Below, in pieces: positions 1 to 64,000 of a stretch of 64,000 nucleotides of DNA (within the stretch, counting starts at the first letter, position 1; each line of letters begins with the position of its first letter). The DNA is taken from positions 3,154,001 through 3,218,000 of the forward strand of contig NZ_JAHBRX010000001.1 of assembly GCF_018398335.1 (NCBI RefSeq), given 5' to 3'. The DNA comes from Chelatococcus sp. HY11. GTDB taxonomy: Bacteria; Pseudomonadota; Alphaproteobacteria; Rhizobiales; Beijerinckiaceae. The position numbers and the translations under genes are program-made. The notes below the pieces were generated by a model, which worked only from the letters and a program-made list of their open reading frames with translations, had not been told where the DNA came from and did not search any database.

Positions 1-747
1 GCCAGTGCCATGCTACCAGGCATCGAGGCTCGACAGCGCGGGGCGGTGCTCGGTCTTGGCGCCCTGCTCGGCTCACCGCCGGAACGGGAACTAAAGCTGC
101 TCGATACCGCCGCGTCGACCCTTACACTGCCGGCGCTGCCCGTGGGCGAACGTGCCGACATATTGCGTCGCCGCCCCGATATTCTGGCAGCCGAACGGCG
201 GCTGGCCGCCAGCACCGCCGATATCGGCGTGACTACCGCGGAGCTGTTCCCCAAGCTGTCCATTGGCGCTGGGGGCGGATTCCAGGCGCTCAGTCCCGGC
301 GACTGGTTCGACTCATCCAGCAGCCGCTTCTCCATCCTCCCACTCATTTCGTGGCGATTGTTCGATGGAGGCCGTGTGCGCGCAGAGATCCGTGCCCGGG
401 AGGCTGCTCAGCGGCAGGCCGCGCTGGGCTATGAGCAGGCCGTACTGACAGCGCTGGGCGATGCGGAGCGCACTTTGGGCGACTATGAAGCGGGACTGGA
501 TGCGCTTGCACTTCGTCAAGCGGCGCTGGAGGCGTCACGCCGCAGCTTTCGTCATGCTGAAACGCGCTTTACTGCCGGCGACATCGCGCGAGTTGAATGG
601 CTTGCGGCCCAGCGTCTCCTGCACGAGGCCGAAATTGCAAATGTGCGTGCGCAGACGACAGCTGCCGTTCAGTTGGTAGCATTGTACAAAGCGATCGGAG
701 GCGGCTGGAGTGCGGCCGAAGTAACCTCATCCACCCCCATTTCGTAA
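1..747 (+). CDS. NodT-type outer-membrane efflux protein (3' part, 5' end outside window)
   Basis: The frame is open from base 1, so the gene begins before the window and only about the C-terminal half is present. The visible part reads as a TolC/NodT-family outer-membrane factor. It has an RRPDILAAERRLAAS segment near the middle, the family's second-repeat helices (ALGDAERTLGDYEAG, then RFTAGDIARVEWLAAQ) and the typical ending LVALYKAIGGGW. Such proteins form the outer-membrane duct of RND or MFS tripartite efflux pumps, and the pump and adaptor genes would be expected to the left. The substrate cannot be inferred. It probably belongs to the same accessory segment as the next 11 kb. Confidence 0.85.
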   Translation, partial: ASAMLPGIEARQRGAVLGLGALLGSPPERELKLLDTAASTLTLPALPVGERADILRRRPDILAAERRLAASTADIGVTTAELFPKLSIGAGGGFQALSPGDWFDSSSSRFSILPLISWRLFDGGRVRAEIRAREAAQRQAALGYEQAVLTALGDAERTLGDYEAGLDALALRQAALEASRRSFRHAETRFTAGDIARVEWLAAQRLLHEAEIANVRAQTTAAVQLVALYKAIGGGWSAAEVTSSTPIS

Positions 748-796
748 CAGGTTCGGTGGTCGACTTTTGGGCAGCGATGTATTGTCGGCTACCATT

Positions 797-1285
797 CTAC
801 AGTATATTGTCGTTGCCGTGACGCGGCATCTCCTTCCCAGGACAATCGGGATTATTTGATCTCGAACCAGTTTCCGTAATTGGCGAAGTTGAATAAGCAC
901 TGCGCGCGACCAATGCGACAATGCTCACGATACACCAAAATGTGGTCCGCAGGCTCATGGCAACGAGAGTTCGCATTTCGTAAGCGCCACCCTGGAAGAT
1001 CCACACACCAAAGCCAGCAAAGACTATGACAGTAGCAACAGCTACAGAGACCGCGGATGCAGGCGCCCATCTGCTTCGCAACATCAAACCAATCCCGATG
1101 ATGATGTATGTAAATCCAGCAAGAAAATTAAAATATAAGACGAATGGTACAATTTTCTCGCTAGATTCGATTATCCCATGAAGACCGAGAATAGCGTTTC
1201 CACCCGAAACGACCGTGGCTATTCCAAATAGAATTGCCGCTACACCGGAGGCTTTTATAGCCACATTTATTCTATGTTTAGACAT
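797..1285 (-). CDS. hypothetical membrane protein, four predicted TM helices
   Basis: This is a 162-residue protein with four hydrophobic stretches, at about residues 11-33, 43-62, 73-96 and 105-125. It has a short basic N-terminus (MSKHRINVAIKASG) and a polar 35-residue tail. I do not recognise a family. Local base composition is clearly more AT-rich than the core genes further right, as expected for acquired DNA. It lies 34 bases downstream of another small envelope gene on the same strand, so the two may be co-transcribed. No catalytic motif is visible and the function is unknown. Confidence 0.55.
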   Translation of the reverse strand: MSKHRINVAIKASGVAAILFGIATVVSGGNAILGLHGIIESSEKIVPFVLYFNFLAGFTYIIIGIGLMLRSRWAPASAVSVAVATVIVFAGFGVWIFQGGAYEMRTLVAMSLRTTFWCIVSIVALVARSAYSTSPITETGSRSNNPDCPGKEMPRHGNDNIL

Positions 1286-1319
1286 CGACCTCGCCCCATT
1301 CGCTCTTGTGAAGCGTAGC

Positions 1320-1709
1320 CTATCGTTCCAACTTGAAGAGCTGCTCGCCAGCCCTCATGCCGATATATCCATTGTTGGATCGCACCAATTGCACGCACCG
1401 CTCGGGAAGCAGGGTGCCGGGTTTGAGGCATAGGCCATCTGGCGTCGCTCTCCATTTCGGAGACAATTCCACAGGCCCGCCGGTCATCTTGCCTTTGCCG
1501 TTTTCAAAAAGGACAAGGGTGGTAACGCGGCCATCGTCCATCGTCATCTTCCACGGACGCCCGTCCGTAATATTGTAGGCAGGCGACATCTGCTCTGCCA
1601 TTACAGGGGCAACCGAAATCCCCATCACAAATGTTGTGAACACTGAAATTAGTAGCACGAAGCGATTTACTTGACCGCTTCGGCGATAATTAATCAGGGC
1701 GTCCTTCAT
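1320..1709 (-). CDS. hypothetical secreted/periplasmic protein
   Basis: This 129-residue protein starts with a basic segment (MKDALINYRRSGQVNRF), then a hydrophobic core and a VMAEQ signal-peptidase-like site near residue 38. The mature part is about 90 residues. It contains two cysteines (GLCLKPGTLLPERCVQLV) that could form a disulfide, and a YIGMRAGEQLFKLER ending. I do not recognise the family. It sits between a decayed tetR fragment and a small membrane-protein gene on the same strand, and may share a promoter with them. The stretch is AT-richer than the core genes. Confidence 0.5.
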   Translation of the reverse strand: MKDALINYRRSGQVNRFVLLISVFTTFVMGISVAPVMAEQMSPAYNITDGRPWKMTMDDGRVTTLVLFENGKGKMTGGPVELSPKWRATPDGLCLKPGTLLPERCVQLVRSNNGYIGMRAGEQLFKLER

Positions 1710-1715
1710 TTATAT

Positions 1716-1955
1716 CTACTCCAGAGGTTGCAGAGGCCCATCGTCAGCATGGCGCTCTACACTCACGCCAACCCACGATTCCTTGGGCGGTCGATCAAAG
1801 CGTCCTTGGATAACTCCCAACCGTTTGGCGACAGCTTCGGTCGTGAGATCCGTAGAATCTTGTTTGCGGGCAAGGTCAACGACGGTTTGGACCGTCGCTT
1901 CACGTCGGTCACCCGGGCGAAGACGAGCTTGCCGACGGACCATATATGCCGTCAT
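1716..1955 (-). pseudogene. decayed TetR-family regulator (N-terminal fragment)
   Basis: The 79-residue frame begins like a TetR helix-turn-helix domain. RREATVQTVVDLARKQDS aligns with RRAATVQAVVDLAAEQNP of the intact TetR at 2152-2760, and VAKRLGVIQG aligns with IADRMGLTQG. After the recognition-helix region the similarity stops, and a stop codon follows about 28 residues later, so the ligand-binding domain is missing. The likely native start is the ATG at 1943, because the ATG at 1955 lies inside the upstream palindrome. This is probably a truncated paralogue. Whether the remaining DNA-binding stub is made or folds is unknown. Confidence 0.65.
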
Positions 1956-1984
1956 TAGAAAGTAACTTATTACTATCTAATGAC
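1951..1984. promoter_or_regulatory. 34-bp near-perfect palindrome, TetR operator-like
   Basis: The outer arms GTCATTAGA (1951-1959) and TCTAATGAC (1976-1984) are perfectly complementary. Inner arms AGTAA and TTACT are also symmetric, giving 28 of 34 symmetric positions. The palindrome covers the 5' end of the decayed tetR fragment. The inner half-sites recur near the intact tetR and phaC (2777-2795 and 3034-3059). It is inferred to be the operator of the lost repressor. Confidence 0.6.
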
Positions 1985-2151
1985 GGCGCGATTTGTCAAG
2001 TGTGCCCAGTCCGGAGCAGGAAAGCTCTCCTGCCCTAGCCTTCTATGGCAGTAGCAAAGAGAGGATCAGCGGCAGCCCGAGACCGGACGCAAAGGGCGTT
2101 GCCGAGTAAAGGTTGACGCTGGTGCGCCTTAACCCCGGAAGCAGAGAGCTT

Positions 2152-2760
2152 TCATTGCGCAGCTTCAATGCCACGGCGATAGATGGCATACACGGCTGGG
2201 GCGTCACGGCGAATCCGACTAACCTTGCCGGCCAACAATGACTGCATGACCAATCCCTGAATGGTGCCGATGAACAACACGGCCGCGGCATCCACATTCA
2301 GTTCCGCATTCAGTTCGCCTTGCGCCTTGCCTGCTTCCATCAGGCGACGCAGCCGCTGTTCGTACTGACGGATCAAGGTCTGGACCATTCGCTTCGGAAG
2401 GGTCTCGCCCGGTCGTTGCAACTCCCCGAACAGCATTCTTGGCACACCCGGGTGCCTTGCCACGAAATCGATGTGCGTCATGAACATGGCTTCGAGGGCC
2501 GCCGCTGGGGTCGCCGCGCCTTCGGCCGCCTTGTCCACGCGGGCCAGCAGGCGTTCACTGACCCAGGACATGGTTGCTTCCAGGATCGCGTCCTTGGTGG
2601 GGAAGTGGCGAAACAGCGCGCCCTGCGTCAAGCCCATTCGATCCGCAATTGCGGTGGTCGTAATCTCGGCCGGGTTTTGCTCGGCCGCCAGATCCACAAC
2701 GGCCTGTACGGTGGCGGCTCGCCGTTCTTCGGCGCGCAGGTATTGAGGGCGTTCGTTCAC
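2152..2760 (-). CDS. TetR/AcrR-family transcriptional regulator, divergent from phaC
   Basis: This is a 202-residue TetR-type repressor. The helix-turn-helix lies at about residues 12-58, with core ITTTAIADRMGLTQGALFRH and then FPTKDAILEATMSWV. The C-terminal part is a helical ligand-binding domain with no recognised ligand motif. The start is GTG at 2760 with GGAG about nine bases upstream. The gene is divergent from phaC across about 310 bp, and both promoters carry a related 19-bp element (16 of 19 identical). It therefore probably represses itself and the PHB genes. Classic PhaR regulators belong to another family. The inducer is unknown. Confidence 0.85.
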   Translation of the reverse strand: MNERPQYLRAEERRAATVQAVVDLAAEQNPAEITTTAIADRMGLTQGALFRHFPTKDAILEATMSWVSERLLARVDKAAEGAATPAAALEAMFMTHIDFVARHPGVPRMLFGELQRPGETLPKRMVQTLIRQYEQRLRRLMEAGKAQGELNAELNVDAAAVLFIGTIQGLVMQSLLAGKVSRIRRDAPAVYAIYRRGIEAAQ

Positions 2761-2776
2761 TGTTCAGATCTCCACA

Positions 2777-2795
2777 TAGTGAGTGATGTATTACT
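2777..2795. promoter_or_regulatory. operator-like element just upstream of tetR
   Basis: On the minus strand this 19-mer reads AGTAATACATCACTCACTA, and it differs at only three positions from the element at 3040-3058 before phaC. It lies 17-35 bases upstream of the GTG start of the TetR gene, where an autoregulatory operator would be expected. This is an inference from repetition and position; binding is not shown. Confidence 0.5.
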
Positions 2796-3033
2796 TCAAT
2801 AATCGTCAAATGTCTTCCCGGAAGAAGGTCAATCTGACGATTCGGGACAGAACGAGCGAGGCTGTGATCATAGGTAACGGTGGTCTGGTTCGGCTTGGTT
2901 CGATGCGTTGCGACGTCACTTGCGTGGAAAGTCGCTGAGCGCGACTCGGCGGCGTCAGCCAGAAACCCGCGCGTGCCGATGCCCCAGAAGAACTGTCGTC
3001 GGCGACGTGGGTTGCACATTCGCGCAAAGACGA

Positions 3034-3059
3034 TTAGATAGTAATATGTCACTTACTAA
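3034..3059. promoter_or_regulatory. operator-like imperfect palindrome upstream of phaC
   Basis: The element contains AGTAATATGTCACTTACTA (3040-3058) within a wider imperfect inverted repeat, TTAG..AGT.A.AT.T.ACT..CTAA, symmetric at 18 of 26 positions. It ends about 12 bases before the phaC start, so a bound repressor would cover the promoter or start region. It matches the element upstream of the divergent tetR at 16 of 19 positions and the 34-bp palindrome at 1951-1984 at 13 of 19. Confidence 0.55.
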
Positions 3060-3071
3060 ACGGGGCTGGTG

Positions 3072-4832
3072 ATGACCACTGCTGCCATGATTGACAAGCC
3101 CGCGTCGGCATCGCTTGAAAGCGCGCCCCCCGATGCCTTGGATGCGGTTGCTAACGCCTTGCGGGCACGTGGCACTGGCGGGTTGTCGCCGGCGGCGGGC
3201 TTGTTGGCGTGGTATGACTGGGCGCTGCACCTGAGTCTTTCACCGGGCAAGCAGCGCAACCTGCTGGAAAAGGGGCTGCACAAGCAGCAGCGACTCGCGC
3301 GTTATGCAGTGCGCGCGGCAAGTGCGCACGACTGCCCGACTTGCATTGAGCCGCTGGAGCAGGATCGGCGCTTCGCCGATTCTGCTTGGCAGCAATGGCC
3401 CTTCAACGTGATTCACCAGGGCTTCTTGCTGCAGCAGCAGTGGTGGCACAATGCCACCACCGGCGTGCGCGGCGTGTCCCGCCATCACGAGAGATTGGTC
3501 ACTTTCGCCGGGCGGCAGTGGCTGGACATGTGGTCGCCTGCGAATTTCATTTGGACCAACCCCGAGGTGCTGCGCGCCATCGCGGATAGCGGTGGCGCCA
3601 ACCTGTGGCGCGGTGCGATGAACTTCCTCGATGATGCGCGGCGTCTCGCGCTGAACGATGCGCCAGCAGGGGTCGAAGGGTTCGAGGTTGGCAAGGACGT
3701 GGCGGTCACACCAGGAAAGGTGGTGTACCGCAACCACCTGATCGAACTGATCCAATACACACCCACGACACCTGATGTGTATGCCGAGCCGGTCCTGATC
3801 GTGCCATCCTGGATCATGAAGTACTACATCCTCGACCTGTCGCCGCACAACTCGATGGTGAAGTATCTGGTCGACCAGGGGCATACGGTTTTCATTATTT
3901 CATGGAAGAACCCGACCGCAGCCGATCGCGACCTCAGCCTGGACGACTACCGGCGTTTGGGGGTCATGGACGCGTTGGACGCGGTCACGGCCATCGTGCC
4001 TGAGCGCAAGGTGCAAGCCGTCGGCTATTGCCTGGGCGGTACCTTGTTGGCGATCGCTGCTGCTGCGATGGCGCGCGATGGTGACGAACATCTGCAAAGT
4101 TTGACGCTGCTAGCGTCTGAGACCGACTTTCGTGAATCTGGCGAGATCGCGCTTTTCATCGACGAGAGCCAACTGGCGTGGCTCGAGGCCGGCATGTGGG
4201 ACAAGGGCTATCTTGACGGCAGGCAGATGGCTGGCGCGTTCCAGATGCTCAATTCGCGTGACCTGATCTGGTCACGACAGGTTCGCGAATACCTGTTGGG
4301 TGAGCGGCAAGTCTTCAACGATCTGATGGCCTGGAATGCCGACGTGACCCGCATGCCGTATCGCATGCACAGCGAGTACCTGCGGCAACTGTATCTGAGC
4401 AACGATCTGGCAGAGGGACGCTATCAGGTCGACGGGAGGCCGGTGGCGCTCGCCGACATCGACGTGTCCATGTTCATCGTCGGCACGGTGCGCGATCACG
4501 TCGCGCCTTGGCCCTCTGTGTACAAGATGCACCTGCTCAGTGATGCGGAGTTGACCTTCGTGCTCACCAGCGGTGGGCACAACGCCGGCGTGGTCAGCGA
4601 GCCGGGGCATCCCCGGCGCAGCTTCCAGATTGCCACCCGTGCCGCCGGCAAGCGCTACGTCGATCCGCAGATGTGGCGCGCCGAGACGCCTTTGCACGAG
4701 GGTTCCTGGTGGCCGGCCTGGCAGCAGTGGTTGGCGCAGCGCTCGGCCGGGCGCGTAGCGCCACCTGCCATGGGCGGCAGCACGTACACACCACTTGGCG
4801 ACGCGCCCGGGACATACGTGGCAATGACGTGA
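3072..4832 (+). CDS. phaC: class I-like polyhydroxyalkanoate synthase
   Basis: The enzyme polymerises (R)-3-hydroxyacyl-CoA into PHA on granules. The protein has 586 residues counting from the ATG at 3072; an in-frame GTG directly precedes it at 3069. An N-terminal PhaC_N domain is followed by an alpha/beta-hydrolase domain with the lipase-like box GYCLGG, whose Cys is near residue 320. The catalytic Asp lies in VGTVRDHVAPW (about 475) and the catalytic His in TSGGHNAG (about 503). The SWKNP segment is typical. It is the first gene of phaC-phasin-phaB and lies behind an operator-like palindrome shared with the divergent tetR. Length and triad fit the class I single-subunit synthases. Confidence 0.95.
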   Translation: MTTAAMIDKPASASLESAPPDALDAVANALRARGTGGLSPAAGLLAWYDWALHLSLSPGKQRNLLEKGLHKQQRLARYAVRAASAHDCPTCIEPLEQDRRFADSAWQQWPFNVIHQGFLLQQQWWHNATTGVRGVSRHHERLVTFAGRQWLDMWSPANFIWTNPEVLRAIADSGGANLWRGAMNFLDDARRLALNDAPAGVEGFEVGKDVAVTPGKVVYRNHLIELIQYTPTTPDVYAEPVLIVPSWIMKYYILDLSPHNSMVKYLVDQGHTVFIISWKNPTAADRDLSLDDYRRLGVMDALDAVTAIVPERKVQAVGYCLGGTLLAIAAAAMARDGDEHLQSLTLLASETDFRESGEIALFIDESQLAWLEAGMWDKGYLDGRQMAGAFQMLNSRDLIWSRQVREYLLGERQVFNDLMAWNADVTRMPYRMHSEYLRQLYLSNDLAEGRYQVDGRPVALADIDVSMFIVGTVRDHVAPWPSVYKMHLLSDAELTFVLTSGGHNAGVVSEPGHPRRSFQIATRAAGKRYVDPQMWRAETPLHEGSWWPAWQQWLAQRSAGRVAPPAMGGSTYTPLGDAPGTYVAMT

Positions 4833-4942
4833 CATGGCCATCCGCGGCGGAGACAGAGCCGCCGCGGTTCAATCGGGTCACCTCGCAAGGAATGGTCCAT
4901 AGCCGCCCCCAATGGGGCACAACGTGACCGTGGAGCACTGCA

Positions 4943-5386
4943 ATGAACAGCGAACTGCCCATCCAACTCTACAAAGCCAACGCCGAGCTACAGCTACAGA
5001 TCACTCGTTTGCTGCAAGAAAGCGGACGTCGCTGGCTAGAAGCCATGCAACAGCTCAGCGCTGGCGGCGTAGAGGAAACCACTGCGCGCATCCAGAGGCT
5101 TCAGCAGGCGGCAGACTGGCAGGCGCTCGCGACCTTGCCATCCGAGGCGTTCCGGTGCCTGTATCAGGGCCGCGTTGGCGATGCCCAAGCAATCGCTCAA
5201 ACCGCCACCAGGGGCCAGGCCGCCTTTGTCGATGGCCTGCGCCAGGCGCTCGCGACCTGGCAGGCGTCTGTCTCCGAGACACTTGGTGCTAGTGGTGACG
5301 CTGCTTCTTTTGCGCAGCTTTTTCAGCCATGGACACAGCCCTGGTCTGCACCAGCCGCCACGCCCAAGAGCAAGGCCGAAAAGTGA
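4943..5386 (+). CDS. phasin-like PHA granule protein
   Basis: This 147-residue protein is predicted to be almost entirely helical and rich in Ala and Gln. It has phasin-type amphipathic stretches (LQITRLLQESGRRWLEAMQQL, split by polar residues, and FVDGLRQALATWQASVSET), then a Pro/Ala/Lys tail. It sits between phaC and phaB with a GGAG ribosome site before the ATG. Phasins coat PHB granules and control their size and number. The assignment rests on size, composition and neighbourhood, because phasins are poorly conserved in sequence. Confidence 0.75.
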   Translation: MNSELPIQLYKANAELQLQITRLLQESGRRWLEAMQQLSAGGVEETTARIQRLQQAADWQALATLPSEAFRCLYQGRVGDAQAIAQTATRGQAAFVDGLRQALATWQASVSETLGASGDAASFAQLFQPWTQPWSAPAATPKSKAEK

Positions 5387-5397
5387 GGAGGTCGCCA

Positions 5398-6143
5398 TGA
5401 GTACCTCTCAGCGAACAGCCCTGGTGACCGGAGGCAACCGGGGATTGGGCGCCGCGATCGCCCGTGCTCTGCACGACGTCGGCCACCGCGTAATCGTGAC
5501 ACATACGCCGGGCAACACCACGATTGACCAGTGGCAGCAAGCGCAAGCAACACAGGGTTATACATTCGCCGCCTACGGGGTGGATGTGTCCGAATACGAA
5601 TCGACGCAGCAACTGGCGCGGCGCATCCACGCCGATGGTGATCGGATCGACATTCTGGTGAACAACGCCGGCATCACCCGCGATGCCACGCTGCGCAAGC
5701 TCGACAAGGCCGGCTGGGATGCCGTGCTGCGCACCAACCTGGACTCCCTGTTCAATGTCACCAAGCCATTCATTGATCCGATGGTGGAGCGAGGTTGGGG
5801 ACGCATCGTAAACATTTCTTCGATCAATGGCAGCAAGGGCCAGTTTGGCCAGACCAATTACTCGGCTGCCAAGGCCGGCGTGCATGGATTCACCAAGGCG
5901 TTGGCGCAAGAGGTGGCGCGCAAGGGCGTGACGGTCAACACCGTCTCGCCTGGCTACCTGGCCACCGAGATGGTGATGGCGGTGCGCGAGGACGTACGCC
6001 AGAAGATCATCGATGCGATACCAGTCGGCCGCCTTGGTCAGCCGGATGAGATCGCAGCGATGGTAGCATTCATCACGAGTGATGCCGCTGCCTTCATGAC
6101 CGGCAGCAACGTCGCCATGAACGGCGGTCAGCACATGTACTGA
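5398..6143 (+). CDS. phaB: acetoacetyl-CoA reductase (SDR)
   Basis: This is a 248-residue classical short-chain dehydrogenase that should reduce acetoacetyl-CoA to (R)-3-hydroxybutyryl-CoA with NADPH for the adjacent synthase. Visible motifs are the cofactor loop TGGNRGLG near the N-terminus, NNAG (about residue 90), the catalytic Ser in NISSINGSKGQFG and YSAAK about 13 residues later, and a PGYLATEMV loop. The start is fixed by an AGGAGG site five bases before the ATG at 5398. The phasin gene ends 11 bases upstream, so the three PHB genes form one unit. No phaA thiolase gene is present nearby, so acetoacetyl-CoA must come from a thiolase encoded elsewhere. Confidence 0.93.
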
Positions 6144-6192
6144 TACGCGGGGAAGCTACGCTTTAACCGCAGAGCTGGCGCATCGGGAACCT

Positions 6193-7620
6193 GTGTTCAT
6201 CAACACTGAGGCAGACTTGGATCAATCTCTACTCAGGAATCGCACCTTCGACGACCTCACGATCGGCGAGAGTGCTTCCCTCGTGCGCGTCGTTGGCCGC
6301 GACGACATCGATCTTTTCGCCACCGTGTCCGGCGATGTAAATCCCGCTCATCTCGATCCCGTCTTCGCGTCGACCGATATTTTCGGACATATCGTCGCTC
6401 ATGGGATGTGGACCGGCGCGCTGGTCTCGGCCGTGCTCGGCACGAAGCTGCCGGGCCCGGGCACGATCTATCTCGAGCAGGATCTACGCTTCCGCAAACC
6501 GGTCTCCCCCGGAGATACGATCACTGTCACCGTCATCGTCCGGGAGAAGTGGCCGGAGCAGCGCATCGTCGTACTCGACACGCGCTGCGCGAACCAGCGC
6601 GGCGAGGAGGTATTGAACGGCTCGGCGACCGTGATAGCTCCGGACCGCACCGTCGAATGGCCGCGCGCGAAGCTCCCCGACGTTGCACTGGTACGGCGTC
6701 ACCGATACGAGCATTTCGTCAACGAGGCTCGCGCCCTGCCAGTGCTCAAGGCAGCGATCGTCCATCCTTGCTCGCCTGATGCCATACTTGCCGCGGTGGA
6801 GCTCCGTAACGAGGGTTTGCTCGAGCCGCTTCTCGTCGGGCCCGAGGCCAAAATCAGGGCTGCGGCTGAGGAGGCCGGCGTCTCGCTTGATGGTATCCCG
6901 ATCGAAGCCGTCGAGCACAGCCACGCGGCTGCTGCCCGCGCCGTCGAGCTTGCCGCCGGCGGTCGCGTCGCCACGCTCATGAAGGGTAGTCTGCATACCG
7001 ACGAACTGCTCGGAGCGGTTATCGCCGAGAATTCCGGACTGCGGACAGATCGTCGCGTCAGCCATGTCTATGCGATGAGCGTGCCCGCCTACTCGAAGCC
7101 GCTTGTCGTTACCGATGCGGCGATCAACATTCAGCCGACTCTCGATCACAAGCGCGACATCTGCCAGAATGCAGTCGACCTTCTGCACACGCTCGGCGTC
7201 GTCGAACCGCTCGTTGCCGTCCTTACTGCCGTCGAGACCGTCAACTCCCGCATGCCATCGACGCTCGACGCCGCCGCGCTGACTGTCATGGCGGCTCGCG
7301 GCCAGATCACGGGCGCACGCGTCGATGGGCCGCTCGCCTTCGACAACGCCATCAACTCCGACGCAGCGCGCACCAAGGGTATAATCTCGCCGGTCGCCGG
7401 TCAGGCAGATATTCTGCTCGTACCGGATCTCGAGGCCGGAAACATGCTGGCGAAGCAACTGATCTATTTCGGCGGCGCGGACGCAGCCGGGCTCGTGCTC
7501 GGCGCCCGCGTGCCGATCATCCTGACGAGCCGAGCCGATTCCTTGCGCACCCGCATCGCCTCCGCTGCCCTTGCCAAGCTCGTCGCATTTCGCCGGTCTC
7601 AGGAAGTAAAACCCGCATGA
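6193..7620 (+). CDS. bifunctional MaoC-type enoyl-CoA hydratase / phosphate acyltransferase
   Basis: This is a 475-residue fusion. Residues about 15-150 form a MaoC hot-dog domain (SGDVNPAHLDPVFA, then FGHIVAHGMWTGALVSAVLGT, split here by domain context). Residues about 170-470 form a phosphate acetyl/butyryltransferase domain (MKGSLHTDELLGAV, DAAINIQPTLDHK, GPLAFDNAIN, VPDLEAGNMLAKQL). The Pta half converts acyl-CoA and phosphate to acyl-phosphate, while the MaoC half could hydrate crotonyl-CoA to (R)-3-hydroxybutyryl-CoA. The start is a GTG. The stop overlaps the acetate kinase ATG by four bases, which indicates translational coupling. The fusion followed by ackA and fabI is known from rhizobia, where a pta-ackA operon of Sinorhizobium was reported to be phosphate-stress controlled. 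Confidence 0.9.
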   Translation: MFINTEADLDQSLLRNRTFDDLTIGESASLVRVVGRDDIDLFATVSGDVNPAHLDPVFASTDIFGHIVAHGMWTGALVSAVLGTKLPGPGTIYLEQDLRFRKPVSPGDTITVTVIVREKWPEQRIVVLDTRCANQRGEEVLNGSATVIAPDRTVEWPRAKLPDVALVRRHRYEHFVNEARALPVLKAAIVHPCSPDAILAAVELRNEGLLEPLLVGPEAKIRAAAEEAGVSLDGIPIEAVEHSHAAAARAVELAAGGRVATLMKGSLHTDELLGAVIAENSGLRTDRRVSHVYAMSVPAYSKPLVVTDAAINIQPTLDHKRDICQNAVDLLHTLGVVEPLVAVLTAVETVNSRMPSTLDAAALTVMAARGQITGARVDGPLAFDNAINSDAARTKGIISPVAGQADILLVPDLEAGNMLAKQLIYFGGADAAGLVLGARVPIILTSRADSLRTRIASAALAKLVAFRRSQEVKPA

Positions 7621-8819
7621 GCCAGCGCATGCTTGTCACGTTCAACGCGGGATCGTCCACGGTGAAGCTCGGCCTGTTCGCCCTCGAAGGGGATGGGGCG
7701 CGGCGCATCGGGAAGGGAATGATCGACTTCCACAAGCCGCCCCTTCAGTTTCGTCTTCTCGAGGGACAGGACAGGTTCGATGTGGCGCTTGAATCCGACC
7801 CTGCCGCCGAACTGCATGAAGTGCTCGGCGAGGCCTTCCGCCGGCTGTCCTGGCACTACGATATGGATCAGATCACCGCCGCCGGCCATCGCATCGTTCA
7901 TGGCGGCGACACCTTCGCCGGACCGATCCGGCTCGACGACACGGCGTTCGAAACCTTACAAGCCCTGACGCCGCTCGCGCCGCTGCATCAGCCGCAGGGG
8001 TTGCGGCTCGTCCGCGCGATCAGCCGCTTGCGACCCGGGCTGCCGCAAGCGGCCTCTTTCGACACAGCTTTCCATCGCACCCAGACGGACCTCGTTCGTC
8101 GCTTCGCGATCCCGCGCGCCCTGCATGACGAAGGTGTGAAACGCTACGGTTTCCATGGACTTTCCTACAAGTTTATCGCAAGCGAAATTGCGAAAAGCGA
8201 GCCCGAACTCGCCGGCGCGCGCGTCGTGGTCGCCCATCTTGGCAGTGGCGCCAGTTTGTGCGGATTGGCGGGCGGCCGCAGCTGCGACACCAGTATGGGC
8301 TTCTCCGCCCTGGATGGGGTTCCGATGGCGACCCGCTGCGGCGCGCTGGATCCTGGCGCTGTTCTACATTTCATTATGCAGAAAGGCATGAGCCCGGCCG
8401 ATGTCGAGGATCTGCTCTATCGTCGCTCCGGGCTCCTCGGCATCTCCGGGATCAGCGCCGACAGTCGCGAATTGATCGAAAGCGCTGCCCCCGAAGCCGC
8501 CGAGGCGCTTGAACTCTTCTGCTTTCGCATCGCCGGCGAAATCGCCCGACTCGCGGCCACGCTCGGCGGGCTCGACGCTGTCGTCTTCACGGCGGGCGTG
8601 GGCGAAAATCAGCCGCCGGTGCGCGCCGCGGTCGCGCGTCGTCTCAGCTGGCTCGGGCTCGAGCTGGACGAGGCCGCAAACGCCGTCAATGCCCGGTCGA
8701 TTGGCGCCGCAGGCGCGCGCGTCAAAATACTGGTCATCGCGACGGACGAAGAGAGCGTCATCGCCGACGAGGCGCTGTCGGTTCTGCGACCTGACAGCGC
8801 CGCTGTAGAACGCTTGTGA
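7617..8819 (+). CDS. ackA: acetate (or propionate/butyrate) kinase
   Basis: This 400-residue ASKHA kinase transfers phosphate from acyl-phosphate to ADP, completing substrate-level ATP formation with the Pta domain just upstream. Family signatures are all present: N-terminal TFNAGSSTVKLGLF, GHRIVHGG, the catalytic region KRYGFHGLSYKFIA, the phosphate loop AHLGSGASLCGL, and VFTAGVGENQPPVRA near the C-terminus. It overlaps the maoC-pta stop (ATGA) and its own TGA overlaps the start of a fabI remnant. Length is normal for the family. Whether acetate, propionate or butyrate is preferred cannot be read from the sequence. Confidence 0.93.
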   Translation: MSQRMLVTFNAGSSTVKLGLFALEGDGARRIGKGMIDFHKPPLQFRLLEGQDRFDVALESDPAAELHEVLGEAFRRLSWHYDMDQITAAGHRIVHGGDTFAGPIRLDDTAFETLQALTPLAPLHQPQGLRLVRAISRLRPGLPQAASFDTAFHRTQTDLVRRFAIPRALHDEGVKRYGFHGLSYKFIASEIAKSEPELAGARVVVAHLGSGASLCGLAGGRSCDTSMGFSALDGVPMATRCGALDPGAVLHFIMQKGMSPADVEDLLYRRSGLLGISGISADSRELIESAAPEAAEALELFCFRIAGEIARLAATLGGLDAVVFTAGVGENQPPVRAAVARRLSWLGLELDEAANAVNARSIGAAGARVKILVIATDEESVIADEALSVLRPDSAAVERL

Positions 8820-9060
8820 TGTCCCCCATCGTCGACCTCTCGGGCAAACGCGGGCTCATCATCGGCATCGCCAATGCACAGAGCATCGCCTCCGGCTGCG
8901 CTCATGTCTTTCGTCGGTGGGGGCGGAACTTGCAATCACCTATCGCAATGACAAGGCGCTGCCTCATGTGGAGCCGGTCGCGCGCGCAACGGACGCGACG
9001 ACCTTCGCGCCCTGCGACGTGCGCAGTCCTGGACACCAACTTGATGCTCCGGGCAATTAG
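8819..9060 (+). pseudogene. fabI: enoyl-ACP reductase fragment, frameshifted and truncated
   Basis: From the ATG at 8819, which overlaps the ackA stop, the frame reads SPIVDLSGKRGLIIGIAN, then a typical FabI start through VFRRWG. At about 8920 a run of five G bases shifts the frame. Reading on one frame over restores FabI-like sequence (AELAITYRNDKALPHVEPVA, then FAPCDVRSPG) until a stop at 9060. One lost G explains the shift. Only about 80 of the roughly 260 residues remain; the catalytic YxxxxxK part is absent. It is the dead last gene of the phaC-ackA cluster. Confidence 0.8.
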
Positions 9061-9068
9061 GAGTGGGA

Positions 9069-10259
9069 ATGAGCAACATTTTCCGTGCGCTCGGCCGTCT
9101 ATCGTTCGTCGTCATCGCCATGACGATCCTTGCCGCCTGCAGTTCTCTTCCGCGGACACAGTACACCGCCAATGACGCGCTATCCTCGCGTGTGCTCGAC
9201 CTCAACGATCTGCGGAAATATGCGGACGAGCCAGTATCGACGTTCTCCAATGAAGCGCGCATGCCCCTTCGTGCTGGCTCGCATAGCTATCTTGCGCTAT
9301 CCGGAGGCGGTGCCGACGGTGCCTACGGTGCCGGCGTCTTGAGCGGCTGGGCCGCAGCCGGCACTCGCCCGCAGTTTTCAGTTGTTTCGGGGGTGAGTAC
9401 CGGCGCATTGATTGCGCCGTTTGCATTTCTTGGGTCTACCTACGATGCCACGCTGAAAGAAATATACACCAGCGGCATAGCGGAGAGCCTTCTCGGATCG
9501 CCAAGTATTACGAATGCCCTTTTTAGATCGGGCGTGTTTGGAAATACGCGTCTGCGCGAGCTCGTCGCTCATTATGTTGACCAGCGTATGCTCGCAGCAA
9601 TTTCTGCCGAGCACGCTAGGGGCAGAAGGCTTTTCATTGTAACCACCAATCTCGATACGCAACGCACGGTGATCTGGGACATGGGGCGAATTGCTTCGAT
9701 TGGATCAACTCAGGCTTTGAACCTGTTTCGGGACGTCATTGCCGCATCGGCAAGCATCCCGGTGGTATTCCCACCTATCCTAATCGACGTTGAGGCAAAT
9801 GGGCGTCGTTTTGAGGAGATGCATGCGGATGGGGCCGTGATGACGCCCGTACTGACGTTACCGGATGCATTCCTCTTACGGAATGGAAACTTCAGCCGAA
9901 ATCTACATATAGACATCTATATCTTGATCAACAACAAGGTTGACCCAGATTTTCAAGTGGTGCGGAACAACACTGCGGATATCGCTGCGCGGAGTTCTGC
10001 CTCGCTCACAAAGAGGCAAACTCGGTCTATTCTATACGACACCTTTGACTTCGCCCGGCACAACAAGCTTGGGTTCAACCTGACCTACATCGACGGGAAT
10101 GTTCCGTCACCTGCCTCGCCTGACTTTGATACAGGCTATATGCGGTCTCTTTATGAGTACGGTTATGAAAAGGCGAAAACCGGTCCGTTCTGGGAGAAAG
10201 CGCCACCATCGAATGATCGTCCTCTGAATGGCGGCCGCGAACAAAGGGTTGGAATGTAG
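9069..10259 (+). CDS. patatin-like phospholipase lipoprotein
   Basis: This 396-residue protein begins with a lipoprotein signal peptide ending in LAACSS, so it is predicted to be membrane-anchored through Cys. The patatin domain shows the oxyanion loop SGGGADGAYGAG, the nucleophile elbow GVSTG and the catalytic Asp in HADGAV, giving the Ser-Asp dyad of patatin-like lipid acyl hydrolases. A GGAG ribosome site five bases before the ATG at 9069 decides the start; it lies directly on the truncated fabI stop. Base composition is lower in GC than the preceding cluster, suggesting a separate origin. The lipid substrate is unknown. Confidence 0.88.
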   Translation: MSNIFRALGRLSFVVIAMTILAACSSLPRTQYTANDALSSRVLDLNDLRKYADEPVSTFSNEARMPLRAGSHSYLALSGGGADGAYGAGVLSGWAAAGTRPQFSVVSGVSTGALIAPFAFLGSTYDATLKEIYTSGIAESLLGSPSITNALFRSGVFGNTRLRELVAHYVDQRMLAAISAEHARGRRLFIVTTNLDTQRTVIWDMGRIASIGSTQALNLFRDVIAASASIPVVFPPILIDVEANGRRFEEMHADGAVMTPVLTLPDAFLLRNGNFSRNLHIDIYILINNKVDPDFQVVRNNTADIAARSSASLTKRQTRSILYDTFDFARHNKLGFNLTYIDGNVPSPASPDFDTGYMRSLYEYGYEKAKTGPFWEKAPPSNDRPLNGGREQRVGM

Positions 10260-10327
10260 CGAGCCGGAGACCGTCGACAAAGCTGTTTGGTGTGAACTCG
10301 GGCTGGCTAAGACATCAAACACGCAAA

Positions 10328-11557
10328 TCAGCTTTGCTCGGCTCGCATGCACTCGCGATGTCGGGCTAACCGTCGACGATGGCCATCTGTTAGCGGAATG
10401 GGGGAATGCCAGCGCAGTTCGGCACGCGCTTGCTCGCTGAGGCTGGCCGAGAACTCGGGCCTGCCCTGGTCGTCAAATGTGACGAGCGCACGGTCGAAGG
10501 CAGCATCCCACAGCGCCGCTCGGCGTCGCTTTCGCACGCGCTCCACGGCACGATGTGCGAGGCTCGCAGCAGCGCCGGGTCGGAGATCCCCGTCAGGCCC
10601 CGCATACGGCCCACCTTTCGTCTTCGGCAACAGAAACGCCGACACGTTGAGATCGCATGCCGTTTCAAGTTGCCATGCGACTGCACCTTGCTTGGTCAGC
10701 GCACGTAGTCTTGCAGACTTGGCTTCAATCTCGTCGACGGTATTTTCCGGCATAGCGCGAAGCGCCTCGAAATCGCGCGTGACGTCTCTTGCACGGCTGA
10801 AACCGGAGCCTTCGGCGATACGATCTTTTTCTGCTTTCTCCAGGTTGTTCTTTCGGGCGTAGTATCTTGCTACCTCTTTGTTGTCGCCGGCGAGCTCCTT
10901 GAACGCAGCATCCGGAATACCCTGCTCCAGCACCTTTAAATCGAACACGCCAAAAAGAGAGTCGCCGCAACGGATCTGCGCATCGAAGAAGCCAAGCAGA
11001 AGGCCAGGGTCCACCGTCTCGATCCAGAGAGCGACCTTGGTGAGTTCAACCGCCATCGGGTTGCGATCGACACCATAGATGCAGCAGCGGGTGACATCAC
11101 GCAGCGCATGTCGGAAATCTGCAAGCGAGGGTGTGCCCTCCGCTCGAATGCGGGCAAGACGAGTAGCGATTCGGCGGGCAGCGGCTAGCAGGAAGTGGCC
11201 CGATCCGCAGGCGGGGTCGATGACGCTGAGCTTCAACAAGGCTTGGGCTGGGTCGGCGGCTTCCGCCTCTGTCTTGTCGCGAATAGGATCGAGCGCTGTG
11301 TCGAGGAGTGCCTGCACGAGGCTGTCCGGCGTGTAGTAGGAGCCGGTGGTTTTGCGCTGGTTACCCTTCTGCTCAGTGGCTTCCGAGGCGAAGGTGAGCG
11401 TCTTGCCGTCGTCGCCAAGCTGCGGCTGGAGTTCGAGCAGAGATTCATAGACCGAACCCAGCTCCTCGGTTTCCATCGCGCGCCAGTTCACCGGCACCAT
11501 GCCGGTTTTTTCGGATATCCGACCAGATTCTGCCGGGAATGCGGACATGAGGTCCAC
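10328..11557 (-). pseudogene. fragment of a large Eco57I-type N6-adenine DNA methylase
   Basis: The frame contains the methylase core: TTGSYYTPDSLVQALLD, the SAM motif VIDPACGSGHFLLAAARRIA, the GVDRNPMAVELTKVALWIE helix and the RCGDSLFGV segment. The catalytic NPPY motif and the target-recognition part are not present. The N-terminal 25 residues before VNWRAMETEELGSVYESLLE look like unrelated junction sequence. The C-terminus drifts out of the family after RWHSPIP. Full-length relatives, for example BREX PglX-like or DISARM DrmMI-like enzymes, exceed 1000 residues. This is therefore an internal fragment and catalytically dead. Confidence 0.75.
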
Positions 11558-11897
11558 GTCGTCACCAAGACTGAGGACGCTGACGGCATCCTGTTTCTGC
11601 CGAGAAACATCGACGATGCGCCCCTCGATGATCAGGAGGGGGGACGCCGCGGGTTATCTGACCGCTACGGGAGACGGGGATCCCGACTACGCCTTCACTG
11701 GTGAGATCGAGAGCTATCCGGAGGATTGGCGCGAGGAGCGCAATGGCATCGAGCGGCTTCGGGCTAACAGGAAACGCCGGATGCCTCAGATGGTCACGGT
11801 GGCTCCCGACGGGCGGTACGATTCATCCGGGAAGAGCTTCTGGTTCATAGGCGATGCCGCCGTTCGGCTGACGAGCAGCATCACTCGTTCCAGATGA
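11516..11897 (+). pseudogene. frameshifted fragment of a Zn-finger helicase (DrmA-like?)
   Basis: From 11516 one frame reads FCRECGHEVHVVTKTEDADG, then FLPRNIDDAPLDDQEGG. At a run of six G bases near 11640 it must shift by one base to continue as DAAGYLTATGDGDPDYAFTG, then EIESYPEDW and SGKSFWFI. This resembles the Cys-pair region of large defence-island helicases, and my recollection is closest to DISARM DrmA. Both ends are broken. It lies head to head with a methylase fragment at 10328-11557, consistent with a shattered restriction or defence locus. The family name is an inference. Confidence 0.45.
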
Positions 11898-12052
11898 TGG
11901 CCGCGGCCGCGGTCAATCACCTCGCTGGCTTAGTGGCCGAGACCCAATGGCGCGAGATCCAATGTCTCAGCCGATACAAGCCGTCGGTCGAGCTGGGTCG
12001 GCCCGTTCGCGCCAATCTGCTGGATGTTGTGAATCGGAGCCGGGATCAAAGA

Positions 12053-12139
12053 TGGTGCGGGCGGTCGGACTCGAACCGACATATCCGTGAAGATGGTGGA
12101 TTTTGAATCCACTGCGTCTACCAATTCCGCCACGCCCGC
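12053..12139 (-). tRNA. tRNA-Leu(CAA)
   Basis: On the minus strand a full class II tRNA can be folded. The acceptor stem pairs GCGGGCG (5') with CGCCCGC (3'), followed by A and an encoded CCA. The D-loop has TTGGTAGACGC, the anticodon arm is GTGGA-TTCAAAA-TCCAC with anticodon CAA, a variable arm follows, and the T-arm is GGTTCGAGTCC. It lies at the right edge of the accessory mosaic, about 155 bases from a second, partial tRNA-Leu. Confidence 0.95.
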
Positions 12140-12492
12140 ACACCACCGCCGATCCTACCCCAGGTTTCGGCTCCTAGCCGGCTCCTAGACTATTTTCGGC
12201 GATTTTCCTACTCGCCTTTGCCACTCTGTCAGCCCGTTGAAAATACGACGGTTTCAACTCGTCGTGATTTTCTGTGGATTGGTAGACAAACCACTTTTTG
12301 AGTCCGGCGCGTCTACCAGTTCCACCACACCCGCACGCAGCGACGAAGCCGTCGCCATGGGCAGCTATTTGCCATAGCAAGCCCGAGAAAGTCCAGCCTC
12401 GAAAGCTGATTGTTTTTAACGGGCGCTTCCAGCGCTCCAAGGTCCCCGGCGCCGACGGCATTTCGCGTCAGCGGCGCCATTCCTCCGCGGAA
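12140..12492. other. intergenic boundary region between accessory and core DNA
   Basis: This stretch lies between the tRNA-Leu gene and nrdB. Apart from the 40-nt tRNA-Leu fragment I see no gene. A minus-strand frame across it (12174-12461) is the usual false reading produced by tRNA sequence. The inverted words GGTAGAC (12280-12286) and GTCTACC (12311-12317) flank the broken tRNA. Confidence 0.6.
12295..12334 (-). tRNA. 5' fragment of a second tRNA-Leu (to the anticodon loop)
   Basis: On the minus strand GCGGGTGTGG, then GGAACTGGTAGACGCG and CCGGACTCAAAA, match the first 40 bases of a tRNA-Leu up to the anticodon loop. The 3' half of the anticodon stem (TCCGG), the variable arm and the T-arm are missing; unrelated DNA follows. 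It is a remnant, not a functional tRNA, and plausibly marks a recombination point. Confidence 0.75.
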
Positions 12493-13623
12493 TCAATCCC
12501 AGCTCAGAGCGCCGCCGCTCTGGTATTCGATAACCCGGGTCTCGAAGAAGTTCTTCTCCTTCTTGAGGTCCATAGCCTCCGACATCCAGGGGAAGGGGTT
12601 GTCCGTCTCGGCGAACACCGGCGAAAGGCCGAGCTGGGCGCAGCGCCGGTTGGCGATGAAATGCATGTACTGTTCGCAGAGTGCGGCGTTCAGGCCGAGG
12701 AAGCCCCGCGGCATGGTGTCCCGGCCGTAGGACGCCTCGAGTTCAGCAGCCTCGCGCAGCATCCCGCGCACTTCGTCCTGGAAGGCCGACGTCCAGAGAT
12801 GCGGGTTCTCGTGCTTGATCTGGTTGATGACGTCAATGCCGAAATTGAGGTGAATACTCTCATCCCTGAGGATGTACTGGTACTGCTCGGCGATGCCGAC
12901 CATCTTGTTGCGCCGACCCAGCGACAGAATCTGTGCGAAGCCCGTGTAGAACCACATGCCCTCGAACACGACATAAAAGGCCACGAGATCGCGCAGGAAC
13001 GCCTGGTCCGCCGCAGGCGTGCCGGTCTTGAAGTCGGGATCATCGAGATGCTGCGTGTGCTTCAGCGCCCAGGCGGCCTTGTCGGTGATCGACGGCACCT
13101 CGCGATACATGTTGAACAATTCGCCCTCGTCCAGGCCGAGGCTCTCCACGATATACTGGAAGGTATGCGTGTGGACCGCCTCCTCGAAGGCCTGGCGCAG
13201 CAGATACTGCCGGCATTCCGGGTTGGTGAGATGCCGATAGATGGCCAGCACGATGTTGTTGGCCACAAGGCTTTCGGACGCCGCGAAGAAGCCGAGATTG
13301 CGCTTGATCGCCCGGCGTTCGTCGTCCGTCAGGCCTTCGCGTGATTTCCACAAGGCGATATCGGCCTGCATGGAAACCTCGGTCGGCATCCAGTGGTTGT
13401 TGCAACCCGCGAGATACTTCTCCCAGGCCCATTTATACTTGAGCGGCAGCAGCTGGTTCACGTCGGCGCGGCAGTTGATCATCGCCTTGTCGTCGACGGT
13501 GACGCGCCCGCCTCCGCGATCGATGGCGCCGAGGCCGGTGGCGTCGCCAGCGGGCTGCTGGCCGGACGGCAAGGGCTGGAATGGGAGCGCGGCTGTGGCC
13601 TTCGGCTCTGACCAATCGAGCAT
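12493..13623 (-). CDS. nrdB: class I ribonucleotide reductase beta subunit
   Basis: NrdB carries the dinuclear metal cofactor and radical that drive deoxyribonucleotide synthesis in NrdA. The protein has 376 residues from MLDWSEPKA. Metal-ligand segments are visible: an Asp/Glu-rich first helix (SMQADIALW), [10 protein letters not shown] (Glu and His ligands), [11 protein letters not shown], and [10 protein letters not shown] (Glu and His). The start at 13623 is preferred over 13650 because GGAG lies nine bases upstream. It follows nrdA on the same strand with a structured repeat in the 156-bp gap. The pair is the only RNR in the window and is B12-independent in chemistry. Confidence 0.95.
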
Positions 13624-13686
13624 TCTTTTATTCTCCAAATGTCTTGTCATGTGGGGCTATGGCCCTCACTCACCCCCTCACCCCAA

Positions 13687-13768
13687 CCCTCTCCCGCTCA
13701 ACATGGCTGTTGCCGTGTTGAGCTTGAACAACGCCAAGTTGGCGATAGCCGACTTGGCGGAGAGAGGG
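13687..13768. repeat. three-way-junction repeat between nrdA and nrdB
   Basis: Outer arms CCCTCTC (13687-13693) and GAGAGGG (13762-13768) enclose two hairpins. Hairpin 1 pairs GCTCAACA (13696-13703) with TGTTGAGC (13716-13723). Hairpin 2 pairs CGCCAAGT (13732-13739) with ACTTGGCG (13752-13759), and inside it GGC and GCC close a GATA loop. The element lies in the nrdAB transcript. It looks like a mobile intergenic palindrome that could also act on mRNA stability. Confidence 0.65.
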
Positions 13769-13779
13769 AGGCGCTCTTC

Positions 13780-16743
13780 CTATTGGCAGGCTTCGCAGTC
13801 GGGGTCGTCGATCGCGCAGGCCTTGCCCCAGGCGGCGCCGAGTTCAGCCTCACCTGCCGCCACATCACTCGCTTTACGCGTCTCGGCGATGAGAATCGGC
13901 GATGCCGCGGGCGCAGCAGCCGGCACCACCGCGGAAACCGCGTTGAGCTTGCCGTCGGTGCCCTTCAGCGTCGATTTCTCGACATGGGTCGCGGAGCGCG
14001 AGCGCAGGTAGTAGGTCGTCTTCAGGCCGCGCTGCCACGCCAGGCGATAGAGCGTGTCGAGCTTACGCCCGGACGGATTGGCGATGTAGAGATTGAGCGA
14101 CTGCGACTGGTCGATCCATTTCTGCCGGCGCGCGGCCGCCTCGATCAGCCAGGCCGAATCGATTTCGAAAGCCGTCGCGTAGAGCGCCTTGAGATCGTCG
14201 GGCACCCGGTCGATCTGGCCGACACTGCCGTCGAAATATTTGAGATCCGACACCATCACCTCGTCCCACAGGCCGCGCGCCTTGAGGTCGCGCACCAGCG
14301 CGGCGTTCACCACGGTGAAATCGCCCGACATGTTCGATTTCACGAAGAGGTTCTGGTAGGCGGGCTCGATCGACTGGCTGACCCCGCAGATATTGGAGAT
14401 CGTCGCGGTGGGCGCGATCGCCATCGTGTTGGAATTGCGCATGCCGGTCGTGACCACCCGCTGGCGCAACGTCTCCCAATCGAGCTTCGACGAGCGGTCG
14501 AAAACCCCGTCACGCGTTGCAGTGCCGCGCGCCTCGGCCAGGAGGCCGACGGAATCGATCGGCAGGATGCCGCGTGACCATAGCGACCCTTCGAAGGATG
14601 AATAGCGGCCGCGCTCGACTGCCAGATCGACCGAGGAAGCGATGGCGTGGAACGAGATGGCTTCCATGCTCGCATCCGCGAAGGAAACGGCCGCGTCCGA
14701 GCCATAGGGAATGCGCAGGGTCTGCAGGGCGTCCTGGAAGCCCATCAGGCCAAGGCCAATCGGCCGATGACGCAGGTTCGACCGGCGCGCCTCGGGGATC
14801 GTGTAGAAGTTGATGTCGATGACATTGTCGAGGATGCGCATCGCGGTTTTGACCGTGCGCACCAATTTCTCCATATCGAGGCCGTCAGCCGTGACATGGG
14901 CCGCGAGATTGACTGAGCCGAGATTGCAGACTGCCACCTCGTCATGGGAGGTGTTCAGCGTGATCTCGGTGCAGAGGTTCGAGGAATGCACAACGCCCGC
15001 GTGCCCCTGGGGCGAGCGGATGTTGCAGGGATCCTTGAAGGTGAGCCAGGGGTGGCCGGTCTCGAACAACATGGTCAGCATGCGCCGCCAGAGGTCGAGC
15101 GCCCTCACCTGCTTGAACACCTTCATCTCACCGCGCGCGGCCTTTGCCTCATAGGCCTCGTAGGCATCACGGAAAGCCGGCCCGTAGCGATCATGCAGGT
15201 CCGGTACCTCGTCCGGCGAAAACAGTGTCCACGGGCCGTCCGCCTCGACGCGCTGCATGAACAGGTCCGGCACCCAGTTGGCGGTGTTCATGTCGTGGGT
15301 GCGGCGGCGATCGTCGCCGGTGTTCTTCCGGAGATCGAGGAATTCCTCGATGTCCACATGCCATGTCTCGAGGTAGCCGCAGACGGCGCCCTTCCTCTTG
15401 CCGCCCTGATTGACGGCGATCGCCGTATCATTGGCCACCTTGAGGAAGGGCACGACGCCCTGGCTTTCGCCGTTGGTGCCCTTGATATGGGCGCCGAGGC
15501 CACGCACCGGCGTCCAGTCATTGCCGAGCCCGCCGGAATATTTGGCGAGCAGGGCATTGTCCTTGATCGCCTTGAAGATGCCGTCGAGGTCGTCCGACAC
15601 CGTGGTCAGGAAGCAGGAGGCAAGCTGCGAGCGGCGCGTGCCGGCGTTGAACAGCGTCGGCGTCGAGCACATGAAATGGAAGGACGAGAGGAGATCGTAA
15701 AATTCGATCGCCTTCGCCTCGCGGTCGACCTCACGCAGCGCCACACCCATGGCGACGCGCATGAAGAAAGCCTGCGCCAGCTCGAACCGCGTGCCGCGCA
15801 CATGCAGGAAATAGCGGTCGTAGAGCGTCTGGAAGCCGAGATAGTCGAAGTTCAGATCGCGCTCGGGCTTCAGCGCGGCGGCGAGGCGGGCCAGATCGAA
15901 GCGGGCGAGCTCAGGGTCGAGAAGCTCATTGTCGATGCCAGTCTTCACGTAAGCGTGGAAATAGCTCGGGTAGCGCTCGGCCATCTCGGCCTGCGTCGCC
16001 TCCTCCGCGCGGCCGAAGACGAAGCTCAAGGCCTCGCGCCGCAGCTTGTCGTTCAAGAGCCGCGCGGAAACCTTGGCATAGTCCGGCTCGGTCTCGACAA
16101 GGGTGCGGGCCGCGAGGATCGGCGCGAGCGCCAGTTCGTCCCGGCTGATGCCGTCGTAGAGGTTGCGGCGCGCCTCCGTGAGGATCGCCTCAGCGGTCAC
16201 GCCTTCGAGACCGGCGCAGGCTTCCGCGATGATGGCGGCAAGGCGCGCCTCGTCGAGCGGCACAAGTTCGCCGTCAGCGCCCTTCATGCGAAGGTGTGGC
16301 TGCTCCGGCGTCGTCGTCGCGTCATTGGCGGCGCGGGCGCGCTCGCGGGCACGCTCCTCGCGATAGAGCACATAGGCGCGCGCGGCCTTGTGATGCTCGC
16401 TGCGCATGAGGGCGAGCTCGACCTGGTCCTGCACATCCTCGATGTGGAAGGTACGCCCGGCATCGGCGCGACGGGTCAGCGCGGCGACAATCTGGCCGGT
16501 GAGATCAGCGACGATGTCGTGCACGCGGCGCGAGGCGGCGGCGCTCGATCCTTCGACGGCGAGGAACGCCTTCGTCAGCGCAACGGCGATCTTCGACGGG
16601 TCGAACGGCGTCACAGCGCCGTTGCGGCGGATGAGCTGGTATCCCGGCTCAGCGGCCGCGCGGGGGGCGCCCGTCACACCAGCGGGCGAGCGTGACAGCC
16701 TGGCTTCGGTTTCGCGGGCTTCGGTTTCGGTCATCAAGGACAT
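13780..16743 (-). CDS. nrdA: class I ribonucleotide reductase alpha subunit
   Basis: NrdA reduces ribonucleotides to deoxyribonucleotides with NrdB. The protein has 987 residues from MSLMTETEA. It has an N-terminal ATP-cone (QLIRRNGAVTPFDPSKIAVA) and a second cone-like stretch (LRMKGADGELVPLDEARL). The 10-stranded barrel contains NAGTRRSQLASCF, the catalytic SSNLCTEI loop and MRNSNTMAIAPTATIS. The C-terminus ends in DPDCEACQ, the redox-active Cys pair. The open frame extends a further 67 codons upstream, but that DNA is a cobalamin riboswitch and its leader, so the start is set at 16743 (or 16734). Expression should fall when B12 is plentiful. Confidence 0.95.
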   Translation of the reverse strand: MSLMTETEARETEARLSRSPAGVTGAPRAAAEPGYQLIRRNGAVTPFDPSKIAVALTKAFLAVEGSSAAASRRVHDIVADLTGQIVAALTRRADAGRTFHIEDVQDQVELALMRSEHHKAARAYVLYREERARERARAANDATTTPEQPHLRMKGADGELVPLDEARLAAIIAEACAGLEGVTAEAILTEARRNLYDGISRDELALAPILAARTLVETEPDYAKVSARLLNDKLRREALSFVFGRAEEATQAEMAERYPSYFHAYVKTGIDNELLDPELARFDLARLAAALKPERDLNFDYLGFQTLYDRYFLHVRGTRFELAQAFFMRVAMGVALREVDREAKAIEFYDLLSSFHFMCSTPTLFNAGTRRSQLASCFLTTVSDDLDGIFKAIKDNALLAKYSGGLGNDWTPVRGLGAHIKGTNGESQGVVPFLKVANDTAIAVNQGGKRKGAVCGYLETWHVDIEEFLDLRKNTGDDRRRTHDMNTANWVPDLFMQRVEADGPWTLFSPDEVPDLHDRYGPAFRDAYEAYEAKAARGEMKVFKQVRALDLWRRMLTMLFETGHPWLTFKDPCNIRSPQGHAGVVHSSNLCTEITLNTSHDEVAVCNLGSVNLAAHVTADGLDMEKLVRTVKTAMRILDNVIDINFYTIPEARRSNLRHRPIGLGLMGFQDALQTLRIPYGSDAAVSFADASMEAISFHAIASSVDLAVERGRYSSFEGSLWSRGILPIDSVGLLAEARGTATRDGVFDRSSKLDWETLRQRVVTTGMRNSNTMAIAPTATISNICGVSQSIEPAYQNLFVKSNMSGDFTVVNAALVRDLKARGLWDEVMVSDLKYFDGSVGQIDRVPDDLKALYATAFEIDSAWLIEAAARRQKWIDQSQSLNLYIANPSGRKLDTLYRLAWQRGLKTTYYLRSRSATHVEKSTLKGTDGKLNAVSAVVPAAAPAASPILIAETRKASDVAAGEAELGAAWGKACAIDDPDCEACQ

Positions 16744-16861
16744 CGGCAACACACCCCATTCTTGGGGGCAAAGGCCGAGCGGACGCGCAAACAGGAGCGC
16801 CCGGCAGCCTTCCGCCGCGACAAACTCCAGGCGATCCACCGGGGCACCCCGCCCGAGGACA

Positions 16862-17035
16862 ATCTCAATCGTCGCGGCAGGTCTCCTGGCTGTGGATCGC
16901 CGCCCACGCCCTGCCTTCCCGGCGCCATGCGACGCCAGTGACATCAGTTGGACGTAGACTCACCACTTACAGTTGCGGGGGCAGCTTCGGTTTGGCGGTG
17001 CCAAAGCTCCGCGCCCGAATTCCCTCTTGCCCGCT
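16862..17035 (-). promoter_or_regulatory. cobalamin (B12) riboswitch in the nrdAB leader
   Basis: Read on the minus strand, all landmark boxes are present in order: AAGAGGGAA, then GCTGCCCCCGCAACTGTAAG, GTCACTGG, GGGAAGGC and AGCCAGGAGACCTGCC. Spacing is normal for the class. It ends about 120 bases before the nrdA start, which leaves room for an expression platform. In known systems such switches turn off B12-independent isoenzymes when adenosylcobalamin is available. Confidence 0.93.
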
Positions 17036-17059
17036 CGAATACGAATCGAGCGACCGTGA

Positions 17060-17096
17060 CCACTAGATATAGGGGGTAATTGCCCGCTTATGTCAA
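17060..17096 (-). promoter_or_regulatory. nrdAB promoter with an NrdR-like box over the -10
   Basis: On the minus strand TTGACA (17091-17096) and CTATAT (17067-17072) are separated by 18 bases, a good sigma-70 pair placed just upstream of the riboswitch. The -10 lies in CCCCTATATCTAGTGG (17060-17075), which matches 13 of 16 positions of the NrdR box as I recall it (ACACWATATCTWGWGT). I could not find a convincing second box at the usual spacing. Confidence 0.6.
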
Positions 17097-17137
17097 TATA
17101 TGCGATATCTCGGCGCGGCGTGGGATCACGGCCAGGG

Positions 17138-17650
17138 TTAATTTTTCCTCATTTTCCCCAGGCCGCCGAGCGCGAGCAGCGCAAGGCCGAGCGAGGCGAG
17201 CGCACTCCAGCCGGCGAGCGAAACACCCAGGAAACGCCAGGCGGCCTCGTCGCAGCGCACCACGCGGGTGGTCTGCAGGTTCTTGAGAAAATCATTGAGG
17301 CCGACATTGTTGTTCATGGGGCCGGTGCAATCCGCAGGCCCCTGCCACAAATGCCACTCCGCGCCGCTGTGGTAGACGCCGAGGCCGGCGTTGTAGAGGA
17401 ACGCGACCGCGATGATGCCGAAGCCTATCCAGCGCAGGCCCACGAACAGCCGGTCACGCCGCTCATCGGGCAGAAGCGCGAGCACCGCCGCTATCGGCAT
17501 CGCGAGATAGTAGGGCTGGCGCTGTTTGAGACAAAGCTCACAGGGCTTCAGCCCCAGCACGTACTCAAAATAATAGGCGCCGCCGATGAGGGCGACGCAA
17601 ATGACGAGGATCGTCAGTGCAACAAGGCGTGGGCGCGAGAGAAGGGACAT
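17138..17650 (-). CDS. dsbB: disulfide bond formation protein B family (DsbB-like)
   Basis: This 170-residue inner-membrane protein has four predicted TM helices. It carries the DsbB quinone-side cysteine pair in KPCELCLKQRQPYY and a second periplasmic pair in ADCTGP and VVRCDEAAWRF. It should reoxidise DsbA and pass electrons to quinones. The start is the ATG at 17650; the frame extends upstream without family sequence. A DedA/YqaA-like gene ends 40 bases upstream on the same strand, so the two may be co-transcribed. Length fits the compact alphaproteobacterial DsbB/DsbI type. Confidence 0.88.
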   Translation of the reverse strand: MSLLSRPRLVALTILVICVALIGGAYYFEYVLGLKPCELCLKQRQPYYLAMPIAAVLALLPDERRDRLFVGLRWIGFGIIAVAFLYNAGLGVYHSGAEWHLWQGPADCTGPMNNNVGLNDFLKNLQTTRVVRCDEAAWRFLGVSLAGWSALASLGLALLALGGLGKMRKN

Positions 17651-17690
17651 TGAACGCTCGTGAGGCGAGGCGCCCTGTCGATGCGCGCCC

Positions 17691-18272
17691 CTAGAATATA
17701 TAGCGGACGGCCACGAAGCCGCCGATGATGGTGGCAAACAGGATGATTGCGGCCAGACCGAGGTTGCGCTCCAGGATTTCCTTGGCGGGAGCCCCGAAAC
17801 GGTTGACCAGCGCGGCGAGAATATAGAACCGCAGGCCCCGGGTGATGATTGACAGTATCGTGAACCACAGAAGGTCGTAGCCGGCAAAGCCGGATGTGAT
17901 GGTCACCAGCTTGTAGGGGATAGGCGTGAGGCCCTTGATCAGGATGATCCATTCGCCATAGGCCGCATAGGCCTGCCGGAAAGCCTCGACATTGTCACCG
18001 TAACCATAAGCCTGGATGATCCAGGCGCCGAGCGTGTCATAGAGCACCGCGCCGATGGCATAGCCGAACAAGCCGCCAATGACCGACGCCACCGTGCAGA
18101 CACCGGCATAGAAAAAGGCCTTGTCCGGCCGCGCCAGCGCCATCGGCACGAGAAGCACATCCGGCGGGACCGGAAAGAATGAACTTTCGGCAAAGGAGAC
18201 GAGCGCCAGCGCCCAGGCAGCGTATGGGCTTGCGGCAAGCGACAATGTCCAGTCGTAGAGGCGGCGCAGCAT
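17691..18272 (-). CDS. YqaA/DedA-family inner-membrane protein
   Basis: This is a 193-residue membrane protein with four to five hydrophobic segments. The DedA/SNARE-associated signature is spread over FAESSFFPVPPDVLLVPMAL and GLTPIPYKLVTITSGFAG. Members are thought to act as lipid flippases or in membrane homeostasis, and the YqaA subgroup is small and lacks an assigned substrate. It lies upstream of dsbB on the same strand and is divergent from zapE. Confidence 0.85.
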   Translation of the reverse strand: MLRRLYDWTLSLAASPYAAWALALVSFAESSFFPVPPDVLLVPMALARPDKAFFYAGVCTVASVIGGLFGYAIGAVLYDTLGAWIIQAYGYGDNVEAFRQAYAAYGEWIILIKGLTPIPYKLVTITSGFAGYDLLWFTILSIITRGLRFYILAALVNRFGAPAKEILERNLGLAAIILFATIIGGFVAVRYIF

Positions 18273-18402
18273 TGGGACCGCTTAAGCTGCCCCGCCAGTC
18301 TTGTCCATCGCCATCGCGCGTTGCGGTTACCAAATCCGCAAACACGCGGCATGACTGCCACGGTTCTCGCCAGGCGGGCAGGAAACGCATGATTGTCGGC
18401 GC

Positions 18403-19677
18403 ATGATTGTTCTTGAGGCCCGAAAGCGTTATTGCGTGGGTGTGACCGCTCATTCTCGCCCCCCCACCCACCGTCAGGAACTGCCGGCAGCAGCCGGCGA
18501 ATCCGTCGCGTTGCGCTATGAGGCGCTCATCGCCACGGGCACGGTAGAGCGCGATGAGGCGCAGCTCGCGCTCATCGCGCAACTCGATCGGCTCGTGGAA
18601 ACGCTGCGGCGGGCCGAGAAGGCCAAGGCCGCGCCGAAGCGCCCCTTCGCGTGGCTGCTGGGTCGGCGCGAGCGCGACAATGGAGCGGTGGTCCGTGGGC
18701 TCTATGTCTGGGGTTCTGTCGGGCGTGGCAAGACGATGCTGATGGACCTCTTCTTCGAGGTCGCACCGGTCGCACTGAAACGGCGGGCGCATTTCCACGC
18801 CTTCATGAGCGATGTGCACGAGCGCATCTTCCACTTCCGGCAGCGCGTCAAGCGCGGCGAGGAGAAGGACACAGACCCGATCCCCCACGTGGCGGCCGAA
18901 CTCGCGAAGGAAGCCGAGCTTCTGTGCTTCGACGAATTCGCGGTGACCGATATCGCCGACGCGATGATCCTCGGGCGTCTTTTCACCAGCCTCTTCTCGC
19001 TCGGCGTCGTGGTGGTCGCGACGTCCAACGTCGTGCCTGACCGTCTCTATGAGGACGGGCTCAATCGGGCGCTTTTCCTGCCGTTCATCGCTCTCCTCAA
19101 GGAGCGGATGGACGTAGTCAAGCTCCAGTCGCGTACGGATTTCCGGCTTGAGAAACTCGCCGGGAGCCCGGTCTTCATCGTGCCCGACGATGACAACGCC
19201 CGACAGCGCCTGGATACGATGTTCCACGCGCTCACCGGCTCCACCGGCGGACCCTTGTCATTGACGGTGAAGGGGCATCCGGTGGAGGTGCCTTGCGCGG
19301 CCGGCGGCGTCGCACGCTTTGCCTTCACCGATCTCTGCAGCAAGCCGCTCGGCGCCTCCGATTACCTAGCGCTGGCGGAACGCTTCCATACCCTCATCGT
19401 CGAGAACATTCCGGCGCTCAATTTCGACCGCCGCAATGAAGCCAAGCGCTTTATTACCCTCGTCGATACGCTCTACGACCGGCATGTGAAACTTCTCGCG
19501 TCCGCGGCGGCGGAGCCGCAGAACCTCTACCATGCCGATCAGGGACGCGAGGCCTTTGAATTCGACCGCACGGTCTCTCGCCTGATCGAGATGCAGTCCG
19601 AGGAATATCTCTCTGCGCCCCACGGGCGCGGCGACTCCACCGGCTCAGGCGACAGTACCGGGCTCGTGGAGACCTGA
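18403..19677 (+). CDS. zapE: AFG1/ZapE-family ATPase
   Basis: This 424-residue protein is a P-loop ATPase of the ZapE/AFG1 family, a cell-division-associated ATPase in proteobacteria. Visible motifs are Walker A GSVGRGKT (about residue 107), Walker B ELLCFDEF (about 175), VVVVATSNVVPDRLYEDGLN after it (sensor and Asn/Arg region), and the C-terminal LVDTLYDRHVKL. The N-terminal 12 residues are uncertain, because a GTG at 18439 just before HSRPPTHRQE could be the real start. It stands alone, upstream of a TetR gene and the TCA block, as in other Hyphomicrobiales. Confidence 0.93.
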   Translation: MIVLEARKRYCVGVTAHSRPPTHRQELPAAAGESVALRYEALIATGTVERDEAQLALIAQLDRLVETLRRAEKAKAAPKRPFAWLLGRRERDNGAVVRGLYVWGSVGRGKTMLMDLFFEVAPVALKRRAHFHAFMSDVHERIFHFRQRVKRGEEKDTDPIPHVAAELAKEAELLCFDEFAVTDIADAMILGRLFTSLFSLGVVVVATSNVVPDRLYEDGLNRALFLPFIALLKERMDVVKLQSRTDFRLEKLAGSPVFIVPDDDNARQRLDTMFHALTGSTGGPLSLTVKGHPVEVPCAAGGVARFAFTDLCSKPLGASDYLALAERFHTLIVENIPALNFDRRNEAKRFITLVDTLYDRHVKLLASAAAEPQNLYHADQGREAFEFDRTVSRLIEMQSEEYLSAPHGRGDSTGSGDSTGLVET

Positions 19678-19800
19678 TGACGGTGCGCCCGCCGCTGCCG
19701 AGGGATCATCGCGGCAGAAGCGTCCGTGACAGGAGCGTCCGCGGCCAACCTGGTCCGCTCACAGCAAGCCCCGCATCGACGTCCCCAGGCGCAAGCCCGC

Positions 19801-20460
19801 ATGGCTAGACATCCATCGGCCAAACAGCCTTCACCTAGAAATCCTTTGACCAAGCCGACCAATATCGCGCCCGACAGGGTGGACGCGCGCCTCATCGCCA
19901 TCGCCAATGAGCATGTGCGCAAGTTCGGTCCGGGCAAGATGACCGTGGTGGCTGTCGCCGAGGCGGCTGGCATGACCCATGCCAACGTCTACCGCTATTT
20001 CCCCTCGAAAAATGCCCTGATCGATGCGGTCGTCGGTGAGGCGCTGAAACCGATCGAGACCGTGATCGCGGACGTGGCGAGCGCGCCGGACCCTGCCGAC
20101 GACAAGCTGGAGCGGCTGGTCCTCGACCTCGCGCGCCTCTATCGCACGCTGATGGAGCAGAACGCGCCGGTGTTCCGCCTCTTCGTCACAGCGACCCTCG
20201 AGAACCGGGCCGTCGCGCGTCGGCATCGCGGACGCGTGCGCATGCTGGTTGAACGTGTGGTCGACGAGGGCATAGCGACGGGCGCATTCGAGCCGCGCGA
20301 CCGGGAAGGCGCCCTCTCCTTCCTGACCGACGTGCTTTACCGCTTCACCCACCCGAGCGCCATTCTGGCGGACGCTGGGGTCCCGCGTGACGTGCTCGAT
20401 AGGCGCCTCGCGGCGGTGGTGCGGGTAGCCCTGCGGGCCTTGTCCGTAGGCCTGATCTAG
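19801..20460 (+). CDS. TetR-family transcriptional regulator
   Basis: This 219-residue TetR protein has its helix-turn-helix at about residues 30-75 (MTVVAVAEAAGMTHANVYRY, then FPSKNALIDAVV), followed by a helical regulatory domain (LARLYRTLMEQNAPVFRLF). The start is taken as the ATG at 19801. The open frame reaches a GTG at 19726, but that part is low-complexity and unlike the family. Its stop is about 280 bases before mdh, on the same strand. The target is unknown, and no obvious palindrome stands out upstream. Confidence 0.85.
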   Translation: MARHPSAKQPSPRNPLTKPTNIAPDRVDARLIAIANEHVRKFGPGKMTVVAVAEAAGMTHANVYRYFPSKNALIDAVVGEALKPIETVIADVASAPDPADDKLERLVLDLARLYRTLMEQNAPVFRLFVTATLENRAVARRHRGRVRMLVERVVDEGIATGAFEPRDREGALSFLTDVLYRFTHPSAILADAGVPRDVLDRRLAAVVRVALRALSVGLI

Positions 20461-21706
<1,246 letters not shown>

Positions 21707-21849
21707 CCAGCGCGGCCGCAGGAGGTGTCCGGCGACGGTGGTTACCGGAACACCTTATTGTGGCCCGCTTCTGTCTTCATCGAGAGTGCCGGATGTTGTC
21801 CGGCCTCTGCCGGACAACGGCCCAGTTCCGCAGCTGAAAGGCTAAACGG

Positions 21850-23048
<1,199 letters not shown>

Positions 23049-23049
<1 letters not shown>

Positions 23050-23933
23050 TGTCCATTCTCATCGACAAGAACACCAAGGTCATCACCCAGGGCTTCACGG
23101 GCAAGAACGGCACGTTCCACTCGGAGCAGGCCATCGCCTATGGAACCAATCTCGTTGGCGGCACCTCGCCCGGCAAGGGGGGTTCCAAGCACCTCGGCCT
23201 GCCGGTGTTCGACACCGTGCGCGAGGCGCGTGAGAAGACCGGCGCCGACGCGTCGGTGGTCTACGTGCCGCCGGCGGGCGCCGCTGACGCCATCTGCGAG
23301 GCCATCGACGCGGAGATCCCGCTGATCGTCTGCATCACCGAAGGCATTCCGGTGCTCGACATGGTGCGCGTGCGCCGCTCGCTCGATGCCTCGAAGTCGC
23401 GCCTCATCGGCCCGAACTGCCCGGGTGTCGTCACCGCCGGCCAGTCGAAGATCGGCATCATGCCGGCCAACATCTTCAAGCCCGGCAGCGTCGGCATCGT
23501 CTCGCGCTCGGGCACGCTGACCTATGAAGCGGTGTTCCAGACCTCCCAGGAAGGCCTCGGCCAGACCACGGCGGTCGGCATCGGCGGCGATCCGGTCAAG
23601 GGCACCGAGTTCATCGAGGTGCTGGACATGTTCCTCTCCGATCCCGCGACCGAGTCGATCGTCATGATCGGCGAGATCGGCGGCGCGGCCGAGGAAGATG
23701 CCGCGGAGTTCATCGCCCGCGAGGCGAAGAAGGGCCGCAAGAAACCGATGGTCGGCTTCATCGCCGGCCGCACCGCCCCTCCCGGCCGCCGCATGGGCCA
23801 TGCTGGCGCCATCATTTCGGGCGGTAAGGGCGGCGCCGAAGACAAGATCGCGGCGATGGAGGCGGCGGGCATCCGCGTGTCGCCTTCACCGGCCCGCCTT
23901 GGCAAGACCCTGGTTGAGGTCTTGAAGGGATAA
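23049..23933 (+). CDS. sucD: succinyl-CoA synthetase alpha subunit
   Basis: SucD binds CoA and carries the phosphohistidine intermediate. The 294-residue protein shows the N-terminal CoA-binding fold ([20 protein letters not shown]), the GPNCPGVVT segment and the active-site His in [17 protein letters not shown]. It overlaps sucC by one base. A strong hairpin 12 bases after its stop probably ends a large part of mdh-sucCD transcription, separating it from sucAB. Confidence 0.97.
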
Positions 23934-23945
23934 GACAGCTTTTTG

Positions 23946-23978
23946 CCTGGTCCGGCGCTAGCCGGACCAGGTTTACAT
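23946..23978 (+). terminator. intrinsic terminator after sucD
   Basis: A perfect 11-bp stem pairs CCTGGTCCGGC (23946-23956) with GCCGGACCAGG (23961-23971) over a GCTA loop, followed by a short TTT. The tail is weak, so attenuation rather than complete termination before sucA is possible. Confidence 0.7.
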
Positions 23979-24243
23979 CTGTCTTGTCCGGACGTTGTAG
24001 ATCCTCATCTGAGGGTCGAAGAGGAAAGGGTCTGGAAACCTTCTGGGAATATTGCGGTTCGATCGCCATATGACCGGCGGGGATCCAAGAGATCCAGTTT
24101 GATCGAAACGGGAGCGCCCCAGGCGGTCCCTCTCGCCGCGAAACCGGGTTGCGGCGGGAGAAGCCGGCCTTCGATGGCCGCGCATATGCCTTCGCAGCCG
24201 CACCCACACGTGTGTTGCAGAGGTCCCGGCCAGGATGAAGACG

Positions 24244-27204
24244 ATGGCACGCCAGGACGTGAACGACATCTTTGCTCAAACTTCCTTCCTCTACGGTGGC
24301 AATGCCGCCTATCTGGAGGAGCTCTACGCCCGCTACCAGCAGAACCCGTCCTCCGTCGACGAGCAGTGGCAGACGTTCTTTGCCGGGCTGAAGGACGAGG
24401 GGTCGACGATCGTCGAGAACGCGCGCGGCGCGTCCTGGAAGCGGCCGAACTGGCCGATCGTCGCCAATGGCGAGCTCGTCTCGGCGCTGGACGGCAACTG
24501 GATCGGCGTCGAGAAGGCGATCGGCGACAAGATCAAGGGCAAGGCCCAGGCGAAGGGCGTCGAGCTCAGCCAGGCCGAGGTCGAGCAGGCGGCCCGCGAC
24601 AGCGTGCGCGCTATCATGATGATCCGCGCCTATCGCATGCGTGGCCACCTCCATGCCGATCTCGATCCGCTGGCGCTCGAACCGCGCGGCGATCACGAGG
24701 AACTGCACCCCTCGACCTACGGCTTCGGGCCGCAGGACTACGATCGCAAGATCTTCATCGACAACGTGCTCGGTCTCGAGTTCGCCACCATCAACCAGAT
24801 GCTGGAGATCCTGCGGCGCACCTATTGCCAGACGCTGGGCGTCGAGTTCATGCATATCTCCGATCCGACCGAAAAGGCCTGGATCCAGGAGCGCATCGAG
24901 GGGCCGGACAAGGAGATCAGCTTCACCCGCGAGGGCAAGCGCGCGATCTTCAACAAGCTCGTCGAGGCGGAAGGATTCGAGAAGTTCCTCGACGTCAAGT
25001 ACACCGGCACCAAGCGCTTCGGCCTCGACGGCAGCGAGTCGATGATTCCGGCGCTCGAGCAGATCATCAAGCGCGGCGGCGCGCTGGGCGTTCGCGATAT
25101 CGCGCTCGGCATGGCGCACCGCGGTCGTCTGAACGTGCTCGCGCAGGTCATGGGCAAGCCGCACCGCGCCATCTTCCACGAGTTCAAGGGCGGATCCTTC
25201 GCGCCTGACGACGTGGAAGGCTCCGGTGACGTGAAGTACCATCTCGGCGCCTCGTCGGACCGTGAGTTCGACGGCAACCGCGTCCATCTTTCGCTCGCCG
25301 CCAACCCCTCGCATCTCGAGATCGTCGATCCCGTCGTGCTCGGCAAGGTGCGCGCGAAGCAGGACCAGCTCGGCGACACCGTCGAGCGTTCGAAGGTGCT
25401 GCCGCTCCTCATCCATGGCGACGCGGCCTTCGCCGGCCAGGGCGTCGTGGCGGAATGCCTCGGCCTCTCCGGCCTGAAGGGGCACCGCACCGGCGGCTCC
25501 CTGCATTTCATCATCAACAACCAGATCGGCTTCACGACCAACCCGCGCTATGCGCGCACCTCGCCTTATCCGTCGGATCTCGCCAAGATGGTCGAGGCGC
25601 CGGTGTTCCACGTGAATGGCGACGACCCGGAAGCCGTGACCTTCGCCGCGAAGATCGCCATCGAGTTCCGGCAGAAGTTCCACAAGCCTGTCGTCATCGA
25701 CATGTTCTGCTACCGCCGCTTCGGCCATAACGAGGGCGACGAGCCGGCGTTCACCCAGCCGATCATGTACAAGAAGATCCGCCAGCATCCGACGTCGCTG
25801 GAGATCTACGGCAAGAAGCTCGTGGCCGAGGGCGTGCTGGCCGAAAGCGAGGTCGAGGAGGCGAAGGCCGCCTGGCGCACGAGGCTCGAGGGCGAGTTCG
25901 AATCGGCGCAGACCTACAAGCCCAACAAGGCTGACTGGCTGGATGGCCGCTGGTCAGGGCTCAAGGCTGTCCGCGAGGACGCCGACGATCCGCGCCGGGG
26001 GGCGACCGGCCTGCCGGACGCGACCCTGAAGACCATGGGCGAGCGCCTGACCACGGTGCCGGAAGGCTTCCATCTGCACCGCACGATCCAGCGCTTCCTC
26101 GACAATCGTCGCAAGACGATCGAGGAAGGCCAGGGCATCGACTGGGCCACCGGCGAGGCGCTTGCCTTCGGCTCGCTGCTGCTTGAAGGCCACCCTGTCC
26201 GCCTGTCGGGCCAGGACGTCGAGCGCGGCACTTTCAGCCAGCGCCATTCGGTGCTGCTCGACCAGGAGAACGAGGACCGCTACACGCCCCTCAACAACCT
26301 GGACGAGAACCAGGCCCGCTACGAGGTCATCAACTCGATGCTCTCGGAAGAGGCGGTGCTCGGCTTCGAATATGGCTACACGCTGGCCGAGCCGAATGCG
26401 CTGACCCTGTGGGAAGCGCAGTTCGGTGACTTCGCCAACGGTGCCCAGGTGGTCGTCGACCAGTTCATCTCGTCGGGTGAGCGCAAGTGGCTCAGGATGT
26501 CGGGCCTCGTGATGCTGCTTCCGCATGGCTATGAAGGCCAGGGGCCGGAGCATTCCTCCGCCCGCCTGGAGCGCTATCTGCAGCTCTGCGCCGAGGACAA
26601 CATGCAGGTCGCGAACTGCACGACGCCGGCGAACTACTTCCATATCCTGCGCCGGCAGCTGAAGCGCGAGTTCCGCAAGCCGCTCATCCTGATGACGCCG
26701 AAGTCGCTGCTGCGCCACAAGCGCTGCGTCTCGACGCTGGACGAGCTCTCCGAAGGCACGAGCTTCCACCGCATCCTGCGGGATGACGCCGAGCGTCTGC
26801 CGAAGGAGAAGATCAAGCTCGTCAAGGACGAGAAGATCCGCCGGGTCGTGATCTGCTCGGGCAAGGTCTACTACGACCTCTATGAGGAGCGCGAGAAGCG
26901 CGGCATCGACGACATCTTCTTCCTGCGCGTCGAGCAGCTCTATCCTTTCCCGGCCAAGACGCTTGCCGGCATTCTTTCCCGCTTCCGCAACGCTGAGGTG
27001 TTGTGGTGCCAGGAAGAGCCCAAGAACATGGGGTCGTGGAACTTCGTCGAACCCTATCTCGAATGGGTGCTCGACCATTCCGGCCTCAAGGCGACGCGTC
27101 CGCGCTATGTCGGACGTCCCGCCTCGGCCTCCACGGCTGTCGGCCAGATGTCCAAGCATCTGGCACAGTTGCAGGCTTTCCTTGACGAGGCGCTGGCTTC
27201 CTGA
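24244..27204 (+). CDS. sucA: 2-oxoglutarate dehydrogenase E1 component
   Basis: This thiamine-diphosphate enzyme decarboxylates 2-oxoglutarate and loads succinyl onto SucB lipoate. The protein has 986 residues from [10 protein letters not shown]; an in-frame ATG nine bases earlier is less typical. It begins with the family [20 protein letters not shown] helix. Later come [18 protein letters not shown], the ThDP region [10 protein letters not shown] with [21 protein letters not shown], and the transketolase-like half with [20 protein letters not shown] and [20 protein letters not shown]. It heads sucA-sucB-SDR-lpd, with a 300-base leader after the sucD terminator. Confidence 0.97.
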
Positions 27205-27296
27205 GGGAAGCCTTCGCCCCGCCCCCTCAAGCTGGCCGCAAGGCCTTAGATCGTCAGGCATCCGGCCCGGCCGGAAGACAGCAAGAAGCGAACATC

Positions 27297-28526
27297 ATGG
27301 CGACCGAAATCCGTGTGCCGACCCTCGGCGAATCCGTGACGGAGGCCACCATCGGCCGGTGGTTCAAGAAACAGGGCGAGGCCGTGAAGGCCGATGAGCC
27401 GCTCGTCGAACTCGAAACCGACAAGGTGACGCTGGAGGTCAACGCTCCGGCCGCCGGCGTGCTCGCCGAGATCACCGTCAAGGAAGGCGACACCGTCGAG
27501 GTTGGCGCCCTGCTCGGCTCGCTCAGCGAAGGTGGCGCGGGTGCTACTCCCGCCAAGGCGGCTGAAAAGCCCGCGGCAAAGCCGGCGCCTGCTCCGGCCG
27601 CCGCTCCGGCGCCGGCACCCGCCGCTGCTCCCTCCAAGGGTGACAATGGTCCGGCGGTCGGCCGCATCGCGGCCGAGACCGGTCTTGATCCGGCGAAGGT
27701 CGCCGGCACCGGCAAGGACGGTCGCGTGACCAAGGGCGATATCCTCGGCGCGCTGTCCAGCGGCGCGGCCTCCGCCCAACCAGCCCAGCCCGTGCAGCTG
27801 CGCGCGCCGTCGGCTCCGGATGATGCCTCGCGCGAAGAGCGCGTGCGCATGACCAAGCTGCGCCAGACCATCGCGCGCCGCCTGAAGGAAGCCCAGTCCG
27901 CCGCCGCCATGCTGACGACGTTCAACGATGTCGACATGTCCGGCGTGATGGATCTGCGCAACCAGTACAAGGATGTGTTCGAGAAGAAGCACGGCGTGAA
28001 GCTCGGCTTCATGGGCTTCTTCGTGAAGGCCTGCGTGCAGGCGCTGAAGGACGTGCCGGCCGTCAATGCCGAGATCGACGGCACGGACATCATCTACAAG
28101 AACTACTACCACATCGGCGTCGCCGTCGGCACGGACAAGGGCCTCGTCGTGCCCGTAGTCCGCGATGCGGACCAGCTGTCGATCGCCGGCATCGAGAAAG
28201 AGATCGCCGAGTACGGGAAGCGCGCCCGTGACGGCAAGCTGACGATCGAGGAGATGCAGGGCGGCACCTTCACCATTTCCAACGGCGGTGTCTACGGTTC
28301 GCTTCTCTCCACGCCGATCCTCAACGCGCCACAGTCCGCTATCCTCGGAATGCACCGCATCGAGCAGCGGCCCGTGGTGAAGAACGGCCAGATCGTCGCC
28401 CGACCGATGATGTATCTCGCGGTGTCCTACGACCACCGTCTCATCGACGGTAAGGAAGCGGTCACGTTCCTGGTCCGCATCAAGGAAAACCTCGAGGACC
28501 CGACACGCCTCGTGCTGGACCTCTGA
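27297..28526 (+). CDS. sucB: 2-oxoglutarate dehydrogenase E2 (dihydrolipoyl succinyltransferase)
   Basis: This 409-residue core subunit has one lipoyl domain with the modified Lys in [11 protein letters not shown] (about residue 43) and an Ala/Pro linker (about 80-115). A peripheral subunit-binding domain follows ([20 protein letters not shown]), then the acyltransferase domain ending in [13 protein letters not shown] with the catalytic His and Asp. It follows sucA by 92 bases and shares its operon. The single lipoyl domain and length are standard for SucB. Confidence 0.97.
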
Positions 28527-28625
28527 TCCAGACCCCATAGTCGCTAGGGCGCTGGTCGCTCGGGACCACCGCTTCGTTCCAGAACCGGAATTCACTCATC
28601 GGGTTCTGAAGGAAAGGCTGGTGCG

Positions 28626-29369
28626 ATGGATGGCGTTCTGGTGATCACAGGCGGTGGCCGGGGTATTGGCCGCGCCACCGCGTTCAAGGCCGCGGCCGCG
28701 GGCTATCGCGTGGCCATCAGTTACGTCTCGGATGCCACTGCGGCTGATGCCGTGGTGGCCCGGATAAGCGAGGCTGGCGGCACGGCTATTGCCGTGAAGG
28801 GGGATGTCGCTGACGAGGCGGACGTCGTTCGCCTTTTCGCCGAGGCCGACAAGCTTGGCCCCCTCGCGGGGCTGATCAACAATGCGGGCATCGTTGATCG
28901 CGCGGCGCCGCTCGCCGACATGTCGTTCGAACGCATCACCCGCATGATGATGGTGAACGTTGTCGGCAGCCTCATCGCCGCCCGCGAGGCGGTGCGCCGC
29001 ATGTCCACCAGCTCCGGCGGGCAGGGCGGCGTCATCGTCAATCTGTCCTCGCGCGCCGCCGCGCTGGGCGGCGCCAAGCAGTATATCGACTACGCCGCCG
29101 CGAAGGGTGCCATCGACAGCTTTACCCATGGGCTCGCCCTGGAGGTCGCCGACCAGGGCATCCGTGTTGCCGGCGTCAGGCCCGGCATCATCGACACCGA
29201 TATCCATGCTAGCGGCGGCGATCCTGGCCGGGTCGCCCGCATGCGCAGCATGCTCCCGATGGGCCGCGAGGGCAGCGCGGACGAGGTCGCGGAGGCGATC
29301 ATGTGGCTCATCTCCGACAAGGCCAGCTATGTGACCGGCACGACGATCGATGTATCGGGCGGCCGTTAG
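28626..29369 (+). CDS. SDR-family oxidoreductase inside the OGDH operon
   Basis: This 247-residue classical short-chain dehydrogenase has the cofactor loop TGGGRGIG, NNAG, the catalytic Ser in VNLSSRAAALGG and YAAAK downstream, and a YVTGTTIDVSGG ending. The substrate is unknown; its best relatives are glucose/ribitol-dehydrogenase-like SDRs. It sits between sucB and lpd in the same direction, an arrangement seen in other Hyphomicrobiales. A short palindromic repeat follows its stop directly. Co-expression with 2-oxoglutarate dehydrogenase is likely, but a shared pathway is not shown. Confidence 0.88.
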   Translation: MDGVLVITGGGRGIGRATAFKAAAAGYRVAISYVSDATAADAVVARISEAGGTAIAVKGDVADEADVVRLFAEADKLGPLAGLINNAGIVDRAAPLADMSFERITRMMMVNVVGSLIAAREAVRRMSTSSGGQGGVIVNLSSRAAALGGAKQYIDYAAAKGAIDSFTHGLALEVADQGIRVAGVRPGIIDTDIHASGGDPGRVARMRSMLPMGREGSADEVAEAIMWLISDKASYVTGTTIDVSGGR

Positions 29370-29370
29370 A

Positions 29371-29415
29371 GCATGATCCCAAAAGTGGATACCGGTTTTT
29401 GGAAAAGAGCATGCT
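29371..29415. repeat. rhizobial short palindromic intergenic repeat
   Basis: Arms AGCATG and CATGCT bound a 45-base element with internal GTGG, ACCGGTTTTTGG and GAAAAG. I recognise this as the very common Hyphomicrobiales intergenic element with the core GCATGATCC and AAAAGTGG. It fills the gap between the SDR gene and lpd inside the operon, so it is transcribed and may form a hairpin. Confidence 0.7.
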
Positions 29416-29460
29416 CAGAGCAAAAACTTAAAGCGGTTTGCAAGAAGGAAAGAACGCGAA

Positions 29461-30867
29461 ATGGCTGACGCTTACGATCTCGTCGTCATCGGCACTGGAC
29501 CGGGCGGCTATGTCTGCGCCATCCGGGCCGCCCAGCTCGGCCTGAAGACGGCCGTCGTCGAGAAGCGCAAGACCCATGGCGGCACGTGCCTGAACGTCGG
29601 CTGCATCCCGTCCAAGGCGCTGCTCTATGCCTCAGAGAAGTTCCACGAGGCCTCCCATGCCTTCGCCAAGATGGGCATAGGCGTGTCGGCGCCGAAGATC
29701 GACATTGCCCAGTTGCAGGCCTTCAAGCAGGAAGGCGTCGACGGCAACGTCAAGGGCGTGGAGTTCCTTCTCAAGAAGAACAAGGTCGATGTGTTCTTCG
29801 GCACGGGAAGCATTCCCGCCGCCGGTTCGGTCTCCGTGAAGGCTGAGGACGGTTCGGTCCAGACGATCGCCACGAAGTCGATCGTCATCGCGACCGGCTC
29901 GGATGTCGCCAGGCTCCCCGGCGTCACCATCGACGAGAAGATCGTGGTGTCGTCGACCGGCGCGCTCGAGCTGGCGAAGACGCCCAAGAAGCTCGTCGTC
30001 GTCGGCGCCGGCGTCATCGGCCTCGAGCTCGGCTCAGTCTGGCAGCGCCTCGGCGCCGAGGTCACGGTGATTGAGTATCTCGACCGCATCCTGCCCGGCA
30101 TGGACGGCGAGGTCGCCAAGCAGTTCCAGCGCATCCTTGCCAAGCAGGGCTTCACCTTCAAGCTGTCGAGCAAGGTCACCAAGGTCGAGACGGCCAAGAA
30201 CGGCGCCAAGGTCACCGTCGAGCCCGCCGCTGGCGGCGACGCCGAAACGCTCGATGCCGATATCGTTCTCGTCGCGATCGGCCGCACGCCTTACACCGAC
30301 GCCCTTGGCCTCGCCGAGCTCGGCGTCGAGCTCGACAAGCGCGGCCGTGTCGTGGTCGACAGCCACTATGCGACCAAGGTTCCCGGCGTCTACGCCATCG
30401 GCGACGTCATTGCCGGCCCGATGCTCGCGCACAAGGCCGAGGACGAGGGCGTGGCGGTGGCCGAAATCCTCGCCGGCAAGGCAGGCCACGTGAATTACGA
30501 GGTCATCCCGAGCGTGGTCTACACCTTTCCGGAGGTGGCCTCCGTCGGCCGCACCGAGGAAGAACTCAAGGAAGCGGGCATCACTTATAACGTCGGCAAG
30601 TTCCCCTTCACGGCCAATGGCCGCGCCAAGGTGAACCACACCACCGACGGCTTCGTGAAATTCCTGGCGGATGCCACGACGGACCGTGTGCTCGGCTGCC
30701 ACATCGTCGGCCCCGAGGCCGGCGAAATGATCCACGAAGTGGCCGTGCTGATGGAATTCGGCGGCTCGTCGGAGGATCTTGCCCGCACCTGCCATGCCCA
30801 TCCGACCCGCTCCGAAGCGGTCAAGGAAGCCGCCATGGCCGTGGAGAAGCGCGCGATCCACATGTGA
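29461..30867 (+). CDS. lpd: dihydrolipoamide dehydrogenase (E3)
   Basis: This 468-residue flavoprotein reoxidises dihydrolipoyl groups of the 2-oxoglutarate (and possibly pyruvate) dehydrogenase complex with NAD. It has the FAD loop [17 protein letters not shown], the redox disulfide [13 protein letters not shown], the NAD loop [35 protein letters not shown], and the C-terminal catalytic His-Glu in [10 protein letters not shown]. It is the last gene of sucAB-SDR-lpd and is followed by a strong terminator. All active-site residues are present. Confidence 0.97.
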
Positions 30868-30896
30868 ACGCGACGCAGTTCACTGAAGATGCTGGT

Positions 30897-30922
30897 CCCC
30901 GGCCTCGCGCCGGGGATTTTTT
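30897..30922 (+). terminator. intrinsic terminator after lpd
   Basis: CCCCGGC (30897-30903) pairs with GCCGGGG (30909-30915) over a CTCGC loop, followed by ATTTTTT. It is a textbook rho-independent terminator 30 bases after the lpd stop. Confidence 0.9.
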
Positions 30923-31290
30923 ATGGCGTCCGTGTGGATCTCTGGCCAGCCACGCCGGCCGCGCGGGGACTGCACGTGCGCCAACCTATGATAAAAGTGG
31001 TTACGGTGCGCCCACCGCACTTTTTCCGTCCATCTGATGGAAGGAGGCCCCGCCGGTTTCTCTCTTCCCGCAAGGAGAGAGCTTGGATTTAGAGGCGATC
31101 TCCGGAGCGGGTACCCCTCACCCGCGCCTACGGCGCGACCTCTCCCGTCGGGAGAGGTGAGCACCACCGACATCGGCCGCGACATCAGGCATTGGCGTCC
31201 CCTCTCCCGGGCGGGAGAGGGACAGGGTGAGGGAAGCAGCGGGTTACCGTCGCGGCTCGACGTGGGAGCATCGCATCGGAACCACCAGCC
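30923..31290. repeat. gene-free region with CCTCTCCC/GGGAGAGG-type repeats
   Basis: No coding sequence is supported. Palindromic units such as CCTCTCCCGTCGGGAGAGG (about 31138-31156) and CCTCTCCCGGGCGGGAGAGG (31201-31220) resemble REP-like elements. Related CTCTCCC/GGGAGAG words occur between nrdA and nrdB and between atpA and atpG, suggesting a dispersed genome repeat. Confidence 0.6.
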
Positions 31291-31294
31291 CCAA

Positions 31295-31329
31295 TAAAAA
31301 AGGCAGCCGCCTCGACTGAGGACGGCTGC
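31295..31329 (-). terminator. terminator of the small secreted-peptide gene
   Basis: On the minus strand GCAGCCG (31323-31329) pairs with CGGCTGC (31303-31309), followed by CTTTTTT. It lies 34 bases past the stop of the 47-residue gene at 31363-31506, supporting that gene as a real transcription unit. Confidence 0.85.
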
Positions 31330-31362
31330 TATTTATTTCTGGAGGTCGTCTGTCGGTTAGTG

Positions 31363-31506
31363 TCAGCCCGTCTGCGTGGTTGACGGGGCCTGGATTGTCT
31401 GTTGGCTGTCGAGCGAAGATGTATGCTTCGGGCCGCAATCCGCAAAAGCGGCCGGAGCAAAAGCCGCACTGGCGGCGAGGGTCAAGGCGAGGATCAGTGA
31501 ACGCAT
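31363..31506 (-). CDS. 47-residue secreted peptide, unknown family
   Basis: The frame encodes a short protein with a clear Sec signal peptide: MRSLILALTLAASAAFAPAA followed by FADCG, so cleavage after AFA is predicted. The mature peptide is only about 25 residues. It has one Cys (DCGPKHTSS), which would pair only with a partner protein, and a polar Gln/Thr/Ser tail (DSQQTIQAPSTTQTG). AAGGAG lies about eight bases before the ATG, and an intrinsic terminator follows the stop. These three signals together support a real gene despite its size. I do not recognise the family and no function can be assigned. Confidence 0.7.
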   Translation of the reverse strand: MRSLILALTLAASAAFAPAAFADCGPKHTSSLDSQQTIQAPSTTQTG

Positions 31507-31677
31507 CGTCTTTCTCCTTCAAGGGTTCTTACTTCAACTGAGGATAACGGTTTTTCCCTAGATTGGTCCCCTTTGCAGGCTACACGGCATATCGCGGAGA
31601 ACAAGATGGGGGTGACATTCGTTCTGCACTAAGATCAGCCATCTCACGCAATAGTGTGCGACAGAAGGAGAATGATC

Positions 31678-32145
31678 ATGGCGGGAAGCGTGAACTCCAT
31701 CCCGGATAACGGCGCCCCGAAGCCCTACATCTGCGTCAGCCGTGGGAACGAAGCCATCGCCTTCTACAGGCAAGTCTTCGACGCCGTGGAAACGCTGAAG
31801 ATCTCGGATCCGGCAGGAAAAGTCGGGCATGCCGAACTGACCATCGGCGAGGGCAGCATGATGCTCTGCGACGAGTTTCCGGAATACGGCGCTCTCAGCC
31901 CTGAAACCATCGGCGGTTCACCGGTCGTCCTGCATATCTACGTCAAAGATGCGGATACCACCGTCGCCAAGGCGGAGGCTGCGGGCGCGACCATATTGAA
32001 GCCGGTCGAGGACCAGTTTTACGGCGATCGCGGCGGAAAGCTCAAGGATCCGTTCGGGCATATCTGGTGGGTCTCCACCCGTATCGAGGACATATCGCAC
32101 GATGAAATGCGCCGACGCGCCAAGGAACTCTACGGCATGAGCTGA
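31678..32145 (+). CDS. VOC-family (PhnB/glyoxalase-like) protein
   Basis: This 155-residue protein of the vicinal-oxygen-chelate superfamily has paired beta-alpha-beta-beta-beta units: PYICVSRGNEAIAFYRQVFD, HAELTIGEGSMMLCDEF, VVLHIYVKDADTTVAKA and the ending DRGGKLKDPFGHIWWVSTR. Members include PhnB-like proteins of unknown role and antibiotic-binding relatives. The ATG at 31678 is chosen because AAGGAG is seven bases upstream; the ATG at 31672 would be too close. The enzymatic activity is unknown. It is a single-gene unit. Confidence 0.88.
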   Translation: MAGSVNSIPDNGAPKPYICVSRGNEAIAFYRQVFDAVETLKISDPAGKVGHAELTIGEGSMMLCDEFPEYGALSPETIGGSPVVLHIYVKDADTTVAKAEAAGATILKPVEDQFYGDRGGKLKDPFGHIWWVSTRIEDISHDEMRRRAKELYGMS

Positions 32146-32259
32146 CAGGGGTCCGCCCGGGCTGATCCTGTTTGGAGCGTTCACCGGGGAGCCATCGAAG
32201 CGCCTTGCAAAGACCATGAACGACAGGCACGAGCGACAGCTGATGTCCGGAGCTGATCC

Positions 32260-32802
32260 ATGCGCCGCCTGTTGAAACCGCTGTGGTTCCTTCTCGCCGT
32301 GCTCTTCCTGGTGGAGGCATGGCTGTGGGACAGGCTCGCCCCCGTTGTCGCCGGCATCGTCGGGCTGCTGCCATGGGCCGAATGGTCGAAGAAGCTCGCG
32401 GCCTTCATCGATCGTCTGCCGCCGCTCGCCGTGGCCGCGCTCTTCATCGTGCCGGCGAGCCTGCTGCTGCCGGTCAAGCTTCTCGCCCTGTGGCTCCTCG
32501 CCCATGAACATTGGTTCATGGCCGTTGGTCTGCTCGTCGCCGTCAAGATGCTCGGGCTTGGCGTCACGGCCTATCTCTTCGAGCTATGCCGCGAGAAGCT
32601 CCTCGAGTTGCCGTGGTTCGCCTGGCTCTACCGGCGTCTTCTCGAGATCCGCGCCTGGGCGCATCGTCAGACCGAGCCCGCGCGCCGGGCGGTCCGGTCG
32701 GCCATCGCCGCCGTGCGTCTGCGCCTCAACCTCAATGGCCAGATGGGGCGGCGCATCGCCCTTCTGCGCCGGCGTACCCGCCGCTTCGGTGGCAGCGCCT
32801 GA
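32260..32802 (+). CDS. hypothetical membrane protein
   Basis: This is a 180-residue protein with three or four hydrophobic segments in the first 115 residues (WFLLAVLFLVEAWLWDRLAP, LAVAALFIVPASLLLPVKLL, WFMAVGLLVAVKMLGLGVTA). A strongly basic C-terminal tail (RRRTRRFGGSA) is presumably cytoplasmic. I recognise it only as the type of conserved hypothetical protein that often lies beside xerC in Hyphomicrobiales. It is convergent with xerC with only four bases between stops. No catalytic motif is visible. Confidence 0.75.
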   Translation: MRRLLKPLWFLLAVLFLVEAWLWDRLAPVVAGIVGLLPWAEWSKKLAAFIDRLPPLAVAALFIVPASLLLPVKLLALWLLAHEHWFMAVGLLVAVKMLGLGVTAYLFELCREKLLELPWFAWLYRRLLEIRAWAHRQTEPARRAVRSAIAAVRLRLNLNGQMGRRIALLRRRTRRFGGSA

Positions 32803-32806
32803 TCCG

Positions 32807-33823
32807 TTAAGCTCTTGGATGGGCGGCGTCGTAGGCCGCGAGCAGCCTCGCCGCGTCAACCTTCGTGTAGTTCTGCGTCGTTGACAGGGACGCGTGGCCC
32901 AGCAGCTCCTGAATGGCCCTGAGATCCCCCCCGCGACCGAGCAGATGCGTTGCGAAGGAATGCCGCAAGGCGTGCGGCGTCGCGCTGGCGGGCAGCCCGA
33001 GCGCGCCGCGCAGGTTCTCCATGACAAGCTGGATGATACGCGGCGACAGCGGACCACCACGTGTGCCCACAAAGAGCGGACCTTCCGGCGGCAAGGGATG
33101 GGGGCAGGCCGCGATATAGTCCGCGATGGCACGCGATACCTGCGGCAGCACGGGCACGCCGCGCGTCTTGCCCCCCTTGCCCGTCACCGTGATGTCCATC
33201 TGCCCATCGACGGGCGCGTGACGGCGCTGGAGGCCAAGCGCCTCGCTGATACGCAAGCCGCACCCGTAGAGCAGCGCCAGCACGGCCGCATCGCGTGCCA
33301 GGATCCACTCCGCCCGGTCATCGCCGGCCCGGCTCTCGATCGTCGTAACGGCCTTCGCCGCCGTGACCGCGAGCGGGCGTGGCAGGCTCTTCTTCACCTT
33401 GGGACCTCGCACCGCCGCGAAGGCCGACGCATTGCCCGCGCCGCTCCGTTCGAGATGCCGGGCGAAGGAGCGCAGCGCCGCGAGCTGGCGCATGAGGGAG
33501 TGGCTGCCGATGCCATCGCGCCGCCGGGCCGCGAGGAACGCCCTGATATCAGCCGGCCCAAGCGCGGCGATGGTGCGCAAGCTGGCCGGCTCTCCCTGAT
33601 ATTCGGTCAGGAAAGTCAGGAACTGCCTGAGATCACGCCCATAGGCTTCAACTGTCTTGGGCGACAGGCGGCGCTCGGCGGCGAGATAGGAGAGCCACGT
33701 TGTGGTCGCCACGAACAGACCATGCCCGGCCTCCGCGCCGTCCTTGTCCACCGGCGTGCCGGCCGAAGCGGGCGAATCATCGGTGGGCAGTATCGGCTGA
33801 TGTCTCGGCTGATATCTCGCCAT
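32807..33823 (-). CDS. xerC: tyrosine recombinase XerC
   Basis: This site-specific recombinase resolves chromosome dimers at dif with XerD and FtsK. The protein has 338 residues from MARYQPRHQP; the frame extends to 33889 without family sequence. The SAM-like N-terminal domain (WLSYLAAERRLSPKTVEAYG) is followed by the catalytic set: Arg in GCGLRISEAL, Lys in TGKGGKTR, HALRHSFATHLL, His in LLGHASLSTT and the Tyr nucleophile in QNYTKVD. It is divergent from priA, as in many Hyphomicrobiales, so it is a core gene rather than an island integrase. Confidence 0.93.
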   Translation of the reverse strand: MARYQPRHQPILPTDDSPASAGTPVDKDGAEAGHGLFVATTTWLSYLAAERRLSPKTVEAYGRDLRQFLTFLTEYQGEPASLRTIAALGPADIRAFLAARRRDGIGSHSLMRQLAALRSFARHLERSGAGNASAFAAVRGPKVKKSLPRPLAVTAAKAVTTIESRAGDDRAEWILARDAAVLALLYGCGLRISEALGLQRRHAPVDGQMDITVTGKGGKTRGVPVLPQVSRAIADYIAACPHPLPPEGPLFVGTRGGPLSPRIIQLVMENLRGALGLPASATPHALRHSFATHLLGRGGDLRAIQELLGHASLSTTQNYTKVDAARLLAAYDAAHPRA

Positions 33824-33968
33824 GGAATCATTATCCGTGATTCGTCCTAATCCCAGGTGAACGGCTCCGATGGCGCGGCTGATCGCCATGCAGGCCGCGC
33901 GCCCGCGTAGTGGGGATGAACATCCGTCCCGGCAGTGCTATGCCTGCCGCCATGAGTATCGCAACGTC

Positions 33969-36167
33969 ATGAGCATCACCGAGGCAAGCCCCACGATCAA
34001 TGCATCGTCCGGCCAGGTCGCAGACGTGCTCGTGCCCGTCGCGCTTGATACAGCCTATTCCTACAAGGTCCCCGCGAGTCTCACCCTGAGCGCGGGTGAT
34101 GTGGTCGTGGTGCCGCTCGGGCCGCGCGAGACCGTTGGCGTGGTATGGGAGACACGGCCCGGCGAAGGCGGCAACCTGAAGGCGGTTGTTGGTCGCGTCG
34201 ATACGACGCCCATGGGCCCGGCCTTGCGGAAGCTCGTCGAATGGATCGCCTGGTACACCGTGTCGCCGCGCGGCCTTGCCCTGCGGCTCGCGCTGCGCGT
34301 GCCCGACCCGAGCCGCCCGGAAGCGCTCCGCGTTGGTGTGCGGCTGGCCGGGCCACCACCGGCCCGAATGACACCGGGGCGGCAGCGCGTGCTGGCGCTG
34401 GCGCAGGACGGGCTCGTCTTCACCAAGAAGGCGCTGGCCGAGGAAGCGGCGGTGAGCCAGGCCGTGGTCAACGGCCTGATCGATGAAGGCACGCTGGAGA
34501 CGATCGCGCTGGCGCAGGAACCGGTCGCGCTGCCGCCGAACCCGGCCTTCGCCGAGGCGAGCCTCTCGCCCGCGCAGCAGGAAACAGCCGACGTCCTGCG
34601 CCAGACCGTCGGCGAAGGTGTGTTCTCGGTCACGCTGGTGGAGGGCGTGACGGGCTCCGGCAAGACGGAGGTTTATTTCGAGGCCATCGCCGAGGCGTTG
34701 GCGCGCGGCAAACAGGCGCTCATCCTGATGCCGGAAATCGCCCTCACCGCCCAGTTTCTGGAGCGCTTCGCCAGCCGCTTCGGCACGCGGCCGGCCGAAT
34801 GGCATTCGGGCGTCGCCACCCGCCGGCGCGAGCGCATCCATCTCGGCGTCGCCGCGGGGGACGTGCGGGTCGTGGTGGGCGCCCGTTCGGCCCTGTTCCT
34901 GCCCTTCCGCGAACTCGGCATCATCGTCGTCGATGAAGAGCACGAGACGGCCTACAAGCAGGAAGACAACGTGCAATATCACGCCCGGGACATGGCCGTG
35001 GTGCGCGGGCGCATCGAGAATTTTCCCGTCATCCTGACGTCGGCCACGCCATCGATCGAGACCAAGGTCAACGCGCAATCCGGGCGCTACCGCTACCTCG
35101 CCCTGCCGGAGCGTTTCGGCGGCCGTGCCATGCCGACGATCCGCGCGATCGACCTGCGCCGCAGCCCCGCCGCGCGCGACCACTGGATGTCGCCACCGCT
35201 CGTGGAGGCCATGCGCGAGACGGTTGGCCAGGGCGAGCAGGCGCTGCTCTATCTCAACCGTCGCGGCTATGCGCCGCTGACGCTCTGCCGCTCTTGCGGC
35301 CATCGCTTCCAATGCCCGAATTGCTCGGCCTGGCTGGTTGAGCATCGCTACCGGCGCGCGCTCGTCTGCCATCACTGCGGCCATGTGGAACGCCGGCCTG
35401 ACAGTTGCCCGTCCTGCGGCACCGTGGATGCGCTGACCGCCTGCGGCCCCGGCGTGGAACGGCTGGCGGAGGAAGTCGCGGAGCATTTTCCGGACAAGCG
35501 CAGCATCGTCCTGTCGAGCGACATGCCGGGTGGCACGGAGCGGTTGCGGGACGAGCTTGGGGCCGTGGCCAAAGGCGAATTCAGCATCGTCATCGGCACC
35601 CAGCTCGTGGCCAAGGGGCACAATTTCCCGGGGCTCACGCTGGTCGGCGTCGTCGATGCCGACATCGGCCTCGCCAATGGCGACCCACGCGCCGCCGAGC
35701 GCACCTTCCAGCTCCTGCAGCAGGTGACGGGGCGCGCCGGCCGTTTCGAGAAGCCAGGCCGCGCGCTCATCCAGACCTTCCAGCCGGATCACCCGGTGCT
35801 GCAGGCGCTCCTGTCCGGCAATGCCGAACGCTTCTACAGGGAAGAGATCGCCCAGCGCGAGGCGGCGGGCCTGCCCCCGTTCGGACGGCTTGCCGGCATC
35901 ATCGTGGCGGCCCCCGACCGCAACGAGGCGGAGGCCCATGCCCGCGCGCTGGCGCGCACCGCCGAGACACCGCCGGACGTGCATGTGTTCGGCCCCGCGG
36001 AGGCACCGCTGGCGCTGGTGCGTGGCCGCTACCGCTTCCGGCTTCTGGTGCGCGCCACGCGTGAGACCGACCTGCAGGGCTATCTGAGGGCGTGGATGGC
36101 GCGCGCGCCGCGCCCGCCGCAACGCATCCGCGTCACCATCGACGTCGATCCGCAGAGCTTTCTGTAG
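33969..36167 (+). CDS. priA: primosomal protein N' (replication restart helicase)
   Basis: PriA reloads the replisome at stalled forks. The protein has 732 residues from MSITEASPTI. It has the N-terminal DNA-binding domain (VLVPVALDTAYSYKVP), Walker A GVTGSGKTEVY, the DEEH box in VVDEEHETAYKQ, eight zinc cysteines (LCRSCGHRFQCPNCS and VCHHCG, PDSCPSCG), and motifs V and VI (GTQLVAKGHNFP, QQVTGRAGRFEKPG). The upstream in-frame ATG at 33870 gives an unlikely Cys/Arg-rich leader. In related genomes atpH usually follows priA; here a 5-kb segment intervenes. Confidence 0.95.
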   Translation: MSITEASPTINASSGQVADVLVPVALDTAYSYKVPASLTLSAGDVVVVPLGPRETVGVVWETRPGEGGNLKAVVGRVDTTPMGPALRKLVEWIAWYTVSPRGLALRLALRVPDPSRPEALRVGVRLAGPPPARMTPGRQRVLALAQDGLVFTKKALAEEAAVSQAVVNGLIDEGTLETIALAQEPVALPPNPAFAEASLSPAQQETADVLRQTVGEGVFSVTLVEGVTGSGKTEVYFEAIAEALARGKQALILMPEIALTAQFLERFASRFGTRPAEWHSGVATRRRERIHLGVAAGDVRVVVGARSALFLPFRELGIIVVDEEHETAYKQEDNVQYHARDMAVVRGRIENFPVILTSATPSIETKVNAQSGRYRYLALPERFGGRAMPTIRAIDLRRSPAARDHWMSPPLVEAMRETVGQGEQALLYLNRRGYAPLTLCRSCGHRFQCPNCSAWLVEHRYRRALVCHHCGHVERRPDSCPSCGTVDALTACGPGVERLAEEVAEHFPDKRSIVLSSDMPGGTERLRDELGAVAKGEFSIVIGTQLVAKGHNFPGLTLVGVVDADIGLANGDPRAAERTFQLLQQVTGRAGRFEKPGRALIQTFQPDHPVLQALLSGNAERFYREEIAQREAAGLPPFGRLAGIIVAAPDRNEAEAHARALARTAETPPDVHVFGPAEAPLALVRGRYRFRLLVRATRETDLQGYLRAWMARAPRPPQRIRVTIDVDPQSFL

Positions 36168-36189
36168 GACAGAGCGCCCTGCCGCCGGA

Positions 36190-37545
36190 TTACAGGAGCT
36201 CAGCCGTCTCGATCAAAATGACGCCGCCGAGCCCGGTCGCGGTGATCTTCTTGTATTCGGGGCAGTCGGCGAAATAGCCGAGAAGCCCCTCCTTGCCGAT
36301 CCCCGCCTGCATGCTTTCGCGCCAGAATATCTCACCGGCGGTATCCGGAAACCTGCCCAGGAGCTCCTGATAGAAAAGCGCGATCAGATCCTCGCTGGAA
36401 TGAGCCGCGCCGAAGCGGGTGGCAAACCGTTCGGTCGCCACGAGGTCACAGGCCAGCTCATGGTATCTTCCTCCCTTGTCGAGAGCATCCAATCTCGCGA
36501 AGACCATGTCGTCGGGTGGGTCATCGTCATAAACCGCCGCGCATAGGCGATAGGCGCGCCCCGCATTCCCCTCGGTATCGAATGCGAGCATCGCGTCCGA
36601 AAACTGAATCCGCTCCGTGTTGAGTAAGGTAAGCTCTGGATTGAAGCTTTGATCCGGCTTCCCATCTGGGGCATACTTTGTCTTCAGACTTAAAAATAAT
36701 CCATCGTGCGTCCACGAAATATTATAAGCGTCGGACGTCGCCTGAATTATAACAGTATCTGTACCATCGCCCATATTGAGGGTACCATGGATCCATTCCC
36801 CCAATATCATTCTGTCATTGAGCGCCGTTGGCAGGCCACAGTCCGACATAAAAGCAGTATCAAGTGAAGAAAGGCTCAGGGCCCTGTTTTCCGGGGCTTT
36901 AGGTCCCAAGGCTGAGTGATGCCGCGAAGCGAACGCCTCCTCGACATGCGCGCGTTTCCCGTCGAGCGGAATGCCGTCGGGAAACAGCGTCCGCGCATGT
37001 GAGCCCATGAAACGGGGGGCACCATCGACAAACTGAATATTGCCATCCCAGCTGGATATATCTCCACTCGCCGGACGCAATGCGTTCGCCATGAACAACG
37101 CGTGGGCTATTTCATGGCGGAATACGGTTGTTGCGTCGAATCGATGCCGCTCGTCGAAAGCGCCGTCGAAGGACAGGTTTTCCAGAGAATTCAGACCTAT
37201 CTTCACATGGATATCGGCTTCGTCAGGCTCGTTGTCGAACCCCGTGATCGCCTTGAAGGCCGGATGCGCCATGACGCGCATCCCTGCCACACCCTCCCGG
37301 CGGGCCATTGTCTTCAGACCATCGCCATGCGTCTCAGCGATATGCGCCTCCTCAAGCCTAGGAACGATGGTCAGTTTGAGATTGAGGGGATGTGGAGAAG
37401 GCAGAAGGGCCAACCAGTCGGCCAAGCCCCGGGTATAGCAAGTTTTCAGATCGGCGAGGACTTCTTTCGCAACGGACCCGGTTGTGTCATATAATACAAC
37501 GTCAATACTCATATCTTGTCTCGGAGAAAAATTCAAATCAAGCAT
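36190..37545 (-). CDS. HEIAH metalloprotease-like protein with C-terminal DUF4214-like domain
   Basis: The protein has about 451 residues. The central part has the zinc-binding signature FRHEIAHALF (about residue 145). A possible downstream ligand is in the region KRAHVEEAFASRHH. A beta-rich segment follows (GTLNMGDGTDTVIIQATSDA, NTERIQFSDAMLAFD), then a DUF4214-like region (about 355-440: LIALFYQELLGRFPDTAGEI). No Sec signal peptide and no RTX nonapeptides are visible. Starts at 37551 (GTG), 37545 and 37512 are all possible because no strong ribosome site stands out. AT-rich flanks suggest acquired DNA. The substrate and secretion route are unknown. Confidence 0.7.
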   Translation of the reverse strand: MLDLNFSPRQDMSIDVVLYDTTGSVAKEVLADLKTCYTRGLADWLALLPSPHPLNLKLTIVPRLEEAHIAETHGDGLKTMARREGVAGMRVMAHPAFKAITGFDNEPDEADIHVKIGLNSLENLSFDGAFDERHRFDATTVFRHEIAHALFMANALRPASGDISSWDGNIQFVDGAPRFMGSHARTLFPDGIPLDGKRAHVEEAFASRHHSALGPKAPENRALSLSSLDTAFMSDCGLPTALNDRMILGEWIHGTLNMGDGTDTVIIQATSDAYNISWTHDGLFLSLKTKYAPDGKPDQSFNPELTLLNTERIQFSDAMLAFDTEGNAGRAYRLCAAVYDDDPPDDMVFARLDALDKGGRYHELACDLVATERFATRFGAAHSSEDLIALFYQELLGRFPDTAGEIFWRESMQAGIGKEGLLGYFADCPEYKKITATGLGGVILIETAELL

Positions 37546-37570
37546 TATCACGATAAAATGCTATATATAT

Positions 37571-37598
37571 TGATATACTTTCTATATTATGATATACT
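37571..37598 (-). promoter_or_regulatory. direct repeat TGATATACT upstream of the HEIAH gene
   Basis: TGATATACT occurs at 37571-37579 and 37590-37598, exactly 19 bases apart, in a very AT-rich promoter region. The same 9-mer lies upstream of the neighbouring repeat-protein gene (39759-39767). This suggests a common regulator, although AT-rich DNA raises the chance expectation. Confidence 0.4.
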
Positions 37599-37639
37599 TG
37601 GGTATTTGAATATGACCATTTGCAATTGACGTCGCGGCC

Positions 37640-37671
37640 AAACGAAACGAGGCGCTCCATCGGGGCGCCTC
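37640..37671 (-). terminator. terminator of the repeat-protein gene
   Basis: On the minus strand GAGGCGC (37665-37671) pairs with GCGCCTC (37649-37655) over nine bases, followed by GTTTCGTTT. It lies 46 bases after the stop at 37717, so the two DUF4214 genes are likely separate transcription units. Confidence 0.6.
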
Positions 37672-37716
37672 GCCGTAGACATGCATTTAAACCACAGCTT
37701 TAGATGTTTTCACGCA

Positions 37717-39699
37717 TCAAACTGTGATGTCGCCTTGGCTTGATGACAAGTCTAAACCCACGACGGTCGTCGCGAAATCTTTTGCCTCTTTGGTATCACA
37801 AAGCGTACGCAGAAATTCCGTGTTACTCAGACGCTGGGATTCCGACGTCCAGAATTTCAAACCTTCTGGATCGGCATCACGACCAAAGATGTTAATAAAA
37901 GATTTATTAACATACTCTTCACTTCCGTACGTCACGAAGGGCTCGTCGTCACTCCCAAGCCGCGAAAGCAAATTCTCAAGGACATATACAGGCTTATAAC
38001 GACCGAGCATCTCAGCTGTATAAAGGACATCCGAGATATCGGCTTTCGCCCCAGCAATGGCCCTCGAAAACTGATATGCCTGGAACAACTCCGGTGTTAG
38101 ATTTAGAGACGTCATGCCGTCGTCGAACTTCAGTAACTCGACCCCCTTGAGATGAATATCGACAGAGGAACCACCGGCTTTAGGGGACACATGCCAGTCC
38201 GGACCGTCCGCCCTGAGCACATAGTCCGACTTCTTGCCTGACAGCACGATCCCATCGTAACCAGCGCCAAGATCAATCGTTCCCGATACGGACGCATCCA
38301 GCTTGTAGACGTCGCTCGAACTGGTAAGCGACTGGAACGCGAAGGATTTTTGCTCGGCCGGATCGGGATTCGGAGTGCCCTTCCAGGCCTTTACCGCATC
38401 CTGGGCCTCTAGCCGCGCTTGCTCGATCTGTGTGTCGCACTGCTTGCAGTCATCCAACTCCAACTTCCCGATAGCGTCCTTCAGGGGTTGGACCTGCTCC
38501 TCGGCCGCTTTCAATACTGCGTCAACCCATGCCGCCGTACCGACCTCCAACTTCGGCGCTTCGGCCAGAGCGGGCGTTTGGATGGTCTGCTTCACGGCCT
38601 CGAACATCGGCGAGGCCAGTCTTTCGATAGCCTTGTCATAGGCCTGAGCGAAGACCGCCTTCTCCTCGGACGGCATATCCCAACTTCCCGCGTCACGTGA
38701 CTTCAGCTGGTACTGCACGTCGTGCAGCTGGATTCCCTCCAGCTCACCGACCTTTTGCGCCACGTCGGAGATCCATGACTGTTGAGTCGCAAGCTTCTGG
38801 GTCGCCTCAGCCTCAGCCTGTGCCTTCTGCTCATCCGCGAGCTTCTGCGCCGCTTCGGCTTCTGCCTGCGCCTTCTGCTCGGCCGCAAGCTTCTGCGCCG
38901 CTTCGGCTTCAGCCTGCGCCTTCTGCTCATCCGCGAGCTTCTGCGCCGCTTCGGCTTCAGCCTGCGCCTTCTGCTCATCCGCAAGCTTCTGCGCCGCTTC
39001 GGCTTCAGCCTGCGCCTTCTGCTCATCCGCGAGCTTCTGCGCCGCTTCGGCTTCTGCCTGCGCCTTCTGCTCATCCGCGAGCTTCTGCGCCGCCTCGGCT
39101 TCAGCCTGCGCCTTCTGCTCATCCGCGAGCTTCTGCGCCGCTTCGGCTTCAGCCTGTGCCTTCTGCTCGGCCGCAAACTTCTGCGCCGCCTCGGCTTCAG
39201 CCTGTGCCTTCTGCTCGGCCGCAAGCTTCTGCGCCGCCTCGGCTTCAGCCTGCGCCTTCTGCTCATCCGCGAGCTTCTGCGCCGCTTCGGCTTCAGCCCG
39301 CGCCTTCTGCTCATCCGCGAGCTTCTGCGCCGCTTCGGCTTCAGCCTGCGCCTTCTGCTCATCCGCGAGCTTCTGCGCCGCCTCGGCTTCAGCCTGTGCC
39401 TTCTGCTCATCCGCGAGCTTCTGCGCCGCTTCGGCTTCAGCCTGTGCCTTCTGCTCGGCCGCAAGCTTCTGCGCCGCCTCGGCTTCAGCCTGCGCCTTCT
39501 GCTCATCCGCGAGCTTCTGCGCCGCCTCGGCTTCAGCCTGTGCCTTCTGCTCGGCCGCGAGCGCCTCAGCCTTCTGCTTTGCTATTCTCTCTAGCGCTCT
39601 CCTTTGAAGGGCTTCGAGCTCCAGTTTGAAGGTCTCATCACCCTCAAGAAGCTCGACGTCTTCGCGCTTAAATCTATTATTATCAAGAATTTGATTCAT
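37717..39699 (-). CDS. Ala/Glu/Lys/Gln repeat-stalk protein with C-terminal DUF4214-like domain
   Basis: The protein has 660 residues. After a 50-residue charged start come sixteen tandem units of KAQAEAEAAQKLADEQ (about residues 52-307). Variants are only A for D, R for Q and F for L, plus a degenerate last unit. The repeats should form one long charged helix or coiled coil. A helical region then has a Cys pair (DDCKQCDTQ), followed by a beta-rich segment (YDGIVLSGKKSDYVLRADGP, VELLKFDDGMTSL) and a DUF4214-like end (VNKSFINIFGRDADPEGLKF). The start at 39699 has GAGGGA five bases upstream. No signal peptide is visible. The arrangement suggests a surface or secreted stalk protein, but this is inference. 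Confidence 0.75.
   Translation of the reverse strand: MNQILDNNRFKREDVELLEGDETFKLELEALQRRALERIAKQKAEALAAEQKAQAEAEAAQKLADEQKAQAEAEAAQKLAAEQKAQAEAEAAQKLADEQKAQAEAEAAQKLADEQKAQAEAEAAQKLADEQKARAEAEAAQKLADEQKAQAEAEAAQKLAAEQKAQAEAEAAQKFAAEQKAQAEAEAAQKLADEQKAQAEAEAAQKLADEQKAQAEAEAAQKLADEQKAQAEAEAAQKLADEQKAQAEAEAAQKLADEQKAQAEAEAAQKLAAEQKAQAEAEAAQKLADEQKAQAEAEATQKLATQQSWISDVAQKVGELEGIQLHDVQYQLKSRDAGSWDMPSEEKAVFAQAYDKAIERLASPMFEAVKQTIQTPALAEAPKLEVGTAAWVDAVLKAAEEQVQPLKDAIGKLELDDCKQCDTQIEQARLEAQDAVKAWKGTPNPDPAEQKSFAFQSLTSSSDVYKLDASVSGTIDLGAGYDGIVLSGKKSDYVLRADGPDWHVSPKAGGSSVDIHLKGVELLKFDDGMTSLNLTPELFQAYQFSRAIAGAKADISDVLYTAEMLGRYKPVYVLENLLSRLGSDDEPFVTYGSEEYVNKSFINIFGRDADPEGLKFWTSESQRLSNTEFLRTLCDTKEAKDFATTVVGLDLSSSQGDITV
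38779..39546. repeat. sixteen tandem 48-bp repeats within the stalk gene
   Basis: The coding repeat has an exact 48-bp period over 768 bases, with near-identical units at the DNA level. Differences cluster at a few codons (GAT/GCC choices and third positions). This indicates recent expansion or gene-conversion homogenisation, so copy number is probably variable between strains. It is not a CRISPR, because there are no spacers. Confidence 0.95.
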
Positions 39700-39709
39700 C
39701 ACATTCCCT

Positions 39710-39727
39710 CGCGTGAATTATCACGCG
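39710..39727 (-). promoter_or_regulatory. palindrome abutting the ribosome site of the stalk gene
   Basis: CGCGTGA (39710-39716) and TCACGCG (39721-39727) form a perfect 7-bp inverted repeat over ATTA. It touches the GAGGGA ribosome site, overlapping its first base, 11 bases before the ATG at 39699. It could be an operator or an RNA hairpin controlling translation. Confidence 0.5.
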
Positions 39728-39758
39728 TGGAATATAGACTCATACATAATTTTTTCGG

Positions 39759-39767
39759 TGATATACT
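39759..39767 (-). promoter_or_regulatory. TGATATACT element upstream of the stalk gene
   Basis: This is the third copy in the window of the 9-mer that is repeated twice before the HEIAH gene. It lies about 60 bases upstream of the start codon in an AT-rich promoter stretch. Confidence 0.35.
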
Positions 39768-39774
39768 ATATTTA

Positions 39775-40144
39775 TATGTCTATATAATAGAAAACATAAA
39801 CAAATACAAAAGATTCAAAAATTAATACGATCGAATAAGAAACTTGTGGTCGATATGTTGCTTTTTGCGCAATAGACACTTGCAGGGACGGAAGCCTCAG
39901 CGCCCCTACCAAATGTCCTGGAAGCACCTGCGAACCTGCCCAAGGCATCGCGATCCGCCCGCAAGCCGCCCGGCCGACGCTCAGGCTTGACGTGCCAGAT
40001 CACCGGGCCCGCGGCAGCCACGTGGGACGGGGAGGGTCGAGAATGTCCATCAGGCGCTCGAATGAACGCTGCGACAATTGGCTGCCCGGTCGCGGCCAGA
40101 GACCGCTCACTCCGGCATCCCAAGCCGACTTGGGCAGCCTTGCT
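39775..40144. other. gene-free region right of the stalk gene
   Basis: The first 60 bases are AT-rich and may complete the promoter of the stalk gene. The rest returns to high GC and has no supported gene. A 102-residue minus-strand frame (39815-40123) has no ribosome site or family resemblance. Confidence 0.5.
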
Positions 40145-41311
40145 TCAGGCAGCAGCGCCGCAGCGGGCCTCGATGAGGCTCGCCCAATAGCCGATGCCGG
40201 CCGTCACGATCTCGTCGTTGAAGTTATAGCGCGGATGATGAAGCCCGGCGCTGTCGCCGTTGCCAATGAAGATGAAAGCGCCGGGCCGCTCCTCGAGCAT
40301 GTAGGAGAAGTCCTCGGCGCCCATGATCGGCAGGATGCTCCTGTCGACCTCACCGGTGCTCGATATCCCTTGGGCGACATCGGCCGCGAAGCGCGCTGCA
40401 TCGGGATTGTTCATGGTGACGGGATAGCCGCGCCAGAACTCGACCTCGGCCGTCGCCCCGAGCGCGGCCGGAATGGCACGCGCCAGCGCCGTCAGCCGCT
40501 CCTCGCAGAGATCGCGGATCGCGGGATCGAGCGTGCGGACCGTGCCGGTCAGCGTCACACGCTGCGGCAGCACATTGAAGGCATCACCACCATTGATGGT
40601 CGTGACCGAAACCACCGCGTTCTTCAACGGGTCGACATTGCGCGCGACGATCGTCTGCAGCGCCAGCACAAGCTGGCTGGCCGCGACGACGCTGTCGATG
40701 CCCTCGTGCGGATGCGCGGCGTGGCTGCCCTTGCCCTCGATGACGATGCGGAAACGATCCGCGGCCGCCAGCATCGCGCCGGGCCGGATCGCGAAGCTGC
40801 CGGGAACCATGCCCGGCATATTATGCATGCCGTAGACCTCCTGGATGCCGAAGCGATCCAGAAGGCCGTCGTCGAGCATCGCCTTGGCGCCGGCCCCACC
40901 TTCCTCCGCCGGCTGGAAGATGACCACCGCCGTGCCAGCAAAGTCGCGTGTCTCGGCGAGATAGCGCGCCGCGCCGAGAAGCATGGCGGTGTGACCGTCA
41001 TGGCCGCAGGCATGCATCAGGCCCGGCGCCGTCGAGCGATAGGGAAGATTCGTCTCCTCCTCGATGGGGAGCGCGTCCATGTCCGCCCTGAGGCCGATCA
41101 CCGGCCCGGCGCCCTTCCCGCGAATGATCCCCACGACGCCCGTGCGGCCGATGCCGGTCACAACCTCGTCACAACCGAAGCCGCGCAGCTTGTCGGCGAC
41201 GACGCCGGCTGTCCGTGTGACCTCATAGAGCAATTCGGGATGCGCATGCAGATCCCGACGCCACGCAATGACGTCGTCCTTCATCCCGGCAATGCGTTCC
41301 GCGCGCGGCAT
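40145..41311 (-). CDS. M20-family amidohydrolase (hippurate hydrolase / N-acyl amino acid deacylase type)
   Basis: This 388-residue metal-dependent amidohydrolase has RRDLHAHPELLYE, GLRADMDALPIEEET, the metal ligands in MHACGHDGHTAMLLGAA, the FQPAEEGGAGA glutamates, GSHAAHPHEGID of the dimerisation domain and MGAEDFSYMLEERPGAF near the end. Such enzymes remove acyl groups from amino acids or hydrolyse hippurate, but the exact substrate cannot be told. It lies between the DUF4214 pair and atpH on the minus strand and may belong to the same inserted block or be native. Confidence 0.92.
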   Translation of the reverse strand: MPRAERIAGMKDDVIAWRRDLHAHPELLYEVTRTAGVVADKLRGFGCDEVVTGIGRTGVVGIIRGKGAGPVIGLRADMDALPIEEETNLPYRSTAPGLMHACGHDGHTAMLLGAARYLAETRDFAGTAVVIFQPAEEGGAGAKAMLDDGLLDRFGIQEVYGMHNMPGMVPGSFAIRPGAMLAAADRFRIVIEGKGSHAAHPHEGIDSVVAASQLVLALQTIVARNVDPLKNAVVSVTTINGGDAFNVLPQRVTLTGTVRTLDPAIRDLCEERLTALARAIPAALGATAEVEFWRGYPVTMNNPDAARFAADVAQGISSTGEVDRSILPIMGAEDFSYMLEERPGAFIFIGNGDSAGLHHPRYNFNDEIVTAGIGYWASLIEARCGAAA

Positions 41312-41664
41312 CCACCAGCCCTCCTGCCCAAATCACCAAAGGCAAAGACTTAGCACAGTCCGCACCGGGAGGCACTCCAGGGTCGGGACGAGCCGCCGGC
41401 GTCGCCTCGCTCGCGCACGCGCATCAGAACGATCTGGCGCGCACACCGCCATTCCCCAAGTTTCGACTCACGCGGGCGCGACTACGCAAAGGCGGCGAAA
41501 GTGTGCCGGGTTCGGTTGCACAGCCCGCATCCTTATGCTAGTGCACCCCCGTCTTGGGATTAAGGGTTCAGCTTGTCCCAACCCTATCAGAAGATAGCCA
41601 AACAGGGTTAGGCGCCGCCGAGCGATCGGTGACGACGTCGCCCTTGAGACGAAAGAGAGGCCCG
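41312..41664. other. promoter region of the atp operon
   Basis: No gene is seen. TTGCAC near 41516 with TATGCT about 17 bases on is a possible promoter for atpHAGDC. The segment also contains short inverted words but no recognised riboswitch or ribosomal leader. Confidence 0.35.
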
Positions 41665-42225
41665 GTGGCTAACGGGGGTGCAATGGTGTCGGGTGTCGCG
41701 GAGCGCTATGCAAAGGCGTTGCTCGATCTCGCAGAGGAAGCAAAGGCGGTGGATGCCGTCGGTGCCGACCTCGACCGATTCAGTGGTCTGATCGCGGAGA
41801 GCCCTGACCTCGCCCGCTTGGTCAAGAGCCCCGTGTTCTCCGCCGAGGAGCAGGAGAAGGCCGTCACGGCCATTCTCGCCAAAGCCGGTATCGGCGGCCT
41901 CACAGCGAATTTCATTCGCCTCGTCGCGTCGAAACGCCGGCTGTTCGCCCTTCCGGGCATGATCGAGGCTTACAAGAGCCTCGTCGCCGACAAGAAGGGC
42001 ATCGTCCGCGCGGAAGTGACGCTCGCGGAACAGCCTTCTCCCAAGATGCTGGCCGACATCGAGGCCGCGCTGAAGGACGTCGCCGGTGGCAGCATCGCGC
42101 TCAACGTCAAGGTTAACCCCGCCATCATCGGCGGTCTCATCGTCAAGCTCGGCAGCCGTATGATCGATGCCAGCCTGCGCTCCAAACTGAATTCGATCCG
42201 TCTCGCGTTGAAAGAGGTCGGCTGA
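41665..42225 (+). CDS. atpH: F1 ATP synthase delta subunit
   Basis: This 186-residue delta subunit connects F1 to the peripheral stalk. The family start [17 protein letters not shown] is clear, as is the C-terminal [20 protein letters not shown]. The GTG at 41665, with GAGAGG upstream, is chosen over the ATG at 41683, because rhizobial AtpH proteins have a short leader before SGVAERYA. Its stop overlaps the atpA ATG by one base. It is the first gene of atpHAGDC; F0 genes are elsewhere, as usual in alphaproteobacteria. Confidence 0.95.
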
Positions 42226-43757
42226 TGGACATCCGCGCCGCGGAAATTTCCGCAATCCTCAAAGAGCAAATCAAGAACTTCGGCCAGGAGGCTGAGGTCA
42301 CCGAGGTCGGACAGGTCCTCTCGGTTGGTGACGGCATCGCCCGTTGCTATGGCCTCGACAATGTCCAGGCCGGTGAAATGGTGGAGTTCGAATCGGGTGT
42401 GCGCGGCATGGCGCTCAACCTCGAGACGGACAACGTCGGCGTTGTGATCTTCGGTTCCGACCGTGAGATCGCCGAAGGCCAGACCGTGAAGCGCACGGGC
42501 GCCATCGTGGACGTGCCCGTCGGCAAGGGCCTCCTCGGCCGTGTCGTCGACGCCCTTGGCAACCCGATCGACGGCAAGGGCCCGATCGTGTCCTCCGAGC
42601 GTCGCCAGGTCGACGTGAAGGCGCCGGGTATCATTCCGCGCAAGTCCGTGCACGAGCCCATGGCGACCGGCCTCAAGGCGATCGACGCCCTGATCCCGAT
42701 CGGCCGCGGCCAGCGCGAGCTCATCATCGGCGACCGCCAGACCGGCAAGACCGCCGTCGCGCTCGACACCATCCTCAACCAGAAGTCGCTCAATGTGGCT
42801 GGCGCCGACGAGCAGCAGAAGCTCTACTGCGTCTACGTCGCCATCGGCCAGAAGCGCTCCACCGTCGCCCAGTTCGTGAAGGTTCTCGAGGAGCAGGGCG
42901 CTCTCGAGTACTCGATCGTCGTGGCGGCCACCGCTTCCGACCCCGCCCCGATGCAGTTCCTGGCGCCGTTCGCTGGCTGCGCCATGGGCGAGTTCTTCCG
43001 CGACAACGGCATGCATGCCGTGATCATCTATGACGACCTGTCCAAGCAGGCCGTCGCCTACCGTCAGATGTCGCTTCTGCTGCGCCGCCCGCCGGGCCGC
43101 GAGGCTTACCCGGGCGACGTGTTCTACCTGCACTCCCGCCTGTTGGAGCGCGCCGCCAAGATGAGCGATGCGAGCGGCAAGGGATCGCTGACCGCGCTCC
43201 CGGTCATCGAGACGCAGGCGAACGACGTGTCGGCCTACATCCCGACCAACGTGATCTCGATCACCGACGGCCAGATCTTCCTTGAGACGGACCTCTTCTA
43301 CCAGGGTATCCGCCCGGCAGTGAACGTCGGTCTGTCCGTGTCGCGCGTCGGCTCCTCGGCGCAGACGAAGGCGATGAAGAAGGTCGCCGGCAAGATCAAG
43401 GGCGAGCTCGCGCAGTATCGCGAAATGGCAGCCTTCGCCCAGTTCGGCTCGGACCTCGACGCGACCACCCAGCGTCTTCTGAACCGCGGCGCGCGCCTCA
43501 CCGAGCTTCTGAAGCAGGGACAGTTCTCCCCGCTCACCATGGAAGAGCAGGTCGTGGTGATCTACGCCGGCGTGAACGGCTATCTCGATCCGCTGCCGGT
43601 CAACCGTGTGCGCGGTTTCGAGGAAGCGCTGCTCGGCGCGGTCCGCACCAAGCATCCGGAGATTCTCGAGGCGATCCGCACCTCTAGGGATCTCTCCGAC
43701 GACACCGCTGGCAAGCTCAAGGCTGCGGTCGAGGATGTTGCCAAGACGTTCGCGTAA
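42225..43757 (+). CDS. atpA: F1 ATP synthase alpha subunit
   Basis: This 510-residue non-catalytic nucleotide-binding subunit has [20 protein letters not shown] at the start, the P-loop [15 protein letters not shown] and the signature [17 protein letters not shown]. It overlaps atpH by one base. A 170-base repeat-containing spacer separates it from atpG. Length and motifs are standard. Confidence 0.98.
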
Positions 43758-43927
43758 TGGCGACGTTTGCGTAACAGCCTGTCCGTGTTGACGCTGGGCG
43801 CATTCGCGAGAAGCCTGTCTCCTCTTGCAGGGGCGGGCGGGGAGAGAAAGGCAGCTGCTGATCTCTCCCGCGTTTGCGCTTCATCCCCTCTCCAGCTCTC
43901 CCCCGCATGGGGAGAGGGTAGGTCCTG
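43758..43927. repeat. CTCTCCC/GGGGAGAG repeat spacer between atpA and atpG
   Basis: The spacer contains repeated CTCTCCC and GGGGAGAG words, for example GGGGAGAG near 43838 and CTCTCCCCCGCATGGGGAGAG just before atpG, described here by its arms. These form stem-loops in the polycistronic mRNA. The element resembles the dispersed repeats near 31.1 kb and between nrdA and nrdB. It may influence subunit stoichiometry, but this is not shown. Confidence 0.6.
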
Positions 43928-44806
43928 ATGCCGAGCTTAAAAGACCTTCGCAATCGCATCGCCTCCGTCAAAGCGACGCAGAAGATCACCAAGGCCATGC
44001 AGATGGTGGCCGCGGCGAAGCTCCGTCGTGCCCAGATGGCCGCTGAGGCCGCTCGCCCCTATGGGCAGCGCATGTCGCATGTCCTGGCCAATCTGGCGAA
44101 CGCGATGCCCTCCCGCGAGGGCGCGCCCCGCCTCTTGGTCGGCACGGGTCAGAACGAGACGCATCTCCTCATCGTCTGCACGGGCGAACGTGGCCTGTGC
44201 GGCGCTTTCAACTCGGCGATCGTCCGCCTCGCCCGCGAGCGCGCCAACGCGCTGATAGCCGAAGGCAAGCGCGTCAAGTTCTTCTGCGTCGGCAAGAAGG
44301 GCTATGATCAGCTGCGTCGTAATTTCGCCAAAGATATCATCGAGCTCGTCGAGCTACGCTCGGTCAGGGTGCTTGGCTTCGAACACGCCGATGAAATTGC
44401 GCAGAAGATCATCAGCCTGTTCCACGAAGGCAAGTTCGACGTGGCGACGCTGTTCTTCTCGCGTTTCCGCTCGGTCATTGCCCAGGTCCCGACGGCCCAG
44501 CAGATCATTCCGGCCAATGTCGAGGCCGCCGATGACGGTGAAGTCGCCGGTCTCGTCTATGACTACGAGCCGGATGAGGAAGAGATCCTCGCCACGCTGC
44601 TGCCCCGCAATCTGGCCGTCCAGATTTTCGGCGCCCTGCTCGAGAACAACGCTTCGTTCTACGGTGCGCAGATGTCCGCCATGGATAACGCCACGCGCAA
44701 CGCCGGCGAGATGATCAAGAAGCAGACGCAGCTCTACAACCGCTCGCGTCAGGCGATGATCACGAAGGAACTGATCGAGATCATCTCGGGCGCCGAGGCG
44801 GTCTGA
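43928..44806 (+). CDS. atpG: F1 ATP synthase gamma subunit
   Basis: This 292-residue central rotor shaft subunit has the N-terminal helix [38 protein letters not shown] and the C-terminal helix region [20 protein letters not shown]. It is encoded between atpA and atpD in the standard order, with a repeat-rich gap before it and an 80-base gap after it. Confidence 0.97.
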
Positions 44807-44846
44807 CGCATTGTGACGAAGGTCGCCCAGGCGGCATTTATTATAG

Positions 44847-46337
<1,491 letters not shown>

Positions 46338-46478
46338 GCAGCGGGCACGACACGAGGATGCGCGCTGGACGCGCATCCGAGGCGGAGAAACCAGGCGCCT
46401 GGCCACAAGCCGGCCAGGTCTGCCAGGGATTGAATTTACTGCGCTCCAGACGCGCGCGAGATCGAAAGAGATTGAGCC

Positions 46479-46880
46479 ATGGCCACCGTTCCGCTTGAGC
46501 TGGTCGCGCCCGAAAGACTTCTCTTCTCGGGCGACGTCGCCAGCGTCATCGTCCCCTCGGTCGAAGGCGAAATGCAGGTGATGCCGGGCCATGCGCCTGT
46601 CATCGCCGTCCTGCAGCCGGGAATCATCACCATCGACTCCGGCGCGGGTGCCTCACAACGCCTGTTCGTGCGCGGCGGCATCGCCGAAATCCGCCCAGAC
46701 AACATTTCGATCCTGGCGGATTATGCGGTTCCGGTCGCGGAACTGACCGCCGAGACGCTGCAGATCGAGATCACGACCGTCGAGACGTTGGTGGCTTCGG
46801 CCACAAATGACGCGGGCCGGCTGGCAGCCTCGACGCGGCTGATGCGCCTGACAGAGCTGCGCATGCAGGTTCTGCGCTGA
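46479..46880 (+). CDS. atpC: F1 ATP synthase epsilon subunit
   Basis: This 133-residue subunit has an N-terminal beta-barrel (PLELVAPERLLFSGDVASVI, then GEMQVMPGHAPVIAVL) and a C-terminal helical part. It can inhibit ATP hydrolysis. It is the last gene of the operon, 141 bases after atpD, and is followed 32 bases later by a strong terminator. Confidence 0.96.
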   Translation: MATVPLELVAPERLLFSGDVASVIVPSVEGEMQVMPGHAPVIAVLQPGIITIDSGAGASQRLFVRGGIAEIRPDNISILADYAVPVAELTAETLQIEITTVETLVASATNDAGRLAASTRLMRLTELRMQVLR

Positions 46881-46911
46881 GCATCGCGCTCCGCATATAG
46901 CGAGATTTGAC

Positions 46912-46945
46912 ACGGCCGCCCTTTTTGGGCGGCCGTTACTTTTTT
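46912..46945 (+). terminator. terminator of the atp operon
   Basis: ACGGCCGCCC (46912-46921) pairs with GGGCGGCCGT (46927-46936) over TTTTT, followed by TACTTTTTT. This long GC-rich stem with a U-tract could also serve the convergent gene at 47031 in part. Confidence 0.9.
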
Positions 46946-47030
46946 AAGATACAGCAACACCAACACGCCGACGCGCGGGCTGCCGGGGACCAACACCGGA
47001 TCTCAGCGATCCACTGAGATCGGTCCGTCT

Positions 47031-48311
47031 CTAGCCGCGGCGAGCCAGCCAGCCGGCAACGCGCTGGCGCGCGACCTTGGCCGTCACCCGCAGCTTGCGG
47101 CGTCCCTCCTCATGCATCGCGAGAAAACGCACGGCGAGTGAGGAGCCAGGACGGGCTCCCACAAGGACATCGGAGATGGTCAGGCGTCCGTGCCAGAGAT
47201 GATCGATCATCGGATGGTTGGCGATCGCGCAGGAATCGGTGTAGGCGATCGTCCGATCGTCCAGCTGCGCGTGGCTGAGCGCGAGCGTCAGCTGCACCCC
47301 GGGCGAGAAGCGAGCAAAGGCCTCGTCATAGGCAATCTTCCAGAAAAAGGCCTCGTCCCCGCTTCTCAGGACGATGCCGGCAGCGATAGCGCGCTGACCG
47401 ACGTTCAGGACATGCACCTCGCAGCGTCCCTCATGCGCCATCCGGCGGGTCATGGTGCGCAGGAATGCAACGTCCCCGGTTTGCTGGAGGATGGCCGTGC
47501 CGGCCCTCGCCTTCCAGCCGGACGCCTCGATCGCGAGGAAACGCTCGACCGCGTCTCGCACCTCGAGCGGCGTGCAGGCGCGGGTGAAACTGACCGTGCC
47601 GAGATCCTCGAGCCGGCGCAGCTGGCGACGCAGTTCCTTGCGCTTACGGGCAGACTGGAGCGTCACGAAACTGCCCGGGCTGCTGGATGCCGGCAGGATG
47701 GCACGGCGATGGCGGGCGAAAACCCGCATCTGACGATCCGTCTCGCCGATCACCGCACGTAGCGCGACCGCGAAGGGCCCCTCCTCCGCCAGGAGCTGGA
47801 ACAGCACGCCGGTCCCGCGCATGCCGCGGCGGCCCAGATGATCAAGGAAGGACGCGATGACACCCTGCGCATGATCACGATCGACCAGCGGCACGCCAAA
47901 GGCCATCAACGGCGGCTGCCAAAGGCGCGCCGCCGCGGGCAGCACACCTGAACGAGGCAGGATCACGGGAAAGAAGCCGACGAGCACGCGCTGTTCCGCC
48001 GGCCCGCCCCATACAAGGATCGCTGTCACATGGCGACCGTCCGGCAGATGTTGCACGGCCGGACCGGCGAACGCCGGCGTATAGAATGGGTTTTCTTCGA
48101 GCGTCCGGCTTGCGAGATCGGCCCAGGCTTCCTCGTATTCCCCCATGTTGCGAAGCAGGCGCTGCTCGACCGTGAGCGGCGCGTCGACGGCGATCGGGAC
48201 AGGATGCGGCCCGGGCATCGGGACGAGCCGGATGCGCTCTGCGGTGGAGGTCCGCAAAACGGGTCCAGTTGTTGCGTGTTCGGCAACTACGGACGGAAAG
48301 ACGTCGGACAT
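47031..48311 (-). CDS. FemAB/CelD-like GNAT acetyltransferase
   Basis: This 426-residue protein contains a CelD/FemAB-type acyltransferase (GNAT-fold) domain. The core is ARKRKELRRQLRRLEDLG, then FLAIEASGWKARAGTAILQQ, AAGIVLRSGDEAFFWKIAYD and FSPGVQLTLALSHAQLDDR. Relatives act in exopolysaccharide or cellulose biosynthesis or unknown aminoacyl/acetyl transfer. The start at 48311 (MSDVFPS) is preferred over 48323. It stands alone and convergent with atpC, so neighbours do not reveal its pathway. The specific substrate is unknown. Confidence 0.8.
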   Translation of the reverse strand: MSDVFPSVVAEHATTGPVLRTSTAERIRLVPMPGPHPVPIAVDAPLTVEQRLLRNMGEYEEAWADLASRTLEENPFYTPAFAGPAVQHLPDGRHVTAILVWGGPAEQRVLVGFFPVILPRSGVLPAAARLWQPPLMAFGVPLVDRDHAQGVIASFLDHLGRRGMRGTGVLFQLLAEEGPFAVALRAVIGETDRQMRVFARHRRAILPASSSPGSFVTLQSARKRKELRRQLRRLEDLGTVSFTRACTPLEVRDAVERFLAIEASGWKARAGTAILQQTGDVAFLRTMTRRMAHEGRCEVHVLNVGQRAIAAGIVLRSGDEAFFWKIAYDEAFARFSPGVQLTLALSHAQLDDRTIAYTDSCAIANHPMIDHLWHGRLTISDVLVGARPGSSLAVRFLAMHEEGRRKLRVTAKVARQRVAGWLARRG

Positions 48312-48847
48312 TCCGAATCCCACCCTGCTCGACCTGCCTTGTCCCGGAAGAGGACAACTCCCCGACGGATCGGGGTTTTGTGGTCAGGCAGCACAAGTCT
48401 TGTGCCATAGGATAGACCGGAGTGGATGACAATAAAGCCCTACCGATGCCAACCCGGCATCTTCATCGCACGGCGCGGTTACTGAAACAGGAAGTCGCGG
48501 GTTACAGTTTGTGGCACGGTCGACGGCGCACCTAAAGAAGCATTTGTATTTATTACTGTTTCCAAATCGGGATGCGGCGCGGAGCGAGCGTCAGGCCGGC
48601 GATCCCGGTGCGGCCCATTCCGCTCCATGCCGCGACGCGATGGATCGAGGTTCATCATCGGCCCGCTTTGGGGGCCGACCGATGGGCCGTTGGGACATTC
48701 GGGCGCTGTGCCGAAATCATACGCCCCAGGCGATCGCAAGGCGATGAGAGATGTCGCCTGACAAATTCTGGGCTCGTCGGCATCATGGCCGGAGCGAGCC
48801 CGGCCATGATGGGGGAGTTTCAGCGATTCAACGCGTTCGGCCTTCGC
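48312..48847. other. gene-free region upstream of the FemAB-like gene
   Basis: This 536-base stretch between a divergent start and the 3' end of the CobW-type gene holds no supported gene. Several short frames exist on the plus strand but lack ribosome sites and family resemblance. A TTGCGTGTTC-like promoter stretch near 48270 belongs to neither clearly. No tRNA or riboswitch was recognised. Confidence 0.5.
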
Positions 48848-50077
48848 CTACCGCCCACCGCCGAGTGCCAGGGGATTGGCCGTCAGGGCCGCGGCGTCGG
48901 GAGCGTCGATCGAGGGTTCGCCGAGGAAGGCGTTCCACAAACGCGACACGAAGCTCTCATCGAGATCGCGCAGGATGAAGACCAGACGGCTGCGGTGGTC
49001 GCCATCCGGCCATCTCTCCAGCCGAATGGGCTGGTGGAAGACGTGCTGCACGCCATGGATGACCATCGGGTGGTCGGGATCATCGGCAAGCGCGACGAGG
49101 CCCTTGACCCGCAGCAGATTGGGGCCGTGGGAGGCGCGCAGGAGATCAAGGAACAGATCGAGATTATGGGCGGTGATCGGCCGCGCGCTGGTCAGGCAGA
49201 ACGCGCGGATGCGCGCGTCATGACGATTCACGTCGTGATGATGGTCCCTGTGGCCGTGACCGTGGTGGCTGTGCGCGTGCTCATGGCCATGTTCATGATC
49301 ATGGGCGTGGTGATCATGGGCGTGGTGATCGCCATGCTGAGCACCATTCTCGCCATCGAACGCCTCGGCCTGCAGCCAGGCGCGCACATCGGCGATCTTG
49401 CCATCGATGTCGTAGAGCCCGATCCCGAGCAGGGCGGCAGGCGTGGCCTCGCCACGGGCGATGTCGAGGATGGGCGCGGCCGGGTTGAGTGCCTGAAGGC
49501 GATGCTTCAGCACCGAGAGGCCTTCCCGGCTCGCTTCCGGCAGATCCGCCTTGCTGATGACAAGGCGGTCGGCGACAGCCGCCTGCTTCAGCGCCTCGAT
49601 ATGGGCATCGAGCGTCGCCGCGCCGTTCACCGCATCGACGACGGTGATCACGCCGTCGATCGCAAACCTCTTGGCGAGATAGGGGTGATAGAGAACCGTG
49701 TGCAGCACGGGGGCCGGGTCTGCCAGACCCGTGGTCTCGATGACCACGCGACGGAAGGTCATGATGCGGCCGTTGTCGCGGCGGCGCAGCAGATCCTCCA
49801 GGGTGGAAATGAGATCGCCGCGGATCGTGCAGCACAGGCATCCCGAGGCCAGGGTCACCATGCCCTCGTCGGCCTTCTCGACGAGAAGATGATCGAGGCC
49901 GATCTCACCGAATTCATTGATGATGACGACGGTGTCTGCCAGATCCGGCTCTCGCAGCAGAGCGTTGAGAAGGCTCGTCTTCCCCGCTCCGAGGAAGCCG
50001 GTGAGGATCGTCAGCGGTATCGCGGGTATCGGCCCCTTCGGGCGCGGCGCCCGGCGCGGTTCCTCTGGCAAGGTCAT
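48848..50077 (-). CDS. CobW/G3E-family GTPase, putative metal chaperone
   Basis: This 409-residue G3E GTPase has Walker A LTGFLGAGKTSLLNALL, the metal motif GCLCC, a Walker B-type segment VVIETTGLADPAPVL and the guanine-specificity region ISKADLP. A His/Asp-rich loop follows (AHDHHAHDHEHGHEHAHSHH, about residues 240-270), then a CobW C-terminal domain (ARIRAFCLTSARPITAHNL). The family delivers zinc or cobalt to target enzymes. Despite the name, no cobalamin genes are adjacent, so a zinc role is equally likely. No Zur box was recognised upstream. Confidence 0.9.
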   Translation of the reverse strand: MTLPEEPRRAPRPKGPIPAIPLTILTGFLGAGKTSLLNALLREPDLADTVVIINEFGEIGLDHLLVEKADEGMVTLASGCLCCTIRGDLISTLEDLLRRRDNGRIMTFRRVVIETTGLADPAPVLHTVLYHPYLAKRFAIDGVITVVDAVNGAATLDAHIEALKQAAVADRLVISKADLPEASREGLSVLKHRLQALNPAAPILDIARGEATPAALLGIGLYDIDGKIADVRAWLQAEAFDGENGAQHGDHHAHDHHAHDHEHGHEHAHSHHGHGHRDHHHDVNRHDARIRAFCLTSARPITAHNLDLFLDLLRASHGPNLLRVKGLVALADDPDHPMVIHGVQHVFHQPIRLERWPDGDHRSRLVFILRDLDESFVSRLWNAFLGEPSIDAPDAAALTANPLALGGGR

Positions 50078-50148
50078 CTGTCACTTTCCTCAGCGGATCT
50101 TACAGCGCAGCGCACGATGGACATGGGGGGCCATCAGGCAAACACAAC

Positions 50149-50182
50149 AAAAAAAGGGCGAGACATCAGCGCCCCGCCCTTT
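50149..50182 (-). terminator. terminator after the DD-carboxypeptidase gene
   Basis: AAAGGGCG (50153-50160) pairs with CGCCCTTT (50175-50182). On the minus strand the stem is followed by a run of seven T, correctly placed downstream of the gene at 50248-51726. Confidence 0.85.
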
Positions 50183-50247
50183 ATGTAACATTATATCACT
50201 TCCAGCAGAACATGCGCTTTGCGCATGCCCGATATCCGCTGTCGCGC

Positions 50248-51726
50248 TTAATCCTTGCCCGAATTCAGGCTCAACGGCTTGTTCTTTGCCGTGCCTTTCG
50301 CGGTGGGCTCAGCCTTGGCAGCCGGGCGAGGCGTTGGCGCTGCGGCTTTGGCCGATGTCGTCTTGGTGGTGGCCTTGGTCGTGGCAGCCTTGTCAGCCGG
50401 CGCGGTCTTCTTGGCGGGCTTGATGGCTTTCTGGAGGGCGCCCGAAGCGCTGCCACCCGGCTGCTCGACCGGCGCAAAGGCGGTGGCGCTTGCGGCGGGC
50501 ACACCCTTGCCGGAACGGCTGATCTCGATCTGCTTGCGCCCCGTGGCGTTGGTTTTCGCCGCCTGCTTGGTGGTTTTGGCCGACTTCGCCTTCGCCGCTT
50601 CCGCCACGGCGGCGGCCGGGTCCGGCTCCGCACCCGGCGTGCGGCCAACGAAAACCGCGAGCGGGACGAATTTCTCACGCGGAGCCAAACGGTTCGGCGA
50701 GGATCCGCGCACGGCGGCGGCACCATTCACACGCTGCCCGCTGGAGAAGAAGCTCGCGAGACTACCGCCATCGCTGGCGGAGGCACTGACGGGCGCCGCA
50801 TTATCATCGTCAACGAGATAGGGCGCGCGATTCTTGCCGCAGATCTCGTTGTAGAGATTGACAGGCGCCGTTTGCGCCGCGCGCGGCAAGCTGTCGACGG
50901 ATTGCCCGCTCCCGCTCCATTGCGAAAAGCCGGCATCAAACAATTCGGCGGCCTGAATCGTGCGCTGCACGGCAGAGGGCGCTCCAAGCACCACGGTGAG
51001 AAGCTCACGATTGCCCTGCTGGGCTGTGGCCACCACATTGAACCCGGACGCGCAGACAAAGCCGGTCTTCATGCCGGTGGACCCGGGATAGCGTCCGACG
51101 AGGCCGTTGGTGTTCTGGAACGTCCGCTTGCCGAGCTGGATGGAGCCGATTTCGAAATAGCCGCGATAGGGGGCGAAATCGACAATCAACGAGCGGGCGA
51201 GCACCGCAAGGTCGCGCGCGCTCGTGCGGGCGCGGTCGTCCGGCATGCCATTGGGGTTCGCGAAATAGCTGTCGTACATCCCGATCGACTGGGCGGTCTG
51301 GTTCATGCGGGCAACGAACGCCTCGACGGAACCGCTGACGCCTTCGGCCAGAACCACGGCAATGTCGTTCGCCGACTTCACGAGCATCATCTTGAGCGCG
51401 TTGTCGACGGTGATCTCGGATCCCGGCCGGACGCCGATCTTCGACGGCTTTTCCGCGGCCGCGCGTGCGGACACCTTGAGCGGCGTCTCGAGGCCGAGCC
51501 GGCCTGCCTTGATCTCCTGGAAAACGAGATAGGTCGTCATCAGCTTCGTGAGCGAAGCCGGATACCAGAGATCGGAGGCTTGCGAGGACTGAAGCACACG
51601 CCCGCTGGCGACATCAACGACCAAGGTCGGATTGGCGCTCGCCGGCGCGATGGATGCTATCGAAATGCCGGTGCCCCCCACGGCGACGAGAGAGGCAACC
51701 GCCCAACGAGAGATCACATTCGTCAT
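50248..51726 (-). CDS. D-alanyl-D-alanine carboxypeptidase (penicillin-binding protein 5/6 type)
   Basis: This 492-residue serine DD-peptidase trims peptidoglycan pentapeptides. It begins with a signal peptide ending APASA. The S11 motifs are in place: SLTK (Ser58, Lys61) in YPASLTKLMTTY, SAN (118-120) in VKSANDIAVVLAEG, and KTG (220-222) in STGMKTGFVCASG. The C-terminus is a long Lys/Ala/Thr/Pro-rich low-complexity tail of about 150 residues. This differs from the amphipathic anchor of E. coli PBP5 and may bind the cell wall or membrane. The gene is monocistronic with its own terminator. Confidence 0.92.
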   Translation of the reverse strand: MTNVISRWAVASLVAVGGTGISIASIAPASANPTLVVDVASGRVLQSSQASDLWYPASLTKLMTTYLVFQEIKAGRLGLETPLKVSARAAAEKPSKIGVRPGSEITVDNALKMMLVKSANDIAVVLAEGVSGSVEAFVARMNQTAQSIGMYDSYFANPNGMPDDRARTSARDLAVLARSLIVDFAPYRGYFEIGSIQLGKRTFQNTNGLVGRYPGSTGMKTGFVCASGFNVVATAQQGNRELLTVVLGAPSAVQRTIQAAELFDAGFSQWSGSGQSVDSLPRAAQTAPVNLYNEICGKNRAPYLVDDDNAAPVSASASDGGSLASFFSSGQRVNGAAAVRGSSPNRLAPREKFVPLAVFVGRTPGAEPDPAAAVAEAAKAKSAKTTKQAAKTNATGRKQIEISRSGKGVPAASATAFAPVEQPGGSASGALQKAIKPAKKTAPADKAATTKATTKTTSAKAAAPTPRPAAKAEPTAKGTAKNKPLSLNSGKD

Positions 51727-52007
51727 TATCCAACCTTAATCAAGGGGCACAGGATGCCACCCTCCCCGGGAGGCCGGCAATGTCCCGCACGCACTCACAC
51801 GATCCTGCAGTCACACGCAGCGGATAACGGTCAACGTTTCTCGACGCTTAACATCGAGGCCAGCCGCCCGAACGGGGCGACTGCTAGCCGTATAATACGG
51901 CAGGTTCCGGGCAAGGCCCATAGTTTCCCACGAGAAAAGTTACCAGATCGCCAAGAACGCCACCATATTAGCTGCTCATGCCTCATCATCGGGGCAGAAT
52001 ATGACAG
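51727..52007. other. intergenic region between the DD-carboxypeptidase gene and bolA
   Basis: This 281-base region contains the carboxypeptidase promoter. I see no gene, tRNA or repeat that I can name. Confidence 0.4.
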
Positions 52008-52289
52008 TCAAATGCCACGCACAGCCTCGCCAGGCGCTGCCGCTTCTATCGCGAGAGCGTGCAGGCCATCGTCGAACTCATCCTTGAGAAGCGCGTTGAC
52101 GAGTCTGTGCCTGTCCAGGCGTGACTTGCCTGTAAAAGCATCCGCGACGATAGTGATGCGGTAATGTGTTTCTCCGCCTTCACGCCAGCCGCCATGTCCG
52201 GCATGCTGGTGCGACTCGTCGATGACGCTCAGTGCGAGCGGCTTGAGACCGGCGGTTAGCTTGGCACTGATCCTGTCGGCGCGGACCAT
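52008..52289 (-). CDS. bolA: BolA-family protein
   Basis: This 93-residue BolA protein has a small KH-like fold. Conserved features are LKPLALSVIDESHQHAGHGG (N-terminal strand and His region), ETHYRITIVADAFTGKSRLD and RHRLVNALLKDEFDDGLHAL. BolA proteins work with monothiol glutaredoxins in Fe-S cluster and iron signalling and influence morphology. It is a single gene divergent from the J-domain gene at 52518. Confidence 0.93.
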   Translation of the reverse strand: MVRADRISAKLTAGLKPLALSVIDESHQHAGHGGWREGGETHYRITIVADAFTGKSRLDRHRLVNALLKDEFDDGLHALAIEAAAPGEAVRGI

Positions 52290-52517
52290 GGGGGCTCCTT
52301 CTCGCGAAGTGGGTCACACGTTCGTAGTCCGAGGATAGCCCGAGGGGAAGCTGCAAGGGACGCGGCTCCGTGCGGGTCGTCGCCATCGGGTGCGAATGCC
52401 TCAGTCCGCGGATCAAACCCCGCGGTTGAGGCTCCAGCCAAGGCCAGGGTCGAGTTTATGGCGGGGCTGCCGTGTCTTTAAACCACTTGTCCATGCTGTT
52501 CGCGCAAACATAATCTG

Positions 52518-53147
52518 ATGGTCATGAATCTGAATTCGCGCCTCTTCGATCGCATCCGGGTGAAGTCGACGGCCAGCAAGCCGACGGCAGCGGCAACCCA
52601 TACGTGCGAGCATCCCGGTTGCGACAAGCCGGGCGACCATCGCGCGCCAAAGGGACGCGGACACGAGAACGAATACTGGCGCTTCTGCCTGGAGCACGTG
52701 CGCGCCTACAATCAGTCCTACAATTATTTCAACGGCATGAGCGATGATGCCGTGGCCGCTTTCCAGAAAGACGCCGTCCTCGGCCACCGCCCTACCTGGA
52801 CGATGGGCATGAACGCGGCAGCGCGCGGCGCCACGCGTTCGGCCGGTGAGAACGGCAAGGCGGCCGGAGCCAATGTGGAGGATCCGTTTGGCGTCTTCGG
52901 CGCGCGGGCGTTCAACCAGGCGGCGCGCCAGGAAGAAGCCAAGCCGAAGCTCTCCAAGCCCGCGCTGCAGGCGCTCGACACGCTTGGCCTCGACGAAGGG
53001 GTGGACGCGGTCACGATCAAGGCTCGCTACAAGTTGCTGGTGAAGCGTTTTCACCCTGACGCGAATGGCGGGGACCGCGCCTTCGAGGAGCGGCTGCAAG
53101 CCATTATCCGCGCCTACAACACTTTGAAGGCGCTTGGATTGTGCTGA
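52518..53147 (+). CDS. J-domain protein (DnaJ-class)
   Basis: This 209-residue protein has an N-terminal region with HTCEHPGCDKPGDHRAPKG and a Trp/Tyr-rich segment (FCLEHVRAYNQSYNYFNGMS). The C-terminal J-domain (about 150-207) has the HPD motif in KRFHPDANGGDRAFEERLQA. The J-domain should stimulate a DnaK-type Hsp70; the client is unknown. The C-terminal placement is typical of this Hyphomicrobiales subgroup, which often lies just before cobS. A second ATG at 52524 is an alternative start. Confidence 0.9.
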   Translation: MVMNLNSRLFDRIRVKSTASKPTAAATHTCEHPGCDKPGDHRAPKGRGHENEYWRFCLEHVRAYNQSYNYFNGMSDDAVAAFQKDAVLGHRPTWTMGMNAAARGATRSAGENGKAAGANVEDPFGVFGARAFNQAARQEEAKPKLSKPALQALDTLGLDEGVDAVTIKARYKLLVKRFHPDANGGDRAFEERLQAIIRAYNTLKALGLC

Positions 53148-53444
53148 ACAGGGCTTTTCCGGGAATGACGATGCGTCTGCGGCCCCTGGCGGGCGCTTCT
53201 GCCGCGGCTTATTTTCGCCATGCGACGCGCTCCCCCATTTGCCTGTTTGCACGCGGCCCTGTATCTCGTTTTGAGGGTCGCTGTACGCCCACCCCTCCCA
53301 TGGCCCCCGGCTGTGGAGAGGTGCTGGCAGAGACCTGACGGCAATCCATGGTTATCGTGGCGCGATATCGCATCAGCGGCGTGAGAACTTATGTGAATCG
53401 CCCCACGAGCGGCATGAGCTTGCCGCGACGGAGTGAGAGGACCT

Positions 53445-54431
53445 ATGCAAGCGACGAGTGAGAACAAGTCAGGCATCCCGGACATGAAGCTGTCCGTGCA
53501 AAAGGTGTTCGGCATCGATACCGATCTCGAAGTGCCCGCCTATTCCGAGCCTGACGAGCATGTACCCGACCTCGACCCGGACTATCTGTTCGATCGGGAC
53601 ACCACCCTCGCTATCCTCGCCGGATTTGCCCGCAACCGACGCGTGATGATCACGGGCTATCACGGCACGGGCAAGTCGACCCATATCGAACAGGTCGCCG
53701 CGCGCCTCAACTGGCCGTGCGTGCGCGTCAACCTCGACAGCCACGTCAGCCGCGTCGATCTCGTCGGCAAGGACGCGATCGTGGTGAAGGACGGCATGCA
53801 GGTCACCGAGTTCCGTGATGGCATGCTGCCCTGGGCGTTGCAGAACAATATCGCGCTCGTGTTCGACGAATATGACGCCGGCCGCCCGGACGTGATGTTC
53901 GTGATCCAGCGCGTGCTTGAGGTCTCGGGCCGCCTGACGCTGCTCGACCAGAACCGCGTCATCCGCCCGCATCCGGCCTTCCGGCTGTTCGCCACCGCCA
54001 ACACGGTGGGCCTTGGCGACACCTCCGGCCTCTACCACGGCACGCAGCAGATCAACCAGGGCCAGATGGACCGCTGGTCGATCGTGGCGACGCTGAACTA
54101 TCTGCCGCATGACCGCGAGGTCGACATCGTGGTGGCCAAGTCGCCGCACTATCGCGACGCGGCCGGCCGCGACACCGTGAGCAAGATGGTGCGCGTGGCG
54201 GATATGACCCGCAACGCCTTCATCAACGGCGACCTGTCGACGGTGATGTCGCCGCGCACGGTGATCACCTGGGCGGAAAATGCGGATATCTTCAATGACA
54301 TCGCTTTCGCCTTCCGGCTGACCTTCCTCAACAAGTGCGATGAACTCGAACGCTCGCTGGTGGCCGAGTTCTACCAGCGCTGCTTTGGCAAGGAGCTGCC
54401 GGAATCGACTGTGAACGTCGCCCTGAGCTGA
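53445..54431 (+). CDS. cobS: aerobic cobaltochelatase subunit CobS
   Basis: CobS is the AAA+ ATPase of the CobNST complex that inserts cobalt into hydrogenobyrinate diamide in aerobic B12 synthesis. The protein has 328 residues. Visible parts are Walker [16 protein letters not shown], Walker [34 protein letters not shown] (sensor 1 region) and [15 protein letters not shown]. The ATG at 53445 has GAGAGG four bases upstream. cobT follows 50 bases later. Confidence 0.97.
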
Positions 54432-54481
54432 TGATGGAGCCGTCGCGGCCGATCCCCTGATCGGCCGGTGGCAGGAGACCC

Positions 54482-56383
54482 ATGTCCATTTCCAATCGCA
54501 AGCCGTCCTCGCCCAAGGAGGCGCCGACCGAGCCGCTGAAGCAAGCGGTGGCGACGACATTGCGCGCCATCGCGCGGCAGCCGGAGCTTGAGGTCGCCTT
54601 CTCGGCGGACAAGCCGGCCCTGACGCCCGGCCGGGCGCGCCTGAGCGAGCCGCCCAGGCGGATGTCGCCCCACGACGTTGCCCTGCTGCGGGGCCAGGCC
54701 GATGCCATGGCGCTGCGGCTCGCCTGCCACAACGATGTGACGCATCGCAAGCTGGCGCCGCAGGGCGCGGCCGCGCGCGCCGTCTTCGATGCGGTGGAGC
54801 AGGCGCGTGTGGAGGCGATCGGCGCGCGCCGGATGACGGGGGTCGGTGACAACCTGACCGCCGTGCTGGAGGAGCGCTTCCAGCGCGCGAACCTCCAAGG
54901 CATCACCGATCGTGACGATGCGCCCATCGAGGATGCAATCGCCCTGCTGGTGCGCGAGCGCCTGACCGGCCGCGCGCCCCCGGCCGCGGCCCAGGGGATC
55001 GTCGATCTCTGGCGGGACGTCATCGAGGCGAAGGCCGGCAAGGATCTCGACAGCCTGCTCGGCGCCATCGAGAATCAGCGGAGCTTTGCACGCGGGATCC
55101 GTGACCTCCTGACGCATCTCGACATGGCCGACGACGCCGAGAGCGAGGGCGAACAGGACGAATCCGACGACAGCCAGGAAGAAGGCGACAAACAGGAGCA
55201 AGGCGAGGGCGAATCCCAGGAGGATGCCAGCGCCGAGCAGGGCGACATCGAGCTCACGGACGAAGCCAGCGACGAGATGGAGGACGGCACCAGCGAGACG
55301 GCGGAAGCGCCGCAGGGCGAGGTGCCTGACGACAGCGACGCCTTCGACGAAGACGACGCCGACGAGGCCTGGCGCCCGCCGCCACCCCGTCACAATGAGC
55401 CGCGTGGCCCGGATTATCGCGTTTACACGAACCAGTTCGATGAGGTGATCGCGGCCGAGGACCTGTGTGATCCGGAAGAATTGGCGCGGTTGCGCTCCTA
55501 TCTCGACAAGCAGCTGGACAACCTCCAGGGCGTGGTCGCCCGTTTGGCGAACCGCCTCCAGCGGCGCCTGCTCGCGCAGCAGAGCCGCTCATGGGAGTTC
55601 GATCTGGAAGAGGGCATGCTCGATCCCGCCCGCTTGTCGCGGGTGGTGACTGACCCCTTCCAGCCGCTGTCGTTCAAGCGCGAGAAGGACACCGACTTCA
55701 AGGACACGGTCGTCTCACTGCTGATCGATAATTCCGGCTCCATGCGCGGGCGGCCGATCACGGTTGCCGCCACCTGCGCGGACGTGCTGGCGCGCACTTT
55801 GGAGCGCTGCGGCGTCAAGGTCGAGATCCTCGGCTTCACGACGCGCGCCTGGAAGGGCGGACAGTCGCGCGAATCCTGGCTGCAGAACGGCAAGCCCGTC
55901 AATCCGGGACGCCTGAACGACCTGCGCCACATCATCTACAAGTCGGCCGACGCGCCATGGCGGCGGGTCCGGCGCAATCTTGGCCTGATGATGCGCGAGG
56001 GTCTGCTCAAAGAGAATATCGACGGCGAAGCGCTGGATTGGGCGCACAAGCGCCTTCTCGGCCGCCCGGAGCAGCGGCGCATCCTGATGGTGATCTCGGA
56101 TGGCGCCCCGGTTGACGACTCCACGCTGTCCGTCAACCCCGGCAACTATCTGGAGCGGCATCTCCGGCACGTCATCGCCGAGATCGAGGAGCGCTCGCCC
56201 GTGGAGCTCATCGCCATCGGCATCGGCCACGACGTCACGCGTTATTATCGGCGCGCCGTCACGCTTGTCGACGCCGAGGAACTCGGTGGCGTCATGACGG
56301 AAAAGCTGGCCGAGCTCTTCGAGGAGAAGCCCGCTCCGAAGCGCGGAGCCGGTGTGCGTCCACGCCGCTCGGCCTACGCCTGA
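54482..56383 (+). CDS. cobT: aerobic cobaltochelatase subunit CobT
   Basis: This 633-residue partner of CobS has an N-terminal helical part and a very acidic, low-complexity centre (about residues 215-300, Glu/Asp/Ser-rich). A C-terminal von Willebrand A domain carries the MIDAS motif [10 protein letters not shown] and [12 protein letters not shown]. The acidic segment is normal for CobT. The pair with cobS implies that the organism makes B12 aerobically, which makes the B12 riboswitch on nrdAB meaningful. CobN is not in the window. Confidence 0.96.
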
Positions 56384-56392
56384 TCGCAAGCC

Positions 56393-57475
56393 ATGCAACT
56401 ACGATTGCCCGCATGGCTGGCGACGAACCGCTCCCTGCGGATCGGTCTCGCCATGTTGGCAGTCGCGGTCGCCGTGCCGCAGGGCGCGGCGCTGTCCGAG
56501 GTGCTCGCGAAGGGGCCTGAGCCGATCGCGATCAGCGCGACGGCAATCCCGGCCTTCACCGTCAGCGGTCCGGATCGCAAACGCTTCGGCCGCCTGGAAT
56601 TCCGTGGCGGCTTGCAGTTGCGATCCCCTCACCCGGCCTTCGGTGGCTTTTCCGGCCTGGCGCGATCGCCCGACGGACGGCGTCTCACAGCGATTTCCGA
56701 CAAGGGCTATTGGCTGAGTGCCGATGTCGCGGAGGCCGGTGGGCGGATGGTCGGCCTCGACCGCGCGGTCATGGGCCCGCTCCCCTCGCCAACCGGCCGG
56801 CCACTCGCTTCCACGCGCTCCTACGATACCGAAGGCCTCGCGATGGCAGGCCCTGTGGCCTATGTCTCCATCGAACGCACGCATGAGGTGCTTCGCTTCG
56901 ATTGGGGGCCGGAGGGACCGCGCGGCCCGGCCAAAGTCGTGCCCGTTCCACGCGAGGTGAAGGCGCTCGGCAGGAACCGAGGCCTTGAATCGATTGGTGT
57001 CGCGCCCCCCGGAAGCCCCGTCGCGGGTGCCGTGGTGACCATCGCGGAGGAGCCACCGCGCGCCGGAGGTCCGGACGGATTCATCCTCACCGGCGCACGG
57101 AAGGGCAGCTTCAGCGTCGCCCGTCACGATGGTTTTGCGATCACCGACATGGCATTTCTGCCGGGCGGCGACCTTGTGCTGCTGGAGCGCCGCTACGTGC
57201 CGCCCTTCAGCCTCGCCATGCGCCTGCGCCTCATCGATCGCACCGCGCTGCATCCCGGTGCCCTGGTCGATGGCGAAATTCTCTTGACCGCGGATCTCGC
57301 CGCCAAGATCGACAACATGGAAGGGCTGGCCGCGCACCGGAACGCCGCCGGCGAAACCATCCTAACGCTGATCTCCGACGACAATTTCTCGATGTTCCAG
57401 CGCACCCTGCTGCTGGAATTCGCCCTGCTTCCGCCGGAGACCGCATCGATCGCGCCGCCAGTGAAGGCGCAATAG
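56393..57475 (+). CDS. esterase-like phytase-family protein, exported
   Basis: This 360-residue protein has an N-terminal signal peptide (LRIGLAMLAVAVAVPQGAAL). The domain reads as the 'esterase-like activity of phytase' family: FGGFSGLARSPDGRRLTAIS, YDTEGLAMAGPVAYVSIERT, FAITDMAFLPGGDLVLLERR and DNMEGLAAHRNAAGETILTL. A six-bladed beta-propeller is likely. It starts 10 bases after cobT and so may be co-transcribed, although it has no known role in B12 synthesis. Its substrate is not known. Confidence 0.85.
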   Translation: MQLRLPAWLATNRSLRIGLAMLAVAVAVPQGAALSEVLAKGPEPIAISATAIPAFTVSGPDRKRFGRLEFRGGLQLRSPHPAFGGFSGLARSPDGRRLTAISDKGYWLSADVAEAGGRMVGLDRAVMGPLPSPTGRPLASTRSYDTEGLAMAGPVAYVSIERTHEVLRFDWGPEGPRGPAKVVPVPREVKALGRNRGLESIGVAPPGSPVAGAVVTIAEEPPRAGGPDGFILTGARKGSFSVARHDGFAITDMAFLPGGDLVLLERRYVPPFSLAMRLRLIDRTALHPGALVDGEILLTADLAAKIDNMEGLAAHRNAAGETILTLISDDNFSMFQRTLLLEFALLPPETASIAPPVKAQ

Positions 57476-57588
57476 GCGGACAGCGCCGCTGGGGGATTGC
57501 CGGGTTTTTACCAGACGGGCGGAAGAGCTTGGCAGGCTCGCCGAGACGATGGGCTTGAGCATCTCGTTTTGGATGGAGAGGCGCCGTC

Positions 57589-57727
57589 ATTCCGGGCCTC
57601 GCATCAGCGAGGAGCCCGGAATCCATGAACACGGTGTCTGACAAGAAGACGCGTCCGACTGTGTCCTCTCCCGATTGATCGTCGTGTTCATGGGTTCCGG
57701 GCTCGGGCCATTCGGCCCGCCCCGGAA
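57589..57727. repeat. pair of inverted rhizobial palindromic elements
   Basis: Element 1 (57589-57622) has arms ATTCCGGGC and GCCCGGAAT around CTCGC...GCGAG. Element 2 (57695-57727) has arms TTCCGGG and CCCGGAA around GGGCC...GGCCC. They face each other, with CATGAACAC beside the first and GTGTTCATG beside the second, giving a larger imperfect palindrome. No gene lies between 57476 and 57827. Confidence 0.75.
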
Positions 57728-57827
57728 TGACACGGCGGTTCCGTATTCATCAGAAGCTCTAACGCAGAGCGGCGCCTCATAAAAAGGCAGCCGGTCAGAC
57801 ACCGTGCCGCATCAACCCAAGAATGTA

Positions 57828-58463
57828 TCAGCTCGCGCTGCGCTGGAACCGTTCGGCCGGCAGCACGACGTTGAGCAGCGCGCCGTAAGGCAGCAGCATC
57901 AGCAGCGCCATCGCCACCTTGACGACGAAATCGCTGACCGCCCAGGCCACCCAGACAGGCGCGGTCACCGCAAAGCCGGCAAAGCCGTAGGTCGCCACAT
58001 CCGTGATGTCACCGGCGAAGGCGAGCGTGAAGAAGAGCGCCGTATCGATCGCGGAGCCCACGAGGCTGCCGATCAGGGGGGCGCGCCACCAGGCCAGGCG
58101 CCGCAAATTGTTGAACACCGAGATGTCGAGAAGCTGGCCGACCAGGAAGGCCGTGCCCGAGGCGATCGCGATGCGCGGGCTGGCCGCAGCGATGGACGCG
58201 ATGACTGCGATGATGAAGCCCACGATCACCAGCCGGCGCGCGAGCTTCGGCCCGTAGCGCCGATTGGTGAGATCGGTGATCAGGAAAGACACGGGATAGG
58301 TGAAGGCGCCCCAAGTGAGATAGTCGGCGAGGCCGAAGGGGGTGAACGGATATTGCACCGCGACGTTGGACAGAACGACGACAGCTGCCATCGCGGCAAC
58401 CGGCAGCCACAGCTGCGATACAAGACCTGCGACTGTGCGCGAAGTGTTCATCGGCGTATTCAT
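57828..58463 (-). CDS. VUT/YhhQ-family transporter (putative queuosine-precursor importer)
   Basis: This protein of about 211 residues has six hydrophobic segments. Family sequence includes SNVAVQYPFTPFGLADYLTW, FTYPVSFLITDLTNRRYGPK and GQLLDISVFNNLRRLAWWRA. YhhQ/VUT proteins import queuosine precursors such as preQ0 or preQ1. I saw no convincing preQ1 riboswitch in the short upstream gap. The start at 58463 is chosen from several ATGs (58451, 58487) and is uncertain. It follows rpmB on the same strand beyond a terminator. Confidence 0.88.
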   Translation of the reverse strand: MNTPMNTSRTVAGLVSQLWLPVAAMAAVVVLSNVAVQYPFTPFGLADYLTWGAFTYPVSFLITDLTNRRYGPKLARRLVIVGFIIAVIASIAAASPRIAIASGTAFLVGQLLDISVFNNLRRLAWWRAPLIGSLVGSAIDTALFFTLAFAGDITDVATYGFAGFAVTAPVWVAWAVSDFVVKVAMALLMLLPYGALLNVVLPAERFQRSAS

Positions 58464-58523
58464 CGGCCCGAACCACCCTTTCGACATCAAGACCCGTCAC
58501 AGCCGGATCCCGACGCAAATAGC

Positions 58524-58552
58524 AAAAATCGCGCCGACGACGTCAGCGCGAT
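58524..58552 (-). terminator. terminator after rpmB
   Basis: On the minus strand ATCGCGC (58546-58552 complement) pairs with GCGCGAT (58528-58534 complement) over 11 bases, followed by TTTT. It lies about 40 bases past the rpmB stop. Confidence 0.8.
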
Positions 58553-58593
58553 CATCTTGCAGCAAAGCCTAGAGGCTAAGAAGCTTTCCAGCC

Positions 58594-58890
58594 TTAGCTG
58601 GCAACCGCTTCCGTCTGCTTCTTGGCGATTTCGCGCTTCAGGACGCGCAGGTTCTGCGCCAGGTCCGTCTCCGGCGCCTTCGCGAGGAAGGCATCGAGCC
58701 CACCGCGATGCTCAACCGAGCGCAAGGCCGCAGCCGAGATGCGCAGCTTGACGCCACGGCTCAGCGCTTCCGACTGAAGGGTCACATTGACCAGATTCGG
58801 AAGAAACTTCCGCTTGGTCTTGCGATTGGAGTGGCTCACGAGATGACCGGACAGAACGGCCTTACCCGTGAGTTCGCAGCGGCGCGCCAT
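58594..58890 (-). CDS. rpmB: 50S ribosomal protein L28
   Basis: This 98-residue L28 has the family start [20 protein letters not shown], then [16 protein letters not shown] and [20 protein letters not shown]. The length, with an alphaproteobacterial C-terminal extension ([18 protein letters not shown]), is normal. It is divergent from the DUF3108 gene. Confidence 0.97.
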
Positions 58891-59178
58891 GACGCTTAGT
58901 CCTTAACTTTGTTGGTGCACTCTGGCAGAGCTAACAGCAGCTTGTTCCGACCTCAGTCGGGCCAAGAGGCGCCGATGTCTGAATGAAAGTTGCGCGTGTA
59001 TAGTAGATGTGATCGGGCACCGTCAAGGATCCTGCGCGATTTCGTTGCGATCGGACGCAAGATGCGTCACGATTCAAACGGATTTTCATCCGATAAAAGT
59101 GAGCGATTCGGCTCGTGGTCCGTGCCGACTTGTGAGATCGCGGGATCCCGGGCGCCGCGCGATGGAGAGTGCAACAGT

Positions 59179-60045
59179 ATGATCCGGCGTTTGAAAAGCA
59201 AGGCTGGCTACGCGGCGAGCGGCTTTCGCCGGGCTCTGCCCGGGCGAGCCATGTTCGGGCTTTTGGCGCTCGCGCCTTTGCCCGCGAGCGCCGCGTCGAT
59301 TGAGGCCAACTACGACATCTCCCTGCTCGGCCTGAAGATCGGCGTTGCCGCCATCAAGGCCGATGTCCTCAAAGACCAGTACAAGCTCGATGTCTGGTCA
59401 CAGCTCACGGGCCTGGCCGGCGTCATCACCGGGGGCAAGGGGGCGGCCACGTCTACCGGCAGCATCTCCGGCGATCGCATCCTCCCCACGACCTTCGCCG
59501 TGACGACGGCGAATTCCGAAAAGTCGATAACCGTCCGCATGGCCTTGGCCGGCGGCAGCGTGCAGGCCGTCGAGATCAAGCCGCCGATCGAACCAAGACC
59601 GGACCGCATACCGGTTACCGAGCAGAACAAGCGCGGCGTGGTCGACCCGCTTTCAGCCCTGCTGATGCCGGCGTCTTCCAGGAACGCGTCGAGCGAGGCG
59701 GCCTGCAACCGCACGATTCCCGTCTTCGACGGCGCCACGCGCTTTGATGTGAAGTTGTCCTACGCTCGTCAGGAGACCGTACGCAGTCCCACCTACTCCG
59801 GCCCCGTATCCGTATGCCGGGCGCGATATATGCCCATCTCCGGCCATCGGGCCGATCGGACGGCCACCAAATTCATGGAAAACAACAAGGATATGGAAGC
59901 CTGGTTGATGCCTGTGGGCGATGACCGGGTTTTCATCCCATACCGCATTTCAGTACGCACTCCGCTTGGCACGACCGTCATCGAAGCGACCCGCGTGAAT
60001 GTGAACGGCGATGGTCCGCAGATGCCGGTACGCGCGCGGAACTGA
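59179..60045 (+). CDS. DUF3108-family exported protein
   Basis: This 288-residue protein has a signal-like N-terminus (GRAMFGLLALAPLPASAAS). The DUF3108 domain is visible in ANYDISLLGLKIGVAAIKAD, YKLDVWSQLTGLAGVITGGK and the C-terminal WLMPVGDDRVFIPYRISVRT. Two Cys (AACNRTIPVF and VSVCRARYMP) may form a disulfide. GGAGAG about nine bases before the ATG at 59179 supports this start over 58990. The function of the family is unknown. It is divergent from rpmB, as in other Hyphomicrobiales. Confidence 0.85.
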   Translation: MIRRLKSKAGYAASGFRRALPGRAMFGLLALAPLPASAASIEANYDISLLGLKIGVAAIKADVLKDQYKLDVWSQLTGLAGVITGGKGAATSTGSISGDRILPTTFAVTTANSEKSITVRMALAGGSVQAVEIKPPIEPRPDRIPVTEQNKRGVVDPLSALLMPASSRNASSEAACNRTIPVFDGATRFDVKLSYARQETVRSPTYSGPVSVCRARYMPISGHRADRTATKFMENNKDMEAWLMPVGDDRVFIPYRISVRTPLGTTVIEATRVNVNGDGPQMPVRARN

Positions 60046-60659
60046 GCCGCGGGAACACGTTCCCCGACTTTAGGCTGAATCGACATTTAGGAATGACACG
60101 CGCGGTCATCCCGGGACGAGCGTAAGCTCGGGCCCGGGATCCAGAGCCGATACGGTTCGTGAGTGGCCATCTGCCTTTGCACAAGGCGTCATTAGTGCTG
60201 AATCGGCCCGTTTCTGGATTCCGGACAGCGGCATACAAATCGGGTAGACCCGACTTGTTGATCCAAGATGGCGAACTCGGCAACACCCGAGTTCAGCCGG
60301 CTTCCGGGATGACACCGAGTTTCCCGCACCAATCCCACATGGGCGCTCAAAGCATTCCGGCACGTGTGTGAGCCGCGGCTGCGTTGTTTCCCGAATCGTT
60401 CCAGTCGATCGCGACGCGATCGCTGTATTTCACTTGTGTCTATTCAAAGCGGCGACCACCATATCTCGTGTGAGAACGAAACCTGATTCTGTAGGAGTCA
60501 GCGATTCGGCCGCGATTCGTTCTGGACTCGTTCCAGTGCATAAATTCAGCCGCGCTTTACGTATCGATGTGATACAGAAGGCGAGCCACATCGCGTTCAG
60601 GGCCGTTGCGGGAGTTGCGGTCACGGCGTTTCCGTCCAGTCTCTACGGCATCGGGTTTC
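60046..60659. repeat. gene-free region with a rhizobial palindromic repeat
   Basis: A palindromic element at about 60104-60141 has arms CATCCCGGG and CCCGGGAT around GAGCGTAAGCTC. The core GAGC-GTAA-GCTC is a perfect stem. The remaining bases show no supported gene; a plus-strand frame from 60368 overlaps the helicase in another frame and has no family resemblance. The helicase promoter should lie here. Confidence 0.6.
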
Positions 60660-63600
60660 ATGGTTTCATCCCTGACGGCAGCACGGTCGCTCTCACCTCA
60701 GATGCGGGCGCGCGGTGTAACCGCGGTTCTCGGCCCCACCAACACCGGCAAGACACATCTCGCCATCGAAAGGATGGTTGGCCACACCAGCGGTGTCATC
60801 GGGCTGCCGCTCAGGCTGCTCGCGCGCGAGGTCTACGGTCGGGTGGTGGAACGCGTCGGCGCTGACGCCGTCGCGCTCATTACCGGCGAGGAAAAAATCA
60901 AGCCGCCCAACGCGCGCTACTGGGTCGCCACCGTCGAGGCGATGCCAAGCGATCTCGACGTCGCGTTCTGCGCGATCGACGAGATCCAGCTCGCGGCGGA
61001 TCTCGACCGGGGGCATATCTTTACGGACCGCCTCCTCAACCGGCGCGGCTACGCGGAGACGCTGATCATCGGCGCGGCCACGATGCGCCCGCTGGTCGAG
61101 ACGCTCATCCCCGGCGCCAATATCGTTTCGCGCCCGCGCCTCTCGACGCTGACCTTCACCGGCGAGAAGAAGATCACGCGGCTACCGCCGCGCTCCGCCA
61201 TCGTCGCTTTCTCCGCGGAGGAGGTCTACACGATCGCCGAGCTGGTGAAGCGCCAGAAGGGCGGCGCCGCCGTCGTGCTGGGCGCGCTCAGCCCACGCAC
61301 ACGCAACGCGCAGGTCGCGCTCTATCAATCGGGCGAGGTGGACTATCTCATCGCCACGGACGCCATCGGCATGGGCCTCAATCTCGAGGTCAACCATGTC
61401 GCTTTCGCCGGCGACCGGAAATTCGACGGCTTCGGCTTTCGCCAGCTCAATCCCGCGGAGTTCGGCCAGATCGCGGGACGCGCCGGGCGCTATATGCGCG
61501 ACGGCACCTTCGGCACGACCGGACGCTGTCCTCCCTTCGAGGCGGAACTCGTCGAGGCGCTGGAGAGCCACAGCTTCGACCCCGTCCGCGTGGCGCAATG
61601 GCGCAATGCCGACCTCAATTTCCGCTCGCTCGGCGCGCTGCAGGCGAGCCTCGCAGTCCTGCCGACCGAGAAGGGGCTGACCCGCGCGCCGCTCGCCGAC
61701 GACGTGAATGCGCTCGACATCGCCTGCCGTGACGATGACATCCGGCGGCTCGCGACCGGCGAGGAAGCCGTCTCCCGGCTCTGGGAAGTATGCCGCATCC
61801 CGGACTATCGGCGCGTGGCGCCGGCGGCGCATGCTGATCTCATCGTGACGATTTACCGTGCGTTGATGACCCAGGGCGTGATAGCGGATGACTGGTTTCG
61901 TCGGCAGGTCGCGCTCGTGGACAGGACCGATGGGGATATCGATACCCTTTCGGCCCGCATCGCGCAGGTGCGCACCTGGACCTTTGTTGCCAACCGTCCC
62001 GACTGGTTACGTGATCCTGAGCATTGGCAGGAGGCCACCCGTCAGGTAGAGGACAAACTGTCGGATGCTCTGCATGAGCGTTTGGCGAGCCGGTTCGTTG
62101 ATCGGCGGACCAGCGTACTCATGCGGCGCTTGAGAGAGAATGCGATGCTCGAAGCGGAAGTGACCGCCAGCGGCGACGTCCTGGTCGAAGGCCAGCATGT
62201 CGGTCGGCTGCACGGATTTCAGTTTGCCCCGGATCCCCAGGCCGATGGCCAGGAGGCCAAGGCATTGCGGGCGGCGGCCCAGAAGGCGCTGGCTGGCGAG
62301 ATCGAGGCCCGTGCCGAGCGCTTTTCCCAAGCGCCGGACGATACCTTCGTGCTCGCCAATGACGGTACCATCCGCTGGATGGGCGAGGCTGTCGCCAAGC
62401 TCGTGGCGGGCGACAAGCTGCTCGCCCCGCGCTTCAGGCTGCTGGCGGACGAACAGCTGTCCGGGCCACCGCGCGACAAGGTGGATACGCGCCTCCAAAC
62501 CTGGATCAAGGCGCATATCACCAAGCTGCTCGGCCCGCTGACCGCTCTTGAGGAAGCCGCCGACATTCCCGGCATCGCCCGCGGCATTGCCTTCCAGATC
62601 ACCGAGGCGCTCGGCGTGCTGGAACGCGCGCGCGTCGCGCAGGACGTGAAGAGCCTCGACCAGGACGGGCGCGCGGCGCTCCGTCGCTATGGCGTGCGCT
62701 TCGGCGCCTATCATCTCTACCTGCCGCTGTTGCTCAAGCCGGCCCCGCGCGGGCTCGCCGCCCAGCTCTGGGCGCTGAAGCACGGCGGGCTCGACGTTAA
62801 GGGCCTGGACGAGATCCCGCATCTCGCCGCCTCGGGCCGCACGTCCTTCCCGGCTGATACCGAGGTGCCGCGCGGGCTCTATCGCGCCGCCGGCTTCCGG
62901 GTGTGCGGCGGTCGCGCCGTCCGTATCGACATCCTCGAACGTCTGGCGGATCTGATACGGCCGGCGATCGGCTATCGCCCCGGCACGACGCCCGGCGAAC
63001 CGCCGGCTGGCGCCGCCGATGGCGATGGTTTCGTGGTGACGGTCGGCATGACCTCGCTCGCCGGCTGTTCCGGTGAGGACTTCTCATCGATCCTGAAATC
63101 TCTCGGATATGTGGTCGACCGGCGCGCCGGCCCGGCCATCACCGTCCCGCTCGTGCCGGCTCCCCAACTCATTCGCCCGGCGGCGGATGCTGCCGCGGAA
63201 GCCGAGGCTGCTTCCACAGTGGAGGAGCCCACTCCGGCTGTTGACGCCAGCAACGGAGAGGCAACGGTTTCCGTTGACGAGACGGAGCAGGCGGCCGACG
63301 TGACGGCTGATACGACCGGCGACTTAGCGGATGCTGCCGCGGAAGCCGAAGCCTCCGATAGCCCCAGCGATGCCGTGGCCGCGCCTCTCGTGTCAGTGGC
63401 CGAAGAACAGTCCGTCACCGAGTCGGTTGTGGAGACATCTCCCGCCGAGGCGGAGCCGGTGCTCGCGGTGGATGTGGCCGCCGAGGTCGTGACGCAGGCG
63501 GCGGAACCAGAAGTCGCTGAGCCAGTCGCGACCGGGGACACGCCTGTGGCGGAGGAAGTCGTTGCGGCCGAGGCCGCGCCGGCCGAAGGCGAGCCTGAGC

Positions 63601-64000
63601 AGCCGGCCGAGCCCGAGATGATCGAGGTGTGGCGTCCCCATCGCCAGAATCACCATGCTCAATCGCGCCGGCGCAATGATCGCGCCCCGGGCGAGGGTCG
63701 TCCTGACCGGCGAGCGGGTGACCGCAACCAGGGCCAGGGCCGCCGCGCTCCCCCGGGAGAGCCGGCGACTGCCGCCGCCCAGGACGGGCAATCCCGCGAG
63801 GGACAGCCGCACCGGCAGCCGCGCGACAATGCCGCCGGCGATCGTCCGAAGCGCGACTGGAAGGCGAAGGCCCCCAATCGCGAGGGTGGGCGCGAGTTCG
63901 GCAAAGGTGACTCTGGCAAAGGCGAGTTCGGCAAGGGTGACTTCGGTAAGAGCGGCGGCGGCAAGCGCGGCGGTGGCTCTTTCGGCAAGGAAGGCGGCCG
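60660..64000 (+). CDS. SUV3/MgpS-like DEAD/DExH helicase with low-complexity tail (3' end outside window)
   Basis: The open frame runs at least 1113 residues to the window edge. The helicase core has Walker A AVLGPTNTGKTHLAIERM, the DEIQ box in CAIDEIQLAADLDRGH, GAATMRPL, DYLIATDAIGMGLNL and FGQIAGRAGRYM. After about residue 830 come a Glu/Ala/Val-rich acidic stretch (about 845-980) and then an Arg/Gly/Asn/Gln-rich basic tail with GKGE/GKGD repeats, typical of RNA-associated proteins. The start could be 60660 (MVSSLTAARS) or 60702 (MRARGVTAVLGP). It is presumed to act on RNA; the exact role is unknown. Confidence 0.9.
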   Translation, partial: MVSSLTAARSLSPQMRARGVTAVLGPTNTGKTHLAIERMVGHTSGVIGLPLRLLAREVYGRVVERVGADAVALITGEEKIKPPNARYWVATVEAMPSDLDVAFCAIDEIQLAADLDRGHIFTDRLLNRRGYAETLIIGAATMRPLVETLIPGANIVSRPRLSTLTFTGEKKITRLPPRSAIVAFSAEEVYTIAELVKRQKGGAAVVLGALSPRTRNAQVALYQSGEVDYLIATDAIGMGLNLEVNHVAFAGDRKFDGFGFRQLNPAEFGQIAGRAGRYMRDGTFGTTGRCPPFEAELVEALESHSFDPVRVAQWRNADLNFRSLGALQASLAVLPTEKGLTRAPLADDVNALDIACRDDDIRRLATGEEAVSRLWEVCRIPDYRRVAPAAHADLIVTIYRALMTQGVIADDWFRRQVALVDRTDGDIDTLSARIAQVRTWTFVANRPDWLRDPEHWQEATRQVEDKLSDALHERLASRFVDRRTSVLMRRLRENAMLEAEVTASGDVLVEGQHVGRLHGFQFAPDPQADGQEAKALRAAAQKALAGEIEARAERFSQAPDDTFVLANDGTIRWMGEAVAKLVAGDKLLAPRFRLLADEQLSGPPRDKVDTRLQTWIKAHITKLLGPLTALEEAADIPGIARGIAFQITEALGVLERARVAQDVKSLDQDGRAALRRYGVRFGAYHLYLPLLLKPAPRGLAAQLWALKHGGLDVKGLDEIPHLAASGRTSFPADTEVPRGLYRAAGFRVCGGRAVRIDILERLADLIRPAIGYRPGTTPGEPPAGAADGDGFVVTVGMTSLAGCSGEDFSSILKSLGYVVDRRAGPAITVPLVPAPQLIRPAADAAAEAEAASTVEEPTPAVDASNGEATVSVDETEQAADVTADTTGDLADAAAEAEASDSPSDAVAAPLVSVAEEQSVTESVVETSPAEAEPVLAVDVAAEVVTQAAEPEVAEPVATGDTPVAEEVVAAEAAPAEGEPEQPAEPEMIEVWRPHRQNHHAQSRRRNDRAPGEGRPDRRAGDRNQGQGRRAPPGEPATAAAQDGQSREGQPHRQPRDNAAGDRPKRDWKAKAPNREGGREFGKGDSGKGEFGKGDFGKSGGGKRGGGSFGKEGG

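Follow-up and report, generated by a model that had tools for sequence, protein, structure and literature searches.

The nrdAB genes of Chelatococcus sp. HY11, which encode a B12-independent ribonucleotide reductase, are very probably under two negative controls in series, one exerted by the repressor NrdR at the promoter and the other by a cobalamin riboswitch in the leader. The sequence elements, their conservation and the partner genes are observed; from them we infer NrdR binding, a response to the ligand, the direction of that response and a translational step. NrdR with ATP and dATP would bind a pair of boxes lying over the -35 and -10 elements, and the NrdR-bound pair would block nrdAB transcription when deoxynucleotides are plentiful. 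In the leader, adenosylcobalamin would stabilise the aptamer and a contact between its loops L5 and L13. Plentiful B12 would then lower nrdAB output and leave the supply of DNA precursors to the B12-dependent NrdJ, which has NrdR-type boxes in common with nrdAB, but is without a B12 switch. Control of a class I nrdAB by NrdR and B12 is what had originally been predicted here, and the features of the window (the whole stretch of 64,000 nucleotides that was analysed) support that interpretation (Table 1).

Table 1. Features of the nrdAB locus, in window coordinates
Feature	Position	Strand	Basis and remarks
nrdB, class I beta subunit	12493..13650	-	385 aa; NF005550, 678 bits; PF00268
nrdA, class Ia ribonucleotide reductase alpha subunit	13780..16743	-	987 aa; NF005544, 1698 bits
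Start-codon hairpin over likely Shine-Dalgarno G-run	16740..16780	-	Predicted fold, z -2.50 against shuffles; alignment
P13/L13-like element, G-rich, GGGCGGGGTGCCCC	16841..16854	-	Near-invariant in 27 aligned leaders
Cobalamin riboswitch aptamer (RF00174)	16859..17073	-	106.7 bits, complete model 1-189
NrdR-type box 2, CCCCTATATCTAGTGG	17060..17075	-	12/16 to assumed consensus; overlaps putative -10 and aptamer 5' end
Putative promoter, TTGACA-18 nt-CTATAT	17067..17096	-	Sequence; TTGACA at 17096-17091, CTATAT at 17072-17067
NrdR-type box 1, ATCGCATATATTGACA	17091..17106	-	10/16 to assumed consensus; overlaps TTGACA -35

On the minus strand the order is dsbB, box 1, box 2 together with the aptamer, the G-rich element, the start-codon hairpin, nrdA and nrdB. 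The dsbB gene (PF02600, minus strand) ends at 17138, ahead of the nrdAB control region. Past nrdB there follow a 95-aa ORF, a tRNA gene (12056-12139) and a DNA-methylase-like gene, the nearby ORF at 10328-11557 (-) resembling DNA adenine methylases (PF02384 and PF20473). The class I nrdAB expected downstream of the switch is there: profile matches for NrdA and NrdB follow it directly and place the enzyme in class Ia, NrdA having the domains PF02867, PF00317 and PF03477, with the ATP cone at its N-terminus. The original prediction had also warned that the open frame through the riboswitch could give NrdA a false N-terminus of 67 residues, and this annotation trap is real, as the open frame reaches back into the aptamer and the mechanical ORF, lengthened by that amount, begins at an ATG at 16944. 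In several relatives (e.g. L034, L121, L122 and L125) the homologous ATG is separated from the B12 box by in-frame stops, so that the ATG at 16743 is the likely start of nrdA.

A covariance search of the window with the cobalamin family, the check proposed with the prediction, gave a score far above the gathering score of 31.5 bits (E 1e-25), and that the aptamer match is more than chance is beyond doubt. The claim of a complete riboswitch on the minus strand upstream of nrdA is thereby borne out, and the motifs quoted for it are present. Complementarity between L5 and L13 is expected of cobalamin riboswitches, and in the window the GCGGGG of the L13-like element is complementary over 6 bp to the CCCCGC of L5; both loops have the canonical motif in 26 of the 28 leaders compared. 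After the B12 box there is, in addition, a near-invariant GGGCGGGGTG common to the 27 aligned leaders.

Most aligned leaders have CCCC...GGGG beside the ATG. The outer stem of this hairpin differs among clades yet still pairs (CGGC/GCCG in the window; GACAUC/GAUGUC, including the start codon, in the Bradyrhizobium leader L041), and six folded examples have z values between -1.55 and -2.69. Pairing of the G-run before the start codon in this conserved hairpin makes a translational output probable, and control of nrdAB at that step is the reading that we favour with moderate confidence. Action of the riboswitch at transcription, for example by Rho-dependent termination, is a serious if less likely reading. 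Transcription-level control is described for Streptomyces nrdABS (PMC4991794) and suggested for Cutibacterium acnes nrdAB (PMC3848588), and the hairpin of the window, being predicted closed in both modelled states, is unsuited to a purely translational switch; however, a scan found no terminator-like site in the leader, and the hairpin at the ATG is conserved in most aligned leaders.

The translational reading was also followed in models of the leader. When 16756-16875 is folded without the last arm of the hairpin, the G-rich element pairs with the upstream arm, at an unremarkable energy (z -0.97); the L13 fragment itself does not outdo shuffled sequence in folding (z 0.16). In the full-leader model of the window the G-run is closed (unpaired 0.00) with or without L13 blocked, and blocking L13 raises the accessibility of the AUG from 0.42 to 0.55, which argues against an opening model. 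Among the 28 leaders modelled, blocking L13 lowers G-run accessibility in eight (five from Bradyrhizobium, L037, L040 and L125), and none moves by more than 0.05 in the opposite direction. Control blocking of other segments changes G-run accessibility by -0.02 on average; the drop is larger in L043 and L044 (about -0.1) and in L040 (-0.26). Ligand-free opening by L13, with the expected drop in eight of 28 leaders and not in the window, was rejected as a result and is put forward as a hypothesis only.

The promoter had been described as TTGACA/CTATAT with its -10 in a single NrdR box matching 13 of 16 positions. Both hexamers are present at a spacing of 18 nt and the promoter is plausible, although a simple sigma-70 consensus scan of 16650-17200 listed none. 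A box does lie over the -10, but it matches 12 positions, not 13, of what we take to be the NrdR consensus (acaCwATATaTwGwgt), and it is not alone, a partner 31 bp away having been missed. The gap between the boxes is 15 bp and the pair scores 22 of 32 against this assumed consensus. No other pair in the 64-kb window scores at least 22 at a distance of 31 or 32 bp, where two others reach 21; six other spacing classes hold no pair at 22 and one at 21. In 200 dinucleotide-shuffled versions of the surrounding 160 nt, no pair scored as high. Pairs at 31 or 32 bp with p <=0.05 against exact shuffles occur in 24 of 28 alphaproteobacterial leaders, a figure obtained with the stretch widened to include box 2; an earlier run, with a shorter stretch and Markov controls, gave 17 of 28. 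This set is without L113, which is from the same genome as L033 (Labrys), and without L127, which has no switch. In leaders of the Bradyrhizobium type the best pair probably has one of its boxes inside the aptamer, which makes these pairs doubtful. TTGAC falls within box 1 in 18 of the 28 leaders, the window among them. The gap between NrdR boxes is reported as 15-16 bp in three of four bacteria (PMC12051234), which the gap in the window fits, and the boxes stand about three helix turns apart (PMC9110341).

A chance promoter match was judged unlikely from the rank of the pair in the window, the shuffles and the comparison of the 28 leaders. It is likewise very improbable that the boxes are ordinary A+T-rich promoter sequence rather than NrdR sites: the single boxes match just 10 and 12 of the 16 positions of a consensus that was itself assumed, but their spacing is the one in print, no pair in the window scores better, 24 of the 28 leaders have such pairs, and a similar one stands upstream of nrdJ.

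The genome (6.95 Mb in 6 contigs, 99.41% complete) contains the partners that the proposed logic calls for. A PF02867 search returned NrdA and one other protein, which is the class II NrdJ predicted to be encoded elsewhere (NF005736, 2292 bits; PF08471), and the search for nrdR found one NrdR (TIGR00244, 166 bits); PF13597 (NrdD) had no match in the genome. Three RF00174 matches occur, upstream of metE, of a cbtA/cobW/cobN cluster and of nrdA, and none of them is at nrdJ. The box pair of nrdJ, with a score of 22 and a distance of 32 bp, precedes the assumed nrdJ start by about 370 nt.

Among relatives the regulated nrdA is patchily distributed. In an order sample of 149 genomes (at least 95% complete, that of HY11 included) this NrdA is found in 16, in one piece at 75-100% identity in 14 and in pieces in two (G105 and G094), with two more matches at 38-39% identity left uncounted; in its own family it occurs in one of six genomes. 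In 15 of these 16 carriers nrdA is immediately preceded by the switch, the exception being G094, where the stretch upstream of the fragmented gene gave no switch match. PF08471 finds NrdJ in all 16 carriers, but in 146 of the 149 genomes overall, so that the presence of nrdJ proves little alone and its co-occurrence with nrdA was set aside as strong evidence. The same profile matched none of 14 control genomes and may therefore detect only some class II enzymes.

In a class sample of 388 genomes, ten have a long NrdA (at least 629 bits). The switch is present in seven of the eight in which NrdJ was inferred from match counts, and in neither of the two with a single match; these two genomes measure 1.2 and 1.4 Mb, and their NrdA is distant (44% and 54% identity, about 100 N-terminal residues). 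A named sample, with 40 genomes examined out of 80 fetched, has a switch at nrdA in 21. NrdJ accompanies it in 18 of these, three being without detectable NrdJ, as against 9 of the 19 genomes without a switch (Fisher p 0.017, the genomes being related to one another). In this tally 31 of 40 genomes were over the cut-off, and G026, G029, G030 and G031 were uncounted because the match was NrdA itself, as was a further match in G026, short and weak, that lies on a different contig. Adjacency of switch and nrdA was judged in the named and order samples from coordinates on the same contig. RF00174 gives several actinobacterial switches low scores, so that the label 'no switch' is weak for Amycolatopsis. 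Arboricoccus (L056/L165) combines nrdA and nrdJ with a strong box pair (10+14), but is without the switch.

In a midpoint-rooted NrdA tree of 41 rows, the 13 beta- and gammaproteobacterial rows are all without a switch, while the 28 alphaproteobacterial, acidobacterial and actinobacterial rows form the other side, 22 of them with one. The window falls on this side, which also holds the switch-bearing Streptomyces nrdA (L054). The switch label needs 4 changes on the tree vs 13.8 in shuffles; the regulated operon may have come down from a common ancestor or been passed on by transfer.

Several further loci came to light in the samples. The nrdA of a Bradyrhizobium MAG (L043, 3001-5874) contains one in-frame stop, which may be an assembly error. 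In an acidobacterial MAG (L045) a stretch about 1.2 kb past nrdA (7004-7276) has 35% identity to the ATP cone of NrdA and may encode another ATP-cone protein, perhaps nrdR; what looked like an insert in the nrdA of this MAG came from the joining of two matches. B12 switches occur in the class sample upstream of another class I large-subunit gene in L177 (1402-1595, -) and L175 (1612-1837, -), with open frames of 869 and 816 aa. Divergent, back-to-back B12 switches stand beside nrdA in L045 (2256-2458, -, and 2629-2816, +), and divergent switches are also found beside it in G004, G012, G039, G095 and G105.

One relative, L037 (Rhizobiales AFS012373), has no NrdJ by TIGR02504 or PF08471 and no NrdD. 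Its nrdA switch (102.7 bits) is altered at two positions in L13 and at four in the 19-nt L5 core, and one of these four changes also occurs in L034, the sister of L037 in the tree. The other three switches of L037 have canonical cores. L034 (support 100/100) has NrdJ and a switch of 136.7 bits. These observations fit a decay of the L037 switch after loss of nrdJ. Against such a reading, L036 and L043 are without detectable NrdJ yet have canonical loops (both are possibly incomplete MAGs, 1.9 and 3.8 Mb in size), and L123 (G182) carries NrdJ, yet the full L5 motif is missing. A parallel to the possible decay is found in Mycobacterium tuberculosis, where, according to PMC4428469 (citing Warner 2007), B12 selects metE riboswitch mutations in the absence of a full MetH. 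A broader proposal, tentative and on balance doubtful, is that in Hyphomicrobiales L13 pairs either with L5 (with B12) or with the upstream arm of the hairpin (without B12), thereby freeing the ribosome-binding site, and that genomes retain the switch only as long as they have nrdJ, the switch decaying once that gene is lost, as L037 may show. The switch of the window could itself be a relic or weak, with B12 no longer altering nrdAB output in this strain. Its 106.7 bits are the lowest among 15 order-sample nrdA switches, and only that of L037 scores lower among the named alphaproteobacteria, but L5, L13 and the B12 box are all canonical, and we regard this as highly unlikely.

B12 elements reportedly regulate B12-independent isozymes of ribonucleotide reductase (Rodionov, in 2003). 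Control of the metE type also acts on a B12-independent isozyme, and the Chelatococcus genome has a switch before metE as well, but there it concerns methionine synthesis rather than ribonucleotide reduction. Stacked control by NrdR and a B12 riboswitch is already known from the actinobacteria Cutibacterium acnes and Streptomyces. In C. (Propionibacterium) acnes an nrd-box covers the nrdAB promoter and a cobalamin riboswitch lies in the 5' UTR, with none at nrdRJ, and the same logic was proposed (PMC3848588). That account differs in giving nrdAB a single box, where Chelatococcus has two and a start-codon hairpin, and in that much transcription seems to stop before the first gene. Streptomyces likewise has a class Ia nrdAB with a B12 riboswitch, a class II nrdJ elsewhere (PMC4991794) and NrdR boxes, at nrdAB and nrdRJ (PMC9110341), but in S. 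coelicolor the operon includes nrdS and control by the nrdABS riboswitch is described as transcriptional (PMC4991794), whereas nrdB of Chelatococcus is followed by the 95-aa ORF. The dual control originally proposed thus stands as to its elements and partner genes, which are present, but the combination is not new in kind. Two of the three findings named in advance as refuting it, a missing covariance hit and a genome devoid of class II reductase, did not arise. Chelatococcus nrdAB is a well-supported new alphaproteobacterial case, in which the promoter has two boxes and the output is probably set at translation, and we do not claim it to be the first in print. Relatives like L037 may serve as a natural experiment on whether switches of this kind depend on the isoenzyme that uses B12. 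The Chelatococcus case extends the proposed control of ribonucleotide reductase by nucleotide plus cofactor from the actinobacteria to a patchy alphaproteobacterial nrdAB lineage.
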